DNA of 64,000 nt, from contig NZ_CP053746.1 in the NCBI RefSeq assembly GCF_013201545.1, positions 3,796,501 through 3,860,500 of the forward strand, written 5' to 3'. The DNA comes from Pseudomonas graminis. GTDB lineage: Bacteria > Pseudomonadota > Gammaproteobacteria > Pseudomonadales > Pseudomonadaceae. A model generated the notes under the pieces. It saw only the letters and a program-made list of their open reading frames with translations, was not told the origin of the DNA and made no database searches. The position numbers were made by a program, and so were the translations under genes. Positions 1-64,000 of the stretch are shown one piece after another (positions within the stretch are counted from its first letter, which is position 1; each line of letters opens with the position of its first letter).

Positions 1-152
1 CGGCATTGCTGGATCAGGCGAAGGCCAAGGCCGGCGCGCAGACCGCCAGAGTGCTCGGGCCCCATGACATCGTGACACTGGAATACCGCTCGGACCGTCT
101 TAACCTGAATACCGATGATTCAGGCAAGGTCAGCCGCGTCAATTGCGGATAA
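1..152 (+). CDS. I78-type peptidase inhibitor, C-terminal end (partial)
   Basis: Only the last 49 codons are present; the gene begins before the window. Read from base 3, the frame runs to a TAA at 150-152. The segment VLGPHDIVTLEYRSDRLNL followed by a D..GKV.RV.CG ending matches the C-terminal half of the small peptidase inhibitor I78 family, which are usually exported proteins of about 100 residues that block serine proteases. The family call is from pattern recognition of this short tail. A bidirectional terminator follows about 30 bp downstream, so this gene and the convergent cold-shock gene share it. Confidence 0.7.
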   Translation, partial: ALLDQAKAKAGAQTARVLGPHDIVTLEYRSDRLNLNTDDSGKVSRVNCG

Positions 153-180
153 CCTTTCCCCATGACCGAATCGCAGGCAT

Positions 181-210
181 AAAAAAACCCCGTCAGTGAC
201 GGGGTTTTTT
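181..210. terminator. Bidirectional intrinsic terminator
   Basis: CCCCGTC-AGT-GACGGGG forms a GC-rich hairpin (188-204) with an A tract on its left and a T tract on its right. It can therefore end transcription of both the I78-type gene (+) and the cold-shock gene (-). Confidence 0.9.
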
Positions 211-223
211 CAGATCGCTGGGA

Positions 224-436
224 TTACTCCGCGCGAACCTGAGCAGCTTGCATGCCCTTTTGGCCTTTCTCAGCCACGAAGGAAACAGTCTGGCCTTCTT
301 TCAAGCTCTTGAAACCGTCGGATTCAATGGCTTTGAAATGTACAAAAAGGTCGTCGCCGCCACCCTGTGGGGTGATGAAGCCGAAGCCTTTTTCATCGTT
401 GAACCATTTTACGGTGCCGGATTGGCGATTAGACAT
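224..436 (-). CDS. cspA: Cold-shock protein, CspA family
   Basis: A 70-residue protein that is a single cold-shock domain. Such proteins bind single-stranded RNA and DNA and melt secondary structure in mRNA. Both nucleic-acid-binding motifs are visible: RNP1-like KGFGFITP at residues 16-23 and RNP2-like DLFVHF at about 29-34. Length is typical of the family. GGAG lies 7 nt before the ATG. It stands alone, convergent with the I78-type gene. Pseudomonads have several csp paralogues, so the exact symbol is uncertain. Confidence 0.92.
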
Positions 437-733
437 GGTGTATCTCCAGGAACATAATTTTCAGTAGTGCTGTGTTGCTCAGGCCAACTGGGCACACGAG
501 CGCTATCATAGTCGAATTGTGTGAATGCTGGACTTTTTCGATTAGAACTTTGCGTCAGCATCCTCGATATAACGCCCCAAAGGCGCTCCAGAGGCCTGTT
601 TTCCATCATCAACGGGTGCATCGGCAAACCCTTCTGGTATGCCTGAAACCCGCAGAATTCGTGGCCTTCAGCGTGTCAGCCTTGACCCGTTTCTTTACGC
701 CCCGGTGTGGGGCATCAAGGAAATGTAAATTTT
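437..733. other. Intergenic region upstream of the cold-shock gene
   Basis: About 300 bp with no convincing gene. Open frames here have no family resemblance and no ribosome binding sites. It must hold the promoter and 5' leader of the cold-shock gene (transcribed leftward) and the 3' end of the next leftward gene at 734. I see no clear intrinsic terminator in it. Confidence 0.5.
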
Positions 734-1048
734 TTATTTTTTGCCGTTCAGGCAATTTTTGCTCACCGCAGCCTGCAGGCGAGAGGTCATATCGGTACTG
801 GGAGGCGTCGTTTTGTCATTCAGCGACGCAATCTCCTTGTCGGAGAAGTTCTTGTTGATCTGTTGAGCGCCGCACTCGCAGTGCGCTTTGACTGCACTGG
901 CGTCCATCGATGGATTGCTCTGGGTGGCTGCGGTGGTGCATTCGTTCATGTAGCTGGTCTTGGTTTTCGCATCCATCGCGGCGTGAGCGCTGAGGGGCAG
1001 TGTCAGGGCCAGCGGGGCGAGAAGGGCGGCAACGCGTAGAAGCTTCAT
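734..1048 (-). CDS. Small exported protein of unknown function
   Basis: A 104-residue protein with a clear Sec signal peptide: MKLLR, then a hydrophobic stretch, then a likely cut after LSAHA near residue 24. The mature part is about 80 residues with four cysteines (one in NEC, two in HCEC, one near the C-terminus), which suggests two disulfides in the periplasm. An AAGGAAATCACC ribosome binding site precedes the ATG. I do not recognise a named family. It is transcribed away from thrS, so the 1049-1437 interval is a divergent regulatory region. Confidence 0.75.
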   Translation of the reverse strand: MKLLRVAALLAPLALTLPLSAHAAMDAKTKTSYMNECTTAATQSNPSMDASAVKAHCECGAQQINKNFSDKEIASLNDKTTPPSTDMTSRLQAAVSKNCLNGKK

Positions 1049-1198
1049 GGTGATTTCCTTTTTGTCGGTGGCCGTCGAGGTGTCAGGCCTTGAACATGTA
1101 CTACGGATAATCTGAGGTCCTTGAAGCGCACCAGTTCCGTGGCGCTGCTGCGGCTTGGTGCAATTGGTGATCCGCGTGCGACGCCAACCACCGTTTAG

Positions 1199-1227
1199 CT
1201 GACCCTGCCGTAACGCTGTGATAGCAT
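1199..1227 (+). promoter_or_regulatory. Candidate sigma70 promoter for thrS
   Basis: CTGACC at 1199-1204 and TAGCAT at 1222-1227 are separated by 17 bp; each matches four of six consensus bases. A start near 1234 would give a thrS leader of about 200 nt, long enough to carry the hairpins described below. This is read by eye only. Confidence 0.4.
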
Positions 1228-1340
1228 GCGCGCCTGCAGATTAGCTCGCGTCTCGCGGGGCCCCGGTGCCCTGCTGCAAGTTCTGTCGATTTCGTAAGTT
1301 CCAGTCACTCTGGTTCGGTCTTCACGTTGGCCTTCGGGCT

Positions 1341-1418
1341 CCTGCCACTGTGAGGCAGGCATACCACCGAATCGCGTACTGGCTCTATCCCACCCACGTG
1401 ACCTTTGGTAGGGGTCAC
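1341..1418 (+). promoter_or_regulatory. thrS leader with two threonine-anticodon-like hairpins
   Basis: Hairpin A (1341-1359) is CCTGCC / GGCAGG around the 7-nt loop ACTGTGA; anticodon positions of that loop read UGU. Hairpin B (1398-1418) is GTGACC / GGTCAC plus a T-G closing pair around the 7-nt loop TTGGTAG; it has U33 and anticodon positions reading GGU. Both are threonine anticodons. Hairpin B closely resembles the tRNA-Thr(GGU) anticodon arm and sits 4 nt before the purine-rich Shine-Dalgarno stretch at 1423-1433. Known biology: E. coli ThrRS represses its own mRNA by binding two leader stem-loops, at least one an anticodon-arm mimic, on either side of an unpaired region. The layout here is the same. 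That ThrRS binds this RNA is inference. Confidence 0.6.
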
Positions 1419-1437
1419 CACTAGGAGAGGAGGCGCC

Positions 1438-3360
1438 ATGCCAACTATTACTCTTCCCGACGGCAGTCAACGTTCTTTCGATCACCCGGTATCCGTTGCC
1501 GAGGTCGCAGCATCCATTGGTGCGGGCCTGGCCAAAGCCACCGTGGCCGGCAAGGTCAACGGTCAACTGGTTGATGCCAGCGACATCATCGACACCGATG
1601 CGAGCCTGCAAATCATCACCCCCAAGGATCAGGAAGGCCTGGAGATCATTCGTCACTCCTGCGCGCACCTGGTTGGCCACGCCGTCAAGCAGCTCTATCC
1701 GACTGCAAAGATGGTGATCGGCCCGGTCATCGATGATGGCTTCTATTACGATATCGCCTATGAGCGTCCTTTCACGCCGGACGACATGGCGGCGATCGAG
1801 CAGCGCATGCAACAGCTGATCGAAAAGGATTACGACGTCATCAAAAAAGTCACGCCGCGCGCGGAAGTGATCGACGTGTTTACGGCCCGTGGCGAAGACT
1901 ACAAGCTGCGTCTGGTCGAAGACATGCCAAACGAGCAGGCCATGGGCCTGTACTACCACGAAGAATACGTCGACATGTGCCGCGGTCCGCATGTGCCGAA
2001 CACCCGTTTTCTGAAGTCATTCAAATTGACCAAGCTGTCCGGCGCCTACTGGCGCGGCGATGCCAAAAACGAGCAATTGCAGCGCGTTTACGGCACGGCC
2101 TGGGCCGACAAGAAGCAGCTGGCGGCTTACATTCAGCGCATCGAAGAAGCCGAAAAGCGCGATCACCGCAAGATCGGCAAGCGTCTGGGCCTGTTCCATA
2201 CCCAGGAAGAAGCGCCGGGCATGGTCTTCTGGCACCCGAACGGCTGGACGCTCTACCAGGTTCTCGAGCAGTACATGCGCAAGACCCAGCGCGAGAACGG
2301 CTACCTGGAGATCAAAACGCCTCAGGTCGTCGACCGCTCCCTGTGGGAGAAGTCCGGGCACTGGGCGAACTACGCCGAGAACATGTTCACCACCGAGTCG
2401 GAAAACCGCGACTACGCCATCAAGCCGATGAACTGCCCTTGCCACGTGCAGGTGTTCAATCAGGGCCTGAAAAGCTACCGCGAGTTGCCGATGCGTCTGG
2501 CCGAATTCGGCGCTTGCCACCGCAACGAACCTTCGGGCGCACTGCACGGCATCATGCGTGTTCGAGCGTTCACTCAGGACGACGCGCATATCTTCTGCAC
2601 CGAAGAACAAATGCAGGCTGAATCCGCCGCGTTCATCAAGCTGACCATGGCCGTCTACGCCGATTTCGGGTTCAAAGACATCGAAATGAAGCTGTCGACC
2701 CGGCCGGAGAAACGTGTCGGCTCCGACGAGTTATGGGATCGCGCCGAGTCCGCACTCGCTGCAGCCCTTGACAGTGCTGGCCTGCCGTACGATCTGCAAC
2801 CGGGCGAGGGTGCGTTCTACGGTCCGAAGATCGAATTTTCTCTCAAGGATTGCTTGGGTCGCGTCTGGCAATGCGGTACTCTGCAGCTCGATTTCAACCT
2901 GCCGATCCGTCTGGGCGCCGAATTCGTGTCGGAAGACAACGGTCGCAAGCACCCGGTCATGTTGCACCGCGCAATTCTTGGCTCCTTCGAGCGCTTCATC
3001 GGAATCCTGATCGAGCATTACGAAGGCGCGTTTCCTGCGTGGCTGGCTCCAACTCAAGCAGTGATCATGAATATCACTGACAAACAGGCTGATTTTGCCC
3101 TTGAGGTGGAAAAAACATTGGCGCAAAGCGGATTCCGTGCCAAGTCCGACTTGAGAAATGAAAAGATCGGCTTTAAAATCCGCGAGCATACGTTGCTCAA
3201 AATTCCGTATCTCCTCGTGATTGGGGATCGGGAGGTTGAAACACAAACTGTCGCTGTGCGTACACGTGAAGGCGCAGACCTTGGCTCGATGCCGGTCGCC
3301 CAGTTCTCGGAGTTCCTTGCACAAGCGGTTTCCCGGCGTGGTCGCCAAGATTCGGAGTAA
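1438..3360 (+). CDS. thrS: Threonyl-tRNA synthetase
   Basis: A 640-residue class II synthetase that charges tRNA-Thr. Order of domains: N-terminal TGS domain (about 1-61, beginning [10 protein letters not shown]), the SAD editing domain (about 65-225, with [10 protein letters not shown] and the later YVDMCRGPH motif), the catalytic core (PMNCPCH, zinc-binding region; [14 protein letters not shown]), and the C-terminal anticodon-binding domain ([14 protein letters not shown]). I chose the ATG at 1438 because it follows an AGGAGAGGAGG site and gives the normal family length; an in-frame start 33 bp upstream has no such site. It heads the thrS-infC-rpmI-rplT cluster. Confidence 0.98.
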
Positions 3361-3365
3361 TTATT

Positions 3366-3911
3366 ATTAAGCGTGAAATGAGACAAGATAAACGAGCTGC
3401 ACCGAAAGCCCCGATCAACGAGAATATCTCGGCACGTGAGGTTCGTTTAATTGGGGCTGAGGGTGAGCAGCTTGGGATTGTGTCAATTGAAGACGCGCTT
3501 CTTAAGGCTGAAGAGGCCAAACTGGATCTGGTGGAAATTTCCGCCGATGCAGTACCCCCTGTTTGCAAACTGATGGACTACGGCAAATCGATCTTCGAGA
3601 AGAAGAAACAGGTTGCTGCCGCCAAGAAGAATCAGAAGCAGATCCAGGTAAAAGAAATCAAGTTTCGTCCAGGGACGGAGGAAGGGGATTACCAGGTAAA
3701 ACTACGCAACCTGGTACGTTTCCTGAGTGACGGGGACAGGGCCAAGATTTCCTTGAGATTTCGCGGTCGTGAGATGGCCCACCAGGAGCTGGGGATGGAG
3801 CTGTTGAAGCGGGTTGAAGCTGACCTGCTCGAATACGGCTCGGTCGAACAGCATCCTAAGATGGAAGGACGCCAGCTGATCATGGTCATCGCCCCGAAAA
3901 AGAAGAAATAA
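3366..3911 (+). CDS. infC: Translation initiation factor IF-3 (AUU start)
   Basis: IF-3 binds the 30S subunit, prevents premature 50S joining and proofreads the start codon. Both domains are visible: N-domain [20 protein letters not shown], linker rich in K, and C-domain [19 protein letters not shown], ending APKKKK. I place the start at ATT 3366 (product [10 protein letters not shown]...). GGAG at 3354-3357 lies 8 nt upstream, ideal spacing, whereas the downstream ATG at 3378 has no Shine-Dalgarno. AUU starts are known for infC in E. coli, where IF-3 represses its own translation from that rare codon. The gene begins 6 bp after thrS ends. Protein length is 181 residues. Confidence 0.93.
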
Positions 3912-3971
3912 CCACCAGGGCACGGCAGGCCTTGCGGTTATGTTTATCAACTGAATGCGGAGTATCCGAAC

Positions 3972-4166
3972 ATGCCAAAGATGAAGACTAAAAGTGGTGC
4001 AGCTAAACGGTTTCTGAAAACCGCGAATGGCATCAAGCACAAGCACGCTTTCAAGAGCCACATCCTGACCAAAATGTCGACAAAGCGTAAGCGTCAATTG
4101 CGTGGAAGCAGCTTGCTGCATCCGTCCGACGTGGCAAAAGTCAAGCGCATGCTGCGCCTTTGCTAA
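3972..4166 (+). CDS. rpmI: 50S ribosomal protein L35
   Basis: A 64-residue basic ribosomal protein beginning [14 protein letters not shown] and containing [13 protein letters not shown] and [10 protein letters not shown], all hallmark L35 segments. It follows infC by 60 bp and precedes rplT by 28 bp, the conserved bacterial order. In E. coli L20 represses this cistron through an upstream RNA structure; I have not identified such a structure here. The last residue is cysteine (RLC). Confidence 0.98.
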
Positions 4167-4194
4167 TTTTGATCAAGAACAGAGGAATTAACTC

Positions 4195-4551
4195 ATGGCT
4201 CGTGTAAAGCGTGGCGTCATTGCCCGTAAGCGTCACAAAAAAATTCTGAAACTTGCTAAAGGCTACTACGGCGCGCGTTCACGCGTATTCCGTGTTGCCA
4301 AGCAAGCGGTAATCAAGGCTGGCCAATACGCCTACCGTGACCGTCGTCAGAAAAAACGTCAGTTCCGCGCTCTGTGGATCGCTCGTATCAACGCTGGTGC
4401 GCGTATCAACGGTCTGTCCTACAGCCGTTTCATCGCTGGCCTGAAAAAAGCGTCGATCGAGATCGACCGTAAGGTTCTGGCTGATCTGGCAGTGAACGAA
4501 AAAGCGGCGTTTGCTGCGATTGTCGAGAAAGCTAAAGCCACTTTGGCCTAA
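4195..4551 (+). CDS. rplT: 50S ribosomal protein L20
   Basis: A 118-residue basic protein that nucleates early 50S assembly by binding 23S rRNA. It begins [16 protein letters not shown] and contains [12 protein letters not shown](A)GLKKA, typical of L20. AGAGGAA precedes the ATG by about 7 nt. It ends the thrS-infC-rpmI-rplT group and is followed by two hairpins before pheS. Confidence 0.98.
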
Positions 4552-4563
4552 GTCCCCGGCAAT

Positions 4564-4589
4564 CACCGGACCCCGCTCGGGGTCTGGTG
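4564..4589 (+). terminator. Hairpin after rplT
   Basis: CACCGGACCCC-GCTC-GGGGTCTGGTG is a strong stem with one G-T pair. It lacks a clear T tract (TTAAAC follows), so on its own it is a weak terminator or an RNA 3'-end stabiliser. Confidence 0.55.
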
Positions 4590-4600
4590 TTAAACGTCAT

Positions 4601-5672
<1,072 letters not shown>

Positions 5673-5704
5673 GTCGCCCGTAACGAATTCTTTAGGAGAG
5701 CAGG

Positions 5705-8083
5705 ATGAAATTCAGTGAACAATGGCTGCGCGGCTGGGTTAGCCCGCAAGTGTCCCGCGACGAGCTGGTTGCTCGTCTGTCGATGGCTGGCCTTGAAGTA
5801 GACAGCGTCACCCCGGCAGCGGGCGTTTTCAGAGGTGTTGTGGTGGGTGAGGTGCTGAGCACCGAACAGCACCCGGACGCTGACAAGCTGCGCGTTTGCC
5901 AGGTCAGTAATGGCGCTGAGACCTTTCAGGTTGTGTGCGGCGCGCCGAACGTGCGCCCCGGTCTGAAGATCCCGTTTGCCATGATCGGCGCCGAGTTGCC
6001 GAGCGATTTCAAGATCAAGAAAGCCAAGCTGCGGGGCGTCGAGTCCAACGGCATGCTGTGCTCGCAAGCCGAGTTGCAGGTGGGCGAGGGCAACGACGGC
6101 TTGATGGAGCTGCCGGCCGACGCGCCGGTGGGCCAGGATGTGCGCGTGTATCTGGAACTGGACGACGCGAGCATCGAAGTCGACCTGACGCCCAACCGTG
6201 GTGACTGCCTGTCGGTGGCTGGTTTGGCCCGTGAAGTGAGCGCGCTCTATGATGCAGTCGTCACGCGTCCTCAGGTTGCCGTGGTTCCGGCCGTGCACGA
6301 TGAAGTGCGTCCGGTTGAAGTGCTCGCGCCTGCGGCGTGCCCTCGTTATCTGGGTCGCGTCATGCGTAACGTGGACCTGTCACGCCCTACACCTTTGTGG
6401 ATGGTTGAGCGCCTACGTCGCTCGGACGTTCGCAGTATCGACGCCGCAGTCGATATTACCAACTACGTGATGCTTGAACTGGGTCAGCCGCTGCACGCGT
6501 TCGACCTTGCCGAAATCAATGGCGGCATTCGTGTGCGCATGGCGGAGGAGGGCGAGAAGCTCGTCTTGCTGGACGGTCAGGAAGTCAGCCTGCGCGCCGA
6601 TACCCTAGTCATTGCCGACCACCAGCGTGCCCTGGCCATCGCCGGTGTCATGGGTGGCGAGCACAGCGGTGTGTCTGCAACGACCCGCGATATCTTCCTC
6701 GAAAGCGCTTTTTTCGATCAGATCGCCGTTGCCGGCAAGGCCCGTTCGTATGGCCTGCACACTGACGCTTCCCATCGCTACGAGCGTGGCGTTGACTGGC
6801 AGCTGGCCCGCGAAGCCATGGAGCGCGCCACTGGCCTGCTTCTGGAAATCATCGGTGGCGAAGCCGGTCCGGTCATCGAGACTGTCAGTGACCAGCATTT
6901 GCCCTCCGTTGAGCCGATCATCCTGCGTGCCGAGCGTATCGAGCAGATGCTGGGCATGAAGATGGACGCAGCGGAAATCGAGCGTCTGCTCACAGCGCTC
7001 GACCTCACCGTCGCGCCTCACGCCAGCGAGCAGTGGCGCGTCGAAGTGCCGAGCCACCGCTTCGATATCACCCTCGAAGTCGACTTGATCGAAGAGCTGG
7101 CCCGCCTTCACGGTTACAACCGTTTGCCGGTTCGCTACCCGCAGGCGCGTCTGGCACCGCAACCGCGTGCCGAGGCTCGGAGTGATCTGCCAGCGTTGCG
7201 TCGTCTGCTGGTGGCTCGCGGTTATCAGGAAGCAATTACCTACAGCTTCATCGACCAGAAATGGTTTGAGCTGTTCAGCCCTGGCGTTGAGCCGCTGTTG
7301 CTGGCCAATCCGATTTCGGCTGACATGTCGGCGATGCGTTCGTCCCTGTGGCCGGGCCTGGTGAAGTCGCTGCAACACAACCTCAATCGACAGCAGGACC
7401 GCGTGCGCCTGTTCGAGAGTGGCCTGCGCTTCGTCGGTCAACTGGAAGGCTTGAAGCAAGAGCCGATGCTGGCCGGTGTGATCTGTGGCAGCCGTCTGCC
7501 GGAAGGCTGGGCGCAGGGCCGTGATGTCGTCGACTTCTTCGACGTCAAGGCCGACGTCGAGGCAGTACTGGGCTTCGCCGGTGCGCAGGATGACTTCCGT
7601 TTCGTACCCGGTAGCCATCCCGCGTTGCACCCGGGTCAGACCGCACGTATCGAGCGTGACGGGCGTGAAGTCGGCTACATCGGCGCACTCCACCCGGAAC
7701 TGTCGAAAACCCTGGGCCTTGATCGTCCCGTGTTCGTCTTCGAGCTGGTTCTGGCTGAAGTTGCGACAGGCCGCCTGCCGAAATTCCATGAGCTTTCTCG
7801 CTTCCCGGAAGTGCGTCGCGACCTGGCGCTGCTGACCGTTCGTGATGTTTCGGCGACTGCCGTGCTGGACGTTATTCGAGAGAATGCAGGGGAATGGCTC
7901 ACAGACCTCAGGCTGTTTGATGTTTACCAGGGTAAAGGCATTGATCCGCTTAGAAAAAGCCTTGCAGTCGGCTTGACCTGGCAACATCCATCGCGCACTC
8001 TTACCGACGATGAGGTAAACGCTTCGACGCAGCAAATTCTCACCTCGCTAGAGGCAAGGTTAAACGCCACGTTAAGGATGTAG
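5705..8083 (+). CDS. pheT: Phenylalanyl-tRNA synthetase beta subunit
   Basis: A 792-residue partner of PheS. Domains in order: tRNA-binding OB fold (about 39-148), B3/4 editing domain (about 210-380), B5 DNA-binding-like domain (about 400-475), the catalytic-like domain (about 480-680) and the C-terminal FDX-ACB anticodon-binding domain (about 698-792, beginning around FHELSRFPEVRRDLAL). Length matches the family. AGGAGAGCAGG precedes the ATG. ihfA starts 3 bp after its stop, so the two are co-transcribed, as in other gamma-proteobacteria. Confidence 0.98.
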   Translation: MKFSEQWLRGWVSPQVSRDELVARLSMAGLEVDSVTPAAGVFRGVVVGEVLSTEQHPDADKLRVCQVSNGAETFQVVCGAPNVRPGLKIPFAMIGAELPSDFKIKKAKLRGVESNGMLCSQAELQVGEGNDGLMELPADAPVGQDVRVYLELDDASIEVDLTPNRGDCLSVAGLAREVSALYDAVVTRPQVAVVPAVHDEVRPVEVLAPAACPRYLGRVMRNVDLSRPTPLWMVERLRRSDVRSIDAAVDITNYVMLELGQPLHAFDLAEINGGIRVRMAEEGEKLVLLDGQEVSLRADTLVIADHQRALAIAGVMGGEHSGVSATTRDIFLESAFFDQIAVAGKARSYGLHTDASHRYERGVDWQLAREAMERATGLLLEIIGGEAGPVIETVSDQHLPSVEPIILRAERIEQMLGMKMDAAEIERLLTALDLTVAPHASEQWRVEVPSHRFDITLEVDLIEELARLHGYNRLPVRYPQARLAPQPRAEARSDLPALRRLLVARGYQEAITYSFIDQKWFELFSPGVEPLLLANPISADMSAMRSSLWPGLVKSLQHNLNRQQDRVRLFESGLRFVGQLEGLKQEPMLAGVICGSRLPEGWAQGRDVVDFFDVKADVEAVLGFAGAQDDFRFVPGSHPALHPGQTARIERDGREVGYIGALHPELSKTLGLDRPVFVFELVLAEVATGRLPKFHELSRFPEVRRDLALLTVRDVSATAVLDVIRENAGEWLTDLRLFDVYQGKGIDPLRKSLAVGLTWQHPSRTLTDDEVNASTQQILTSLEARLNATLRM

Positions 8084-8086
8084 CGT

Positions 8087-8389
8087 ATGGGGGCTCTGAC
8101 GAAAGCTGAGATGGCCGAACGTCTGTACGAAGAGCTAGGCCTGAATAAACGAGAAGCCAAGGAACTGGTCGAGCTGTTCTTTGAGGAAATCAGGCACGCT
8201 CTGGAAGATAACGAGCAGGTCAAGTTGTCCGGATTCGGCAATTTTGATCTGCGCGATAAACGCCAGCGACCGGGCCGGAATCCCAAGACAGGGGAAGAAA
8301 TCCCGATTACCGCTCGCCGTGTGGTCACCTTTCGCCCAGGGCAGAAACTGAAGGCCCGAGTTGAGGCTTATGCTGGAACCAAGTCATAA
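8087..8389 (+). CDS. ihfA: Integration host factor alpha subunit
   Basis: A 100-residue DNA-bending protein that pairs with IhfB. It shows the HU/IHF fold: helical N-terminus [20 protein letters not shown], then the beta-arm [21 protein letters not shown] with the intercalating proline, then the C-terminal helix. It serves recombination, transcription and replication. It starts 3 bp after pheT and overlaps the next gene by 20 bp. Confidence 0.98.
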
Positions 8390-8726
8390 CGACGAGCTAC
8401 CGCCTATCCCCGGCAAACGCTACTTCACCATTGGTGAAGTTAGCGAGCTCTGCGCGGTCAAACCGCACGTTCTGCGTTATTGGGAGCAGGAGTTTCCTCA
8501 ACTCAACCCGGTCAAGCGCCGCGGAAACCGCCGGTATTATCAGCGACAGGACGTGCTGATGATCCGCCAGATTCGCGCGCTGCTTTACGATCAGGGCTTC
8601 ACCATTGGCGGCGCGCGTTTGCGCATGTCCAGCGATGAGGTCAAGGATGATTCGCTGCAGTACAAGCACCTGATCAAACAGATGATTGTCGAGCTGGAAG
8701 ATGTGCTGGTCGTGCTGCGCAAGTGA
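8370..8726 (+). CDS. MerR-family transcriptional regulator
   Basis: A 118-residue protein with an N-terminal MerR winged-helix domain (about 20-88: [26 protein letters not shown], then [14 protein letters not shown]) and a short C-terminal helix rather than a ligand domain. It lacks conserved metal-binding cysteines in a C-terminal loop, so it is not a metal sensor of the classical sort. The ATG at 8370 gives the length seen in other pseudomonads; one 9 bp upstream is possible. It overlaps the end of ihfA by 20 bp, implying translational coupling. Target genes are unknown. Confidence 0.92.
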
Positions 8727-8833
8727 GATCGCGCGGTGCGTCGAAATACTTCCATCATTCAAAAGCTTAGGGTATATTCCTCGACGCTCTCGCAAGAGAA
8801 GCGACGAAGAAGCAGCACAGAGTAACGCCTAGT

Positions 8834-8910
8834 CGGGGCGTAGCGCAGTCCGGTAGCGCACTAGCATGGGGTGCTAGGGGTCGAGTGTTCGAATCACTCC
8901 GTCCCGACCA
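8834..8910 (+). tRNA. tRNA-Pro (anticodon GGG)
   Basis: A 77-nt cloverleaf: acceptor CGGGGCG pairs with CGTCCCG (one G-T), D-arm GCGCAGTCCGGTAGCGC, anticodon stem CTAGC/GCTAG around loop ATGGGGT (anticodon GGG), T-arm GAGTGTTCGAATCACTC and encoded ACCA end. TATATT at 8773-8778 is a plausible -10 box. Its 3' half is the insertion site of the element that follows. Confidence 0.96.
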
Positions 8911-8918
8911 TATTTTGT

Positions 8919-8957
8919 AAAGGGAATCAGCCACTTACCGGCTTGATTCCCTTTTTC
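8919..8957 (+). terminator. Terminator after tRNA-Pro
   Basis: AAAGGGAATCA pairs with TGATTCCCTTT (one bulge allowed) and a T run follows. It ends the tRNA transcript and lies just inside the integrated element. Confidence 0.75.
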
Positions 8958-8998
8958 ATTTCTGGCGTGCGCAAAAACCGCGCAAAACTGGCGCAAAA

Positions 8999-9331
8999 CT
9001 ATCCGGCGATTTCGCTGATATCGAGGTCCGGAATGGCCTCTGACCAGATCACCTCGGCGTGCTCCTTCTGATAGTTTTTGGTCATCTCCTCGCTTGCGTG
9101 CCCGGCGATCTTCTGCCCATCTTTCCCGGCTTTCTTGTACAGGTGCTGTGAAAGTGCCCTGACTTCGTGGAAGCCTGGCATCTCTTCTTCTTTCCATCCG
9201 TTGTAGCAATCCGCCGCCTCCCTGGCGTCGCTAAATGCGAGCGTCAGGTAACGCTCCTCAACCTTCTTGGTCCAGTGCTCTTTGGTCTCAGCCTGCTTTT
9301 GCCTCTTCCGATCAGGTCTGCCCGGACACAA
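8999..9331 (-). pseudogene. Tyrosine integrase, C-terminal fragment
   Basis: About 110 codons that keep the C-terminal catalytic part of a phage-type tyrosine recombinase: PGFHEVRALSQHLY (the H-x-x-R box, near codons 52-57) and GHASEEMTKNYQ (the second His and the nucleophilic Tyr). The N-terminal DNA-binding domains and the first catalytic Arg are missing; a stop codon lies in frame at about 9371 and no start with a ribosome binding site is present. It is a remnant, not a working enzyme. Its place beside the tRNA marks the element's attL end. Confidence 0.85.
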
Positions 9332-9401
9332 AGCGACACATCGAAACCGATGGCTTGCAAACCACCCAAAATATCTACGAATCCCATTGCTGGCTAAGCT
9401 G

Positions 9402-10046
9402 TCACTTCTTGCAAAGCGTCTGCGGAGGCGCGTCAGGCTCCATTCTTTTAGGTATCACGATCTTAGTACCAGGGAGAGATACGAGCTCGGCAATTCCGAA
9501 TACACAAGTAGGAGCTGGCGCTCCGTTTGCATTAATGCTGAACCGGAGCCCTATCAACGCTTCGTAGTCCTTCCCAGGCTCCAGATGGTAAATGAGGGCC
9601 TGGCCAGGGCATGACGAGAAAGAGCGGCCATTATTACCAAAAGTTGCGCCCCTAGTTGCAAGCTGGAACGGCAGATCAGCCCTGACCCGATACTCGGTCA
9701 CGACCTCCTTGTGGACGCCTTCAGCCATTCGAGTTGCAGGAACGTACTCAGCAAGGTCGGGAGCAACTCTTCCGGGTATCCCTATTTTTTTCGGGTTTAA
9801 CGGGTATTGCACATAATTGATGCTGGGCTGTCCGTCACGCCCAAAACGCCCGGCCCGAGCCATTTCATGACGGATAGCGGGAGCGCAACTGCCGATGACG
9901 CTATCACCAAACGCATCTGAGTTAGTGATGACCCGAACTCGAGCCAAGTTCTCAGTTTGAGAGGGTTCGTCGTAGGGGACTGAGGGTATTCCAGAGCAGC
10001 CGGAAAGTGCCCCAGCTATAAAACTTGCGAAAATGACCAGCCGCAT
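9402..10046 (-). CDS. Putative lipoprotein of unknown function
   Basis: A 214-residue protein with a lipoprotein signal: a short basic start, a hydrophobic run and the lipobox LSGC near residue 16. The rest is hydrophilic with three to four further cysteines, including a CPGQALIYHLEPGKDYEA segment. I place the start at 10046, where AAGGA lies 7 nt upstream; an ATG 6 bp earlier is too close to that site. It is intact although its surroundings are decayed. Function is not recognisable; lipoproteins on prophage remnants can alter the host envelope, but that is only a possibility. Confidence 0.7.
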   Translation of the reverse strand: MRLVIFASFIAGALSGCSGIPSVPYDEPSQTENLARVRVITNSDAFGDSVIGSCAPAIRHEMARAGRFGRDGQPSINYVQYPLNPKKIGIPGRVAPDLAEYVPATRMAEGVHKEVVTEYRVRADLPFQLATRGATFGNNGRSFSSCPGQALIYHLEPGKDYEALIGLRFSINANGAPAPTCVFGIAELVSLPGTKIVIPKRMEPDAPPQTLCKK

Positions 10047-10071
10047 GCCCATGTCCTTATGTTTTCCGAAC

Positions 10072-10102
10072 TCTAAAAAAAACCCGACGAGATGGTCGGG
10101 TT
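10072..10102 (-). terminator. Terminator for a leftward transcript
   Basis: AACCCGAC-GAGATG-GTCGGGTT (10081-10102) has a run of A on its left, which is a T run on the minus strand. It would end transcripts arriving from the 10182-10857 genes, just upstream of the lipoprotein. Confidence 0.8.
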
Positions 10103-10181
10103 GTATGTCGTTGGTCGCTGCGTATCACCGCACGCAAGATCGACATGATGGGGCCAAATTACGGCCAACCGGCCATCATGG

Positions 10182-10502
10182 TCAAGCGGCATCGATGAAT
10201 ATTTGTTCGGCGTCGAAGATGTGGGTCGCATGAATGACTGCCGACTCTTCCAGCTGTTCAAGGCGCTTGTGGATGCCGCCTTTCCAATTGCGGCGGGTAC
10301 GCTCCGGGGTGTTCATTTCGTAGAACTCGGCGGGCAGCACGATCATGTCCGTGGAGCGCTTGCCAGCCTGGGCGCCTCTGAGCTTCAGGATGGCCCAAGC
10401 CGTCAGCGCCTTATAATTGAACAGCTGCGGACCTGGCGATGAGATGCGACTCACCAGCCGACCGATCGCGGCTACCTTGTTCGCCTTGCAACCACCTATC
10501 AA
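10182..10502 (-). CDS. Hypothetical protein of the integrated element
   Basis: An open frame of up to 106 residues with a TTG at its 5' end and only a weak ribosome binding site, so the true start may be internal (for example the Met before IVLPAEFYEM) or the gene may be truncated. The C-terminal part is hydrophilic and helical (TPERTRRNWKGGIHKRLEQL). It is followed by a good terminator, which supports a real transcript. No family recognised. Confidence 0.45.
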   Translation of the reverse strand: MIGGCKANKVAAIGRLVSRISSPGPQLFNYKALTAWAILKLRGAQAGKRSTDMIVLPAEFYEMNTPERTRRNWKGGIHKRLEQLEESAVIHATHIFDAEQIFIDAA

Positions 10503-10562
10503 GCCTTGAAATGTTCGGAACTGCCATCCAGTCAGTTCAAAACGCCCTGAAAACCGCCTTGC

Positions 10563-10857
10563 TCATGAATGGCGGCGCTTCAGTCGCACTCCTCGCGTCA
10601 GCATGGCTTCCTCCATGAACGACTCTTTGTAGATGCGTTGGAAGTGGTCGGCGGCTGCCTCGTATCAATCCTCGCGATAATTGGCGAGGCAAATTCCGCC
10701 GCGACATACCCGCCAGATCACTCGCTTGGGCTGGACCTCGGCGGCGGTTATCTTTTCGCTCATCAGCTCGACGCATCTGGTCAAGGGTGAGCAGCTCAAT
10801 CCACTGCGGCGTGCTGACATGAGTAGCGTGGCCGTAGCCTCCGTTTATTTCGAGCAT
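10563..10857 (-). pseudogene. Frameshifted small phage-type gene
   Basis: A good ribosome binding site (GAGGA, 5 nt spacing) precedes an ATG at 10857. The frame reads MLEINGGYGHATHVS... for about 33 codons; the likely continuation, KITAAEVQPKRVIWRVC, is in the next frame, so one base has been gained or lost near 10757. That frame then meets one TGA but continues plausibly as YEAAADHFQRIYKESF to a stop at 10563. Two inactivating changes in one short gene point to relaxed selection. The ancestral product would be about 97 residues, of unknown function. Confidence 0.6.
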
Positions 10858-10963
10858 GGAATTCCTCGCCCGCCGTATGCAGGCTGGCTTCAATGTGGAG
10901 GGGTGGACGGCGGCGGTGACAATGCACTACCGTCAGAAACGTAATTGAATTCGGTGGGTTGCG

Positions 10964-11161
10964 ATGTTCGTGCTGCTGGGAGTTGCGCTATGGGCGATGG
11001 CTATCTACTTGCTGTCACTTGACCTGGAGGGTTCAGCAGCAGCCCTGTTCCTTTTCGGCCTGGCTATGATTTGGCCAAGCATTTTCTACGGTCGCGCCGG
11101 TAATTTCCGCTTCGTAAGTTGGTACGAGTCTTTGAAAATAATTTTGAGGGGCTGGCTCTGA
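10964..11161 (+). CDS. Small membrane protein
   Basis: A 65-residue protein with two hydrophobic segments (about 2-19 and 26-43), then a basic tail. GGTGGG lies 5 nt before the ATG. No family recognised. It is the first of three tiny membrane proteins in a row on the plus strand of the element. Confidence 0.5.
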   Translation: MFVLLGVALWAMAIYLLSLDLEGSAAALFLFGLAMIWPSIFYGRAGNFRFVSWYESLKIILRGWL

Positions 11162-11243
11162 GGACCGGTGCGCCAAGCTCTCTACCCGGCCGTACACCGG
11201 CAGGCATGTGGTTAAATGTTGTGATTAGTAGGAAGGAGGTTTT

Positions 11244-11420
11244 ATGGAAAAGGCTTTCAAGCAACCGCTGTTTGTAACGGGTATACCGCTAGCAGTCTGC
11301 GGATTCTGTTTCGGCATCAACGGGCTAATCACCGAGAGAACCTTTGCCGATATGGCGCCGGGCCTGCTGATACCTGGCTTGGTCTTCATGCTGATAGGGT
11401 GGATGCAGCGCAATAAGTAA
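11244..11420 (+). CDS. Small two-helix membrane protein
   Basis: A 58-residue frame starting MEKAFKQPLFVTG and ending GWMQRNK. Two hydrophobic stretches (about 9-26 and 38-52) flank a short polar loop. AAGGAGGT, a perfect anti-16S match, lies just before the ATG with a short spacer of 4 nt. The strong site makes translation likely. No family recognised. Confidence 0.6.
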   Translation: MEKAFKQPLFVTGIPLAVCGFCFGINGLITERTFADMAPGLLIPGLVFMLIGWMQRNK

Positions 11421-11521
11421 AAGCTGTATGTCGGCAGGCATGTGGATAGATGGGAAGGGGTGGCTGAGCCTGGACGGCATGGTAGATTCCAGAGCATGAA
11501 ATCTATGGATGGAGTCGACCA

Positions 11522-11713
11522 GTGTTTCTTTTGAGGAAGCGCGATATTCAAATCGCGAAGTGGTTCTTAGTTGCTGTCTTTGTCGCCGACCTTACGGCTG
11601 CGTTATTTTGGGACCTGTCGAAGATGCCGGGTATCGCAATGAAGGCCGCATTTGTATTCGTGCTTCTCGGAGGTGCAAAGATTGCGGACCGGCGCAGAGG
11701 CGAAGGGGACTGA
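11522..11713 (+). CDS. Small membrane protein (GTG start)
   Basis: A 63-residue protein with a basic N-terminus and two hydrophobic segments (about 14-29 and 39-52). The GTG start at 11522 is supported by GGAG 7 nt upstream. An overlapping longer frame (from 11509) has no such support. Third in the run of tiny membrane proteins. Function unknown. Confidence 0.5.
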   Translation: MFLLRKRDIQIAKWFLVAVFVADLTAALFWDLSKMPGIAMKAAFVFVLLGGAKIADRRRGEGD

Positions 11714-11848
11714 GCCTCATCCCACCTGGTCCGCAAATGCCCTTATCCGTTTGAACTCGACGACCCGTACCCATGAGTTCGCATCCCACGCGTCGGCGCC
11801 GTTGATTGATTCCCACCGCCCAGCGAATCAACAGCTTGGAAATATCGG

Positions 11849-11895
11849 AGCATGGGGGTGCTAGGGGTATAGTGTTCGAATCACCCCGTCCCGAC
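11849..11895 (+). repeat. Partial tRNA-Pro copy, probable attR
   Basis: AGCATGGGGGTGCTAGGGGT continuing to CCGTCCCGAC copies tRNA-Pro from the anticodon loop to the acceptor strand. Against 8864-8909 it has one extra G in the anticodon loop and three substitutions. The extra G and lost 5' half mean it cannot act as a tRNA. Best read as the drifted right-hand attachment site. Confidence 0.8.
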
Positions 11896-12085
11896 GAAGT
11901 CGTTGAAGCCCTATTACTACAACATTCCAGCGTACATGGTCGAATCCCTGACCAAACTTCTCAACTCACCGCCATACTCGCCCTCAAATGACAGCCAATG
12001 GCTACCGCCCGTCCGGCCTTCGTGGCGTTTCGCAATGAAGCGTCAATTACGGGGTCAGAGTTATCCCTTCGTAACGAGCAAAGAT

Positions 12086-12325
12086 ATGCTTGCCTCAGAT
12101 ATGATCGCCGAAGATAGCGGGCGCCTGCTGGATGAGCTCAACCGAGCCACGGCAGAGCTGATGTCCATGGACAGTGCCGCTTTCGGGCGTGAGCAATGGC
12201 AGCTGGCGCATCGTCGTCAGCAAGCTGCATTTGCCGCGTGGCTGCTGTACATCAGAAAAGACCCTGTATTTCAGCACCGGTCAAACAGCACGCCGACAAA
12301 CCGCTCATCAATCACCCGGCACTAA
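12086..12325 (+). CDS. Small protein, paralogue of the 12758 gene
   Basis: A 79-residue protein from the ATG at 12086 (a second ATG follows at 12101). The core, LLDELNRATAELMSM followed by QW..AHRRQQAAF..W, matches the protein encoded at 12758-12976 residue by residue in its hydrophobic and QQ.AF positions. The start is uncertain because no strong ribosome binding site is visible and the frame is open further upstream. Soluble, helical, of unknown function. Confidence 0.6.
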   Translation: MLASDMIAEDSGRLLDELNRATAELMSMDSAAFGREQWQLAHRRQQAAFAAWLLYIRKDPVFQHRSNSTPTNRSSITRH

Positions 12326-12388
12326 TTCCCCTCAACCCACCTCTGTCCTATAAGCGCAGATTTCCTGCGTCTCGTACTGGAGGTCATC

Positions 12389-12610
12389 ATGGGTATTGAA
12401 GACAACGGGCCAGAGAACGCGTATCCAGGCCCTGCCGAGCCGGGTAGCGAAGAAGAGGTCTATCCCGACGCAAGTGCTGATTCGGCTGAAGGCATCGACA
12501 ATGAAGAGGACGCAGCCATCGCCGCCCGTAACAAAGGGCTGGATGAGATGGAAATCCCTGAGAATCCTCCCGTCGACGAGGACGAAGAGCCCTCTCTTGG
12601 CAACAGCTAG
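12389..12610 (+). CDS. Small, highly acidic protein
   Basis: A 73-residue protein very rich in E, D and P, with no hydrophobic core, so probably disordered. GGAGG lies 6 nt before the ATG, and an intrinsic terminator follows directly. It sits between two paralogous small genes. Similar tiny acidic proteins occur in pseudomonads; no function can be assigned. Confidence 0.7.
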   Translation: MGIEDNGPENAYPGPAEPGSEEEVYPDASADSAEGIDNEEDAAIAARNKGLDEMEIPENPPVDEDEEPSLGNS

Positions 12611-12626
12611 CGCCTGACGTCGCACC

Positions 12627-12653
12627 AAACCCCACTCCGCGTGGGGTTTTTCT
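12627..12653 (+). terminator. Intrinsic terminator
   Basis: AAACCCCAC-TCCGC-GTGGGGTTT followed by TTCTTT. It ends the 12389 gene. Confidence 0.9.
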
Positions 12654-12757
12654 TTCATGACGGCCAATGTGTAACATAAATGAGCCACTCGTCGGGATGC
12701 GCGCACTATCAACGCGTTGGCTACTCCATTCAGTAGCCAAAAAAAAACGGATCGATT

Positions 12758-12976
12758 ATGCGACCTCAGACTTTCGATATTCCTAACGCCCTCGACCTGA
12801 TCAGCGAGCTGGATCAGGCTACCGAGCAAATGATGTCTATCCCTGTTGAGCACGTCGGAGGAACGCAGTGGGAAGAGGCGTTTGTCAGGCAGCAGAGCGC
12901 CTTCAGAAAGTGGCGCGACTATTTGTACTGCAAGGCTGATGAACGTCCCGCTGTCCGGCTGATGAATATCGCCTGA
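12758..12976 (+). CDS. Small protein, paralogue of the 12086 gene
   Basis: A 72-residue protein. DLISELDQATEQMMSI, then TQWEEAFVRQQSAFRKW, aligns with the 12086 product (same spacing of the helix pair and the QQ.AF motif). Its leader carries a 9-bp inverted repeat, TTGGCTACT / AGTAGCCAA (12717-12740), followed by an A run that rules out a forward terminator. The ribosome binding site is weak. Function unknown; probably helical and soluble. Confidence 0.65.
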   Translation: MRPQTFDIPNALDLISELDQATEQMMSIPVEHVGGTQWEEAFVRQQSAFRKWRDYLYCKADERPAVRLMNIA

Positions 12977-13035
12977 CGCGCGCCTTTCTGCTGGGCGATC
13001 CTGCTCGCTCTTAGCTGCGCAGCTCGGGCGACTCT

Positions 13036-13590
13036 CTACCGACGCCCGGCAATACGCTCAACTGCAGCCAGCACCTTGGGCCGCTGTGTTTGCCATTCGG
13101 TTTTGGTGATGCCCAACAGCACCACGCCGACGCGTTTGCCATCGCGAATGATGTTTTCACGTCGAACGCCCTCGATCACAAAACCGAATTTCTGATGCAT
13201 CTTGATCACTGCCGGATTGATCTCCAGCACTTCGCAGTTGAGTTTCTCCAGCGCCACGGCGCCGAACGCGTGGTCGAGCATCCATAACTCCACCTGACTG
13301 CCAAGGCCTTTGCCCTGCAGCGTGGTGTCGAGATAGAAGGCCCAATCTGCTGTGCGGTGGGTGGTGTTGATGGCGCTCAGCGAGACAACGCCTGCCGCCG
13401 CGCCCTCAATCAGCACGACGAAGACTTGCTGCCGCGAACTGGCACGAAGCGTTTCTAGCCAGCTCAGATGCTCGGCCTCGCTGATCTCATGGTCCGTGTA
13501 CATGAACTTACGCACGTCGGGTTGATTGCGCAGTTGCCGGACGTGGGCTTGCTGGTCAACGGGCAGCTCGAGGATCGGCACGATGTTCAT
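13036..13590 (-). CDS. GNAT-family N-acetyltransferase, PseH-like
   Basis: A 184-residue protein from the Met of MNIVPILELP; an in-frame Met 24 bp upstream is less likely. It has the acetyl-CoA-binding loop of GNAT enzymes in the LQGKGLGSQVELWMLDHAF region and the C-terminal pattern EVLEINPAVIKMHQKFGFVIEG, ending in GITKTEW. The pattern is closest to PseH, which acetylates the amino sugar precursor of pseudaminic acid used on flagellin, but no other pse gene is nearby, so the substrate is open. It stands alone. Confidence 0.8.
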   Translation of the reverse strand: MNIVPILELPVDQQAHVRQLRNQPDVRKFMYTDHEISEAEHLSWLETLRASSRQQVFVVLIEGAAAGVVSLSAINTTHRTADWAFYLDTTLQGKGLGSQVELWMLDHAFGAVALEKLNCEVLEINPAVIKMHQKFGFVIEGVRRENIIRDGKRVGVVLLGITKTEWQTQRPKVLAAVERIAGRR

Positions 13591-13759
13591 GGAGTCTCTT
13601 TCTAAACAGATCATAAGGCTATTGAGTCCCGCCCCATGCCGGTCGGCGAGCGATGCTCATCACGCCAGGCGTTGCGAAAGGCGGTTTTTTAAAAGTCACT
13701 GGAACGAATCGATTCGCGCTTCAGTCAACCTTTCTCACACCCCAGGAGGCAGAATTATT

Positions 13760-14092
13760 ATGGCAAGCGATATCACTGAACAACTGCGTGAAGATCTTTA
13801 TCAGAAAACGCGTTCCGAGCTGAACACTTTTCTCGATGAGACCAATGCCTTGCTGGCGGCAGGGGATGCCTTGAACGAGGATCGCACCACTCAGGCCCAT
13901 GAGCGGCTCAAGGATTTCCTTGCCCGTGGCACCACTGCGGTGACCGAAATCGAAATGGACGCCCAACCCGCGCTGACCCGAGCGGTGGGCACTGCCAAGT
14001 CCTACGTGACGACCCATCCATGGGCGGCCGTCAGTGTGGCTGCGGGACTGGGCCTGGTGGCCAGCCTGCTGCTCAAACGCAACAGGGATTGA
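13760..14092 (+). CDS. DUF883 / ElaB-YqjD family membrane protein
   Basis: A 110-residue protein with a long amphipathic helical N-terminal part and a single C-terminal membrane segment (PWAAVSVAAGLGLVASLLL) ending KRNRD. Family members are tail-anchored, stress-phase proteins, some of which bind stationary ribosomes (known for E. coli YqjD and ElaB). AGGAGG lies 10 nt before the ATG. A 12-bp palindrome, CGAATCGATTCG (13705-13716), lies in its upstream region. Confidence 0.88.
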   Translation: MASDITEQLREDLYQKTRSELNTFLDETNALLAAGDALNEDRTTQAHERLKDFLARGTTAVTEIEMDAQPALTRAVGTAKSYVTTHPWAAVSVAAGLGLVASLLLKRNRD

Positions 14093-14297
14093 GGAGGCCA
14101 TTGTGGTTCGCCGTCGATTTCCGGTGGATCCGTTAAGTCCGACCAGCGGCCGGCTGGCGTTCGCCGGCCTCTGCACGCCCGTCATTTACCCTCGTTACCG
14201 GCTGGTACTGTTCATGGCGGGTACCGTAGCGGACGATGGATTCGGCACCGCTTTGGCGCCGGCCAATGTCTTGCGCAAGCATAAATGGGGGATACGC

Positions 14298-14501
14298 ATG
14301 AATGTCGACGAAGACACTGTTCGTCAGTTGGCCCAGTTGATCTGGGAGACCGAAGGCAAGCCGGAAGGGCAGGAATCCCGTCACTGGGAAATGGCCACGC
14401 GCCTGGCGGAGTCCGCTGCCATGGCGCCGGTCCGCACTTCCAGCAAGCACAAGGTCGATACCTTGTTCCCGTCGCCCGACGAGTCAGGCCCCGACGCATG
14501 A
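14298..14501 (+). CDS. DUF2934-type small protein
   Basis: A 67-residue protein starting MNVDEDTVRQLAQLIWETEG and containing KPEGQESRHWEMATRLAE. The LIWE..GKPEG...HW..A pattern is that of DUF2934 proteins, small soluble proteins of unknown role. A GGGGG stretch lies 6 nt before the ATG. The 205 bp between it and the DUF883 gene holds no convincing gene. Confidence 0.75.
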   Translation: MNVDEDTVRQLAQLIWETEGKPEGQESRHWEMATRLAESAAMAPVRTSSKHKVDTLFPSPDESGPDA

Positions 14502-14576
14502 GAGGTCCAGAGCGCGCCCGGGCGCAGTGTCAGGGCGACGCTCGGATCAACGTGGCGATCAGGCAGCGCTCTGCGT

Positions 14577-15788
14577 TCAAACTGACCCGGTCGGATGCCT
14601 GACAACGCGGCGCTCCGCGTGCCGCGCATCCATCAGTGCCCAATACCACATGCCCAACCCGCCAAGGGTCAGCGCCGCTGCCGCATAGCCCGTGGCCGGC
14701 AGACCGTAACCGGCCGCAATCACCAAGCCACCCACCAGTGGCCCGATGGCGTTGGCCACGTTGAATGCGCTTTGCACCAGTGCGCCCGCCAGGGATTGCG
14801 CGTGGGGGGCAACGTCCATCAGGCGGGTTTGCAGAATCGCTGCCAGGCCCACACCGCACCCGATGAAAAACACCAGCGGAATGAGCAGCCACAGGTTATC
14901 GGTGGCCGACGGGTAGAGCGCCAGCACCAGCGCGGTGAAGCCCAGCGAGACGCCTGCGGCGAGCATGGTTGCGCGGTCGGCGGCCCATCCGCAGATGAGG
15001 TTTCCCACCGTGGTGCCCACGCCGAACACGGCCATCACCACCGGGATCATGAAATCGGAAGCGTGGGTGACCTCGATCAGCGTGGCCGCCAGATAGGTGT
15101 ACACGCAGAAGATCCCGCCGAAGCCGATGCCGGCGATGCCCAGGGTCAGCCAGACTTGCCGCGAGCGCAGCGCGTTGAGTTCGCGCAACGGGCTGGCGTC
15201 AGCTTCGGCAGGCGACGCGGGCGCGAGGCAGCGGATCAGCACCGCCGTGATCGCGGCGAGTCCGGCGACAATGGCCAAACCCCAGCGCCAGCCGAGGGTC
15301 TGGCCGATCCAAGTGGCGAACGGCACGCCGATGATAGTGGCGATGGTCAGCCCCAGGAACACGCGGGAGACCGCCTGGGCGCGACGGTTCTTCGGCACCA
15401 GCGACGCGGCCAGCAGCATGGCCACGCCGAAATACGCGCCATGGGGAAAGCCGCTGAGAAAGCGGAAGAACACCAGCCATGGGAGCGAAGGCGCAATGGC
15501 ACTCAGCGCGTTGGCGATTCCGATGAAGGCGGCGAGCGCCACCAGCAAGGCGCGACGGGGCAGGCGCACACCGAGGACCATGATCACCGGCGAACCAATG
15601 ACCACGCCCAGCGCGTAGGCGCTGATGGCATGCCCGGCGAGGGGCTGGGTCACCTGAAAGTCATTGGCGATAAAAGGCAGCAAGGTCATTGACGCGAATT
15701 CGGAGGTGCCGATGGCAAACGCGCCCATGGCAAGGGCGAACAGCAGCCAGCCCATATTGAAGGCCGGGGGAGTGTGGGAAGTAGTCAT
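14577..15788 (-). CDS. MFS transporter, DHA1 (AraJ/YdhP-like)
   Basis: A 403-residue inner-membrane protein with 12 hydrophobic segments. Features of drug:proton antiporters of family DHA1: GTSEFASMTLLP in the first helix region, the loop after helix 2 VRLPRRALL, and RFLSGFPHGAYFGVA in helix 4-5. Such proteins export sugars, drugs or metabolites; the substrate is not readable. Start chosen at MTTSHTPPAFN; an in-frame Met 33 bp upstream is also possible, and neither has a good ribosome binding site. Confidence 0.88.
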   Translation of the reverse strand: MTTSHTPPAFNMGWLLFALAMGAFAIGTSEFASMTLLPFIANDFQVTQPLAGHAISAYALGVVIGSPVIMVLGVRLPRRALLVALAAFIGIANALSAIAPSLPWLVFFRFLSGFPHGAYFGVAMLLAASLVPKNRRAQAVSRVFLGLTIATIIGVPFATWIGQTLGWRWGLAIVAGLAAITAVLIRCLAPASPAEADASPLRELNALRSRQVWLTLGIAGIGFGGIFCVYTYLAATLIEVTHASDFMIPVVMAVFGVGTTVGNLICGWAADRATMLAAGVSLGFTALVLALYPSATDNLWLLIPLVFFIGCGVGLAAILQTRLMDVAPHAQSLAGALVQSAFNVANAIGPLVGGLVIAAGYGLPATGYAAAALTLGGLGMWYWALMDARHAERRVVRHPTGSV

Positions 15789-15907
15789 GGGAGATCGAGG
15801 AGGGTTTCCGGGAAGAAGCATGCTGTGATGCTTGAAACCGATTTCAGTTCAACCCGCGATACACGCCGGCTGATGCGGGTGGCGCATCAGTCGGCGGTTT
15901 AGCTTGA

Positions 15908-17068
15908 TCAGTCCTTCGGTTTGGCATCGGGCAGGGCGGCGCCCTTGGGCCACAGCATCCAGATCTGGCCTTGCTGCTTCATGTTGCCCGCCAGCTCGCC
16001 AGCCGCATCGCCGGTGCCCCAGAACATGTCAGCGCGGACTTCGCCGGCGATGGCGCCGCCGGTGTCCTGCGCCGCGACCGGGCGCACCAGCGGCGTGCCG
16101 TCGGGGCGGGTCGAGGACAGCCATAACAGGCTGCCGAGGGGGATGACCTTGCGATCAATCGCCACGCTGTAGCCAGCGGTCAGCGGCACATTCAGCGAGC
16201 CGCGCGGCCCTTCGGTGCTGTCCGGGCGCAGGGTGAAGAACACATAGCTCGGGTTGCTGCCCAGCAGTTCATTCACGCGTTCGGGGTGCGCGATCGCCCA
16301 GTCGCGGATGCGGCCCATCGACACTTCGTCCTTGGTCAATTGCCCTTGCTCCACCAGCCATCGGCCGATCGGCTTGTAGGGGTAGCCATTTTGATCGGCG
16401 TAGGCGATGCGCAACTGACGGCCATTCTCCAGCTGAACCCGACCCGAACCCTGGATTTGCAGGAACTGCAGGTCGATGGGGTTTTCCAGCCAGGCCAGTA
16501 CGGGGGCATTGGCGCCTTTGTTGCCGATGGTTGCGGCATCGTCGTAGGGACGCAGCACACGGCCATCTAGGCGTCCGCGCAGGCGTTTGCCCTTGAGTTC
16601 GGGATAGATGCTGTCGAGGTTGACGATGATCAGGTCATCGGGCACGCCGTACACCGCCACCGGGTGTGCGTCGTTGCGTTGCTCGCTGCCTTTGTAGATC
16701 GGTTCGTAATAGCCGGTGATCAGCCCGTTGGCGCCGTGCTCGGAGGAGCGCAGGCTGTAGACCTGGAGTTGATTCTTGAGAAAGTCGCGCACGGCAGCCG
16801 GGTTCTGCGGCACCTGGGCGGCGAGGGCGCAGGTGCCGCCCCAGACCGGGTCCTTGGCCAGACGCTTGCACGCCGAGAACCAGCTGTTGTAGCCGGCCAT
16901 CAGGTCGGTGTCGTTCACCGCCGGCAGTTTGTCCCACTCGACGCTGACGTAGGTCGTCGCTTCGGAAGGCTTGGTCTTTGGCGCGCCGCCGTCGCAGGCA
17001 GCGAGCAGAGCGATCAATGGAGCGAGGCAGAATACGAAACGGCGCCAGTGCAGGCTTGTGGTCATCAC
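15908..17068 (-). CDS. mltA: Membrane-bound lytic murein transglycosylase A
   Basis: A 386-residue outer-membrane lipoprotein that cleaves peptidoglycan glycan strands to 1,6-anhydro-MurNAc. It has a lipobox LLAAC at residues 21-25, the MltA core (GLITGYYEP, QIQGSGRVQLENG) and the C-terminal 3D domain with AAQDTGGAI and MFWGTGDAAGELAG, which carries the catalytic Asp. The first codon is GTG directly followed by ATG; either may be used. It is a single gene, divergent from the siderophore group. Confidence 0.96.
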   Translation of the reverse strand: MMTTSLHWRRFVFCLAPLIALLAACDGGAPKTKPSEATTYVSVEWDKLPAVNDTDLMAGYNSWFSACKRLAKDPVWGGTCALAAQVPQNPAAVRDFLKNQLQVYSLRSSEHGANGLITGYYEPIYKGSEQRNDAHPVAVYGVPDDLIIVNLDSIYPELKGKRLRGRLDGRVLRPYDDAATIGNKGANAPVLAWLENPIDLQFLQIQGSGRVQLENGRQLRIAYADQNGYPYKPIGRWLVEQGQLTKDEVSMGRIRDWAIAHPERVNELLGSNPSYVFFTLRPDSTEGPRGSLNVPLTAGYSVAIDRKVIPLGSLLWLSSTRPDGTPLVRPVAAQDTGGAIAGEVRADMFWGTGDAAGELAGNMKQQGQIWMLWPKGAALPDAKPKD

Positions 17069-17330
17069 GCGGGGTGTTTCCTGAGAATCATGCGAAGGCG
17101 GCTAGCTTGGTGAAAGCCGAGGGCTGCGTCAAATGGATGAGGGAATGATTTGCATGAAAGCTCACGTGGCGGCGCCAGCGCCTTGAATGCGCGGCGGATT
17201 TGCGCGCGAATGCTTTATCTCAAACCCCGATATTCGGTGGGTGTACCGACCCCTAGGTGGACACATTCGCTTCACCGTGTCCGTCGCACCTCATCCGCGC
17301 TTGATCAGCTTTGAAGGTTTTTAAAAAAAG

Positions 17331-17381
17331 ACTAACCACTTCGTCCCCTCATTCGTCTTTCAGGTAAGGCGCGCTTACCTG
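17331..17381 (+). promoter_or_regulatory. Candidate iron-starvation promoter and palindrome before mbtH
   Basis: CTAAC at 17332-17336 and CGT at 17354-17356 are 17 bp apart, resembling PvdS-type promoters (TAAAT, 16-17 bp, CGT) but not identical. Just downstream CAGGTAAG-GCGCG-CTTACCTG (17361-17381) is a perfect 8-bp inverted repeat, 29 bp before the mbtH ATG. It has no T run, so an operator or mRNA hairpin is more likely than a terminator. It does not match the usual Fur box. Confidence 0.4.
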
Positions 17382-17410
17382 CGCCGTTCCAACACCATGA
17401 GGGTTTACAC

Positions 17411-17611
17411 ATGAGCTTCGACAGCGAAAGCACACAGTTCCGGGTCGTCATCAACCACGAAGAACAGTACTCCATCTGGCCCGACTACAAAGCCATCCCG
17501 GACGGCTGGAAAAGCGTCGGCGTCGAAGGCGACAAACAGACCTGCCTCAACCACATCGAAAGCGTCTGGACCGACATGCGTCCCCTCAGCCTGCGCAAGG
17601 CCATGGCCTGA
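17411..17611 (+). CDS. MbtH-like protein
   Basis: A 66-residue protein with all MbtH marks: [10 protein letters not shown] (residues 15-24), P.GW at 31-34, CL.HI at about 46-50 and [10 protein letters not shown] at the C-terminus. MbtH proteins bind and activate adenylation domains of non-ribosomal peptide synthetases, most often in siderophore synthesis. It is first in a tight + strand group with a 37-bp gap to the next gene. No NRPS lies in the window, so its partner must be elsewhere on the chromosome. Confidence 0.95.
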
Positions 17612-17648
17612 ATCCACCCCCTTCAGCCACATCAGGAGCGTACCGCCC

Positions 17649-18641
17649 ATGAACATGCGCATGCTCACCCCCGAACGCCTGCGCCTCGAAGCCGGCTTTC
17701 CCCTGCGCGTCCAGCCCGGCCAGGCCGGGGTTTCCCTGGCCGCCGAAATCGACGCCCTGCGCAGCATCGTCAACCACTCCCTGGAGCGCGACGGCGCCAT
17801 CCTCTTCAGCGGATTCACCCCTGAAGGGGTCGAAGGCTTCCAGCGATTTGCCGCCTCCTTCGGCCATCCGTTGCTCAACTACGAATTCGGCTCCACCCCG
17901 CGCAGCCAGGTCGATGGCAAAGGCGTCTACACCTCCACCGAATACCCGGCCCACCGCTCGATCCCCCTGCACAACGAACAGGCCTACACCACCGAATGGC
18001 CCATGCGCATCTTCTTCTACTGCGCCAAAGCCGCTGTTAGCGGAGGCGAAACGCCGATTGCCGACAGCCGCCGCGTGTTCCAGCGCATCAGTCCGGCCCT
18101 GCGCAAACGCTTCGAAGAGAAGCGGCTTATGTACGTGCGCAACTATGGCAACGGCCTCGACCTGACCTGGCAGCAGGTCTTCAACACCGACCGTCACAGC
18201 GACGTCGAGGATTACTGCCGCAGCCGGGGTATCCAGTGCGACTGGAACGAGGACGGCGACCTGCGCACCCGGCAGTTGGTGCAAGGCGTCGCCCAGCATC
18301 CGCGTACCAGAGACTGGGTCTGGTTCAATCAGGCACACCTGTTTCACCTGTCGAACCTGGATGAAGAAATGCAGGAAATCCTCCTCGACACCGTTGGCGA
18401 AGAAGGCCTGCCACGCAACGTCTATTACGGCGACGGCAGCCCGCTGGAGGCCGACGCGCTGGCGGAAATTCGTGGCGTGCTGAGCGAATGCGAAGTGGTC
18501 TTCCCGTGGCAGACCGGCGACGTGCTGATGCTCGACAACATGCTCACGGCGCACTCGCGCAAGCCGTTCAGCGGTGAGCGCAAAGTCGTGGTTGCCATGG
18601 CCGAAGGCGTCAGTGGCAACACCCTGCACACCCTTTCCTGA
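17649..18641 (+). CDS. TauD/SyrP-type Fe(II)/2-oxoglutarate dioxygenase
   Basis: A 330-residue non-haem iron oxygenase. The metal site is visible: H108-x-E110 in LHNEQAY and the distal His near 302 in TAHSRKPFSGER, with the 2-oxoglutarate-binding Arg nine residues later. It is closest to SyrP, which beta-hydroxylates aspartate bound to an NRPS carrier domain in syringomycin synthesis. Beta-hydroxy-Asp is a common iron ligand in pyoverdines and related siderophores. The HxE variant (Glu instead of Asp) is normal for this subfamily. It is followed 11 bp later by the formyltransferase-like gene. Confidence 0.88.
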   Translation: MNMRMLTPERLRLEAGFPLRVQPGQAGVSLAAEIDALRSIVNHSLERDGAILFSGFTPEGVEGFQRFAASFGHPLLNYEFGSTPRSQVDGKGVYTSTEYPAHRSIPLHNEQAYTTEWPMRIFFYCAKAAVSGGETPIADSRRVFQRISPALRKRFEEKRLMYVRNYGNGLDLTWQQVFNTDRHSDVEDYCRSRGIQCDWNEDGDLRTRQLVQGVAQHPRTRDWVWFNQAHLFHLSNLDEEMQEILLDTVGEEGLPRNVYYGDGSPLEADALAEIRGVLSECEVVFPWQTGDVLMLDNMLTAHSRKPFSGERKVVVAMAEGVSGNTLHTLS

Positions 18642-18652
18642 GTCCGATATTC

Positions 18653-19486
18653 ATGCAGAAAACCAAGCTTGTTTACGTCTGGTCGTTGCGTAACGCAGCG
18701 GCGGACAAGGCCGGTCAATACGTCGATTACCACGGCGAACAGCGTTACATGACCTCGCCACTGGAGTACCTGGTCAAGGCGCTCAATGAGACTGCCCTCG
18801 GCGATCACTATTCCCTGGAAGCGATCATCTACGACGAGAACTCCGAGTCGGCACGGGATCGCGAGAGCATCAAGGATTACGGTTTCGCGCCGGGGCAGGG
18901 CGCCCACTGGTTCTACCCGCCGGGCCTGGCGGTTCAGGGACGCAAGGTCGATGACCTGCTTGAAAACGTGCCGTCGAGCTACCGCGCCTTGCCTTTGGGC
19001 GACAGCGCGCGGCCGGCCGGCAAGTCGGATTTCGAGCGACGTCTCGGCGAGCGCCTGCACGCGCTGGGCGCCGACATCGTGGTGCTCGACGGGCTGCTGG
19101 TGATCCTCGATGAACTGGTGCGTGAAGGCGCTGATTTCCATCGCCGCATCTTCAACGTGCACCCGGGCATCACGCGCCTGGAATCGCCTTACGAGCGGCG
19201 CGGCGCGTACGCCACCCTTGACGCGCTGTACGGCGCCCGGGGCAAGAAAGTGGTCGACTGGAACACGCGGGAGATGATCGACATTCCGGTGGTGAACATG
19301 ACCGGCGCGTCCTTCCATTTCGTCGACACCGGCATCGACTCCGGTGAAGTGGTGTTCGATGTGCTCGACACGCCCATCGCGGCGGACGACACCATCCTCG
19401 AACTGCGTTGGAACAACTTTAACAACAGCCTGTTTCCGGCGCTGGAGCAGGGGTTGTGGGTGCTGGCGCGGCAGCGGTCTTATTGA
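18653..19486 (+). CDS. PvdF-like formyltransferase
   Basis: A 277-residue protein with the opening KLVYVWSLRNAAADKAGQYV of PvdF-type enzymes and the formyltransferase-fold segment RIFNVHPGITRLESPYERRG, which carries the N-x-H-P catalytic motif. PvdF adds a formyl group from N10-formyl-THF to N5-hydroxyornithine, making a hydroxamate ligand for pyoverdine. Its neighbours (MbtH, SyrP-type oxygenase, FhuF-like reductase) fit that role. I do not know whether this is the main PvdF or a second copy; no hydroxylase (PvdA) is present here. Confidence 0.8.
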   Translation: MQKTKLVYVWSLRNAAADKAGQYVDYHGEQRYMTSPLEYLVKALNETALGDHYSLEAIIYDENSESARDRESIKDYGFAPGQGAHWFYPPGLAVQGRKVDDLLENVPSSYRALPLGDSARPAGKSDFERRLGERLHALGADIVVLDGLLVILDELVREGADFHRRIFNVHPGITRLESPYERRGAYATLDALYGARGKKVVDWNTREMIDIPVVNMTGASFHFVDTGIDSGEVVFDVLDTPIAADDTILELRWNNFNNSLFPALEQGLWVLARQRSY

Positions 19487-19528
19487 TCGTACGCGGTTGA
19501 ACAGGTCGTCGGCGCAGCGAGTCGTTCC

Positions 19529-20266
19529 ATGATTCCTGCGCTGGCGCCTTTATTAATTGCCGATTTCCAGCACTATCGCGATGTCCTGGTGCTGCCCGAC
19601 GATCCCCGCGCCAGCGTGCCGCTGCGTACGATTCTGACCGGCGACGGTTTAAGCGACGTGCTCACGCGATTCGGCAGCGCCTATCCGCCCAGCGACCCTC
19701 GAGGACTGGCGTCGCTGTGGAGCAAGCACTACTTCATCAAGCTGATTCCTCCGGTGGTTGCCGCGTCGCTGATCCTCGACCACCGCTTGCCACTGCACCT
19801 CGATCATCTGCAATTGATCCTCGATGACAATGGCCTGCCTGCGGCCTTCAAGCTGCCTGACCCAGGCCAGCACTGGACGCCTGCCCCGGTGGACGCCTTT
19901 GCGCGTTTCGACGACGTGGTTGAACACCACCTCCGGCCCTTCATTGATGCCATCGCCCGCACCGTGCGCTTGTCCCCAAACGTGCTGTGGAGCAACGCTG
20001 GCAACTATTTCGAGTGGCTCTTGGGCGTGCTGGCGAACGCCATGTCTCACGCCGATCTGACCCATGGTCACCAGCTGCTCAACGCCGGACATTTGCCTGA
20101 CGGACGTCGTAACCCGCTCTTCCAGCCCGTGCGGTATATCGAGGTCGACGGGCGACCCGAGCTGAAACGCCAACGCCGTATCTGCTGCATTCGTTATCGA
20201 GTCAGCGGAGTAGAGTTGTGTGACAACTGTCCGTTGCTCCATCGCAGACCCGATCTCACAAGTTGA
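19529..20266 (+). CDS. FhuF-like ferric-siderophore reductase
   Basis: A 245-residue protein whose C-terminus carries the [2Fe-2S] ligand pattern of FhuF: C-C (in RRICCIRYR) then C-x2-C (in ELCDNCPLL). FhuF-type proteins reduce iron in hydroxamate siderophores in the cytoplasm and so release it. The N-terminal two thirds resemble the FhuF domain, with SNAGNYFEWLLG. It follows the PvdF-like gene by 42 bp. The ribosome binding site is weak, so the start is the least certain part. Confidence 0.85.
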   Translation: MIPALAPLLIADFQHYRDVLVLPDDPRASVPLRTILTGDGLSDVLTRFGSAYPPSDPRGLASLWSKHYFIKLIPPVVAASLILDHRLPLHLDHLQLILDDNGLPAAFKLPDPGQHWTPAPVDAFARFDDVVEHHLRPFIDAIARTVRLSPNVLWSNAGNYFEWLLGVLANAMSHADLTHGHQLLNAGHLPDGRRNPLFQPVRYIEVDGRPELKRQRRICCIRYRVSGVELCDNCPLLHRRPDLTS

Positions 20267-20282
20267 CTCCTGACTGGTCGGT

Positions 20283-20318
20283 CCAAAAGCCGCGCGGTCT
20301 CTGGGCTGTGGCTTTTGG
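20283..20318 (+). terminator. Possible terminator after the siderophore group
   Basis: CCAAAAGCC and GGCTTTTGG form a 9-bp stem with an 18-nt loop. No T run follows, so it is a weak candidate. Confidence 0.35.
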
Positions 20319-20436
20319 CATATCCATATGCATAGGTGGTCGCCATAAGTGTGAGGTCAAATCGCTATCAAAATCTTTAAGTTGTACGATCTCTGGCCGA
20401 TAGTGGGGGACTAACGACCAGGAGGTGACCCGTCCC

Positions 20437-22119
20437 ATGAAGCTTACCGTCAAGAGCAAGCTGCTCTGTCTTGCCATCATTCCTGCCCTGTTGTTTGCAC
20501 TGATTCTCAGCGGCGTCGCCGCCTGGGTGCTACAGCGCAGCGCGGATCAGGAAATGCAGGAAACCCGTGAAAAGCTCGTCGAGCGCAATCGCGACGTTCT
20601 CAAGAACTACGTCGACGTGGCGCTCACCACCATCAAGCCTTTGCACGACGCCTCCGCACCCGGCGACATGGCCGCACGAGACAGGGCCCTGGCGTTGCTC
20701 AAGCCAATGACATACGGCGAAGACGGGTACTTCTTCGGGTATGACACCAAGGGTGTGCGGGTTTTTCGCGGCGACAGCGCGGCGGGCGTCGGCAAAAGCT
20801 TCTGGGACACCCGCGACCCTGACGGCACTTACCATTACCAGACCTTCGTGGAAGTGGCGAAAAACGGGAAACATTACGTCGATTACGCTGCGCCCAAACC
20901 CGGCGATGAAGCGGTGCAGGTGCCCAAGCTCGGTTACACCGTGTACCTGGAAAAGTGGGACATGGTGCTGGGCAGCGCGATCAACATGGACGACATTGAC
21001 GCCGCCATGGTCCTGGAGCAGGCCGCCGTCACCAGCCGCAGCCGCAACATTCTCGGCAGCGTCTTTGTGGTGACCCTGGTCTTGCTGCTGCTCACGGCGG
21101 CGGCCGGCCTCTGGACCGCCAACGGGATCGTCCGGCCCCTGCGCATTCTCAAAAGCAATCTGGACGACATCGCTGCCGGCGACGGTGACCTGACCCACCG
21201 TCTGGTGGTCACCAGCCGCGATGAACTGGGTGACCTGGCGACCTCGTTCAACCGTTTCGTCGACAAGATCCACGCCATGGTTCGTCAGATTGCGCAGATG
21301 ACCACCGACCTCGATGGGCTGGTGAATCAGGCCACCCAGCAAACCCTGCGCTCCGAAACAGCCATGCAGCGTCAGCGGGAGGAGACCGACCAGGTTGCCA
21401 CCGCGATTCACGAGATGTCCGCCGCCGCGCAGGAAGTCGCACACAGCGCGCAACGGGCCGCCGAGGCCGCGTCGGAAACCGACCAGCAGGGCCAGGCCGC
21501 GCGCAAAGTGGTGGGCTCCAGTATCACCGGCATGAACTCGCTGGTGAACGACATCCGCCTGAGCGGCACCAGCCTGGACAGCCTGCAACAGGACGTGCGC
21601 TCCATCGTGTCGGTGCTAGCCGTCATCCGTTCGATCGCCGAACAGACTAACCTGCTGGCCCTCAACGCAGCGATCGAGGCCGCCCGCGCCGGGGAAGCCG
21701 GGCGCGGGTTTGCGGTGGTCGCCGATGAAGTCCGCGCACTGGCCAGCCGCACCCAGCAAAGCACCCAGGAAATCCAGGGCATGATCACCCGCCTCGAAAC
21801 AGGCACCCACGCCTCGGTGGACGCCATGCGCCGTTCCACCGAAGCGGGCGAGGGCGCCAACCGGCAGACCAACGAAGTGGGCCAGTCGCTGGATTCCATT
21901 TCGGGGCTCATCGGCACCATCAACGCGATGAATGCGCAGATTGCCAGCGCCGCCGAAGAGCAGACCTCGGTGGCCGAAGAAATCAACCGCAGCGTCCACC
22001 AGATCGCCGGTGCCGTGGAGAACCTCGCAGAGGAAACCGAGCAGAGCTCGCGCACCATGCGTGACGTCTCCACGCTGGGCAGCAACCTCAGCGCGCTGGT
22101 GCGCCAATTCAAGATTTGA
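20437..22119 (+). CDS. Methyl-accepting chemotaxis protein with Cache domain
   Basis: A 560-residue chemoreceptor. First membrane helix about 10-30, a periplasmic single Cache domain (about 35-190, with [14 protein letters not shown] and the W.M..GS.I..DD segment), second helix about 200-222, HAMP (about 223-275), then the cytoplasmic signalling coiled coil with the conserved hairpin tip [19 protein letters not shown]. It would pass ligand information to CheA/CheW. ATG 20437 is preceded by AGGAGG 11 nt upstream; a GTG overlapping that site is not the start. Cache domains of this type often bind small organic acids; the ligand is unknown. Confidence 0.95.
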
Positions 22120-22141
22120 TGAATCGTTTAACCCGAGCACG

Positions 22142-22173
22142 TTGAGGCGTTAGCTGTTTTAGTAACGCCTCAA
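22142..22173. terminator. Hairpin after the chemoreceptor gene
   Basis: A perfect 11-bp stem, TTGAGGCGTTA / TAACGCCTCAA, with a 10-nt loop, 22 bp after the stop codon. No T run follows. It probably marks or protects the mRNA 3' end. Confidence 0.5.
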
Positions 22174-22313
22174 TGCTTAGCTTGGCAATGATTAGCACGC
22201 GATCTATTTCCCTGGCGCGTGCGGCTCATTCGCCGCAGCGCAGGGCGAATCCATAAGAAGAACACACAAGAAAAACGAAGCACACCCGTGTTTGGTCTCA
22301 GGAGAAGTGAACG

Positions 22314-23063
22314 ATGTTCGATGACGACACCTCCCCGGCGCGTCGCGCCTTTCTACGCAAGTCGCTGACGCTCATCCCTGTTGTGACCCTGGCCAGCGCA
22401 GGCCTCCCGGCGGCTGCTTTCGCCCAGACCCCGGCCAGCGATGCAAAGCAAAGCCCGTCTGCCGCGTCGCCGCCCGCGGCGGGTGACTACACGCCGACGT
22501 TCTTCACCCCGCAAGAGTGGGCCTTCCTCATCGCCGCCTGTGATCGCCTGATCCCGGCCGACCACGTCGGCCCCGGCGCCGTCGAATTGGGCGTGCCTGA
22601 ATTCCTTGATCGGCACATGCAGACGCCCTATGCCAACGGTGGCATCTGGTACATGCAGGGCCCGTTCCTCGAAGCCGCGCCCGAGTTTGGCTACCAGGGC
22701 CGGCTGAACCTGCGCGAAACCCTGCGCCTGGGTATCAAGGCCATGGACGCGAACTGCAAGAAGACCCACGACGGCAAGGTGTTCGCCGAGCTTTCCACCG
22801 CCCAGCAGGAAGACCTGCTCAAGGCGGCCGAGGGCGGCAAGCTGGCGCTGGACGACATCGCCCCGAAGCTGTTCTTCAGCAACCTGCTGAACGAAGTGCG
22901 CAACGGCTATTTCGCCGACCCGTCCCACGGCGGCAACAAAAACATGGGCGCGTGGAAAATGATCGGTTACCCCGGCATGCGCGCCGATTACATGGACTGG
23001 ATCACCGTGCGCGACAAGCCGTATCCGCTGGCACCGGTCGATCTTTCCGGGCGGAGGGGCTGA
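22314..23063 (+). CDS. Gluconate 2-dehydrogenase subunit 3 (gamma)
   Basis: A 249-residue small subunit with a Tat signal (ARRAFLRKS then a hydrophobic stretch, ending PAAAFAQ near residue 38). The body has TFFTPQEWAFLIAACDRLIP, typical of the gluconate 2-dehydrogenase subunit 3 family. It has no cofactor but carries the FAD subunit through the Tat system, because that subunit has no signal of its own. GGAGAAGTGAACG precedes the ATG. The three genes at 22314-26214 form one operon. Confidence 0.92.
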   Translation: MFDDDTSPARRAFLRKSLTLIPVVTLASAGLPAAAFAQTPASDAKQSPSAASPPAAGDYTPTFFTPQEWAFLIAACDRLIPADHVGPGAVELGVPEFLDRHMQTPYANGGIWYMQGPFLEAAPEFGYQGRLNLRETLRLGIKAMDANCKKTHDGKVFAELSTAQQEDLLKAAEGGKLALDDIAPKLFFSNLLNEVRNGYFADPSHGGNKNMGAWKMIGYPGMRADYMDWITVRDKPYPLAPVDLSGRRG

Positions 23064-23065
23064 GC

Positions 23066-24841
23066 ATGGCCAACGCAAAACCGAAAGTAGACGCCGTCAT
23101 CGTGGGCATGGGCTGGACCGGCGCGATCATGGCGAAGGAACTCACCGACGCCGGGCTGAACGTGGTCGTCCTGGAACGCGGCGCCGACCGCGACACGCAA
23201 CCGGATTTCGCCTACCCGAAAGTGGTCGATGAGCTGGAAGGGTCCGTGCATCGCCGCTACCTGCAGAGCCTGGCGCAGGAAACCGTCACCGTGCGCCACA
23301 ACCTCACTTCCACTGCCGTGCCGTATCGGCAGATGGGTTCTTTCAAACCTGGCACTGGCGTCGGCGGGGCCGGCAGTCACTGGTCCGGCTGCCATTTCCG
23401 CGCGTTGCCTGAAGACTTCAAGCTGCGTACGAACGTCGAGCAGCGCTATGGCGCCAGCTTCATCCCGTCGGACATGAGCATTCAGGATTTCCCGGTCAGC
23501 TACGAAGACCTCGAACCGCATTTCGATCACTTCGAATACGTCTGCGGCACCTCGGGCAAGGCGGGGATCATCAGCGGCGTCAGGCAGCCCGGCGGCAACC
23601 CGTTCGAAGGCTCGCGCTCCCGTGAGTTTCCCCTCGGCCCTAACCCCAATTACCTCGGCGCCGAAATGTTCTACGGCGCAGCAAGGGAAATGGGCTGGGA
23701 CCCGTACCCGATTCCGGCCTCCAACGCGTCGGCGCCCTACGTCAATCCGTACGGTTGCCAGATGGGCCCGTGCAACGCCTGCGGCTTCTGCAGCGACTAC
23801 GGCTGCCTGAACTACTCCAAGGCGAGCCCCAACATCAGCATTCTGCCGGTGCTGCGCCAGCGCAAGAACTTCGAGCTGCGCACCCACGCCCAAGTGCTCA
23901 AGGTCAACCTCGACAGCGATGGCAAAAAAGCCACCGGCGTCACCTACCTCGACGCCCAGGGTCGGGAAGTCGAGCAGCAGGCCGATCTGGTCCTGCTGTG
24001 CGCGTTCTCACTCTATAACGTTCACCTGATGCTGCTCTCCGGGATCGGAAAACCCTATGATCCGCAAACCGGCGAAGGCACCATCGGGCGTAACTATTCC
24101 TACCAGAACCTCAACCGGGTGGTGTTGTTTTTCAACAAGGACGTGCAGGCCAATCAGTTCATCGGGATCGGTGGCGCCGGCACGACGATGGACAACCTCA
24201 ACGGCAACCAGCTGGACAACGCCAAGGCCGGGTTCGTCGGCGGCGGCATCATCTGGGCGCGGCAGCCCGGGGCCGGTCCGGTGCGCGGTATCAACGTGCC
24301 GCCGGGCACACCGAACTGGGGCACGGCCTGGAAACAGGCGGCGAGCGATTCGTTCCGTCACTCGTTTTATTTCGAAGTCCAGGGCGCCTGCATGTCCTAC
24401 AAGCAGCATTACCTGAGCCTGGACCCGACCTACAAAGACGGGTTCGGTCGACCGCTGCTGCGCATGAACTTCGACTGGCACGACAATGAGGTCAAGGCCT
24501 CGCAGTTTCTGGTGGGCAAAGCGCTGGAAATGTCGAAGATCCTCAACCCGATCGCGCTGGCCGGCGACGCCAAGAAACCCGGCGAGCATTACAACATCAC
24601 CAAGTACCAGAGCACCCACACCTGCGGCGGCGCGATCATGGGCAGCGATCCGAAGACCTCGGCGCTGAACCGTTATCTGCAATCCTGGGACGTGCACAAC
24701 GTCTTTGCCATCGGCGCCAACGCGTTCCCGCAGAACAACGGCTACAACCCGACCGGCATGGTGGGTGCGCTGGCGTACTGGTCAGCCACGGCCATCCGCG
24801 AGCAGTACTTGAAAAACCCCGGCCCGCTGGTTCAGGCTTAA
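23066..24841 (+). CDS. Gluconate 2-dehydrogenase flavoprotein subunit (GMC oxidoreductase)
   Basis: A 591-residue FAD protein that oxidises D-gluconate to 2-ketogluconate in the periplasm. It begins with the dinucleotide fold VIVGMGWTG (residues 12-19) and VVLERG, and has the GMC-type C-terminal active-site region (HTCGGAIMGSDP, then NGYNPTGMVGAL). The start ATG at 23066 comes 3 bp after the gamma-subunit stop, implying coupling. It lacks a signal peptide and is expected to be exported as a complex with subunit 3. Related sugar-alcohol or 2-ketogluconate dehydrogenases have the same layout, so the exact substrate is inferred. Confidence 0.92.
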   Translation: MANAKPKVDAVIVGMGWTGAIMAKELTDAGLNVVVLERGADRDTQPDFAYPKVVDELEGSVHRRYLQSLAQETVTVRHNLTSTAVPYRQMGSFKPGTGVGGAGSHWSGCHFRALPEDFKLRTNVEQRYGASFIPSDMSIQDFPVSYEDLEPHFDHFEYVCGTSGKAGIISGVRQPGGNPFEGSRSREFPLGPNPNYLGAEMFYGAAREMGWDPYPIPASNASAPYVNPYGCQMGPCNACGFCSDYGCLNYSKASPNISILPVLRQRKNFELRTHAQVLKVNLDSDGKKATGVTYLDAQGREVEQQADLVLLCAFSLYNVHLMLLSGIGKPYDPQTGEGTIGRNYSYQNLNRVVLFFNKDVQANQFIGIGGAGTTMDNLNGNQLDNAKAGFVGGGIIWARQPGAGPVRGINVPPGTPNWGTAWKQAASDSFRHSFYFEVQGACMSYKQHYLSLDPTYKDGFGRPLLRMNFDWHDNEVKASQFLVGKALEMSKILNPIALAGDAKKPGEHYNITKYQSTHTCGGAIMGSDPKTSALNRYLQSWDVHNVFAIGANAFPQNNGYNPTGMVGALAYWSATAIREQYLKNPGPLVQA

Positions 24842-24852
24842 GGAGAAATGAC

Positions 24853-26214
24853 ATGAAAAAGTTCCTCCTGAGCCTGATTTCGCTGGCGGTGCTGGTGTTT
24901 GTCGCGCTGCTGGTGTTCGCGCTGTGGCCGACCTCGACGCCAAAACTTGCCCCCGCGCCCGACCCTGACCAAGCCGCGCTGATCGAGAAAGGCCGCTACC
25001 TGGCGGACGCCGGCGATTGCACGGCGTGTCACACCGTCAGTGGCGGCAAGCCATTCGCGGGAGGGCTGCCGATTGCTTCGCCGATCGGCACGCTCTACAG
25101 CAGCAACATCACCCCGGACAAGGCGAGCGGGATCGGCAGTTACTCCCTGGATGACTTCGACCGCGCGCTGCGTCATGGCATCGCGGCCAACGGCAACAGC
25201 CTGTACCCGGCCATGCCGTATCCGGCCTATGCGCGAACCACGGATGACGACGTGCGCGCGCTGTATGCGTACTTCATGCACGGCGTGGCACCGGTGCAGG
25301 CCGAGAACCGCGCCAATGACGTGCCGTGGCCATTGTCCATGCGCTGGCCGCTGGCGATCTGGCGCAAGGTGTTTGCGCCAACGCCCGAGGCCGTTGCGTT
25401 CAATGCGGCGCGTTACCCGGATTCGCAAGTGGCGCGCGGGGCTTATCTGGTTCAGGGACTGGGGCATTGCGGCAGCTGCCACACGCCCCGTGCGCTGACC
25501 TTGCAGGAAAAAGCACTGGATGAATCGGGTGCGGCGTTCCTGTCGGGCGGGCCGGTGATCGACGGCTGGCTGGCGGTCAACCTGCGCGGCAATCCTGCCG
25601 ATGGGCTGGGCAGCTGGAGCAAGGACGACATCGTCGCCACCCTGCGCAGCGCGCGCAGTGCGACCCACGCGGTGTTGGGCGGCGCGATGGGCGATGTGGT
25701 CGTGCACAGCACCCAACATCTCAACGATGCCGACCTGCAGGCGGTGGCCGCGTACCTGAAGACCCTGCCGGCGACCGAGCGTCAGGTGTCCAGCTTCAAG
25801 GCGGATCCGGCCACGGCCAAAGCCCTGGCGGCGGGGCAGGAGGGCAGTCGCGGCGCCGAGCTGTATGTCGACAACTGCGCCGCCTGTCACCGCACCAACG
25901 GGCAGGGTTATGAGCGTGTCTTCCCGAAGATCGCCGGTAACTCGTCGGTGCTGTCGGAAGACCCGGTGTCGATGATTCGTCTGGTGCTCGCGGGCAGCAA
26001 CTTGCCCGCCACTGCCACGGCGCCGTCGCAACTGGGCATGCCCGGTTTCGCCTGGCGGATGTCCGATGAAGAGGTGGCACAGCTGCTGACCTTCATCCGC
26101 AGCAGCTGGGGCAATCAGGCACCGGCCGTCACCGCCGCGCAAGTGGCGCAAATGCGCGCGACCTTGCCCAAGGAGTCTCCAGCGGTGAGTCGCACGGACA
26201 TCGCCAAGCCGTAA
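24853..26214 (+). CDS. Gluconate 2-dehydrogenase cytochrome c subunit (three haems)
   Basis: A 453-residue membrane-anchored cytochrome with one N-terminal hydrophobic helix (residues about 4-25) and three CxxCH haem-binding motifs: CTACH (56-60), CGSCH (206-210) and CAACH (342-346). It passes electrons from the flavoprotein to ubiquinone. AAGGAG precedes the ATG, 11 bp after the flavoprotein gene. Length and haem number match the known three-subunit enzyme of pseudomonads and acetic acid bacteria. Confidence 0.95.
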   Translation: MKKFLLSLISLAVLVFVALLVFALWPTSTPKLAPAPDPDQAALIEKGRYLADAGDCTACHTVSGGKPFAGGLPIASPIGTLYSSNITPDKASGIGSYSLDDFDRALRHGIAANGNSLYPAMPYPAYARTTDDDVRALYAYFMHGVAPVQAENRANDVPWPLSMRWPLAIWRKVFAPTPEAVAFNAARYPDSQVARGAYLVQGLGHCGSCHTPRALTLQEKALDESGAAFLSGGPVIDGWLAVNLRGNPADGLGSWSKDDIVATLRSARSATHAVLGGAMGDVVVHSTQHLNDADLQAVAAYLKTLPATERQVSSFKADPATAKALAAGQEGSRGAELYVDNCAACHRTNGQGYERVFPKIAGNSSVLSEDPVSMIRLVLAGSNLPATATAPSQLGMPGFAWRMSDEEVAQLLTFIRSSWGNQAPAVTAAQVAQMRATLPKESPAVSRTDIAKP

Positions 26215-26257
26215 GCTTGAGCGCAGCAGGCCTCGCCTTTATGGGACCGCGTGCCCT

Positions 26258-26400
26258 TAGTGGGACCGGCTTCAGCCGGGAAGGCGCCAGTGGTCACGCC
26301 GCAAAAGCGAGGGTGTTTTCACTGGCCTCTTCCCGGCTAAAGCCGGTCCCACTGACTGACCGCGTGCCCTCAGTGGGACCGGCTTCAGCCAGGAAGGCGT
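26258..26400. repeat. REP cluster (direct-inverted-direct)
   Basis: Three copies of the GGGACCGGCTTCAGCCGGGAAG-type REP: forward near 26260, inverted near 26328-26352, forward near 26373 (CCAGG variant). It lies between the converging cytochrome gene and fucP. Confidence 0.9.
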
Positions 26401-26425
26401 CAGTCGTCACGCCGCTAAAGCGAGA

Positions 26426-27658
26426 TCACGCCTCCCGCCCGCGCAGCCCGCTGCGCCCATAAAACGCCACCACCACAAAACAACCCAGCGGCAGCAGGTA
26501 CGCCAGCGCCGTGGAGAAGTGGTCCGCCACCAGGCCCATGAAATACGGCATCAGCGCGCCGCCGACGATGGCCATGATCAGGAACGAGCTACCGCGTTTG
26601 GTGTGCGGGCCGAGGTTTTTCACGCCCATGGCGAAAATGGTCGGGAACATGATCGACATGAAGAAGAACACCGCGACCAGCGCCACCACCGACACGCTTT
26701 GTACGCCGCTGACCACCACCGCACACAGCGCGACGTTGATCCAGGCGTAGACCATCAACAATCGCTGTGCCGGGATGCGGCCCATCAGCCAGGTGCTGAA
26801 GAAACGCCCGCACATGAAGCAAATCATCGCCACCGACAGCAGATACGCGGCGTTCTGGCTGGTCATGCTGGCCCAGTGCTCGGTGACGTAGTTAATGAAG
26901 AACGCGCCCACACCCACCTGCGCCGCCACGTAGAAAAACTGCGTCACCACGCCGCCGACGAATTCCCTGTGCTGCCAGAGGGTCTTGCTGTCGTGGCGTT
27001 GAATGCTCGATTCCTGCTCGCGCAGATCGGGCATGGGCGTACGGGCGAACAACGCCGCCACCAGCAAAACGATCACCGCGATGACTACGTAGGTGGTTTG
27101 CAGCGAGCTGTTGTCGTTGCCCGCGTTGCTGCCGCCGAAGAACAGCGCGCCACCCAGCAGCGGCCCGACGAACTGGCCGAGGCCGTTGAACGACTGCGCC
27201 AGATTGAGCCGACGCTCCGCGCCTTTCGGATCGCCCAACACCGTCGCATAGGGGTTGGCCGCCGTCTCCAGGCAGCCCAGCCCCAGGGCGATGACGAACA
27301 GCGCGAACAGGAAAAACGGGAAGCTCGCTGCGTTGGCCGCCGGCATGAACAGCAACGCACCGGTCGCATACAGGCACAGGCCCAGCAGTATCCCGGCCTT
27401 GTAGCCGAAGCGGTCCATCAACAGCCCGGCGGGCAGGGCGATGATGAAATACGCGCCGAAGTACGCGGCTTGCAGCAGCCCGGACTGGGCCTTGCTGACA
27501 TGCAACGTTTCCTGAAAATGCTTGTTCAGCACATCGAGCAGCCCGTATGACAGGCCCCAGAGGAAAAACAGGCTGGTCACCAGCATCAATGCCACCCGCA
27601 CCGACGGCTCAGCGTGCCGGTACACCCCAGTCTGTACTTTGCTGTGTTTGGTCAACAT
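26426..27658 (-). CDS. fucP: L-fucose:H+ symporter (FucP-type MFS)
   Basis: A 410-residue MFS sugar porter with 12 hydrophobic segments. The FucP signature region is clear: TSLFFLWGLSYGLLDVLNKHF in the first helix, ALPAGLLMDRFGYKAGI, and LGLGCLETAANPYATVLG. AAGGAG lies 6 nt before the ATG. It is the last gene of a leftward fucose catabolic group; every enzyme of the non-phosphorylating route lies directly upstream, which supports fucose over the related galactose or glucose porters. Confidence 0.92.
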   Translation of the reverse strand: MLTKHSKVQTGVYRHAEPSVRVALMLVTSLFFLWGLSYGLLDVLNKHFQETLHVSKAQSGLLQAAYFGAYFIIALPAGLLMDRFGYKAGILLGLCLYATGALLFMPAANAASFPFFLFALFVIALGLGCLETAANPYATVLGDPKGAERRLNLAQSFNGLGQFVGPLLGGALFFGGSNAGNDNSSLQTTYVVIAVIVLLVAALFARTPMPDLREQESSIQRHDSKTLWQHREFVGGVVTQFFYVAAQVGVGAFFINYVTEHWASMTSQNAAYLLSVAMICFMCGRFFSTWLMGRIPAQRLLMVYAWINVALCAVVVSGVQSVSVVALVAVFFFMSIMFPTIFAMGVKNLGPHTKRGSSFLIMAIVGGALMPYFMGLVADHFSTALAYLLPLGCFVVVAFYGRSGLRGREA

Positions 27659-27745
27659 AACGCTCTCCTTTTTTGTTGTTGTTCAAGCGTGCAGCGTGAT
27701 GAAGCAGATGTTCGGTCGTGCAGGGATCGAAGCCTTGCACTCCTA

Positions 27746-27841
27746 CCTGTGGGAGTGAGCTTGCTCACGAAGAGGCCGGTACATCCACGAGATTTACAGC
27801 GTTTGAAACTCAGCTTTCGCGAGCAAGCTCGCTCCCACCAG
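27746..27841. repeat. REP inverted pair
   Basis: GTGGGAGTGAGCTTGCTCAC near 27749 faces GCGAGCAAGCTCGCTCCCAC near 27820, with about 50 bp between. It separates fucP from the mutarotase gene. Confidence 0.88.
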
Positions 27842-27872
27842 AGACCCATTCAGCAGCCGGCGCAGAGGGGTA

Positions 27873-29913
<2,041 letters not shown>

Positions 29914-29964
29914 TGTTGTTGTACTCCGTCCGTTTCATGCCTGGGCAAAGCTCTGGCGGGGTCC

Positions 29965-31242
29965 TCAGCCTTTATACGCGTACTGCTCCCGCGAAGCGGA
30001 TTTCATCTGAATCGAGAACCCAGGCGCCGCCGGTGGCAGATACGCGGCATCGCGAATCACGCAGGGGTCTTCAAAATGCTCATGCAGGTGATCGACGTAC
30101 TCCACGACCCGACCTTCATGGGTCCCGGCGATGCACAGAAAGTCGATCATCGACAGGTGCTGCACGTACTCGCACAGCCCGACGCCGCCGGCATGGGGGC
30201 AGACCGGCAGCTGGTATTTGGCGGCCATCAGCATCACCGCCAGCACCTCGTTGACCCCGCCGAGGCGGCAAGCGTCGATCTGCACCACGTCGATGGCCCC
30301 GCGCATGATCAGCTGCTTGAAGACAATGCGGTTCTGGCACATCTCGCCAGTCGCCACCTTCACCGGGTGCACGCCGAGACGAATGGTGCGATGGCCCTCG
30401 ACGTCATCGGGGCTGGTCGGTTCTTCGATGAACCACGGCTTGGCGAACGCCAGCTCGCGCACCCAGTCGATGGCCTCGCCGACCTCCCAGACCTGATTGG
30501 CGTCAATCATCAAATGGCGGTCCGGCCCCAGCACTTCCCGGGCGATACGCACACGGCGGATATCGTCCTGCAGGTCGCGGCCGACCTTCAGTTTGATGTG
30601 GGAAAACCCGCCGTCTACCGCTTCCTGACACAGCCGGCGCAGCTTGTCGTCCGGATAGCCGAGCCAGCCCGCCGAGGTGGTGTAGCAGGGGTAACCGTCG
30701 GCCAGCAGCGTTTGCAGCCGTTGCGCCTTGCCCTCGGCGCGCTCGGTCAGCAGGGTCACGGCTTCGTCGGGCGTGATGCAGTCGGTGATGTAGCGAAAAT
30801 CGATGCAACGCACCAGTTGCGCCGGGGTCATTTCCGCCACCAGTTGCCACACCGGCTTGCCCTCGGACTTGGCCCACAAATCCCATGTGGCATTGACCAC
30901 AGCGCCGGTCGCCAGGTGAATCGCGCCCTTGTCCGGGCCGATCCAGCGCAACTGGCTGTCGCTGGTGACGTGGCGCCAGAAACGGCCCATGTCTTCGGCG
31001 ATCCACGCCAGCTTCAAGCCGACCATCACGCCGGCCAGCGCCTTGATCGCTGCGCAGCAGATCTCGTTGCCGCGACCGATGGTGAACGTCAGGCCGTGGC
31101 CCTGCAGGGTCGGGTGATCGGTTTCGAGAATGACGTAGGCCGCCGAGTAATCGGGGTCCGGGTTCATCGCGTCGGAGCCGTCGAGAAATTGCGAGGTGGG
31201 GAAACGAATGTCTTCAACGCGCAAGGCGGTGATGGTGGTCAT
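29965..31242 (-). CDS. L-fuconate dehydratase (enolase superfamily)
   Basis: A 425-residue enzyme that dehydrates L-fuconate to 2-keto-3-deoxy-L-fuconate. All catalytic residues expected for the family are in place: K217-x-K219, metal ligands D247, E273 or E274, and E300, and base H350. The start at 31242 (MTTITALRVED) has AGGGA at good spacing; an ATG 18 bp upstream does not. It lies 51 bp upstream of the lactonase gene. Assignment is strong because the residue spacing equals that of the characterised Xanthomonas enzyme as I recall it. Confidence 0.92.
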   Translation of the reverse strand: MTTITALRVEDIRFPTSQFLDGSDAMNPDPDYSAAYVILETDHPTLQGHGLTFTIGRGNEICCAAIKALAGVMVGLKLAWIAEDMGRFWRHVTSDSQLRWIGPDKGAIHLATGAVVNATWDLWAKSEGKPVWQLVAEMTPAQLVRCIDFRYITDCITPDEAVTLLTERAEGKAQRLQTLLADGYPCYTTSAGWLGYPDDKLRRLCQEAVDGGFSHIKLKVGRDLQDDIRRVRIAREVLGPDRHLMIDANQVWEVGEAIDWVRELAFAKPWFIEEPTSPDDVEGHRTIRLGVHPVKVATGEMCQNRIVFKQLIMRGAIDVVQIDACRLGGVNEVLAVMLMAAKYQLPVCPHAGGVGLCEYVQHLSMIDFLCIAGTHEGRVVEYVDHLHEHFEDPCVIRDAAYLPPAAPGFSIQMKSASREQYAYKG

Positions 31243-31340
31243 GGCGGGTCCCTTTGGCATTGTTATGGGCAGCGCGGCGTATTGGGAAAACTGGAAAACC
31301 TAGTGTATCGGCACCACATGAATCTCAGGTCCACGAGGTC

Positions 31341-31540
31341 CTGTAGGAGTGACCGGGGTGGCGCTCCACCTTGCTCGCGAACGCGGTGGATCGGGCAACA
31401 CGGATGCGCCAGACCCATAGCTTTCTCGACCGTCGTAACCTCCGATTGCTCCTACAGTGGATTTGCGTGTGCCCCGAATTTTGAATACCCCAATGACCTG
31501 TAGGAGCAAGGTGGAGCGCCACCCCGGTCGCTCCCACAGG
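31341..31540. repeat. Long inverted repeat with GACCGGGGTGGCGCTCCACC arms
   Basis: A 30-nt arm at about 31347-31376 matches, inverted with one mismatch, an arm at about 31503-31532. Each outer end carries CTGTAGGAG or CTCCCACAGG. About 125 bp separate the arms, and a further TTGCTCCTACAG/TGTAGGAGCAA pair lies inside. It lies between the dehydratase and hydrolase genes, so it would be transcribed within the operon and could affect mRNA stability. Confidence 0.85.
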
Positions 31541-31556
31541 AACGGTGTTTGCTGCC

Positions 31557-32402
31557 TCAGGCGTCGACCGTCAGCTGCTGCTGTTCGCCCAAGCCTTCGA
31601 TGCCCAGACGCATCGTCTGGCCGGCGCGCAGGAATACCGGCTCCGGTTTGATCCCCAGGCCCACGCCCGGCGGCGTACCGGTGGAGATCACGTCGCCCGG
31701 CTGCAGGCTCATGAACTGGCTCAGGTAGCTCACCAGTTTGGGAATCTGGAAAATCATCGTCCGCGTGTTGCCGTTCTGGTAGCGCTTGCCGTCGACTTCC
31801 AGCCACAGGTTGAGCTGATGGGGATCGGCGATTTCATCGCGGGTCACCAGCCACGGGCCGATCGGGCCGAAGGTGTCGCAGCCCTTGCCTTTGTCCCAGG
31901 TGCCGCCGCGCTCGATCTGGAACTCACGCTCGGATACGTCGTTGATCACGCAATAACCCGCCACGTGCTCCAGCGCATCGGCCTCGTCGATGTAGCGACC
32001 GCCCTTGCCGATGACCACGCCCAGCTCGACTTCCCAGTCGGTCTTCTTCGAGTTGCGCGGGATTTCCACGTTGTCGTTGGGACCGACAATGGCGCTGGTC
32101 CACTTGTTGAAAATGATCGGTTCTTTTGGAATATCCGCGCCGGTTTCAGCCGCGTGGTCGGCGTAGTTCAGGCCGATGCAGATGAACTTGCCAATCTTGC
32201 CCACGCACGGGCCCAGGCGCGGGTTGCCCTCAACCAGCGGCAGGCTGTTGACGTCCTGGGACTGCAAGTGCGCGATGCTTTCCGGGCTCAGGGCGGTGCC
32301 CGAAAGGTCGCCAATCAGATCGGTCAGATCGCGAATGCGGCCGTTGCTGTCCAGCAGGCCTGGGCGCTCTTGACCGGGTTCGCCGTAACGCAGCAATTTC
32401 AT
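31557..32402 (-). CDS. FAH-family hydrolase, probable 2,4-diketo-3-deoxy-L-fuconate hydrolase
   Basis: A 281-residue fumarylacetoacetase-fold protein. GLNYADHAAETG (about 73-84), PIIFNKW..AI.GP, and the metal-binding DWEVELGVVIGKGGRYI (about 120-136). The C-terminal GDVISTGTPPGVGLG is typical. In this pathway it cleaves the diketo acid to pyruvate and L-lactate. AGAGGA precedes the ATG. FAH proteins also act in aromatic breakdown, so the substrate is inferred from context. Confidence 0.88.
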   Translation of the reverse strand: MKLLRYGEPGQERPGLLDSNGRIRDLTDLIGDLSGTALSPESIAHLQSQDVNSLPLVEGNPRLGPCVGKIGKFICIGLNYADHAAETGADIPKEPIIFNKWTSAIVGPNDNVEIPRNSKKTDWEVELGVVIGKGGRYIDEADALEHVAGYCVINDVSEREFQIERGGTWDKGKGCDTFGPIGPWLVTRDEIADPHQLNLWLEVDGKRYQNGNTRTMIFQIPKLVSYLSQFMSLQPGDVISTGTPPGVGLGIKPEPVFLRAGQTMRLGIEGLGEQQQLTVDA

Positions 32403-32465
32403 GGGGTGTCCTCTAGAGGTGATTGATCAGAATTTGGTTTGATGTCGAAGCAAGGCTTGGCGGGC

Positions 32466-33206
32466 TCAGTTGCTCCAGCCGCCGTCGATGATCTGCGCGG
32501 TGCCAGTGGTAAAGCCGCTGGCGGACGAGCCCAGGTACAGCGCCAGTTGGGCGATTTCCTCGGGCGTGCCCAGGCGTCCCATCGGCTGGCGTGCTTCGAA
32601 CGCCGCGTAGACTTCCGCCTCTTCGCGGCCCTCGCGCGCCGCCTGATCGGCCACCCGCTGACGCAGGGAAGGGGATTCCACGGTGCCGGGGCAGATGCAG
32701 TTGCAGCGGATGTTCTGCCCGACGAAGTCGGCCGCGACCGAACGGGTGATGCCGATCACGGCGGCCTTGCTGGCGCAGTAGGCGAAGCGGTTGGGCACAC
32801 CTTTGATGGCCGAGGCGACCGACGACATGTTGATGATCGAGCCGCCGCCATTGGCCAGCATCGCCGGCAGAAACGCGCGGATCATCTTGTACATCGCCGT
32901 GACGTTGAGGTCGAAAGCGAAGCGCCAGTCGTCATCGGAGCATTCGAGGATGTTGCCGCTGTGTACCACGCCCGCGCAGTTGAACAGCACGTCCAGCGCG
33001 CCCACTTCGGCGGCCAGCCGTTCGATGGCGGCGTGATCGGTGACGTCGAGCACTCGTTTGTGCACGCCTTGCAGGTGATCCAGCGCTGCGCCGTTGATGT
33101 CGACGGCAAAGACTTCCGCGCCAGCCTTCAGATAAGCCTCGACGCTGGCTTGACCGATGCCCTGGGCGGCGGCTGTGATGAGCACTCGCTTACCGGTGAG
33201 GTCCAT
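32466..33206 (-). CDS. SDR oxidoreductase, probable 2-keto-3-deoxy-L-fuconate dehydrogenase
   Basis: A 246-residue SDR of the BDH2/DHRS6-like type: the cofactor loop reads TAAAQGIG (11-18, with Ala in place of the first Gly), NCAG at 76-79, Ser at 129, and YCASK at 143-147. It would oxidise 2-keto-3-deoxy-L-fuconate to the 2,4-diketo acid. It is the first gene of the leftward fucose operon, with the GntR regulator divergent. AAGGGA lies 5 nt before the ATG. Confidence 0.85.
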   Translation of the reverse strand: MDLTGKRVLITAAAQGIGQASVEAYLKAGAEVFAVDINGAALDHLQGVHKRVLDVTDHAAIERLAAEVGALDVLFNCAGVVHSGNILECSDDDWRFAFDLNVTAMYKMIRAFLPAMLANGGGSIINMSSVASAIKGVPNRFAYCASKAAVIGITRSVAADFVGQNIRCNCICPGTVESPSLRQRVADQAAREGREEAEVYAAFEARQPMGRLGTPEEIAQLALYLGSSASGFTTGTAQIIDGGWSN

Positions 33207-33339
33207 GTTGATCCCTTGTTTTTATTGTTGAGACGACCCGACTGTGGGGTCTGTTGATCTAACCGGGGCCGCGCGATGAGCTGGATTGGATGCACGCGAA
33301 CCCTCGTGGGGTTTGCTATGCTCCGCTCACTGCGGCGCT

Positions 33340-33358
33340 CCAATGGTCAGGCCATTGG
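33340..33358. promoter_or_regulatory. Candidate operator in the fucose divergent region
   Basis: CCAATGG-TCAGG-CCATTGG is a perfect 7-bp inverted repeat between the divergent SDR and GntR genes. It includes TGGTCAGGCCA, close to the TGGTnnnACCA core typical of FadR-type GntR sites. Binding by the adjacent regulator is inferred. Confidence 0.45.
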
Positions 33359-33439
33359 TCCTGTTTTTAGCACTTGTCATGGACTGCAACAAGGTCATTT
33401 TTCGATCCAGTGCGCTGTAATTTTCCGAGCCGATTTCCG

Positions 33440-34201
33440 ATGCCAATCCAAGTAATTGATAACCAGAGACTTTATCGCCAGATCGCCGATCAGCTCCGCG
33501 CGCTGATCGACAGCGGCGAATTTCCACCGGGCAGCCGCCTGCCGGCCGAACGTGAACTGGCGAAGATGCTGGGCGTCAGCAGGGCCTCGGTGCGCGAGGC
33601 GATGATTGCGTTGGAGGTGATCGGGCTTGTAGACGTGCGGGTGGGCAATGGCGTGCTGGTATGCGAACCGCCGGTGCGGGTGCTGTCCGATGAACCGGTG
33701 ATGACCCAGGTCACCCGGGACCAGTGGAAGGACGTCGACCCCGAGCTTGGCATTGAAGTGGATTTCAGCGCGGAAATCCCGCCTTTTGCCTTGCTCCAGG
33801 CCAGACGGCTGATTGAACCGGAAGCGGCGGCGCTGGCGGCACAAAACGCCAGCGATGAAGAGCTCGAAGCGATCCGGGAGGCCTTCGAACGCAATGCGCG
33901 GGATAACCGTGAACATTCCCACACCCACCCGGGTGACCGCCTGTTCCACATCCGCATTGCCCAGGCCTCGGGCAATCCGGCGTATGCGCTGATGATCAAG
34001 CACCTGCTCGGGCATCAGTACGGCAGCATGTTCCAGCGGCTACAGGCGCACTACACTTCCGACGACATGCCGTTCCGCTCCGAGCACGAACACCGCCTGA
34101 TCCTCGACGCCCTGCAAAGCCGGAATGCAGAAGCCGCGAAGCAGGCGATGGCGGGGCATCTGGATGAAGTCATCCGGATCTTCAGCCGGGGCGGGGTGTA
34201 G
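33440..34201 (+). CDS. GntR-family regulator (FadR subfamily) of the fucose genes
   Basis: A 253-residue regulator. N-terminal winged helix: LYRQIADQLRALIDSGEFPPGSRLP..RELA..LGVSRASVREA (about 10-55). C-terminal all-helical FCD ligand domain (about 100-245) with the metal-type residues D.LFHIRIAQASGN and EHRLILDAL. It is divergent from the fucose operon, so it probably represses it until a pathway intermediate binds. Start chosen at MPIQVIDNQR, which begins the conserved region; the open frame extends 66 bp further upstream without a likely site. Confidence 0.9.
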   Translation: MPIQVIDNQRLYRQIADQLRALIDSGEFPPGSRLPAERELAKMLGVSRASVREAMIALEVIGLVDVRVGNGVLVCEPPVRVLSDEPVMTQVTRDQWKDVDPELGIEVDFSAEIPPFALLQARRLIEPEAAALAAQNASDEELEAIREAFERNARDNREHSHTHPGDRLFHIRIAQASGNPAYALMIKHLLGHQYGSMFQRLQAHYTSDDMPFRSEHEHRLILDALQSRNAEAAKQAMAGHLDEVIRIFSRGGV

Positions 34202-34244
34202 CTCGTAAAGCGGAAACACATCAGATGTAGCTGCTGGCGGAGAA

Positions 34245-34340
34245 CTTGTGGGAGCGAGCTTGCTCGCGAATGCTGACTTCCAGCCGCTAAAGATGCAGTG
34301 GCTGGACCGGAGCCTTCGTGAGCAAGCTCACTCCCACCAG
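34245..34340. repeat. REP inverted pair
   Basis: GTGGGAGCGAGCTTGCTCGCG at 34248 faces CGTGAGCAAGCTCACTCCCAC near 34317. It lies between the converging GntR and SDR genes. Confidence 0.88.
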
Positions 34341-34370
34341 ACCGCGCATGGCCCACCTTTCCATGACGCC

Positions 34371-35204
34371 TCACCCATCCGTCGAGCGCGACACCTCTTC
34401 CCATTCCGCAAACTCGGCCTCCAGCTGCGCCAGCTTTTCCCGCACCAGCTTTAACGCATCGCTGCCGAGCAACAGATGCGCTGGCGGGTTGGGGCTATCA
34501 ATCAGCTTGAGCATCGCATCTGCCGCCTTGACCGGATCGCCCGGCTGTTTGCCGCTGCGTTCTTCGCGGGCCTTGCGGATCGGGTCGAAGCTGGCGTCGT
34601 AATCGGCGATCTGCCGTGCAGTCCGTTGCATCGAACGGCCCGCCCAATCAGTGCGGAACGAGCCCGGCGCCACGGCCGTGACAAACACGTTGAACGGCTT
34701 CAGCTCCTTGCTCAGCGATTCGGAAATGCCTTCCAGCGCGAACTTGCTGCCGTGGTAATACGCGATGCCCGGCATCGTAATGAAGCCGCCCATGGAGGTC
34801 ACGTTGAGGATGTGCCCGCTTCGACGCTGGCGGAACAGCGGCACGAAGGCCTTGATGATCGCGACCGCGCCGAACACATTGACGTCGAACTGACGACGCA
34901 ACTCATCCAGCGGCGACTCCTCCACAATGCCCTCATGGCCATAACCGGCATTGTTCACCAGCACATCGATCGGCCCGAATGCGTTGTCCGCCTCGGCCAC
35001 CACGCGGTCGATGGCGTCGAAGTCGGTGACGTCCAGCAGCACGCCGTGGGCGCGGCCGGGTGCCTGGGCTTCAAATGCCTGAACGGCGTCTTCATTGCGC
35101 AGCGTGCCGATCACGATGTGACCCGCCGCCAGCGCCTGTTGCGCCAACGCCTGGCCGAAGCCGCTGCTGACACCGGTGATGAACAGGGTTTTGGTTTTGC
35201 TCAT
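34371..35204 (-). CDS. SDR-family oxidoreductase
   Basis: A 277-residue classical short-chain dehydrogenase: TGVSSGFGQAL (10-20), NNAGYG (about 85-90), Ser in NVTSMGG and YYHGSK (about 150-155). The family name in most genomes is a generic oxidoreductase with an NADP-type fold. It converges on the GntR gene and is not part of the fucose operon. Substrate unknown. Confidence 0.88.
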   Translation of the reverse strand: MSKTKTLFITGVSSGFGQALAQQALAAGHIVIGTLRNEDAVQAFEAQAPGRAHGVLLDVTDFDAIDRVVAEADNAFGPIDVLVNNAGYGHEGIVEESPLDELRRQFDVNVFGAVAIIKAFVPLFRQRRSGHILNVTSMGGFITMPGIAYYHGSKFALEGISESLSKELKPFNVFVTAVAPGSFRTDWAGRSMQRTARQIADYDASFDPIRKAREERSGKQPGDPVKAADAMLKLIDSPNPPAHLLLGSDALKLVREKLAQLEAEFAEWEEVSRSTDG

Positions 35205-35345
35205 AGCGCGTTTCCCCTCGGGGCCGAAGCCGTTGATCGTAGGCCCCCATGGTAGGAACCTTGCGCCCCAAGCCGATCACCCAGTTCTACGCGATCATTG
35301 CCTGATCCTGTTCTGGCTGGATGCCACGATGGCTGCTGCCGATCC

Positions 35346-35436
35346 CTGTAGGAGTGAGCTTGCTCGCGATCACGGTGTGTCAGTCAACTCACCTGCAACT
35401 GACACGCCGCAATCGCGAGCAAGCTCACTCCTACAA
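35346..35436. repeat. REP inverted pair with long stem
   Basis: TGTAGGAGTGAGCTTGCTCGCGAT at 35347 and ATCGCGAGCAAGCTCACTCCTACA near 35413 are exact reverse complements. GTGTGTCAGT/ACTGACACGC extends the pairing inside, so nearly the whole 90 bp can fold as one hairpin. Confidence 0.9.
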
Positions 35437-35449
35437 CATCGTGGGTATA

Positions 35450-36844
35450 TCAAACTCGTGGATTGGCCGTGTTCTTCGTCACCAACCGCAAGCCGCTCGC
35501 CACACTGCCCACCGCCGCGAAGCCCGCGCCGATGCTCAACGCCAGCACCGGGCCGTGGGTGCTGGAAATGCCGAAACTCAAGGCCACCAACGCCGCACCC
35601 GTGGCCTGACCGATCAGGCGAGCGGTCGCAATCGTGCCGCTGGCGCCGCTGGAGCGTTCTTTCGGCGCGCTGGTCATCAGCGCTTTCTGATTCGGCGCCT
35701 GGAAGAAACCGAAGCCGATGCCGCACAGCATCATTCGCGCGATGATCGACATCACGCTGGCGTCGGCGGGCATGCTCGCCAGAGAAATCATCCCCAGGCA
35801 CAGCATCGCCAGGCCGATCCCGCCCAATAGCCCCGGTGGATAGCGGTCAGACATACGCCCGGCAAACGGCGCGATCATCGCCACCACCACCGACCACGGC
35901 GTCATCAGAAATCCGGTCTGGATAGGGTCGCGGCCCAGGGTGCTTTCAAAAAAGAATGGCAGCGACACGAACGCCAGCCCTTGGGTGGCGAACGAGCAGA
36001 ACGCCGTCAGCGCCGACAACGCAAACATCGGCCGCTTGAGCAAATCCAGGGGGAACATCGGCGCAGGGTGCCCGACCTCGCGCTTGAGCATCAGCGCGCC
36101 CCCCACCAGAAAGATCGCCAGCGCGATCAGCACGCTGGCCATCGAACCCAGCTGCGCCGCCTGACTCAGGGCGAAGATCAGAGCGCCGAAGGTGATGACG
36201 TTGAGAACGGCGGTAACGCGGTCGAAGGTCAGCGTGCCGAGGCGCGTCGCGGGCAGCGAATTCCAGGCGAACACCAGCGCGAACAGCCCGACGGGCAGGT
36301 TGATCGCAAACAGCCACGGCCAGCTCGCCACCGACAACACCAGCGACGCGACGGTCGGGCCGATGGAAAACGACGTGCCGACCACCAGCGCGTTCATGCC
36401 CAGCCCGCGCCCGAGCCGTTCGTGAGGAAAGATCGAGCCGATCAGCGCGGCGTTGACGCTCATGATCGCGCTGGCGCCGATGCCCTGCAGCACGCGAGCA
36501 ACAGTCAGCGTGGGCAACGACCATGCGAGTGCACACAACGCCGACGACACCACAAACAGAATCAGCCCGCCCAGATACACCTTGCGATGGCCAAGCACAC
36601 CCCCCAGCGCCGCGAACGGCAGCAGCGTGGCGACGGCAGCGAGCTGGTAGGCGTTGATGATCCACACCGACGCGGCGGGCGAGGCGTTCAGATCGGCAGC
36701 GATGGCGGGGAGGGCAGTATTGGCGATGGCGGTGTCGAGGGTGGCGAGGGCGATTGACATCAAAATCGCCGCCATGCCGCGAAACTCGCGAGGGGTGAGT
36801 TTATTGCCGACGCGCGGCGCATCCTGAGTGGCGGGCTGGACCAT
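35450..36844 (-). CDS. MFS transporter, DHA2-like drug exporter
   Basis: A 464-residue inner-membrane protein with about 14 hydrophobic segments. LDTAIANTALPAIAADL in helix 1 and WIINAYQLAAVATLLPFAALGGVLGHRKVYL are the DHA2 (EmrB/QacA) signature regions; RVLQGIGASAIMS is motif B/C-like. Start at the ATG 36844 (GGAG 11 nt upstream); a TTG 9 bp earlier sits too close to that site. Substrate unknown. It lies alone between repeats. Confidence 0.88.
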   Translation of the reverse strand: MVQPATQDAPRVGNKLTPREFRGMAAILMSIALATLDTAIANTALPAIAADLNASPAASVWIINAYQLAAVATLLPFAALGGVLGHRKVYLGGLILFVVSSALCALAWSLPTLTVARVLQGIGASAIMSVNAALIGSIFPHERLGRGLGMNALVVGTSFSIGPTVASLVLSVASWPWLFAINLPVGLFALVFAWNSLPATRLGTLTFDRVTAVLNVITFGALIFALSQAAQLGSMASVLIALAIFLVGGALMLKREVGHPAPMFPLDLLKRPMFALSALTAFCSFATQGLAFVSLPFFFESTLGRDPIQTGFLMTPWSVVVAMIAPFAGRMSDRYPPGLLGGIGLAMLCLGMISLASMPADASVMSIIARMMLCGIGFGFFQAPNQKALMTSAPKERSSGASGTIATARLIGQATGAALVALSFGISSTHGPVLALSIGAGFAAVGSVASGLRLVTKNTANPRV

Positions 36845-37007
36845 TATCGACAACGCTCCGGGGATGAACTTCAGGCGAGTCTGCAGGCGCAGACGAAAGC
36901 GCGATGGTGCCGTTTTGTTAGGGTGCTACGCAATGACACATCCGCGAGAGTGAGCGCCGGGTGCCGCATTCAAGTGCGAAGCTGCAAAAATGGATAACGC
37001 TGAAATC

Positions 37008-37101
37008 CCTGTGGGAGCGAGCCTGCTCGCGAAGACTTAGGCTAAACCCAAAGAGATTCAGCGGCTGTACCGACCTCTTCGTGAGCAAGCTCACTCCACA
37101 G
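37008..37101. repeat. REP inverted pair
   Basis: TGTGGGAGCGAGCCTGCTCGCGAAG at 37012 faces CTTCGTGAGCAAGCTCACTCCACA near 37077. It is an intergenic copy of the same family as 27746 and 34245. Confidence 0.87.
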
Positions 37102-37158
37102 ATGCTCATGAAAGTTGGACCCCGTGATCAGAGCAGAAATCTGATCGGGTATCCGACC

Positions 37159-37443
37159 TCAACCCCCCGCTGTATCAATGTCCTTATCCAGCTCACCAGT
37201 CTGCCGTTCCTCTTTGGTGGTGTCCGGCGACTCATGCTCTTCAGGCTCGAAATCAGGCGTGAAACTGTTCTCGCCCGTCAGTTTGCCATTGTTCTCCTGA
37301 CTCTGCGCGCCATCCTCGAACTGGCTCTGCGACCCGCCCTGGTTCTTCAACGCATCGTTCTGCGCCAGACTGCTATCCGGCGTCTCTGGATTAATCGCCG
37401 GGTCGTTGCGGTTGACGGTTTGATCATTGTTCTGGGTAGCCAT
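37159..37443 (-). CDS. Small hydrophilic, acidic protein
   Basis: A 94-residue protein starting MATQNNDQTVNRNDPAINP. It is rich in N, Q, D, E, S and T, has no hydrophobic core and is probably disordered. GAGGT lies 5 nt before the ATG at 37443; a Met six codons upstream is an alternative. Longer versions that run into the repeat element at 37600 are artefacts. Function unknown. Confidence 0.65.
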   Translation of the reverse strand: MATQNNDQTVNRNDPAINPETPDSSLAQNDALKNQGGSQSQFEDGAQSQENNGKLTGENSFTPDFEPEEHESPDTTKEERQTGELDKDIDTAGG

Positions 37444-37542
37444 ATGCACCTCTTCTGTCATATCCCGTTCGCAGGACTTACAGATATCGAGGGCAACTAA
37501 GGGCAAGGGTTCGATCAAAGTGCTGATCGGCAACGCGCATAC

Positions 37543-37571
37543 CTGTGGGACCGGCTTCAGCCGGGAAGCCT
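37543..37571. repeat. Single REP copy
   Basis: One GTGGGACCGGCTTCAGCCGGGAAG unit with no inverted partner close by. Confidence 0.85.
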
Positions 37572-37599
37572 TTGATCTGCTTTTGATCTTCAACCACAA

Positions 37600-37870
37600 A
37601 AAGTCCAGACAACACCAAACGCGACTTTGGTGCAGGCTGAACGCAGCTCTCGAGGAGTGGGCCGAGCGGCATGGATGCCGCGAGAGCCGCCCCCCGCCAT
37701 GGATGGCGGATGGCGGCGGGCCCACGGAGCGAGACCGGAGTGAAGGAACCCCGAGGTACGAGGGGCCCAACCAGGAGCAAGCACCCTTGGTTACTTGGGG
37801 TGCTTTTCCAAGTAACTCGCCGAAGGCGAAACTGTCTGCCCCCAGGCAGACGCCCTTGATCTTGATCTTT
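37600..37870. repeat. Long intergenic repeat of Pseudomonas type
   Basis: This stretch has features I associate with a widespread pseudomonad intergenic element: a hairpin GGTTACTTGG...CCAAGTAAC (about 37787-37815), a CGCCCCCCGCCATGGATGG core and CCCCAGGCAGACGCCC near the right end. It yields proline- and arginine-rich open frames on several strands that are not genes. Copy number must be confirmed by genome search. Confidence 0.45.
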
Positions 37871-37879
37871 AAAAAACGG

Positions 37880-39076
37880 TCAAATAACCGCCAAGATCGC
37901 CTCAGTAACCGCCCCGATATTTCCCTGGTTCAACGCCGCCACACAAATCCGCCCGGTATCCAGCGCATAAATCCCGAACTCATTGCGCAACCGATGAACC
38001 TGCGGTGTCGTCAGACCCGAATACGAAAACATCCCCCGCTGCCGCGCGACAAAACTGAAATCCTGCCCCGCCGCATTATTCGCCAGACGCTGGGTCATCT
38101 CCTCACGCATGCCACGAATCCGCAGGCGCATCTCACCCAGCTCTGCCTCCCACTTGCCACGCAACTCAGGGCTGCTCAACACTGCGGCCACAATCGACGC
38201 GCCGTGGGTCGGCGGGTTGGAATAGTTCGTGCGGATCACACGCTTCACCTGAGACAACACCCGCGCCGTCTCCTCCTTCGAATCCGTCACGATCGACAGC
38301 GCGCCGACCCGCTCGCCGTACAGCGAAAACGACTTCGAAAACGAACTGGAAGCAAAGAACGTCAGGCCGCTGTCGGCGAACAGACGCACCGCCGCCGCGT
38401 CCTCGTCAATGCCGTCACCGAAGCCCTGATACGCCATGTCCAGAAACGGCACATGACCCTTGTCCTTCAGCACTTCAAGGACCTTCTTCCAGTCTTCCAG
38501 GGTCAGGTCAACGCCGGTCGGGTTGTGGCAGCACGCGTGCAGGACGACGATCGAGCCGGACGGCAGGTTCTGCAGATCTTCCAGCATGCCCGTGCGGTTC
38601 ACGTCATGGGTGGCGGCGTCGTAGTAGCGATAGTTCTGCACCGGGAAACCGGCGGTCTCGAACAGCGCGCGGTGGTTTTCCCAGCTTGGGTCGCTGATCG
38701 CCACAACGGCGTCGGGAGAAAGCTGCTTGAGGAAGTCAGCGCCGATCTTCAGAGCGCCCGTACCGCCGACCGCCTGAACCGTCATCACCCGGCCCGACGC
38801 CAGCAGCGGCGACTCGGCGCCGAACAGCAAGGCTTGCACGGCCTTGTCATAAGCGGCAATGCCGTCGATGGGCAGATAGCCGCGGGGCAGGTGTTGGGCC
38901 ACCCGGTTTTCTTCCGCTTCGACAACGGCGCGCAGCAGCGGAATTTTCCCTTCTTCGTTGCTGTAAACACCGACACCCAGATTGACCTTGGTCGTACGTG
39001 TATCGGCGTTGAATGCTTCGTTGAGGCCCAGGATAGGATCGCGTGGTGCCATTTCGACAGCGGAGAACAGGCTCAT
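37880..39076 (-). CDS. tyrB: Aromatic/aspartate aminotransferase, class I
   Basis: A 398-residue PLP enzyme that moves amino groups between aromatic amino acids or aspartate and 2-oxoglutarate. It starts MSLFSAVEMAPRDPILGL and has CHNPTGVDLT (substrate-binding Asn), DMAYQGFGDG and the PLP lysine in SSSFSKSFSLYGERVG (about 246). In other pseudomonads this gene also lies divergent from uvrB. The ribosome binding site is weak, but the start is fixed by the conserved N-terminus. Confidence 0.93.
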   Translation of the reverse strand: MSLFSAVEMAPRDPILGLNEAFNADTRTTKVNLGVGVYSNEEGKIPLLRAVVEAEENRVAQHLPRGYLPIDGIAAYDKAVQALLFGAESPLLASGRVMTVQAVGGTGALKIGADFLKQLSPDAVVAISDPSWENHRALFETAGFPVQNYRYYDAATHDVNRTGMLEDLQNLPSGSIVVLHACCHNPTGVDLTLEDWKKVLEVLKDKGHVPFLDMAYQGFGDGIDEDAAAVRLFADSGLTFFASSSFSKSFSLYGERVGALSIVTDSKEETARVLSQVKRVIRTNYSNPPTHGASIVAAVLSSPELRGKWEAELGEMRLRIRGMREEMTQRLANNAAGQDFSFVARQRGMFSYSGLTTPQVHRLRNEFGIYALDTGRICVAALNQGNIGAVTEAILAVI

Positions 39077-39233
39077 TGTGCGGGGGCTCTGAGTGGGGAG
39101 TGAATGGGTCGCGTCGCTCCAGCCGATTGCACTAGAGCGGTGCACAAACGGGGAGCTAGTATAAAGACCCGGGCCAGTGCGGGCGACAGGCCGGGGCGGG
39201 TTTTTGCCGCTTTTTGGCGAAATTTTTCGACCG

Positions 39234-39255
39234 TTAGTCCTGTGCTGCGGACTAA
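39234..39255. promoter_or_regulatory. Inverted repeat between tyrB and uvrB
   Basis: TTAGTCC-TGTGCTGC-GGACTAA is a perfect 7-bp inverted repeat in the 333-bp divergent region. It does not match the LexA box. It could be an operator or a hairpin in the uvrB leader. Nothing else is evident in 39077-39409 apart from likely promoter sequences. Confidence 0.35.
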
Positions 39256-39409
39256 TCTCGGGAGGGTGGCTTGAAAGGTGGCGCAGTCGACTCCACTTGT
39301 AGTCCCATCACTTCTTTTATGTACGTCTTTTCCCTGACGGGATCAGCCGTCCGTGCTCAATTGCGTTGCTGCAGGATTTATCTGGCAGTGGCCCCTCCAG
39401 AGGTACGTT

Positions 39410-41425
<2,016 letters not shown>

Positions 41426-41508
41426 TTCGCGCAGGGGCTTGAATGCTGGAGCCGCGCAGGCCGCGCCTGTTAACATTCGCGGCTTGTTCGACCTATCCGG
41501 GATTTTCC

Positions 41509-42990
41509 ATGACCACCGTTCGCACCCGCATCGCGCCATCGCCCACCGGCGACCCCCACGTTGGCACGGCCTACATCGCGCTGTTCAACTATTGCTTCGC
41601 CAAGCAGCATGGCGGCGAATTCATCCTGCGCATTGAGGACACCGATCAACTGCGCTCGACCCGCGAGTCCGAACAACAGATTTTCGACGCGCTTCGCTGG
41701 CTCGGCATCGAATGGAGCGAAGGCCCCGATGTTGGCGGTCCTCATGGTCCGTATCGCCAGAGCGAGCGCGGCGACATCTACAAGAAGTACGTGCAGCAAC
41801 TGGTCGACGCCGGTCATGCCTTCCCGTGTTTCTGCACCGCCGAAGAGCTCGACCAGATGCGCGCCGAGCAGACCGCCCGTGGCGAAACCCCGCGCTACGA
41901 CGGCCGCGCGCTGTTGCTCTCGAAAGAAGAAGTCGGGCGCCGCCTGGCCGCTGGCGAACCCCATGTGATCCGCATGAAGGTGCCAAGCGAGGGTGTTTGC
42001 GTGGTGCCGGACATCCTCCGTGGCGAAGTCGAAATCCCCTGGGACCGCATGGACATGCAGGTCCTGATGAAGACTGACGGCCTGCCGACCTACTTCCTGG
42101 CCAATGTCGTCGACGACCACCTGATGGGCATCACCCACGTGCTGCGCGGCGAAGAATGGCTGCCGTCGGCACCGAAGCTGATCCTGCTCTACGAATACTT
42201 CGGCTGGGAAAAACCGGCGCTGTGCTACATGCCGCTGCTGCGTAACCCGGACAAGAGCAAGCTGTCCAAGCGCAAGAACCCGACCTCGGTGACGTTCTAC
42301 GAGCGCATGGGATTCATGCCCGAAGCGATGCTCAACTACCTGGGCCGCATGGGCTGGTCGATGCCCGACGAGCGCGAAAAGTTCTCGCTGGACGAAATGG
42401 TCGAACACTTCGACCTGACCCGCGTCTCCCTCGGCGGCCCGATATTCGACATCGAGAAACTGTCGTGGCTCAACGGCCAGTGGCTGCGTGAACTGCCGGT
42501 GGAAGAGTTCGCCACCCGCGTGCAGAAGTGGGCGTTCAACAGCGACTACATGATGAAGATCGCGCCCCACGTTCAGGGTCGCGTCGAGACCTTCAGCCAG
42601 ATCGCGCCACTGGGCGGCTTCTTCTTCGCCGGTGGCGTGACGCCGGACGTGAAGCTGTTCGAGCACAAGAAGTTGTCGCCGGAACAGGTGCGTCAGGTTA
42701 TTCAACTGATCCTGTGGAAGCTGGAATCCCTGCGGCAGTGGGAGAAGGAAAAGATCACCGGTTGCATTCAGGCCGTGGTCGAGCACCTTGAGCTGAAGCT
42801 GCGCGATGCCATGCCGCTGATGTTTGCCGCCATCACCGGTCAGGCAAACTCGGTATCAGTGACCGATGCGATGGAGATTCTTGGTCCGGACCTGACCCGC
42901 TTCCGTCTGCGCCAGGCGCTGGACATGCTGGGCGGCGTGTCCAAGAAAGAGAATAAAGAGTGGGAAAAGCTGCTCGGCGCTATTGGCTGA
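41509..42990 (+). CDS. gltX: Glutamyl-tRNA synthetase
   Basis: A 493-residue class I synthetase that charges tRNA-Glu. HIGH-type motif [12 protein letters not shown] (residues 10-21), KMSKS-type motif [10 protein letters not shown] (about 251-260), and a C-terminal all-helical anticodon-binding domain. The ATG at 41509 is at the conserved N-terminus [14 protein letters not shown]. It lies 83 bp after uvrB. Two of the tRNA genes just downstream encode its own substrate. Confidence 0.97.
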
Positions 42991-42994
42991 ACGC

Positions 42995-43041
42995 CGCCGG
43001 GCCATTGGGCATTTGCCGGATGGCCCGGCGTGGGGCATTTT
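42995..43041 (+). terminator. Terminator after gltX
   Basis: CGCCGGGCCAT and ATGGCCCGGCG form an 11-bp stem with a 14-nt loop; TTTTT follows about 7 bp later. Confidence 0.6.
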
Positions 43042-43103
43042 TGCGGGAGGCGGTAAGTGATTGTTATCCCGGAAAATTCTTTTGGAATTGTTTGAAAAAG
43101 AGT

Positions 43104-43132
43104 TTGACAGCTTTGTGGGTCGCACTTAATAT
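43104..43132 (+). promoter_or_regulatory. Strong sigma70 promoter for the tRNA cluster
   Basis: A consensus TTGACA at 43104-43109, a 17-bp spacer and TAATAT at 43127-43132, followed by the GC-rich discriminator GCGCCCCG. That discriminator is typical of stringently controlled stable-RNA promoters. Confidence 0.88.
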
Positions 43133-43196
43133 GCGCCCCGTCCACACGGCAACGCAGAAACACGCGGTAACGCGGCGTTCTCTGTCAGTGTAATGT

Positions 43197-43272
43197 GGGG
43201 CTATAGCTCAGCTGGGAGAGCGCCTGCATGGCATGCAGGAGGTCAGCGGTTCGATCCCGCTTAGCTCCACCA
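43197..43272 (+). tRNA. tRNA-Ala (anticodon GGC), copy 1
   Basis: A 76-nt cloverleaf: acceptor GGGGCTA / TAGCTCC, anticodon loop ATGGCAT between CCTGC and GCAGG, T-arm with GGTTCGATCC and encoded CCA. Confidence 0.96.
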
Positions 43273-43355
43273 AATTAGAAGCTTCAAGGGTCGCTTTACT
43301 GCCTTGAAGCTTGTACCGAATCGGAACCAGCGCCGATGCGGTACGCAAGGGTTAC

Positions 43356-43431
43356 GTCCCCTTCGTCTAGTGGCCTAGGACACCGCCCTTTCACGGCGGT
43401 AACAGGGGTTCGAGTCCCCTAGGGGACGCCA
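43356..43431 (+). tRNA. tRNA-Glu (anticodon TTC), copy 1
   Basis: A 76-nt cloverleaf: acceptor GTCCCCT / AGGGGAC, anticodon loop CTTTCAC between CCGCC and GGCGG, T-loop TTCGAGT and encoded CCA. Confidence 0.96.
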
Positions 43432-43482
43432 GTTTTACCGAGTGATGCGTTAAAGCTGATCTCCGCCGAGAGGCGTAAAGTC

Positions 43483-43558
43483 GGGGCTATAGCTCAGCTG
43501 GGAGAGCGCCTGCATGGCATGCAGGAGGTCAGCGGTTCGATCCCGCTTAGCTCCACCA
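43483..43558 (+). tRNA. tRNA-Ala (anticodon GGC), copy 2
   Basis: Identical over its full 76 nt to copy 1 at 43197-43272 as read by eye. Confidence 0.96.
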
Positions 43559-43612
43559 ATTTCTGCCAGGGTTCGTCATGTTGTCATCGACGAATCTGCT
43601 CGAAGGTTTTGC

Positions 43613-43688
43613 GTCCCCTTCGTCTAGTGGCCTAGGACACCGCCCTTTCACGGCGGTAACAGGGGTTCGAGTCCCCTAGGGGACGCCA
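43613..43688 (+). tRNA. tRNA-Glu (anticodon TTC), copy 2
   Basis: Identical over its full 76 nt to copy 1 at 43356-43431 as read by eye. The spacers between the four tRNAs differ. Confidence 0.96.
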
Positions 43689-43710
43689 CGATTTCTCGCT
43701 CTGCGAGACC

Positions 43711-43748
43711 AAGGGTCATTCGATTATTGAATGGCCCTTTTGTTTTTT
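43711..43748 (+). terminator. Terminator of the tRNA operon
   Basis: AAGGGTCATTC and GAATGGCCCTT form an 11-bp stem (one G-T pair) followed by TTGTTTTTTT. Confidence 0.9.
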
Positions 43749-43847
43749 TGGGGTCTGGTTCCAGACCTTGTCCTTGATAGGTCTCTCCAGTCGTTCATCC
43801 ACCGGTCGTTGATCTCAAACATCGGTTGCGTCCTTGCCAACGCACAT

Positions 43848-43871
43848 GATGAGGATAATATTATCGCCATC
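43848..43871. promoter_or_regulatory. Palindromic operator candidate before the TetR gene
   Basis: GATG-AG-GATAATATTATC-GC-CATC: a perfect 12-bp palindrome (43854-43865) extended by matching GATG/CATC arms. It lies 15 bp before the ATG, as expected for an autorepressing TetR protein. Confidence 0.6.
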
Positions 43872-43886
43872 ATCCCGGAGGCGGTC

Positions 43887-44426
43887 ATGAACGACAAAAA
43901 AGCACAGACCCGCGAACGCATACTCACTGCTGCCAGCACCGCGCTGATCGCGCGCGGCCCGATCGAGCCCAGCGTCAACGAGATCATGGGCGCAGCCGGA
44001 CTAACCGTGGGTGGCTTCTATGCGCACTTCGACAGCAAGGAAGCGCTGATGCTGGAAGCCTTCAGCCAGTTGCTGGCCGAGCGCCGAGAGATGGTTGCGA
44101 CGATCGACGATCAGTTACCGGGCGATGAGCGGCGCGCGCTGCTGGCGGCGTTCTACCTGTCGCGCAGGCACCGTGACGCGCAACAACACGCATGCCCGTT
44201 GCCGACGGCGATAGGGGAGATGACGCGTCTCTCCGCCGACTTCCGCAACGCTCTGGCGGAACATGTCGAACTGATGGTGGCGCAACTCGCTGCAAGCCCT
44301 GAGGAGGCCGACAAGACCCTGGCCGACATCGCCTTGATGGTCGGTGGTCTGGCGCTCGCCCGGGCCCTGGGCCCCGGCGAACTGTCGGATCGGGTGCTGA
44401 GGGCGGCGAAGTCGGCGGTGGTCTGA
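43887..44426 (+). CDS. TetR-family transcriptional regulator
   Basis: A 179-residue regulator. N-terminal helix-turn-helix: RERILTAASTALIARG, then EIMGAAGLTVGGFYAHFDSKEAL (about 30-52). The C-terminal ligand domain has CPLPTAIGEM, found in many oxidative or electrophile-responsive members. GGAGG lies 6 nt before the ATG at 43887. Apart from itself no clear target is adjacent; the thioesterase gene lies beyond a REP cluster. Confidence 0.92.
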   Translation: MNDKKAQTRERILTAASTALIARGPIEPSVNEIMGAAGLTVGGFYAHFDSKEALMLEAFSQLLAERREMVATIDDQLPGDERRALLAAFYLSRRHRDAQQHACPLPTAIGEMTRLSADFRNALAEHVELMVAQLAASPEEADKTLADIALMVGGLALARALGPGELSDRVLRAAKSAVV

Positions 44427-44463
44427 GTCAGGCAGGACATCCGTTGTCGCCAGCCTTTCTAGT

Positions 44464-44635
44464 AGTAGGACCGGCTTCAGCCGGGAAGGGGCCAGCATAA
44501 GCAACCTCAATCTTGCGGTGTAACGTCCGACGCCTTCCCGGCTAAAGCCGGTCCCACTAAATACACGCGGTCAGTCAGTGGGACCGGCTTCAGCCGGGAA
44601 GGGGCCAGCGGGGACACCCTCAATCTCTGGTCAGG
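44464..44635. repeat. REP cluster (direct-inverted-direct)
   Basis: Forward units at about 44465 and 44578 (GGACCGGCTTCAGCCGGGAAGGGGCC) flank an inverted unit at about 44533-44557. Same plan as 26258-26400 and 59460-59655. Confidence 0.9.
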
Positions 44636-44708
44636 CAAGCCCGCCATCAGTTTTGTCCGATGCTTTTGGTTACACTGCCCGCAGGATGAACAGAGGAGGC
44701 AGGAAGAA

Positions 44709-45149
44709 ATGGTCTGGGATCTGGCAACGCCGTTCGTCATCGATCTGCAGGTGGGCGAGGAGGACATCGATGGCTTGGGTCACGCCAACAACGCTGTGTA
44801 CGTCACCTGGCTCGAGCGCTGCGCGTGGCGGCATTCGCAGCAACTGGGCCTGGACCTGACCGAGTACCGTCGACTGGACCGTGCCATGGCCGTGGTGCGT
44901 CACGAAATCGACTACCTGGCCAGCGCCTATCAGGATGACCAACTGCAACTGGCGACCTGGATCGTCGACTGGGACCAGCGTCTGAAAATGACCCGGCGCT
45001 TCCAGCTCAAACGTCCCAGTGACGGCATGACCTTGCTGCGGGCACAAACCACCTTCGTCTGCATCGAACTGTCGTCGGGCAAACCCAAGCGCATGCCGAG
45101 CGAGTTCATCGACGGCTACGCGGCGGGTCTGCACAGCACAGTCTCCTGA
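44709..45149 (+). CDS. Acyl-CoA thioesterase, 4HBT hot-dog fold
   Basis: A 146-residue hot-dog protein with the 4-hydroxybenzoyl-CoA thioesterase pattern: DIDGLGHANNAVYVTWLER (catalytic Asp region, residues about 18-36), RHEIDYLASAY in the central helix/strand, and the final strand QTTFVCIEL. It hydrolyses an acyl-CoA thioester in the cytoplasm; chain preference cannot be read. AGGAGGCAGGAAGAA precedes the ATG. Confidence 0.88.
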   Translation: MVWDLATPFVIDLQVGEEDIDGLGHANNAVYVTWLERCAWRHSQQLGLDLTEYRRLDRAMAVVRHEIDYLASAYQDDQLQLATWIVDWDQRLKMTRRFQLKRPSDGMTLLRAQTTFVCIELSSGKPKRMPSEFIDGYAAGLHSTVS

Positions 45150-45224
45150 CGTCCGGCGCGCTTAAACCGTATCCAATCCGCCGGCCTCTGCGTAAACTGC
45201 CGGACTTTTTTTCGAGTGTGACCC

Positions 45225-46184
45225 ATGCAAATTGCCCTGGCGCCCATGGAAGGCCTGGTCGACGACATCCTGCGCGACGTGCTGACGCAGGTCGGCGGCA
45301 TCGACTGGTGCGTGACCGAATTCATCCGGGTGACCGAGCGCGTATTGCCGGAGCATTACTTCCACAAGCTCGCATCCGAGCTGTTGCAGGGCTCGAAAAC
45401 CCGCGCCGGCGTGCCGCTTCGTGTGCAGCTGCTGGGTTCGGACCCGGTGTGCCTGGCCGAGAATGCAGCTTTCGCGGCCGAACTGGGCGCTCCGGTCATT
45501 GACCTGAACTTCGGCTGCCCAGCCAAGACGGTCAACAAGTCCCGGGGCGGCGCGGTGTTGCTCAAAGAGCCAGAGCTGCTGCACACCATCCTCAGCCACG
45601 TGCGCCGCGCGGTGCCGGCACACATCCCGGTCACCGCGAAGATGCGCCTGGGCTATGACAGCACCGAGCCGGCCCTTGATTGCGCACGTGCGCTGGAAGC
45701 GGGCGGTGCCGAGCACATCGTCGTTCACGCACGGACCAAGGTCGACGGCTACAAGCCTCCGGCGCACTGGGAGTGGATCGGCAAGATTCAGGACGTGGTG
45801 AAGATTCCGATCATCGCCAACGGCGAGATCTGGACCGTTGACGACTGGCGCCGCTGCCGGGAAATCTGCGGGGCCCGCGACATCATGATCGGCCGCGGTC
45901 TGGTGGCGCGTCCGGATCTCGGCCGGCAAATCGCCGCTGCCCAAGCCGGGCGTGAGGTCATCCCTATGACATGGATCGCGTTGCAGCCGCTGCTGCGGGA
46001 TTTCTGGCTGCAGGCCATGGCCAAGATGACCCGCGTTCAGGCACCAGGCCGGCTCAAGCAGTGGGTGGTCCTGCTGACCAAAAGCTACCCCGAGGCCACT
46101 GTGCTATTTGATGCCCTGCGCCGCGAAACCGACTGCGAGCGGATCAGCCAGATGCTCGGCGTGAACGTGCCGGAAGCCGCCTGA
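45225..46184 (+). CDS. dusC: tRNA-dihydrouridine(16) synthase
   Basis: A 319-residue FMN enzyme that reduces U16 of tRNA. TIM barrel opening [14 protein letters not shown], active-site Cys in [20 protein letters not shown] (about residue 98), K in TAKMRLGY, and the FMN phosphate site ANGEIW and [10 protein letters not shown]. The C-terminal helical domain binds tRNA. The DusC assignment, rather than DusA or DusB, rests on the [13 protein letters not shown] start and length. Confidence 0.93.
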
Positions 46185-46203
46185 AAAAATTTTTTGCACG
46201 ACT

Positions 46204-46231
46204 CTTGAAACGCAAATGGCCGTCCCTATTT
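46204..46231 (+). promoter_or_regulatory. Sigma32-type heat-shock promoter
   Basis: CTTGAAA at 46204-46210, a 13-bp spacer and CCCTATTT at 46224-46231 match the sigma32 consensus (CTTGAAA, 11-16 bp, CCCCATNT) closely. It lies 69 bp before the ibpA start. Confidence 0.85.
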
Positions 46232-46235
46232 TGGG

Positions 46236-46299
46236 ATTACGCGATGCCGAAGTCGGGTCGCGGAGATAACCACTTGCTGATTTATCAGGAGATTTTCAG
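46236..46299 (+). promoter_or_regulatory. ROSE-like RNA thermometer in the ibpA leader
   Basis: CTTGCTGA (46273-46280) pairs with TCAGGAG (46285-46291), covering the Shine-Dalgarno AGGAG. The pairing includes the UUGCU box and a G-G mismatch, the signature of ROSE elements, which melt at high temperature. An upstream GC-rich hairpin (around 46240-46265) fits the usual multi-stem layout. Known for small heat-shock genes of proteobacteria, including pseudomonads. Confidence 0.75.
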
Positions 46300-46743
46300 A
46301 TGACTACTGCATTTTCCCTGGCTCCACTGTTCCGTCACTCCGTTGGCTTCGACCGCTTCAACGACCTGTTCGAATCGGCGGCGCGCAACGAGTCGGCGAG
46401 CAGCTATCCTCCCTACAACGTCGAAAAACACGCTGATGACCAATACCGCATTGTCATCGCGGCGGCGGGGTTCCAGGAGGAAGATCTGGAGTTGCAAGTC
46501 GAGAAGGGCGTACTGACCGTCACCGGCAGCAAGCGCGAGAACACCGCGGAAGGCGTGACCTTCCTGCACCAGGGCATTGCCCAGCGTGCATTCAAGCTGT
46601 CGTTCCGCCTGGCTGATCACATCGAGGTCAAAAACGCTGCTTTGGCCAATGGCCTGCTGAACATTGACCTGCTGCGTCTGGTGCCTGAAGAGGCCAAGCC
46701 AAAACGCATCGAAATCAATGCTCAGAAAACCCTGACTCACTGA
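46300..46743 (+). CDS. ibpA: Small heat-shock protein, Hsp20/IbpA
   Basis: A 147-residue chaperone that holds unfolding proteins. The alpha-crystallin domain runs about 37-125: YPPYNVEKHADDQYRIVIAAAGF, then LTVTGSKR and FKLSFRLADHIEV, with NGLLNIDL. The N-terminus MTTAFSLAPLFRHSVGFDRF is typical of IbpA. Transcription from the sigma32-type promoter and the ROSE-like leader give double heat control. An intrinsic terminator follows. Confidence 0.96.
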   Translation: MTTAFSLAPLFRHSVGFDRFNDLFESAARNESASSYPPYNVEKHADDQYRIVIAAAGFQEEDLELQVEKGVLTVTGSKRENTAEGVTFLHQGIAQRAFKLSFRLADHIEVKNAALANGLLNIDLLRLVPEEAKPKRIEINAQKTLTH

Positions 46744-46760
46744 TCCCGAGTCAGTGTGAG

Positions 46761-46786
46761 AAGGCGCCCTGCGGGGCGCCTTTTTT
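46761..46786 (+). terminator. Terminator after ibpA
   Basis: AAGGCGCC-CTGCGG-GGCGCCTT followed by TTTT. Confidence 0.92.
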
Positions 46787-46794
46787 GTGTGCGG

Positions 46795-47691
46795 TCAGCG
46801 CGCCTGCGATTGCTCCAGCCCTGCAGCCTGCCCATCCAGCAGCGCCATGAACGCCCGCGCGGCGTTGGACAGCGTGCGTTCGGTGTGGACGATATAGCCT
46901 AGCTGTCGGCGCAACTGAATGCCCGGTAACGGAATGGCCGTGACCTGTTCGTCGAGCATGGTCCGGGGCAACACGCTCCAGGCCAGGCCAATGGACACCA
47001 TCATCTTGATCGTCTCCATGTAGTTGGTGCTCATGGCGATATTCGGCTTCAGCCCTTGGGCTTCGCACAGTCCGCTGACGATGTGGTGGGTGAAGGTGTT
47101 CTCGCCCGGGAACACCGCCGGGTAGCCGGCGATGTCGGCCAGGCTGACGTTGTTCTGAGTGGCCAGCGGGTGCTCGGGTGCGGCGACAAAATCCAGGGGA
47201 TCGTCCCAGACCTTGACGGCTTTCACCAGCGCGTGGGGCTCGGGCGCCAATGTAATCACCGCCAGTTCCGCGCGGCCGTGGAGGATTTCTTCGTAGGCCA
47301 CTTCCGAATCGAGAAACTGAATGTCCAGCGCGACGTCCGGATAGGCCTTGGTAAATGCCCTTAACAGCGTAGGCAACCGGTGCAGTCCGATGTGGTGACT
47401 GGTCGCCAGGGTCAGACGCCCGGTGACCTCGCCGGTCAGGTTGGTCAGCGCGCGACGTGTGTCATCCAGCACATTGAGAATCTGGTAAGCGCGGGGGAGG
47501 AGTGCGCGTCCGGCTTCGGTCAGGCTGACCTCGCGGCCCAGACGATCAAAAAGCCGCACGTCCAGCTGCTGCTCCAGACCGGCGATGCGTTTGCTGACCG
47601 CCGGTTGCGTCAGGTGCAAGCGCTCTCCGGCTGCCGAGAAACTGCCCGTCTCGGCGATGGCGATAAAGGCATTGAGATTAGCCAAATCCAT
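46795..47691 (-). CDS. LysR-family transcriptional regulator
   Basis: A 298-residue regulator. N-terminal winged helix: LNAFIAIAETGSFSAAGERL, then TQPAVSKRIAGLEQQLDVRLFDR (about 5-50), followed by the LysR substrate domain (about 90-290). AGGA lies 8 nt before the ATG at 47691; an in-frame start 24 bp upstream is less well supported. It is divergent from leuC. The substrate domain resembles pathway sensors, but its ligand is unknown; control of leuC is the natural guess. Confidence 0.9.
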   Translation of the reverse strand: MDLANLNAFIAIAETGSFSAAGERLHLTQPAVSKRIAGLEQQLDVRLFDRLGREVSLTEAGRALLPRAYQILNVLDDTRRALTNLTGEVTGRLTLATSHHIGLHRLPTLLRAFTKAYPDVALDIQFLDSEVAYEEILHGRAELAVITLAPEPHALVKAVKVWDDPLDFVAAPEHPLATQNNVSLADIAGYPAVFPGENTFTHHIVSGLCEAQGLKPNIAMSTNYMETIKMMVSIGLAWSVLPRTMLDEQVTAIPLPGIQLRRQLGYIVHTERTLSNAARAFMALLDGQAAGLEQSQAR

Positions 47692-47709
47692 CTCGGATTC
47701 CTGTTGGTT

Positions 47710-47753
47710 ATGCAAAGCATGAAAAATATGAATTTGAGTTATTTAAGCATATT
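47710..47753. promoter_or_regulatory. Candidate LysR sites between regulator and leuC
   Basis: ATGC-AAA-GCAT (47710-47720) and AATATG-N17-CATATT (47725-47753) are two inverted repeats in the AT-rich divergent region. LysR proteins bind such dyads (T-N11-A core). Read by eye. Confidence 0.35.
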
Positions 47754-47846
47754 CCATAGCATCTCCCCCACAAGCCAAGGGTCTTTACGGTGTCATTGCG
47801 ACATCGGCGGCCGGGGCATAGAAATACGCTGATGAGGAACCGTCTG

Positions 47847-49271
47847 ATGGCTGGCAAAACGCTCTACGACAAGCTCTGGGATTCGCATTTGGTCAAGCAG
47901 CGCGACGATGGCTCCGCGCTGCTCTACATCGACCGTCACATCATTCACGAAGTGACTTCGCCTCAGGCTTTCGAAGGCTTGCGCCTGGCCCGTCGCAAAC
48001 CGTGGCGCATCGACGCCAACGTTGCGACCGTCGATCACAACGTGCCGACCACCCCAGACCGCAAGGATGGCGTCGATGCCATCGTCGATCAGGTGTCGCG
48101 CTTGCAGGTCAAGACGCTGGATGACAACTGCGACGAATACGGCATCACCGAATTCAAGATGAACGATGTGCGTCAGGGCATCGTTCACGTCATCGGCCCG
48201 GAGCAAGGCGCGACCTTGCCGGGCATGACCGTGGTCTGCGGCGACTCGCACACCTCGACCCACGGCGCATTCGGCGCATTGGCCCACGGCATCGGCACTT
48301 CCGAGGTCGAGCACGTCCTCGCGACCCAGTGCCTGGTCGCCAAGAAGATGAAGAACATGCAAGTGAAGGTCGAAGGCAAGCTGCCGTTCGGCGTCACCGC
48401 CAAGGACATCGTCCTGGCCATCATCGGCAAGATCGGCACCGCCGGCGGTAACGGTCATGCCATCGAATTTGCCGGCAGCGCCATCCGCGACCTGTCTGTA
48501 GAAGGCCGCATGACCATTTGCAACATGTCGATCGAAGCCGGCGCCCGTGTGGGTCTGGTGGCGACCGATGAAAAGACCATTGCCTACGTGAAGGGTCGTC
48601 CTTTCGCACCGACTGCCGAGCAGTGGGACGCAGCCGTCGAAGCCTGGAAAGACCTGGTGTCCGACGACGACGCGGTGTTCGACACCGTGGTCGAGCTCGA
48701 CGCGACCCAGATCAAGCCGCAAGTCAGCTGGGGCACGTCCCCGGAAATGGTCGTGGCCGTGGATCAGAACGTGCCCGATCCGGCGCAGGAAGCCGATCTG
48801 GTCAAGCGTGGCTCCATCGAGCGCGCACTGAAGTACATGGGCCTGAGAGCCAATCAGGCGATTACCGATATCCAGCTGGATCGCGTGTTCATCGGCTCGT
48901 GCACCAACTCGCGGATCGAAGACCTGCGCGCCGCAGCGGACATCGCCAAAGGCCGTAAAGTGGCGTCGACCATCAAACAGGCGATCGTCGTGCCGGGCTC
49001 GGGTCTGGTGAAAGAACAGGCCGAGCGGGAAGGGCTGGACAAGGTCTTCATCGAAGCCGGCTTTGAATGGCGTGAGCCGGGCTGCTCGATGTGCCTGGCG
49101 ATGAACCCGGACCGCCTGGAGAGCGGCGAGCACTGCGCGTCCACCTCCAACCGTAACTTCGAAGGCCGTCAGGGCGCCGGTGGACGTACTCACCTTGTCA
49201 GTCCGGCGATGGCGGCAGCGGCAGCGGTCAACGGCCGTTTCGTCGACGTTCGCACCATGAGCCAGGCATAA
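47847..49271 (+). CDS. leuC: 3-isopropylmalate dehydratase large subunit
   Basis: A 474-residue aconitase-fold subunit. With LeuD it isomerises 2- to 3-isopropylmalate in leucine synthesis. [4Fe-4S] ligands are the Cys in [11 protein letters not shown] (about 353) and the two in CSMC (about 413-416). [15 protein letters not shown] and [12 protein letters not shown] are family blocks. GAGGA precedes the ATG at 47847; the longer open frame upstream is not used. leuD follows after 10 bp. Confidence 0.97.
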
Positions 49272-49281
49272 GGAGCCCCGT

Positions 49282-49920
49282 ATGAAGCCTTTTACCCAAC
49301 ACACCGGTCTGGTCGCTCCGCTGGATCGCGCCAACGTCGACACCGATCAGATCATCCCCAAGCAGTTCCTGAAGTCGATCCGCCGGACGGGCTTTGGCCC
49401 GAACCTGTTTGACGAGTGGCGCTACCTCGACGTAGGTCAGCCGTATCAGGACAACAGCAAGCGTCCGCTGAACCCGGACTTCGTGCTCAACGCCGAGCGT
49501 TACCAGGGCGCCAGCGTTTTGCTGGCCCGGGAAAACTTCGGCTGCGGCTCAAGTCGCGAACACGCCCCGTGGGCGCTGGAAGAGTACGGCTTTCGCAGCA
49601 TCATCGCGCCGAGCTACGCGGACATCTTCTTCAATAACAGCTTCAAGAACGGCTTGCTGCCGATCATCCTGAGCGAAAGCGAGGTCGATGAGCTGTTCAA
49701 GGTGGTCGAAGCCACACCGGGCTACCAGTTGAACGTGGACCTGGAAGCGCAGACTGTGACCCGTGAAGACGGCAAGGTGTACCGCTTTGAAATCGATGCC
49801 TTCCGCAAGCACTGCCTGCTTAATGGCCTGGACGACATCGGCCTGACCCTGGTGGACGGCGAGGCGATTGCAGCGTTCGAGAGCAAGCATCGGGCTTCGC
49901 AGCCTTGGTTGTTTCGCTGA
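49282..49920 (+). CDS. leuD: 3-isopropylmalate dehydratase small subunit
   Basis: A 212-residue swivelling-domain partner of Leu[15 protein letters not shown] and the conserved [16 protein letters not shown] block are present, as is the C-terminal domain with [10 protein letters not shown]. It is 10 bp after leuC with its own AAGGAG. A short repeat separates it from leuB. Confidence 0.98.
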
Positions 49921-49932
49921 GGGGCAATTATT

Positions 49933-50017
49933 AGCTTCAAGCTTCAAGCTTCAAGCGGCAAGTTGACCGCGGTGTGACTGCTGGTTCTTGCAGCTTACCG
50001 CTTGGAGCTTGCTGCTC
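49933..50017. repeat. Short repeat tract between leuD and leuB
   Basis: AGCTTCAAGCTTCAAGCTTCAAGC (3 tandem units) followed by GGCAAG, then an inverted version CTTGCAGCTTACCGCTTGGAGCTTGCTGCT at 49988-50017. I have seen such AGCTTCAAGC tracts in pseudomonad intergenic DNA. It can fold into a long hairpin and may stabilise the upstream mRNA. Confidence 0.75.
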
Positions 50018-50068
50018 CCGAGTTGGCACCATCTACCGGCTCGACGCATATTCTGAAACGAGGGTTTT

Positions 50069-51151
50069 ATGAGCAAGCAGATTCTGATTCTCCCAGGTGA
50101 TGGCATCGGTCCGGAAATCATGGCCGAGGCGGTCAAGGTGCTGGAGCTGGCCAGCGAGAAATACCAGCTGGGTTTCGAACTGAGCCACGACGTCATCGGC
50201 GGCGCGGCCATCGACAAGCACGGCGTGCCGCTGGCAGATGAGACCCTTGAGCTTGCCCGCTCTGTTGACGCAGTGTTGCTCGGCGCCGTCGGCGGCCCGA
50301 AATGGGACGCCATCGACCGCGACATTCGTCCGGAGCGCGGCTTGCTGAAGATCCGCTCGCAATTGGGCCTGTTCGCCAACCTGCGTCCGGCGATTCTTTA
50401 CCCGCAGCTGGCCGATGCGTCGAGCCTGAAGCCCGAGATCGTGGCGGGCCTGGACATCCTCATCGTCCGCGAGCTAACCGGTGGCATCTATTTCGGCGCT
50501 CCCCGTGGCACCCGCGAACTGGAAAACGGTGAGCGTCAGTCCTACGACACGTTGCCGTACAGCGAAAGCGAGATTCGCCGTATTGCCCGTGTCGGCTTTG
50601 ACATGGCCCGCGTGCGCGGCAAAAAGCTCTGCTCGGTGGACAAGGCCAACGTGCTGGCGTCCAGTCAGTTGTGGCGCGAAATCGTCGAGCAGGTCGCCAA
50701 GGATTACCCGGACGTCGAACTCAGCCACATGTACGTCGACAACGCTGCCATGCAGCTGGTCCGCGCACCGAAGCAATTCGACGTGATCGTCACCGACAAC
50801 ATGTTCGGCGACATCCTCTCCGACGAAGCCTCCATGCTCACCGGATCCATCGGCATGCTGCCGTCGGCGTCGCTGGATTCGAACAACAAGGGCATGTACG
50901 AGCCTTGCCACGGTTCGGCGCCGGATATCGCCGGCAAAGGCGTGGCCAACCCGCTGGCAACGATTCTGTCGGTGTCGATGATGTTGCGTTACAGCTTCAA
51001 CGAGCACACTGCCGCCGACGCCATCGAGAAAGCCGTAAGCCTGGTGCTGGATCAGGGTTTGCGCACCGGCGACATCTGGTCTGAGGGCAATGCCCGCGTC
51101 GGTACGCAGGAAATGGGCGACGCCGTAGTCGCCGCGCTGCGCAATCTGTAA
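50069..51151 (+). CDS. leuB: 3-isopropylmalate dehydrogenase
   Basis: A 360-residue NAD-dependent oxidative decarboxylase. Starts [18 protein letters not shown]; has the family signature [27 protein letters not shown] (read in two parts) and [13 protein letters not shown]. The NAD-type residue pattern near [14 protein letters not shown] matches LeuB rather than isocitrate dehydrogenase. CGAGGGTT precedes the ATG at 50069. The asd gene follows after 81 bp. Confidence 0.97.
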
Positions 51152-51232
51152 TATCTCGAGCCCACGACCGTCAGGTTGAGTCCGTTGGCTCTCTGCGGTC
51201 GGGGCCCCACTTTTAATTAAGGTGTAGTTGCG

Positions 51233-52345
51233 ATGAAACGTGTAGGTCTGGTCGGTTGGCGCGGGATGGTCGGTTCCGTGCTCATGCAGCGCATGCTGGA
51301 AGAGCAGGATTTCGATCTCATTGAGCCGGTTTTTTTCACCACCTCCAACGTCGGCGGCCAAGGCCCGTCCGTGGGCAAGGATGTCGCGCCGCTCAAAGAT
51401 GCCTACAGCATCGACGAGCTCAAGACTCTGGACGTGGTGCTGACCTGCCAGGGCGGCGACTACACCAGCGAAGTATTCCCCAAGCTGCGTGAAGCGGGCT
51501 GGCAGGGCTACTGGATCGACGCGGCGTCTTCCCTGCGCATGCAGGACGATGCGGTGATCATCCTCGACCCGGTCAACCGCAAGGTCATCGACCAGCAGCT
51601 GGATGCCGGCACCAAGAACTACATCGGCGGCAACTGCACCGTCAGCCTGATGCTGATGGGCCTGGGCGGGCTGTTCGAGGCCGGTCTGGTGGAGTGGATG
51701 AACGTCATGACCTATCAGGCGGCTTCCGGCGCCGGTGCGCAGAACATGCGTGAGCTGATCAAGCAGATGGGCGCGATCAATGCGTCAGTGGCCGACGAAC
51801 TGGCAAACCCTGCCAGCGCGATTCTGGACATCGACCGCAAGGTGGCTGAGGCGATGCGCGGCGAGGGTTTCCCGACCGAGAACTTCGGCGTGCCGCTGGC
51901 GGGCAGTCTGATTCCGTGGATCGACAAGGAGCTGCCGAACGGTCAGAGCCGCGAGGAGTGGAAAGGGCAGGCGGAGACGAACAAGATTCTGGGCCGCTTC
52001 AAGAGCCCGATTCCGGTCGACGGTATCTGCGTGCGCATCGGCGCGATGCGGTGCCACAGCCAGGCGCTGACCATCAAGCTGAACAAGGATGTGCCGATTG
52101 CGGACATCGAAGGGATGATCAGTCAGCACAACCCGTGGGTGAAGCTGGTGCCGAACAACCGCGAAGCGAGCATTCAGGAGCTGAGCCCGACGTCGGTGAC
52201 CGGGACGTTGAATATCCCGGTAGGGCGTTTGCGCAAGTTGAACATGGGGTCGCAGTATCTGGGCGCGTTCACCGTGGGTGACCAGTTGTTGTGGGGTGCG
52301 GCCGAGCCGTTGCGTCGGATGTTGCGCATTCTGCTGGAGCGTTGA
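51233..52345 (+). CDS. asd: Aspartate-semialdehyde dehydrogenase
   Basis: A 370-residue NADPH enzyme that makes aspartate semialdehyde for Lys, Met, Thr and cell-wall diaminopimelate. It starts with [13 protein letters not shown] and has the active-site Cys in [12 protein letters not shown] (about residue 135) and the His-type substrate region [12 protein letters not shown]. Length equals that of the Pseudomonas enzyme. AAGGTG lies 8 nt before the ATG. It closes the leuCDB-asd group. Confidence 0.97.
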
Positions 52346-52657
52346 TTTTGCGGTGACTGCAGCTCTTCCTCGCGGCAGAGCTGCATCGCGTTCGGCGAGT
52401 TACTTTCAAAACTGCTGCACAGCGCTTCGGCTGGTATGGCGATTTCCTGCCCGGCGCGGCCTGTAACGATGCGATGGCAACAGCCCTGTTGAATCGCAAG
52501 ATGCCCTTCTGAATCCATTTGCCAGAGATCCTTCGGCGGTCAGGCCGCCCCATCCTCAGCCCCCCACAGGCCCTGATCAAATAACTGATGATCTGCGCAA
52601 CCTCCGGCGCGGCCCATGGTCGTATTGGCAGCTATCTATAAGATCAAAGGCGTTCAA
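52346..52657. other. Intergenic region after asd
   Basis: A 312-bp region with no convincing gene. TGCAGCTC / GAGCTGCA (52358-52385) is an 8-bp stem with a 12-nt loop, a probable 3' hairpin of asd. The remainder must hold the promoter of the receiver gene; I see no clear consensus. Confidence 0.5.
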
Positions 52658-53035
52658 ATGAGCTCTGATGCAGAAAATGTCGTACTCATCGTCGAAGACG
52701 AGCCGCTCATTCTGATGCTGCTGTCCGATTACCTCTCGGGCGAAGGCTATCGGGTGTTGCAGGCGGAGAACGGGGAGCAGGCATTCGAAATTCTTGCCAC
52801 CAAACCCCACCTCGATCTGATGATCACCGATTACCGCCTGCCGGGCGGGGTGTCTGGCGTGATGATCGCCGAACCTGCCGTCAAGCTGCGACCGGAGCTC
52901 AAGGTGATCTTTATCAGCGGCTACCCGGCGGAGATCGTGGATTGTGGTAGCCCGATCACCCGGAAGGCGCCGATTCTGGCCAAGCCGTTCACCATGGAAA
53001 CGCTGCATTTGCAGATCCAGACCCTGCTCAACTGA
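52658..53035 (+). CDS. Single-domain response regulator
   Basis: A 125-residue stand-alone receiver. Acidic pair in VEDEP (13-15), phosphoacceptor D58 in MITDYRLPGG, Thr/Ser in IFISGYP and K in LAKPFTM. There is no output domain. It faces the hybrid kinase operon, whose C-terminal receiver is of the same subfamily (FITGY, ITKPF). It may accept phosphate from that kinase. Start at MSSDAENVV (52658); upstream Met at 52616 is less likely. Confidence 0.92.
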   Translation: MSSDAENVVLIVEDEPLILMLLSDYLSGEGYRVLQAENGEQAFEILATKPHLDLMITDYRLPGGVSGVMIAEPAVKLRPELKVIFISGYPAEIVDCGSPITRKAPILAKPFTMETLHLQIQTLLN

Positions 53036-53055
53036 GCCTGCCTCAACAAACAACA

Positions 53056-53075
53056 AAGCCGGCAATCGCCGGCTT
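53056..53075. terminator. Bidirectional-type hairpin between receiver and kinase genes
   Basis: AAGCCGGC-AATC-GCCGGCTT, perfect 8-bp stem between converging genes, with a short GTGTGTCT tail. Probably a shared terminator. Confidence 0.65.
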
Positions 53076-53097
53076 GTGTGTCTAAACCCGTCCTGCT

Positions 53098-55128
53098 TCA
53101 GATCTCAATCATCTCCCGCACCTTGGCCGTCAGTTGGTCAAAGGCAAATGGCTTGGTGATCATCTGCATCCCTTCCTCGAGAAAGCCTGAGCGGGCGCTG
53201 GCGTTTTCCGCGTAGCCGGTGATGAACAGCACTTTCAGGTCAGCCCGCAGCTGTCGGCCGATGTCCGCCAATTGGCGTCCATTCATGCCGGGCAGGCCGA
53301 CATCGCTGATCATGAGGTCGATACGCTGGCTCGATTCAAGTATGGGAATCGCCCCGACCGCATCACCGGCCTCCACGTACGCATAACCCAGTTCGCTCAG
53401 CACCTGGCTGACCAGCGCGCGCACGGCCGGATCGTCTTCAACCAGCAGAATGGTTTCGCCCTCTCGGGCCTGGGGTGTGTCGCCGGGAAGGGCGGGGGCC
53501 TCCTGCTGTTCGGCGCCCTGATAACGGGGCAGGAACAGCTGAACCGTGGTGCCATCGCCTACTTGGCTCTCGATCGCGACATGACCGTGTGATTGCTTGC
53601 TGAAGCCGTAGATCATCGACAAACCGAGGCCGGTTCCCTGGCCGATCGGTTTGGTGGTGAAAAACGGATCGAACGCCCGGCTGATGACGTTCTCCGGCAT
53701 CCCGCAGCCTGTGTCGCGCACGCTGAGCACGACGTAGTCGCCCGGCAGCAGGTTCTCGTAGGCGTTAGTGAACTCGCGGTCGAGATGGCGGTTGAAGGTC
53801 TCGATCATCAGCATGCCGCCGTCGGGCATGGCGTCTCGGGCGTTGAGCACCAGGTTGAGCAGGGCGCTTTCCAGCTGGTTCGGATCGGCCTCGGCGGTCC
53901 ACAGTTCCGGGTCCAGGCACATGTCGAGGCGGATGCTCTCATTGACGCTGCGATTCAGCAGTTCGCCCATGGAGTTGACCAGGTCGTTCATCAGGACCGG
54001 CTTGGGGTCGAGCGATTGGCGCCGCGAGAACGCCAGCAGGCGATGGGTCAGGGCAGCGGCGCGGTTGGCCGACGTTACACCGAGGTCGATCAGGCCATCG
54101 AGATCGTCAGTGCGACCCCGTGCCAGACGTCGCCTCAGCAGCTCGAGGCTGCCGATGATCCCGGTCAGCATATTGTTGAAGTCGTGGGCGATACCGCCGG
54201 TCAGCTGACCCACGGCTTCCATTTTCTGCGACTGACGCAGGACTTCTTCGTTATGACGCAACTGCGAGGTGCGTTCTTCGACTTGCTGTTCCAGCGTTTC
54301 GTTGAGGCGGCGCAGCTGTTGTTCGGCCAGCTTGCGCTCGGTGATGTCCGACGTCACACCGGAAAGCAGGCTGACGCGGCCGTTCTGCGCCCGAATCGCC
54401 CGTGCGCGAATATCGATCCAGTGCACCGACCCGTCCGGCCAGACGTTGCGAAACTCAATGATGAAGTCCGCGCCGCTGTCCAGGGTGTGCTGCAGAGCCG
54501 ACTGCATGCGCGGCTGATCTTCGGCATGCACCGAACTCAGCCAGTCGTGGTAGGAGAGCGCGTCGCGCTCGGCCCTGCCAAAATGCGCCTTGGTGATGTC
54601 CGAGCACTCCAGCGCCAGAAATTCGGTGTCCAGCTGCCAGGAACCCAGGCGTCCAGCCTTCAATGCATGCTGCAGCCGCTGTTCGCTTTCCAGCAGTTCT
54701 TCCAGGCGGGAGCGGGCTTCGTATTGCCGTCGACGCCCGCGCACCGCCGTGCTCACCAGACTGATAAGCGTCGCAGGATGAAACGGGCGCTCCAGAAATG
54801 TGACGTTGCCAAGCATTTTGCCCAGGTGGGCCGACGGATTCTGTTTCGGGCCTCCGTGGTGGGTCAGCAACACGATGGGAAAGTCCGACCAGGCCGGCTG
54901 ATGGGCCAGCAGCCTCAGCAACGGGTTGATGTCCGCATTGCGCAGGGCCTCGTCGGCGATGATTGCCAGACCGGCACCGGCCATCAGCTCACTGCACAGC
55001 TGCGCCAGGTCGCCGGTAATCATCGCCAGGTAGCCGGCTTCCTGCAGCATCGTCAACGCGATCTGGCTGTCCCGCCCAAGGGGGGCCAGGATAATAGCCC
55101 GCTCCGATAGCTGTCCCGGCGTGCTCAC
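53098..55128 (-). CDS. Hybrid PAS-domain histidine kinase / response regulator
   Basis: A 676-residue cytoplasmic kinase. Residues 1-130 resemble a receiver but lack a clear phospho-Asp context (IIADEAL), so probably a pseudo-receiver. A PAS/PAC domain spans about 150-268 (GSWQLD..., ITERKLAEQQ). A coiled coil leads to the H-box H315 in GGIAHDFNN, then the HATPase domain (N, G1 DTGCGMPE, G2 GTGLGLSM). The C-terminal receiver has D609 in MISDVGLPG. No membrane segment is seen. Its ATG overlaps the last 4 bp of the KaiC-like gene, so the two are co-translated. Confidence 0.93.
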   Translation of the reverse strand: MSTPGQLSERAIILAPLGRDSQIALTMLQEAGYLAMITGDLAQLCSELMAGAGLAIIADEALRNADINPLLRLLAHQPAWSDFPIVLLTHHGGPKQNPSAHLGKMLGNVTFLERPFHPATLISLVSTAVRGRRRQYEARSRLEELLESEQRLQHALKAGRLGSWQLDTEFLALECSDITKAHFGRAERDALSYHDWLSSVHAEDQPRMQSALQHTLDSGADFIIEFRNVWPDGSVHWIDIRARAIRAQNGRVSLLSGVTSDITERKLAEQQLRRLNETLEQQVEERTSQLRHNEEVLRQSQKMEAVGQLTGGIAHDFNNMLTGIIGSLELLRRRLARGRTDDLDGLIDLGVTSANRAAALTHRLLAFSRRQSLDPKPVLMNDLVNSMGELLNRSVNESIRLDMCLDPELWTAEADPNQLESALLNLVLNARDAMPDGGMLMIETFNRHLDREFTNAYENLLPGDYVVLSVRDTGCGMPENVISRAFDPFFTTKPIGQGTGLGLSMIYGFSKQSHGHVAIESQVGDGTTVQLFLPRYQGAEQQEAPALPGDTPQAREGETILLVEDDPAVRALVSQVLSELGYAYVEAGDAVGAIPILESSQRIDLMISDVGLPGMNGRQLADIGRQLRADLKVLFITGYAENASARSGFLEEGMQMITKPFAFDQLTAKVREMIEI

Positions 55129-56609
55129 GCGTCAGTGTCCCGCAGCAGCGGATTGTTCTCACCGTGATACTGAGGGATACCACGCAATACGCCCTGAAAG
55201 GCTTCCAGCGGTTCGCCGATGGTCATGCCGGACGAACTGATGCGATATTCACGAATGGTTGATTCATGGGTGCCTGTGCGTTTTTTGATAACAGAAATGG
55301 CCCGACGGACCTGACCCAGCGCTTCGAAGTAACGCAGCAGGATCACTGAATCGGCGAGGTAGGTGATGTCCACCGGGGTCTGCATGTCGCCGACCAGGCC
55401 GTGCTGGGCGACGGTCATGAACGTCGAGGCGCCGTGACGATTGAGGTAGAGCAGCAATTCGTGCACGTGCAGAACCAGCGCGTTCTCTTCAGGCATCGCA
55501 GCCTGATAGCCGTTCAGGCTGTCGATCACCACGGTCTGGATGCCCAGTTCGTCGACACAGCGGCGAACGCGGTGGGCAAATTCCCCGGGGGACAATTCAG
55601 CGGCGTCGACTTGCTCAATGAGCAGATTCCCGGTGTCTTGAAGTGCACGAAGATCAATGCCGAGGTTGCGCATCCGCGTGTACAGCAGGCCCAGTTCTTC
55701 ATCGAAAATAAACAGCGCTGCCTTCTCGCCGCGCGCTACTGCCGCAGCGGCAAATATCAAAGAAATCAGCGACTTGCCGGTGCCTGCAGGCCCCAGAATC
55801 ACAGTGCTCGAGCCGCTGTCCAGTCCGCCCCCGAGCAGGGCGTCGATTTCCTTGATGCCGCTGCTGAGCTGTCGGCTGACATACCCGGCACGGTGCTCGG
55901 CCGCCACCAGGCGGGGGAATACTTGAATGCCGTTATCCATGATGTTGAAGTCGTGATAGCCACCGCGGTATTTCTGGCCGCGGTACTTCACCACCCGCAG
56001 GCGGCGGCGCTCGGCGCCATAGGTCGGCGTCAGGCCTTCAAGGCGGATTACGCCATGGGCAACGCTGTGCACGGTTTTGTCCAGAGACTCGGTGGTGAGG
56101 TCGTCGAGCAGGACGACTGTCGTGTCGTAGCGCGCGAAGTAATGCTTGATCGCCAGGATCTGCCGGCGGTAACGCAACGAACTCTGTGCCAGCAGGCGAA
56201 TTTCCGAAAGGCTGTCGATGATCACCCGGGAAGGTTTGACCTTTTCCACAATTTCGAAAATCTGCTTGGTCGCCTCGCCCAGTTCAAGGTCCGAGGAGTA
56301 CAGCAAACTCTGCTGATGGGCAGCGTTCAACAAGTCTTCAGGAGGCGTCAGCTCGAACACCGAAATGTTCTCGTCCAGCTCCCAGCCGTGGGAACGTGCG
56401 CCGTCGCGCAATTCGCGCTCGGTTTCAGACAACGTAATGTACAGACCCCGTTCGCCCGCTGCCGAACCCGCCAGCAGAAACTGCAGCGCGACGGTGGTCT
56501 TGCCGGTGCCGGGCTCTCCTTCCAGGAGAAACACGTGGCTGCGTGAAAGACCACCCGCGAGGATGTCGTCCAGGCCCACGATACCGGTTGCCGCTTTTGA
56601 TGTAGTCAA
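55125..56609 (-). CDS. KaiC-like double RecA ATPase
   Basis: A 494-residue protein with two KaiC domains. Walker A motifs: GEPGTGKT (31-38) and GPAGTGKS (273-280). Walker B regions: VIIDSLSE (129-136) and VVIDSLNG (360-367). Catalytic Glu pair: only one Glu at the first site (SETE, 61-64), EE in DEE (303-305). In cyanobacterial KaiC, Ser431/Thr432 are phosphorylated; aligned by eye the equivalents here are T416 and Y417 in DITYLAD. KaiA and KaiB are absent. It is the first gene of a two-gene operon with the hybrid kinase. Role unknown; probably signal transduction. Confidence 0.93.
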   Translation of the reverse strand: MTTSKAATGIVGLDDILAGGLSRSHVFLLEGEPGTGKTTVALQFLLAGSAAGERGLYITLSETERELRDGARSHGWELDENISVFELTPPEDLLNAAHQQSLLYSSDLELGEATKQIFEIVEKVKPSRVIIDSLSEIRLLAQSSLRYRRQILAIKHYFARYDTTVVLLDDLTTESLDKTVHSVAHGVIRLEGLTPTYGAERRRLRVVKYRGQKYRGGYHDFNIMDNGIQVFPRLVAAEHRAGYVSRQLSSGIKEIDALLGGGLDSGSSTVILGPAGTGKSLISLIFAAAAVARGEKAALFIFDEELGLLYTRMRNLGIDLRALQDTGNLLIEQVDAAELSPGEFAHRVRRCVDELGIQTVVIDSLNGYQAAMPEENALVLHVHELLLYLNRHGASTFMTVAQHGLVGDMQTPVDITYLADSVILLRYFEALGQVRRAISVIKKRTGTHESTIREYRISSSGMTIGEPLEAFQGVLRGIPQYHGENNPLLRDTDA

Positions 56610-56892
56610 GAATCGCCCTCTTGCGACCTGAGAAAGTGTCGGGCGCCAAAACAGATTTGGCTGCCCAGGCCGTCAGGGTCGTGAAGATCCGATCCCATAT
56701 CGCCAACACTCTGGACCGTTACCGGGTAAGACCGTTCAGTTTATTACTGGCCGATCAGTGGCATTTGCTGGGGTTTTCGCCGTATTCGCCGTCCGGCAAA
56801 TGGCGCAACCGTGGCCTGCGAGCGCACATACTGACTTGCTATGATCCGGCGTCAAGGAATAAACCTCGTCTGCCCCTGGAAGGATCAACATC

Positions 56893-57705
56893 GTGTCTGA
56901 CTACAGTGCGTTCAAGGTCGAACTGGCCGACCACATTGCCCATGTGCAAATCAATCGCCCGGAAAAAATCAACGCGATGAACGCGGCGTTCTGGCAGGAG
57001 ATCGTCGAGATATTTCGCTGGATCGAGGACACCGACGACGTCCGCGTGGTCGTGCTCAGTGGCGCCGGCAAGCACTTTTCAGCCGGCATTGACCTGACGC
57101 TGCTCGCGTCGGTAGCCAACGAGCTGGGCAAGGACGTGGGCCGCAACGCGCGCCTGCTGAGGCGCAAGATCCTGCAGATGCAGGAATCCTTCAGCGTTGT
57201 CGACCGCTGCAGCAAACCGGTGCTCGCGGCCATTCAAGGCTACTGCATCGGCGGCGCCATCGATCTGATCAGCGCCTGTGACATGCGCTATGGGGCGGAC
57301 GATGCGCTGTTTTCCATTCGCGAGATCGACATGGGCATGGCGGCAGACGTTGGCACGTTGCAGCGGCTGCCGCGCTTGATCGGCGATGGCATGATGCGTG
57401 AAATGGCCTACACCGGGCGTAACGTTGGCGCCGAAGAAGCGCTGCGCATCGGCCTGGTCAACCGCACGTTCACCGACCTGCCGCAGCTGCTCGACGGCGT
57501 GTTCGGCATTGCCCGTGACATCGCAAGCAAATCACCCATCGCCATCAGTGGCAGCAAGCGCATGATCGGCTACATGCGCGATCACAGCGTGGACGACGGC
57601 CTCGAATACGTTGCCACCTGGAACGCTGCCATGTTGCAATCGGCCGACCTGAAGCTGGCGATGGTGGCTCACATGAGCAAACAAAAGCCGGTCTTCGACA
57701 ATTGA
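56893..57705 (+). CDS. Enoyl-CoA hydratase/isomerase family protein
   Basis: A 270-residue crotonase. The acyl-CoA-binding loop is GAGKHFSAGIDL (about 57-68) and the oxyanion hole GYCIGGAIDLISACD (about 115-129). The catalytic position after helix 3 reads EIDMGMAADVGTLQRLP, with Asp in place of one hydratase Glu and a second Asp, as in delta(3,5)-delta(2,4)-dienoyl-CoA isomerases. Starts at GTG 56893 with AAGGA upstream. It likely acts on unsaturated fatty acids. Confidence 0.9.
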   Translation: MSDYSAFKVELADHIAHVQINRPEKINAMNAAFWQEIVEIFRWIEDTDDVRVVVLSGAGKHFSAGIDLTLLASVANELGKDVGRNARLLRRKILQMQESFSVVDRCSKPVLAAIQGYCIGGAIDLISACDMRYGADDALFSIREIDMGMAADVGTLQRLPRLIGDGMMREMAYTGRNVGAEEALRIGLVNRTFTDLPQLLDGVFGIARDIASKSPIAISGSKRMIGYMRDHSVDDGLEYVATWNAAMLQSADLKLAMVAHMSKQKPVFDN

Positions 57706-57794
57706 CTGACCTATTTGAATGCATAACTGCCTGCCGCTTCTGAGCACTTCATCAAGCTGCAGACGGTCAGGTCGGTGATCAGAGGAGTTGAGGC

Positions 57795-58649
57795 ATGACA
57801 CGCCCGAAGCGTTGGACCACCGCCGTGCTTGATGTTCAGGCACCCGGCGGTTGGGCTGTGGTTCAGAGTGACCAGGGCTTTTTGAAGGACAGCAACGGCG
57901 TGCTGTTCCCGCGCGAGTGGCTGAAGCGGCAGGATTTGTCCTTGATGCATGAGCACGGCATTGGCCATTTTGACGGCGAACCGGTGTACGTGCAGACACT
58001 TCGAGATGCGCAGGCGTTGGATGTAGAGGGTGCGCAGTGGCAAACCCTGCGCCAGTTCATGCTCGCCGACGACGCCGAGGTGTTCCAGATGCTCGGTTAC
58101 GCGGCGCAGATCAGCACCTGGGCCCGTGAACATCGTTTTTGTGGCCGTTGCGGCCAGCCGGCCCGGCAGGTGCCGGGGGAGCGGGCGATGTATTGCCCGC
58201 ATTGCGATCTGCGTGCTTATCCGCGGATCTCGCCGAGCATGATCGTACTGATCACCCGCGGCGACGAAGTGCTGCTGGCGCGTTCACCGCGTTTCTTGAC
58301 CGGGGTGTACAGCACGCTGGCCGGATTCGCCGAGCCCGGAGAGTCGGCCGAGGATTGCGTGCGCCGCGAGGTGATGGAAGAGGTGCAGGTGAGGGTCAAG
58401 AACATCCAGTACAAGGGCAGCCAGTGCTGGCCGTTCCCGCACTCGATGATGCTCGGCTTTCACGCCGAATACGCCAGCGGCGAGATCGTGCCCCAGGCAG
58501 ACGAAATCGAAGACGCCCAGTGGTTCAGCATCCACGATCTGCCGCCGTTGCCGGCCAGTCGCTCGATTGCGCGCTATCTGATCGATCTTTACCTGGCCCA
58601 GCGCTCAGGCTCAGTTGAACCAGTGTTGCCAGGCCAGGCGGACGGTTAA
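57795..58649 (+). CDS. nudC: NADH pyrophosphatase / NAD-cap decapping enzyme NudC
   Basis: A 284-residue Nudix hydrolase that cleaves NADH and removes NAD caps from RNA. Zinc ribbon Cys116, Cys119, Cys134, Cys137 (FCGRCG, CPHC). Nudix box at 177-199 (GFAEPGES through REVMEEVQV). The NADH-specificity motif, SQPWPFPxS in the E. coli enzyme, reads SQCWPFPHS here (209-217), with Cys for the first Pro. The gene's end overlaps the convergent TSUP gene by 39 bp. Confidence 0.94.
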
Positions 58650-59384
58650 CCCCAGCACCACGGTGATGAACACAGGGCGGATGAACTTGGCACCGCCCTT
58701 GATCGCGGTTCTGGCGCCCATGAAGGCGCCGGCCATCACCGCCACGCCCATCGTCAATCCGATCACCCAGTCCACCGAGCCGTTGATGGCGAAGATCATC
58801 AGCGCAGCGGCGTTGCTGACGAAGTTCATGCTGCGCGCCACGCCGCTGGCTTTCACCAGATCCACCGGGTAGATCAGCAGCGTGCTGACGGTCCAGAACG
58901 CCCCGGTGCCGGGTCCGGCCACCCCGTCGTAAAAGCCCAGCCCCAGGCCTTGGGGCAGCTGCCATTTGGTCTTGATCGGCGCGTTGCTGTCCAGCGGTGC
59001 TTTGGGCGTGCCGCCGAACAGCAGGTACAGCCCGCAGCCGAACACGATCACCGGGAGCATCTGATTCAGCAGTTCGGCCGGCAAATAATGTGCGACGACC
59101 GCGCCGATCAGCGCTCCCACCGCCGTACCGATCAACGCGCGTTTCCACTGCGCCGGGTGAAACAGCTTGCGGCGATAAAAGGTGTAGCTGGCGGTGGCCG
59201 AGCCGAAGGTCGAGCTGAGCTTGTTGGTGCCCAGCACCAGATGCGGCGGCAGGCCGGCAGTGAGCAGGGCAGGCGTGGTCAACAGACCGCCGCCACCGGC
59301 GATGGCGTCGATGAAACCGGCGACAAAGGCAACGACAGCCAACACCAGCAGGGTGGTGGGTTCAACGGTGAGTTCGAAAGGCAT
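58611..59384 (-). CDS. TSUP-family (TauE/SafE) membrane transporter
   Basis: A 257-residue inner-membrane protein with 7-8 hydrophobic segments. [20 protein letters not shown] (about 21-40) and [15 protein letters not shown] (about 51-65) are the TauE/SafE signature. Family members export sulfonates, sulfite or related anions; substrate unknown. It is convergent with and overlaps nudC. Confidence 0.92.
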
Positions 59385-59459
59385 GGGAAGGCGCTTATCG
59401 GGCAGATGGGCAGAATGGCTGCCCGGAAGCGCAGCATTCTACCTGCAAGGCGGGCGGTG

Positions 59460-59655
59460 GAGTAGGACTGGCTTCTGCCGGGAAGAGGCCGGCGCGAACA
59501 CCCTAAATTCCGCGGTGTGCTGCCTGACGTCTTCCCGGCTAAAGCCGGTCCCACTAACAGCGCGCGCGGTGTGTCAGGGGGTGCACGCTCTTATTGTGGG
59601 ACCGGCTTCAGCCGGGAAGAGGCCGGCGTGAACACACTCGATCTCACGGCATGAC
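59460..59655. repeat. REP cluster (direct-inverted-direct)
   Basis: Forward units at about 59462 and 59598, an inverted unit at about 59531-59555 (CTTCCCGGCTAAAGCCGGTC). The first copy is diverged (GGACTGGCTTCTGCCGGG). Plan identical to 26258 and 44464. Confidence 0.9.
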
Positions 59656-59662
59656 ACCTGGC

Positions 59663-60802
59663 TCAAATATCGGAAATACTCACCCAGCGCATCTCTTTCG
59701 CCGCCATGCGAATCGCTGTGGCCAGGCGCTCGACTTCCATGGCTTCGGCAAAATCCGTCCCGTTTGAACCCTGCCCACCCAGCGCCTGAATCAGTTCATG
59801 CACTTCCAGCGTCTTGAGCTCGTTGTACCCCAGCTGATGTCCCGGCGCCGGGCAGAAAGATGCATACCCCGGTTGCGCGGGCCCCGCCAGAATTCGCTGA
59901 AACCCGTCGCGTCCGGGGAATCCTGCCCGGTACAGCCGCAGCTCGTTAAGACGTTCTTGATCAAACGACAGCGTGCCTTCGGTGCCACCGATTTCGAAAC
60001 TCAGATGATTTTTGTAGCCATGCTTGAGCCAACTGCTGCCGAACGTGCCACGCGCGCCGTTGGCAAAGCGCAGCAGGGCGTAAGTCTGGTCATCGATGCT
60101 GATCGCCCGTTGCTCTTCACTGCCGCGGGTGGCCGGGCGTTGTGGGTGCACCGTTTGCGAGTCCGCGCACACCGCGTCGACGTCGCCGAGCAGGTACCGC
60201 GCCATCGCCAGCAAATGACTGCCGAGGTCCGCCAGGGCGCCGCCGGCATGGGCTTCTTCGCAGCGCCACGACCACGGTGACAGCCCATTGCCCATGAAGT
60301 CCTCGCTGAACTCCCCCTGAAAACTGACGATCCGCCCCAGCTCGCCGCCCTCGATCATCTGCTTCGCCAGCCCGATGATCGGGTTGTGCTGATAGTTGTA
60401 GCCCACCCTCGTGACGACGCCGGCTTTAAGCGCTGCCGCCTGCATCTCCCGCGCCTGTTCCAGACTCACTGCCAGCGGCTTCTCGCAGTACACCGCTTTG
60501 CCCGCTTCAAGAGCAGCCATCGCCATGGGGAAATGCAGCAGGTTCGGCGTGGTGATCGCTACCAGGTTGACCGACGGGTCGCTGACCAACTGCTGCCAGT
60601 CGCCATGACTGCGTCCGAACCCCCAACTGGCTGCGCACTTTTCCGCGCGCGCAGCATCCGCATCGGCCAGCGCGACGAGCTTGAGGTTGAAGGGGAGATC
60701 GAAGGTGGTACGTGCGTTGTGAAACGCCAGGGCATGAGCCCGACCCATAAAGCCCGTGCCAATCAGGCCGACGCCCAGTTCTGGAAGAGAATTCCCGCGC
60801 AT
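59663..60802 (-). CDS. Gfo/Idh/MocA-family oxidoreductase
   Basis: A 379-residue NAD(P)-dependent sugar or polyol dehydrogenase. N-terminal Rossmann fold GVGLIGTGFMGRAHA (11-25), the EKP motif in YCEKPLAVS (about 102-108), and the C-terminal domain with the catalytic DLGSHLLAMARYLLG. The fold is used for inositol, deoxy sugar and amino sugar oxidation; substrate unknown. AAAGGA lies 10 nt before the ATG. Confidence 0.9.
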   Translation of the reverse strand: MRGNSLPELGVGLIGTGFMGRAHALAFHNARTTFDLPFNLKLVALADADAARAEKCAASWGFGRSHGDWQQLVSDPSVNLVAITTPNLLHFPMAMAALEAGKAVYCEKPLAVSLEQAREMQAAALKAGVVTRVGYNYQHNPIIGLAKQMIEGGELGRIVSFQGEFSEDFMGNGLSPWSWRCEEAHAGGALADLGSHLLAMARYLLGDVDAVCADSQTVHPQRPATRGSEEQRAISIDDQTYALLRFANGARGTFGSSWLKHGYKNHLSFEIGGTEGTLSFDQERLNELRLYRAGFPGRDGFQRILAGPAQPGYASFCPAPGHQLGYNELKTLEVHELIQALGGQGSNGTDFAEAMEVERLATAIRMAAKEMRWVSISDI

Positions 60803-60928
60803 GACAGCGTGTCCTTTGAGACCTGTTGTTGTGCGGAAAATGTAGGCTGTTGGGGGTTCCCGATGGAATCTTTATTCCATCAGGAACACCTCAGTTTCAC
60901 CTCAGCGGCTCAGGTGTGCTCAAGAGGC

Positions 60929-61696
60929 TCAGGACAGGAAACCGCCGTCCACATTCAATGCCACGCCCGTCGTGTAGCTCGAGGCATCGCTGGCCAGGTA
61001 CAGCACCGTCCCCGCCATTTCGCTCGGCGCCGCGACCCGCTTCAGGGGAATCTGCGCCAATGCGGTGTTGAGGATCTTCTCGTTGCTCACCAGCGCCGAG
61101 GCAAATTTGGTGTCGGTCAGGCCGGGCAGCAGGGCGTTGCAACGGATGCCGAATTGCGCGCATTCCTTGGCGAAAACCTTGGTCATGTTGATCACCGCTG
61201 CTTTGGTCACCGAATAGATGCCCTGATACACGCCCGGCGAGACGCCGTTGATCGAGGCCACATTGATGATGCTGCCGCCGCCGTGTTCGCGCATCAGCTT
61301 GCCGGCCTCCACCGACATGAAGAAGTAGCCGCGGATGTTCACGTCGACGGTCTTCTGGAACGCGCCGAGGTCGGTGTCCAGCACGTTGCAAAACTGCGGG
61401 TTAGTGGCTGCGTTATTTACCAGAATGTCCAGGCGGCCAAACTGCTCGCGGATCTGCGCGAACACCGCCGTGATCTGTTCCATTTCACCGATGTGGCAGG
61501 CGATGGCCGTGGCTTGGCCGCCGTCGGCAATGATCGCGTCCGCCACTTGCTGGCAGCCGTCGATCCGGCGGCTCGAGACGATGACATGGGCACCCTGCTG
61601 GGCCAGCAGCTTGGCGATCGCCTCGCCGATGCCACGGCTGGCGCCCGAGACGAAAGCGATCTTGCCGTCGAGGTCGAACAGTTGAGTCTTGGACAT
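60929..61696 (-). CDS. SDR-family oxidoreductase
   Basis: A 255-residue short-chain dehydrogenase. SGASRGIGEAI (about 16-26), NNAATN (about 95-100), Ser in NVASINGVSPG and YSVTKAAV (Tyr and Lys four apart). AAGGA lies before the ATG at 61696; the frame's upstream Met overlaps the previous gene. It comes 25 bp after the phosphotransferase-like gene, so the two are probably co-transcribed. Homologues are found beside the same partner in other pseudomonads. Confidence 0.9.
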   Translation of the reverse strand: MSKTQLFDLDGKIAFVSGASRGIGEAIAKLLAQQGAHVIVSSRRIDGCQQVADAIIADGGQATAIACHIGEMEQITAVFAQIREQFGRLDILVNNAATNPQFCNVLDTDLGAFQKTVDVNIRGYFFMSVEAGKLMREHGGGSIINVASINGVSPGVYQGIYSVTKAAVINMTKVFAKECAQFGIRCNALLPGLTDTKFASALVSNEKILNTALAQIPLKRVAAPSEMAGTVLYLASDASSYTTGVALNVDGGFLS

Positions 61697-61721
61697 TGTT
61701 GTTTTCCTTGTCGTGTCGCAA

Positions 61722-62789
61722 TCAGAGGCTGGAACGCTCAATCACCTGCAGAGCCATGCGTTCGAGCAGGGTATTCATATGAATGAACTGGGCGAAGCGC
61801 TTGTCCTGGGTCTGACCGTGGAAGAAGCGGTAGTAGATCTGCTGGACGATGCCGGCCAGACGGAACAGACCGTAGGTGTAGTAAAAGTCGAAATTGTCGA
61901 TGGCAATGCCCGAGCGCTCGGCGTAGTACGCCACGAACTCCTTGCGGGTGAGCATGCCCGGCGCATGGCTGGGCTGACGCCGCATCAGTTGCACCGGTGC
62001 CGGGTCGTCCGCCTGAATCCAGTACGCCAGGCTATTGCCCAGGTCCATCAGCGGATCCCCCAGCGTGGTCAGCTCCCAATCAAGCACGCCGATAATATGC
62101 ATCGGGTTGTCCGGGTCGAGGATCACGTTGTCGAAGCGGTAATCGTTGTGCACCAGACTGGAAACGGGATGGTCGTCCGGCTTTTTTTCGTCCAGCCAGC
62201 GGGCGACCTTTTCCCAGCTGGGCGCGTCGTCGGTGCGGGCTTTCTCGTAGCGCTCGGTCCAGCCGCGAATCTGCCGCTCCACATAGCCCTGGGGTTTGCC
62301 CAGGTCGCCCAGCCCACAGGCGGTGTAATCCACCTGATGCAGCTCGACCAGCCGATCGATGAAGCTCTTGCACAGGGCTTCGGTTTGCGCGGCGTCGAGG
62401 TTCAGCTCGGCGGGCAACTCCGAGCGCAGGATGACGCCCTTAACCCGCTCCATCACGTAAAACTCGGCACCGATCACGTTTTCGTCAGTGCAGTGCAAAT
62501 AGGCCTTGGGGCAATAAGGGAAGGCGTCGCGCAACTGATTGAGAATGCGGAATTCGCGGCCCATGTCGTGGGCGCTTTTCGCCTTGTGACCGAATGGCGG
62601 GCGGCGCAGGACGAATTCCTGCTCGGGGTACTTGAGCAAATAGGTCAGGTTCGACGCGCCACCGGGAAACTGGCTGATCTGCGCGCTGGCGCTCAGGCCG
62701 GGGATATGGGCTTTCAGGTAAGGGTCGATCAACGCAGCGTCGAGTTCTTCGCCGGATCGAACCTGGGTGGACTGGTCGGTGAGCGGCAT
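61722..62789 (-). CDS. Aminoglycoside-phosphotransferase-fold protein (ACAD10/11-like)
   Basis: A 355-residue kinase-like protein. N-lobe: FPGGASNLTYLL (nucleotide loop) and EFVLRRPPFG (Lys replaced by RR region). Catalytic loop VHNDYRFDNVILD (about 226-238) and metal loop VLDWELTTLGDP. This is the phosphotransferase group often fused to acyl-CoA dehydrogenases in other organisms and linked with hydroxyacyl-CoA metabolism; antibiotic modification is unlikely. AGGGA precedes the ATG. Confidence 0.88.
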   Translation of the reverse strand: MPLTDQSTQVRSGEELDAALIDPYLKAHIPGLSASAQISQFPGGASNLTYLLKYPEQEFVLRRPPFGHKAKSAHDMGREFRILNQLRDAFPYCPKAYLHCTDENVIGAEFYVMERVKGVILRSELPAELNLDAAQTEALCKSFIDRLVELHQVDYTACGLGDLGKPQGYVERQIRGWTERYEKARTDDAPSWEKVARWLDEKKPDDHPVSSLVHNDYRFDNVILDPDNPMHIIGVLDWELTTLGDPLMDLGNSLAYWIQADDPAPVQLMRRQPSHAPGMLTRKEFVAYYAERSGIAIDNFDFYYTYGLFRLAGIVQQIYYRFFHGQTQDKRFAQFIHMNTLLERMALQVIERSSL

Positions 62790-62942
62790 GCTTATCCCTG
62801 CAGATTATTTTGGTTGGCCAGGATCATTGGCTAATCTAATGCGCCCCCACGCCCGTGAACAAGGGCTATTGGCGTGGGTGTTACGGGGCAATCAGCCGCC
62901 CTGATTCACAGGCGGGGGTCGCTGTCTTGCACGTCGCCCGGG

Positions 62943-62980
62943 CGAAAAAAAACCGAAGCCGGGCAGCTTCGGTTTTTTGC
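62943..62980. terminator. Bidirectional terminator
   Basis: AACCGAAGC-CGGGCA-GCTTCGGTT with A tract before and T tract after (62951-62974). On the minus strand it ends the SCP2 gene transcript. Confidence 0.92.
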
Positions 62981-62995
62981 AAGAACGGTGCGTTC

Positions 62996-63310
62996 TCAGG
63001 AAGGGAACAGCTCGCTCAGTTTCATCGCCAGCATCATGTCGCCTTCAGCGCGCAGTTTGCCGCCCATGAACGCCTGCATGCCGTCGGTCTCGCCGCTGAC
63101 GATGCCTTCAAGGGTTTCGCCGTCCATCACCAGCGTGACCTGGGCGTCCGGGTTTTCGCCTTCCTGCAATTCGCAGGTGCTGTCCTTGACGATCAGGGAG
63201 AAGTTCTTGGTTTCGTCGATGCGAAACCCGAACACCAGGTCCAGGCCTGCAGCGGCGGCTGGGTTGAACTTGGCTTTCATGGCTTGAACGGCGTTTTCTA
63301 CGGAGCTCAT
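62996..63310 (-). CDS. SCP2 sterol-binding domain protein
   Basis: A 104-residue protein that is one SCP-2 domain: AVQAMKAKFNPAAAAGLDLVFGF, DAQVTLVMDGETLEGIVSGE and a C-terminal AEGDMMLAMKLSELF. SCP2 domains bind acyl-CoA or lipids. AAGGA lies 8 nt before the ATG. It lies between the phosphotransferase-like gene and a histidine phosphatase gene, an arrangement seen in other pseudomonads; together they may handle acyl-CoA. Confidence 0.92.
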   Translation of the reverse strand: MSSVENAVQAMKAKFNPAAAAGLDLVFGFRIDETKNFSLIVKDSTCELQEGENPDAQVTLVMDGETLEGIVSGETDGMQAFMGGKLRAEGDMMLAMKLSELFPS

Positions 63311-63368
63311 GGTGTGATCCTTTTATATGAGTGATGACGAGCACTTTGCGGGTGCGGTTGGCCGGGGC

Positions 63369-64000
63369 TCAGCGGTAGGTGATGAGCTCCGGCGCCTTCA
63401 TCAGTTGCAGGTGCGCGTAACTGTTGAAGGAAGCCAGGGACACCTCGCGCTCACGGAACTTCAGGTGGTTGAGCGAGGTGTTGACGATGTGCCAGTTGAG
63501 TTCGAAGGCCTGGGTGGCCGGCATTTGCGTAATCAGGTGGAGCAGGGCAGTGATGGTGCCGCCGGAGGTGAACACGGCGATGCGATCGCTTGGCCCGGCG
63601 CTGTCGAGAATCCCGCTCAGGCCCGCTTCAACCTCCTCGACGAACGCTTGCCAGCTCTGCAGCGCGGCGGCGTCGTGATCGCCCACCAGCCAGCGGCGAA
63701 TGATCGCGGCAAACAAACGCTGAAACTCGGCGCGGTTGTTGGCGGCGTCGCGCATGATCTCGAAGGCTTCGGGTTCTTCATCCAGCATCGCGGGGATCAG
63801 CGCACGGATCACGCCTTCGGCGTTGAATTCATTGAAGGCGATGTCGGTTTCAAGTTCGGGGGTGGGGAGGCCGGCGGCGTTGAGCTGGGCAATCACCGTT
63901 TCAGCCGTGTGACGCTGGCGGTACAGGGCGCCGCTGATGCAGCGGTCGAAGGTCAGGCCCAGCTGCGCGAGGTGTGCGCCGAGGATTTCCGACTGGCGAA
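63369..64000 (-). CDS. Histidine phosphatase (phosphoglycerate mutase-like), 5' end outside the window
   Basis: The C-terminal 210 codons of a protein that starts beyond 64000. The frame is open to the window edge and reads RQSEILGAHLAQLGLTFDRCISGALYRQ there. The central catalytic helix and GG.ITALLHLI follow, as does ELNWHIVNTSLNHLKF, all as in phosphoglycerate mutase-like phosphatases. The N-terminal RHG motif is not in view. An apparent start at 63896 is internal. It is the first gene of the leftward SCP2 group. Confidence 0.85.
   Translation of the reverse strand, partial: RQSEILGAHLAQLGLTFDRCISGALYRQRHTAETVIAQLNAAGLPTPELETDIAFNEFNAEGVIRALIPAMLDEEPEAFEIMRDAANNRAEFQRLFAAIIRRWLVGDHDAAALQSWQAFVEEVEAGLSGILDSAGPSDRIAVFTSGGTITALLHLITQMPATQAFELNWHIVNTSLNHLKFREREVSLASFNSYAHLQLMKAPELITYR

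Follow-up and report, generated by a model that had tools for sequence, protein, structure and literature searches.

The thrS leader of Pseudomonas graminis carries a predicted E. coli-type operator with two anticodon-arm-like hairpins

Introduction

Is the threonyl-tRNA synthetase (ThrRS) of Pseudomonas graminis controlled by its own product, through imitation tRNA anticodon arms in the leader of its gene? The question is raised by a 64,000-nucleotide stretch of the chromosome (the window, in what follows), in which thrS is preceded by two hairpins whose 7-nt loops carry threonine anticodons. The E. coli thrS operator includes two anticodon-arm-like hairpins, and ThrRS keeps the 30S subunit away (PMC7373986, PMC11088916, PMC3858243); a table in a further paper gives G34, G35 and U36 as the bacterial threonine identity set (PMC9976931). 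No study of a Pseudomonas thrS operator was recognised in the literature as represented by titles and abstracts, where subscription papers are thinly covered, and an earlier account of the operator's spread may exist.

Results

The thrS gene (1438..3360, + strand, as are the leader features described below) encodes a 640-residue ThrRS, the presumed repressor, that aligns over its full length with E. coli ThrRS with a single gap and 412 of 641 aligned positions identical. The N-terminal and anticodon-binding domains are both present in this alignment, and the protein matches the PDB chains of 1qf6 and 1kog. Five of the six residues that we take to contact the anticodon in the E. coli enzyme (N575, K577, R583, R589, E600 and R609) are the same in the window ThrRS, the exception being R589, which is aligned with K. 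A genome listed under the same species as the window (G020) encodes a ThrRS that is only 95% identical, and two genomes of the same genus reach 98%. The genes downstream, named from their translations, are infC, rpmI, rplT, pheS and pheT. In-frame AUU codons are present at 3360, 3363 and 3366, upstream of the infC ATG at 3378, and one of these is probably the true start, a parallel to E. coli IF3, which we take to start at AUU.

The Shine-Dalgarno (SD) region of thrS (1423..1433) consists of AGGAG at 1423–1427 and a second SD-like AGGAGG at 1428–1433, ahead of the ATG at 1438. Neither a sigma-70-like promoter nor a terminator-like site was seen in 1050–1440, and the presence of the upstream hairpin in the transcript is an assumption. 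The leader contains no match to any Rfam family at gathering score. Elsewhere in the window there is a ROSE_3 RNA thermometer match (46238–46305, 72.6 bits) and a TwoAYGGAY RNA match that is just at gathering score (37659–37723, 43.1 bits), and a tRNA-Ala(GGC)/tRNA-Glu(UUC) pair is duplicated at 43197–43688.

The hairpin nearer to the gene, hairpin B (1398..1418), has the sequence GTGACCT-TTGGTAG-GGGTCAC, with seven base pairs including a U-G closing pair, and its loop UUGGUAG (1405–1411) has U33 and GGU at positions 34–36, such that G35 is nucleotide 1408 and U36 is 1409. Four bases (1419–1422) separate it from AGGAG. A preliminary description of this locus had likened it to the anticodon arm of tRNA-Thr(GGU), and this is borne out by the host's own tRNA, whose arm (CACCC-TTGGTAA-GGGTG) agrees with the hairpin's inner 17 nt at 13 of 17 positions. 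Three host tRNA-Thr genes were seen, with G, U and C at position 34, in a scan that covered the loci of 30 of 58 tRNA matches, and further such genes are possible; the arm of tRNA-Thr(UGU) is ACTGA-CTTGTAA-TCAGT. Likeness to one particular isoacceptor is not the point, as shown below by the variation at position 34. Hairpin A (1341..1359, CCTGCC-ACTGTGA-GGCAGG) was likewise correctly described as having a 7-nt loop with UGU at the anticodon positions and C at position 33; its stem is of 6 bp, the loop ACUGUGA occupies 1347–1353, and G35 and U36 are nucleotides 1350 and 1351. The CACU that follows hairpin B (1419..1422) lies in columns at least 90% conserved. Its CAC forms a bulge, and the U, together with the next G in homologues, can pair with the CA that precedes the stem; this CA/UG flank helix is 93.7% paired in 72 homologues with zero compensatory changes. 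In the aligned homologues the CAC bulge and the UG are about as conserved as the stem itself. The linker between the upstream element and hairpin B (1383..1397, GCUCUAUCCCACCCA) is almost invariant in its genus form in a 63-row alignment and is largely unpaired in the predicted centroid, and thus presumably mostly single-stranded, while the nearby 1367–1373 and 1378–1382 pair within the helices P1 and P0 described below.

Two such hairpins are rarely expected by chance. When hairpins were defined by a 7-nt loop with GU at positions 35–36 and a 6 bp stem with at most one G-U pair, dinucleotide shuffling of the 120 nt that precede the start codon produced two of them in none of 5000 shuffles, and at least one in 43. 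The whole-leader fold energy, in contrast, is uninformative and was set aside as evidence: the stability of the 246-nt leader is ordinary (z −0.04), and fold energy alone would have missed the hairpins. The minimum free energy (MFE) structure contains hairpin A as described and hairpin B in place, with the loop of B closed further to 3 nt. This is no argument against hairpin B, since the energy model treats the loop of the host's genuine tRNA-Thr(GGU) arm in the same way when that arm is folded by itself. Among the MFE structures of 63 leaders, the closing pair of hairpin A is missing in eight, as is an inner stem pair of hairpin B in eight.

Hairpin B is widespread in the Gammaproteobacteria. 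A thrS match was found in 318 of 321 genomes of the class and in all 95 of the order, and leaders were read from these searches (88 from the class, 28 from the order and one from the family). With three omitted because a contig end cuts the leader (L118, L139 and L142), the set holds 114, of which 111 are from outside the family once one Pseudomonas leader (L133) and two sister-genus leaders (L102, L132) are put aside. Scanning the last 120 nt for hairpins with 7-nt loops finds GU at positions 35–36 in 73 of the 111, compared with GA in 28 and each of the 14 remaining dinucleotides in between 4 and 12; 25 of 33 GA hairpins resemble T arms belonging to upstream tRNA genes. When the 114-leader set, with its family members, is shuffled, GU appears in 8 leaders on average and 14 at most. 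By the same scan of the last 120 nt, 38 of the 111 leaders have no GU hairpin. A tRNA-Val(GAC) gene often seems to lie shortly upstream of thrS in the class, to judge from a hairpin with AC at 35–36, read as an anticodon arm, within 220 nt in 65 of 114 leaders; in the genus, ARAGORN, run on 14 leaders, confirmed a tRNA-Val gene at L085:58-134, well upstream of the leader element.

Because a hairpin scan itself selects for pairing, the test was redone with a motif, CCACT[GA] no more than 60 nt from the start, as the sole criterion for choosing leaders, and 66 of the 111 qualify. At the register that this flank predicts, 65 of the 66 pair at six or more of the seven positions, and none does so when slid by 1–3 bases. 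The same 65 carry G35-U36, with C (36), G (21), A (6) or U (2) at position 34. A 72-sequence alignment of hairpin B, with 66 sequences from outside the family and E. coli included, has G35 and U36 as its only invariant loop columns. It contains 31 cells with double-sided changes, against 6.0 (sd 2.1) in shuffles, and five pairs have such changes; its cells are 94.9% paired, against at most 51.7% when slid, a percentage that is partly so by construction, the set being mostly scan hits, whereas the flank-chosen test is free of this effect. The position 34 results dispose of one earlier suggestion, that a different anticodon in each hairpin would be a special feature: the base at 34 is free in both, and homologues of B also have A34.

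Within Pseudomonas, thrS is present in all 119 genomes drawn, and leaders from 71 of these, with two from other genera of the Pseudomonadaceae, yield the 63 distinct aligned rows. Here there is scarcely any variation between the linker and the start codon, hairpin B and its flanks included (loop UUGGUAG in 61 rows, UUCGUAG in 2). Hairpin A is the more variable, and its loop pattern is therefore the more telling: there are 18 loop sequences, position 34 is U, C or G, the remaining positions also vary, and G35 and U36 are the only invariant positions, present in 63 of 63. Its stem is 99.2% paired, with every change one-sided and no compensatory pair, and thus provides no compensatory support for A. 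The alignment of leaders called for in the preliminary description comes out in favour of its reading: pairing and G35-U36 are kept throughout Pseudomonas, and for B also in many Gammaproteobacteria and with compensatory changes.

Hairpin A is part of a larger upstream element. In the window it adjoins a small side hairpin (1329..1340, GGCC-UUCG-GGCU; 95.2% of cells paired in 63 leaders) inside two nested helices, an arrangement that is a three-way junction in the MFE structure. The inner helix, P1, pairs GGUUCGG (1312..1318) with CCGAAUC (1367..1373), and 95.7% of its cells are paired in the 63 leaders; the outermost, P0, pairs CCAGU (1301..1305) with ACUGG (1378..1382), and four of its five pairs are constant in all rows that have letters there, while 10 of 63 leave the fifth unpaired. 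The MFE structure and the alignment agree on both helices. The whole Pseudomonadaceae structure has 21 double-change cells, against 9.0 (sd 2.8) in shuffles. Eighteen of these fall on the innermost P1 pair, which 16 rows leave unpaired. The number of pairs with double changes is reached in 14 of 500 shuffles, so the covariation in the upstream element is modest.

A third arm lies between hairpin A and the 3′ strand of P1 in 35 of the 63 leaders. Folded by themselves, 32 of the 35 form a four-way junction of which A, the NGU hairpin, is the middle arm. The fold of leader L072, for example, has a 5-bp closing helix, a 2-nt linker, a 5-bp arm, a 5-bp arm with the 7-nt NGU loop, and a 6-bp arm. 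In an alignment of 32 leaders that have the third arm, three of four pairs of the third arm have double-sided changes, and the four-way structure has 31 double-change cells against 9.1 (sd 2.2) in shuffles. There are contrary signs: 94 of 500 shuffles match the number of pairs with such changes, a slide of +1 still gives 22 cells, and the RNAalifold covariation term is small (−1.94). A tRNA-derived origin of the element was considered and rejected, since neither the tRNA model RF00005 (up to E 10) nor ARAGORN finds anything in the leader element of 14 leaders, 12 of which have the third arm; the cloverleaf likeness is, on these model searches, one of shape only.

More than one copy of the mimic is also seen outside Pseudomonas. 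A covariance model of hairpin B (R1), whose training set included three sequences from the genus, has two or more matches on the thrS strand at E≤5 in four of 60 class stretches (L171, L196, L202 and L210), and in genome G154 (L119) three domain-2-like hairpins, two of them weak, stand in a row before thrS. With looser criteria and 220 nt scanned, at least two GU loops are present in 8 of 114 leaders, against 0 to 4 for other dinucleotides; the eight include two family leaders and two whose stems look fortuitous. It is possible, if on balance doubtful, that the upstream ThrRS site of Pseudomonas sits on a cloverleaf-like RNA, such that a whole-tRNA-shaped decoy, gained or lost within the genus, would accompany a separate anticodon arm, while other Gammaproteobacteria would repeat domain 2 as two or three tandem mimics.

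The hairpin B model has one match in each of 119 Pseudomonas genomes, with positions relative to thrS compared by eye for some, and in the host genome only thrS stands out (E 1.8e-9; next best E 0.075). Matches at E≤1 occur in 153 of 321 class genomes, although many training sequences come from the same genomes, and with strict filters the remaining 168 have no match at this threshold; together with the 38 leaders lacking a hairpin, this indicates that the control is not universal even within the class. At E≤2e-4 there are 108 class matches, and all 71 that could be compared with a thrS entry on the same contig and strand lie 6–36 nt before thrS, the other 37 having no listed entry for comparison. 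A degenerate operator pattern is found in at least 118 stretches of named genomes, and the matches listed include Serratia, Photorhabdus, Xenorhabdus, Aeromonas, Halomonas, Rheinheimera, Hahella and Cellvibrio. Among the matches listed, 117 of 118 precede a frame with the ThrRS LPD motif, and the remaining one, L339, also precedes a ThrRS frame. L339 is titled a Polyangiaceae bin and its ThrRS frame has a gammaproteobacterial look; it was not accepted as a case outside the class and is putatively the product of mis-binning.

Thirteen second copies of ThrRS were read from these genomes, 56–60% identical to that of the window (ten in Pseudomonas, three of which have an in-frame stop, and three in the order); their role may be self-protection against a ThrRS inhibitor, which is a guess on our part. 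Before these 13 the model finds nothing better than E 0.36, while in the same comparison it matched before seven of seven ordinary thrS copies, the weakest at E 0.005. Over 299 genomes of the phylum, 50 match at E≤0.01, seven of them outside the class. For these seven and for four further class places, the longest of the frames that begin up to 130 nt past the match was inspected; it was a ThrRS frame at none of the seven and at one of the four (L411), so this sample holds no case outside the Gammaproteobacteria. Genome G423 has a displaced operator-like hairpin (L410:145-176, GUGAUCU-GUCGUAU-GAAUCAC followed by CACUGGA; R1 E 4.3e-5), behind which there are only a 41-aa frame and a convergent gene, with no thrS in the stretch read; it is possibly a relic of a lost thrS copy.

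Discussion

Judged by its sequence, the leader belongs with the E. coli-type thrS operator, and its upstream site is a variant form. Gene, place and the presence of two anticodon-like hairpins are the same. E. coli domain 2 (GUGAUCU-UUCGUGU-GGGUCAC, then CACUG) aligns with hairpin B of the window, the anticodon-like triplet being CGU in the former and GGU in the latter. That E. coli-like control of thrS in Pseudomonas would be noteworthy was part of the initial reading; hairpin B is indeed the counterpart of domain 2, but it is no peculiarity of Pseudomonas. The feature corresponding to domain 4 of E. coli, a second anticodon-like hairpin upstream, is present at 1341–1359 in a junction unlike the E. 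coli fold. In the window this site is a compact hairpin with a 7-nt loop in a three-way junction (four-way in about half of the aligned leaders), whereas the E. coli leader is predicted to fold into a long, irregular hairpin whose apical loop, GACUGUUG, has 8 nt. In E. coli the two hairpins are joined by domain 3, a single-stranded linker that forms part of the ribosome site; between the hairpins of the window lie both 1383–1397, predicted to be largely unpaired, and the strands 1367–1373 and 1378–1382, which pair in P1 and P0. Counted from G to G, the loops are 58 nt apart in the window (1350 to 1408) and 64 nt in the E. coli leader, where the count is to the ACUGU apical loop. The SD sequences also differ, AGGAGG in the window and UAAGGA in E. 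coli (PMC3858243). Autoregulation of yeast AspRS, by way of an anticodon-like stem-loop in the mRNA, offers an analogy only: there too the synthetase binds its own message at a site that resembles tRNA (PMC7373986), though enzyme, kingdom and RNA architecture are different.

We consider it very probable that ThrRS binds the leader of its own mRNA as a translational operator, one hairpin serving each half of the dimer. The steps that we infer are this binding, the use of A as a second site, repression and competition by tRNA. In the proposed mechanism free ThrRS, a dimer with two anticodon-binding sites, would take B and A for anticodon arms of tRNA-Thr, with recognition resting on G35 and U36 and position 34 counting for little. 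Sitting on hairpin B, four nucleotides before the SD, it would block 30S binding, and hairpin A would offer a site to the second subunit; tRNA-Thr would compete for the enzyme, such that ThrRS output would follow tRNA supply. A fixed G35-U36 with a free position 34, A34 included, fits recognition that depends weakly on 34 and does not fit copying of one tRNA gene. Counting against this, G34 is among the bacterial determinants in the identity table (PMC9976931), whereas the leaders leave position 34 free.

The main alternative concerns hairpin A, which could belong to a structural element of another role (in mRNA stability, as a standby site, or for another binder) that keeps the GU loop for that role, leaving hairpin B as the only ThrRS site. 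Hairpin A does sit within a larger conserved junction, 67 of the 76 leaders with GU hairpins in the last 120 nt (114-leader set) have just one, and even where the hairpin B model picks up the A region, as it does in the lesser part of 40 genus leaders, the match is poor (E 1.1 to 4.9). Nonetheless, loop A varies everywhere except at exactly G35 and U36 in the 63 leaders, and the interloop distance is close to that of E. coli, and we regard this alternative as unlikely. Much less likely still is that both hairpins are a structure of translation initiation or mRNA stability that ThrRS does not recognise. A purely structural role would be in keeping with the position beside the Shine-Dalgarno and the extreme conservation of the flanks in the genus, but it leaves unexplained both GU at 35–36 with a free N34 and the absence of the element before the 13 second ThrRS copies.

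T-box riboswitches also control synthetase genes from the leader; their sensing is RNA-RNA, they carry a codon-like specifier, and a terminator is often present. T-box-like control or attenuation that senses uncharged tRNA-Thr by base pairing might thus come to mind for the leader of an aminoacyl-tRNA synthetase gene. Here, however, the loops display the anticodon and not the threonine codon, 1050–1440 is without a terminator-like site, and the leader is without an Rfam match at gathering score; we give this explanation almost no weight. The preferred reading remains that of an operator bound by ThrRS at both hairpins.

These observations indicate, from sequence alone, that a textbook control of E. 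coli is common to many Gammaproteobacteria. The leaders amount to a natural test of the rule by which ThrRS reads its targets, for across 63 rows of A and 72 of B exactly G35 and U36 never change in the loops. Since no Rfam family reaches gathering score in this leader, publishing a model would allow the element to be annotated across many genomes. Nature has supplied variants with C, G, A or U at the wobble base, with one, two or three mimics, and with three- or four-way junctions, and these serve the study of how a synthetase tells its own mRNA from tRNA.
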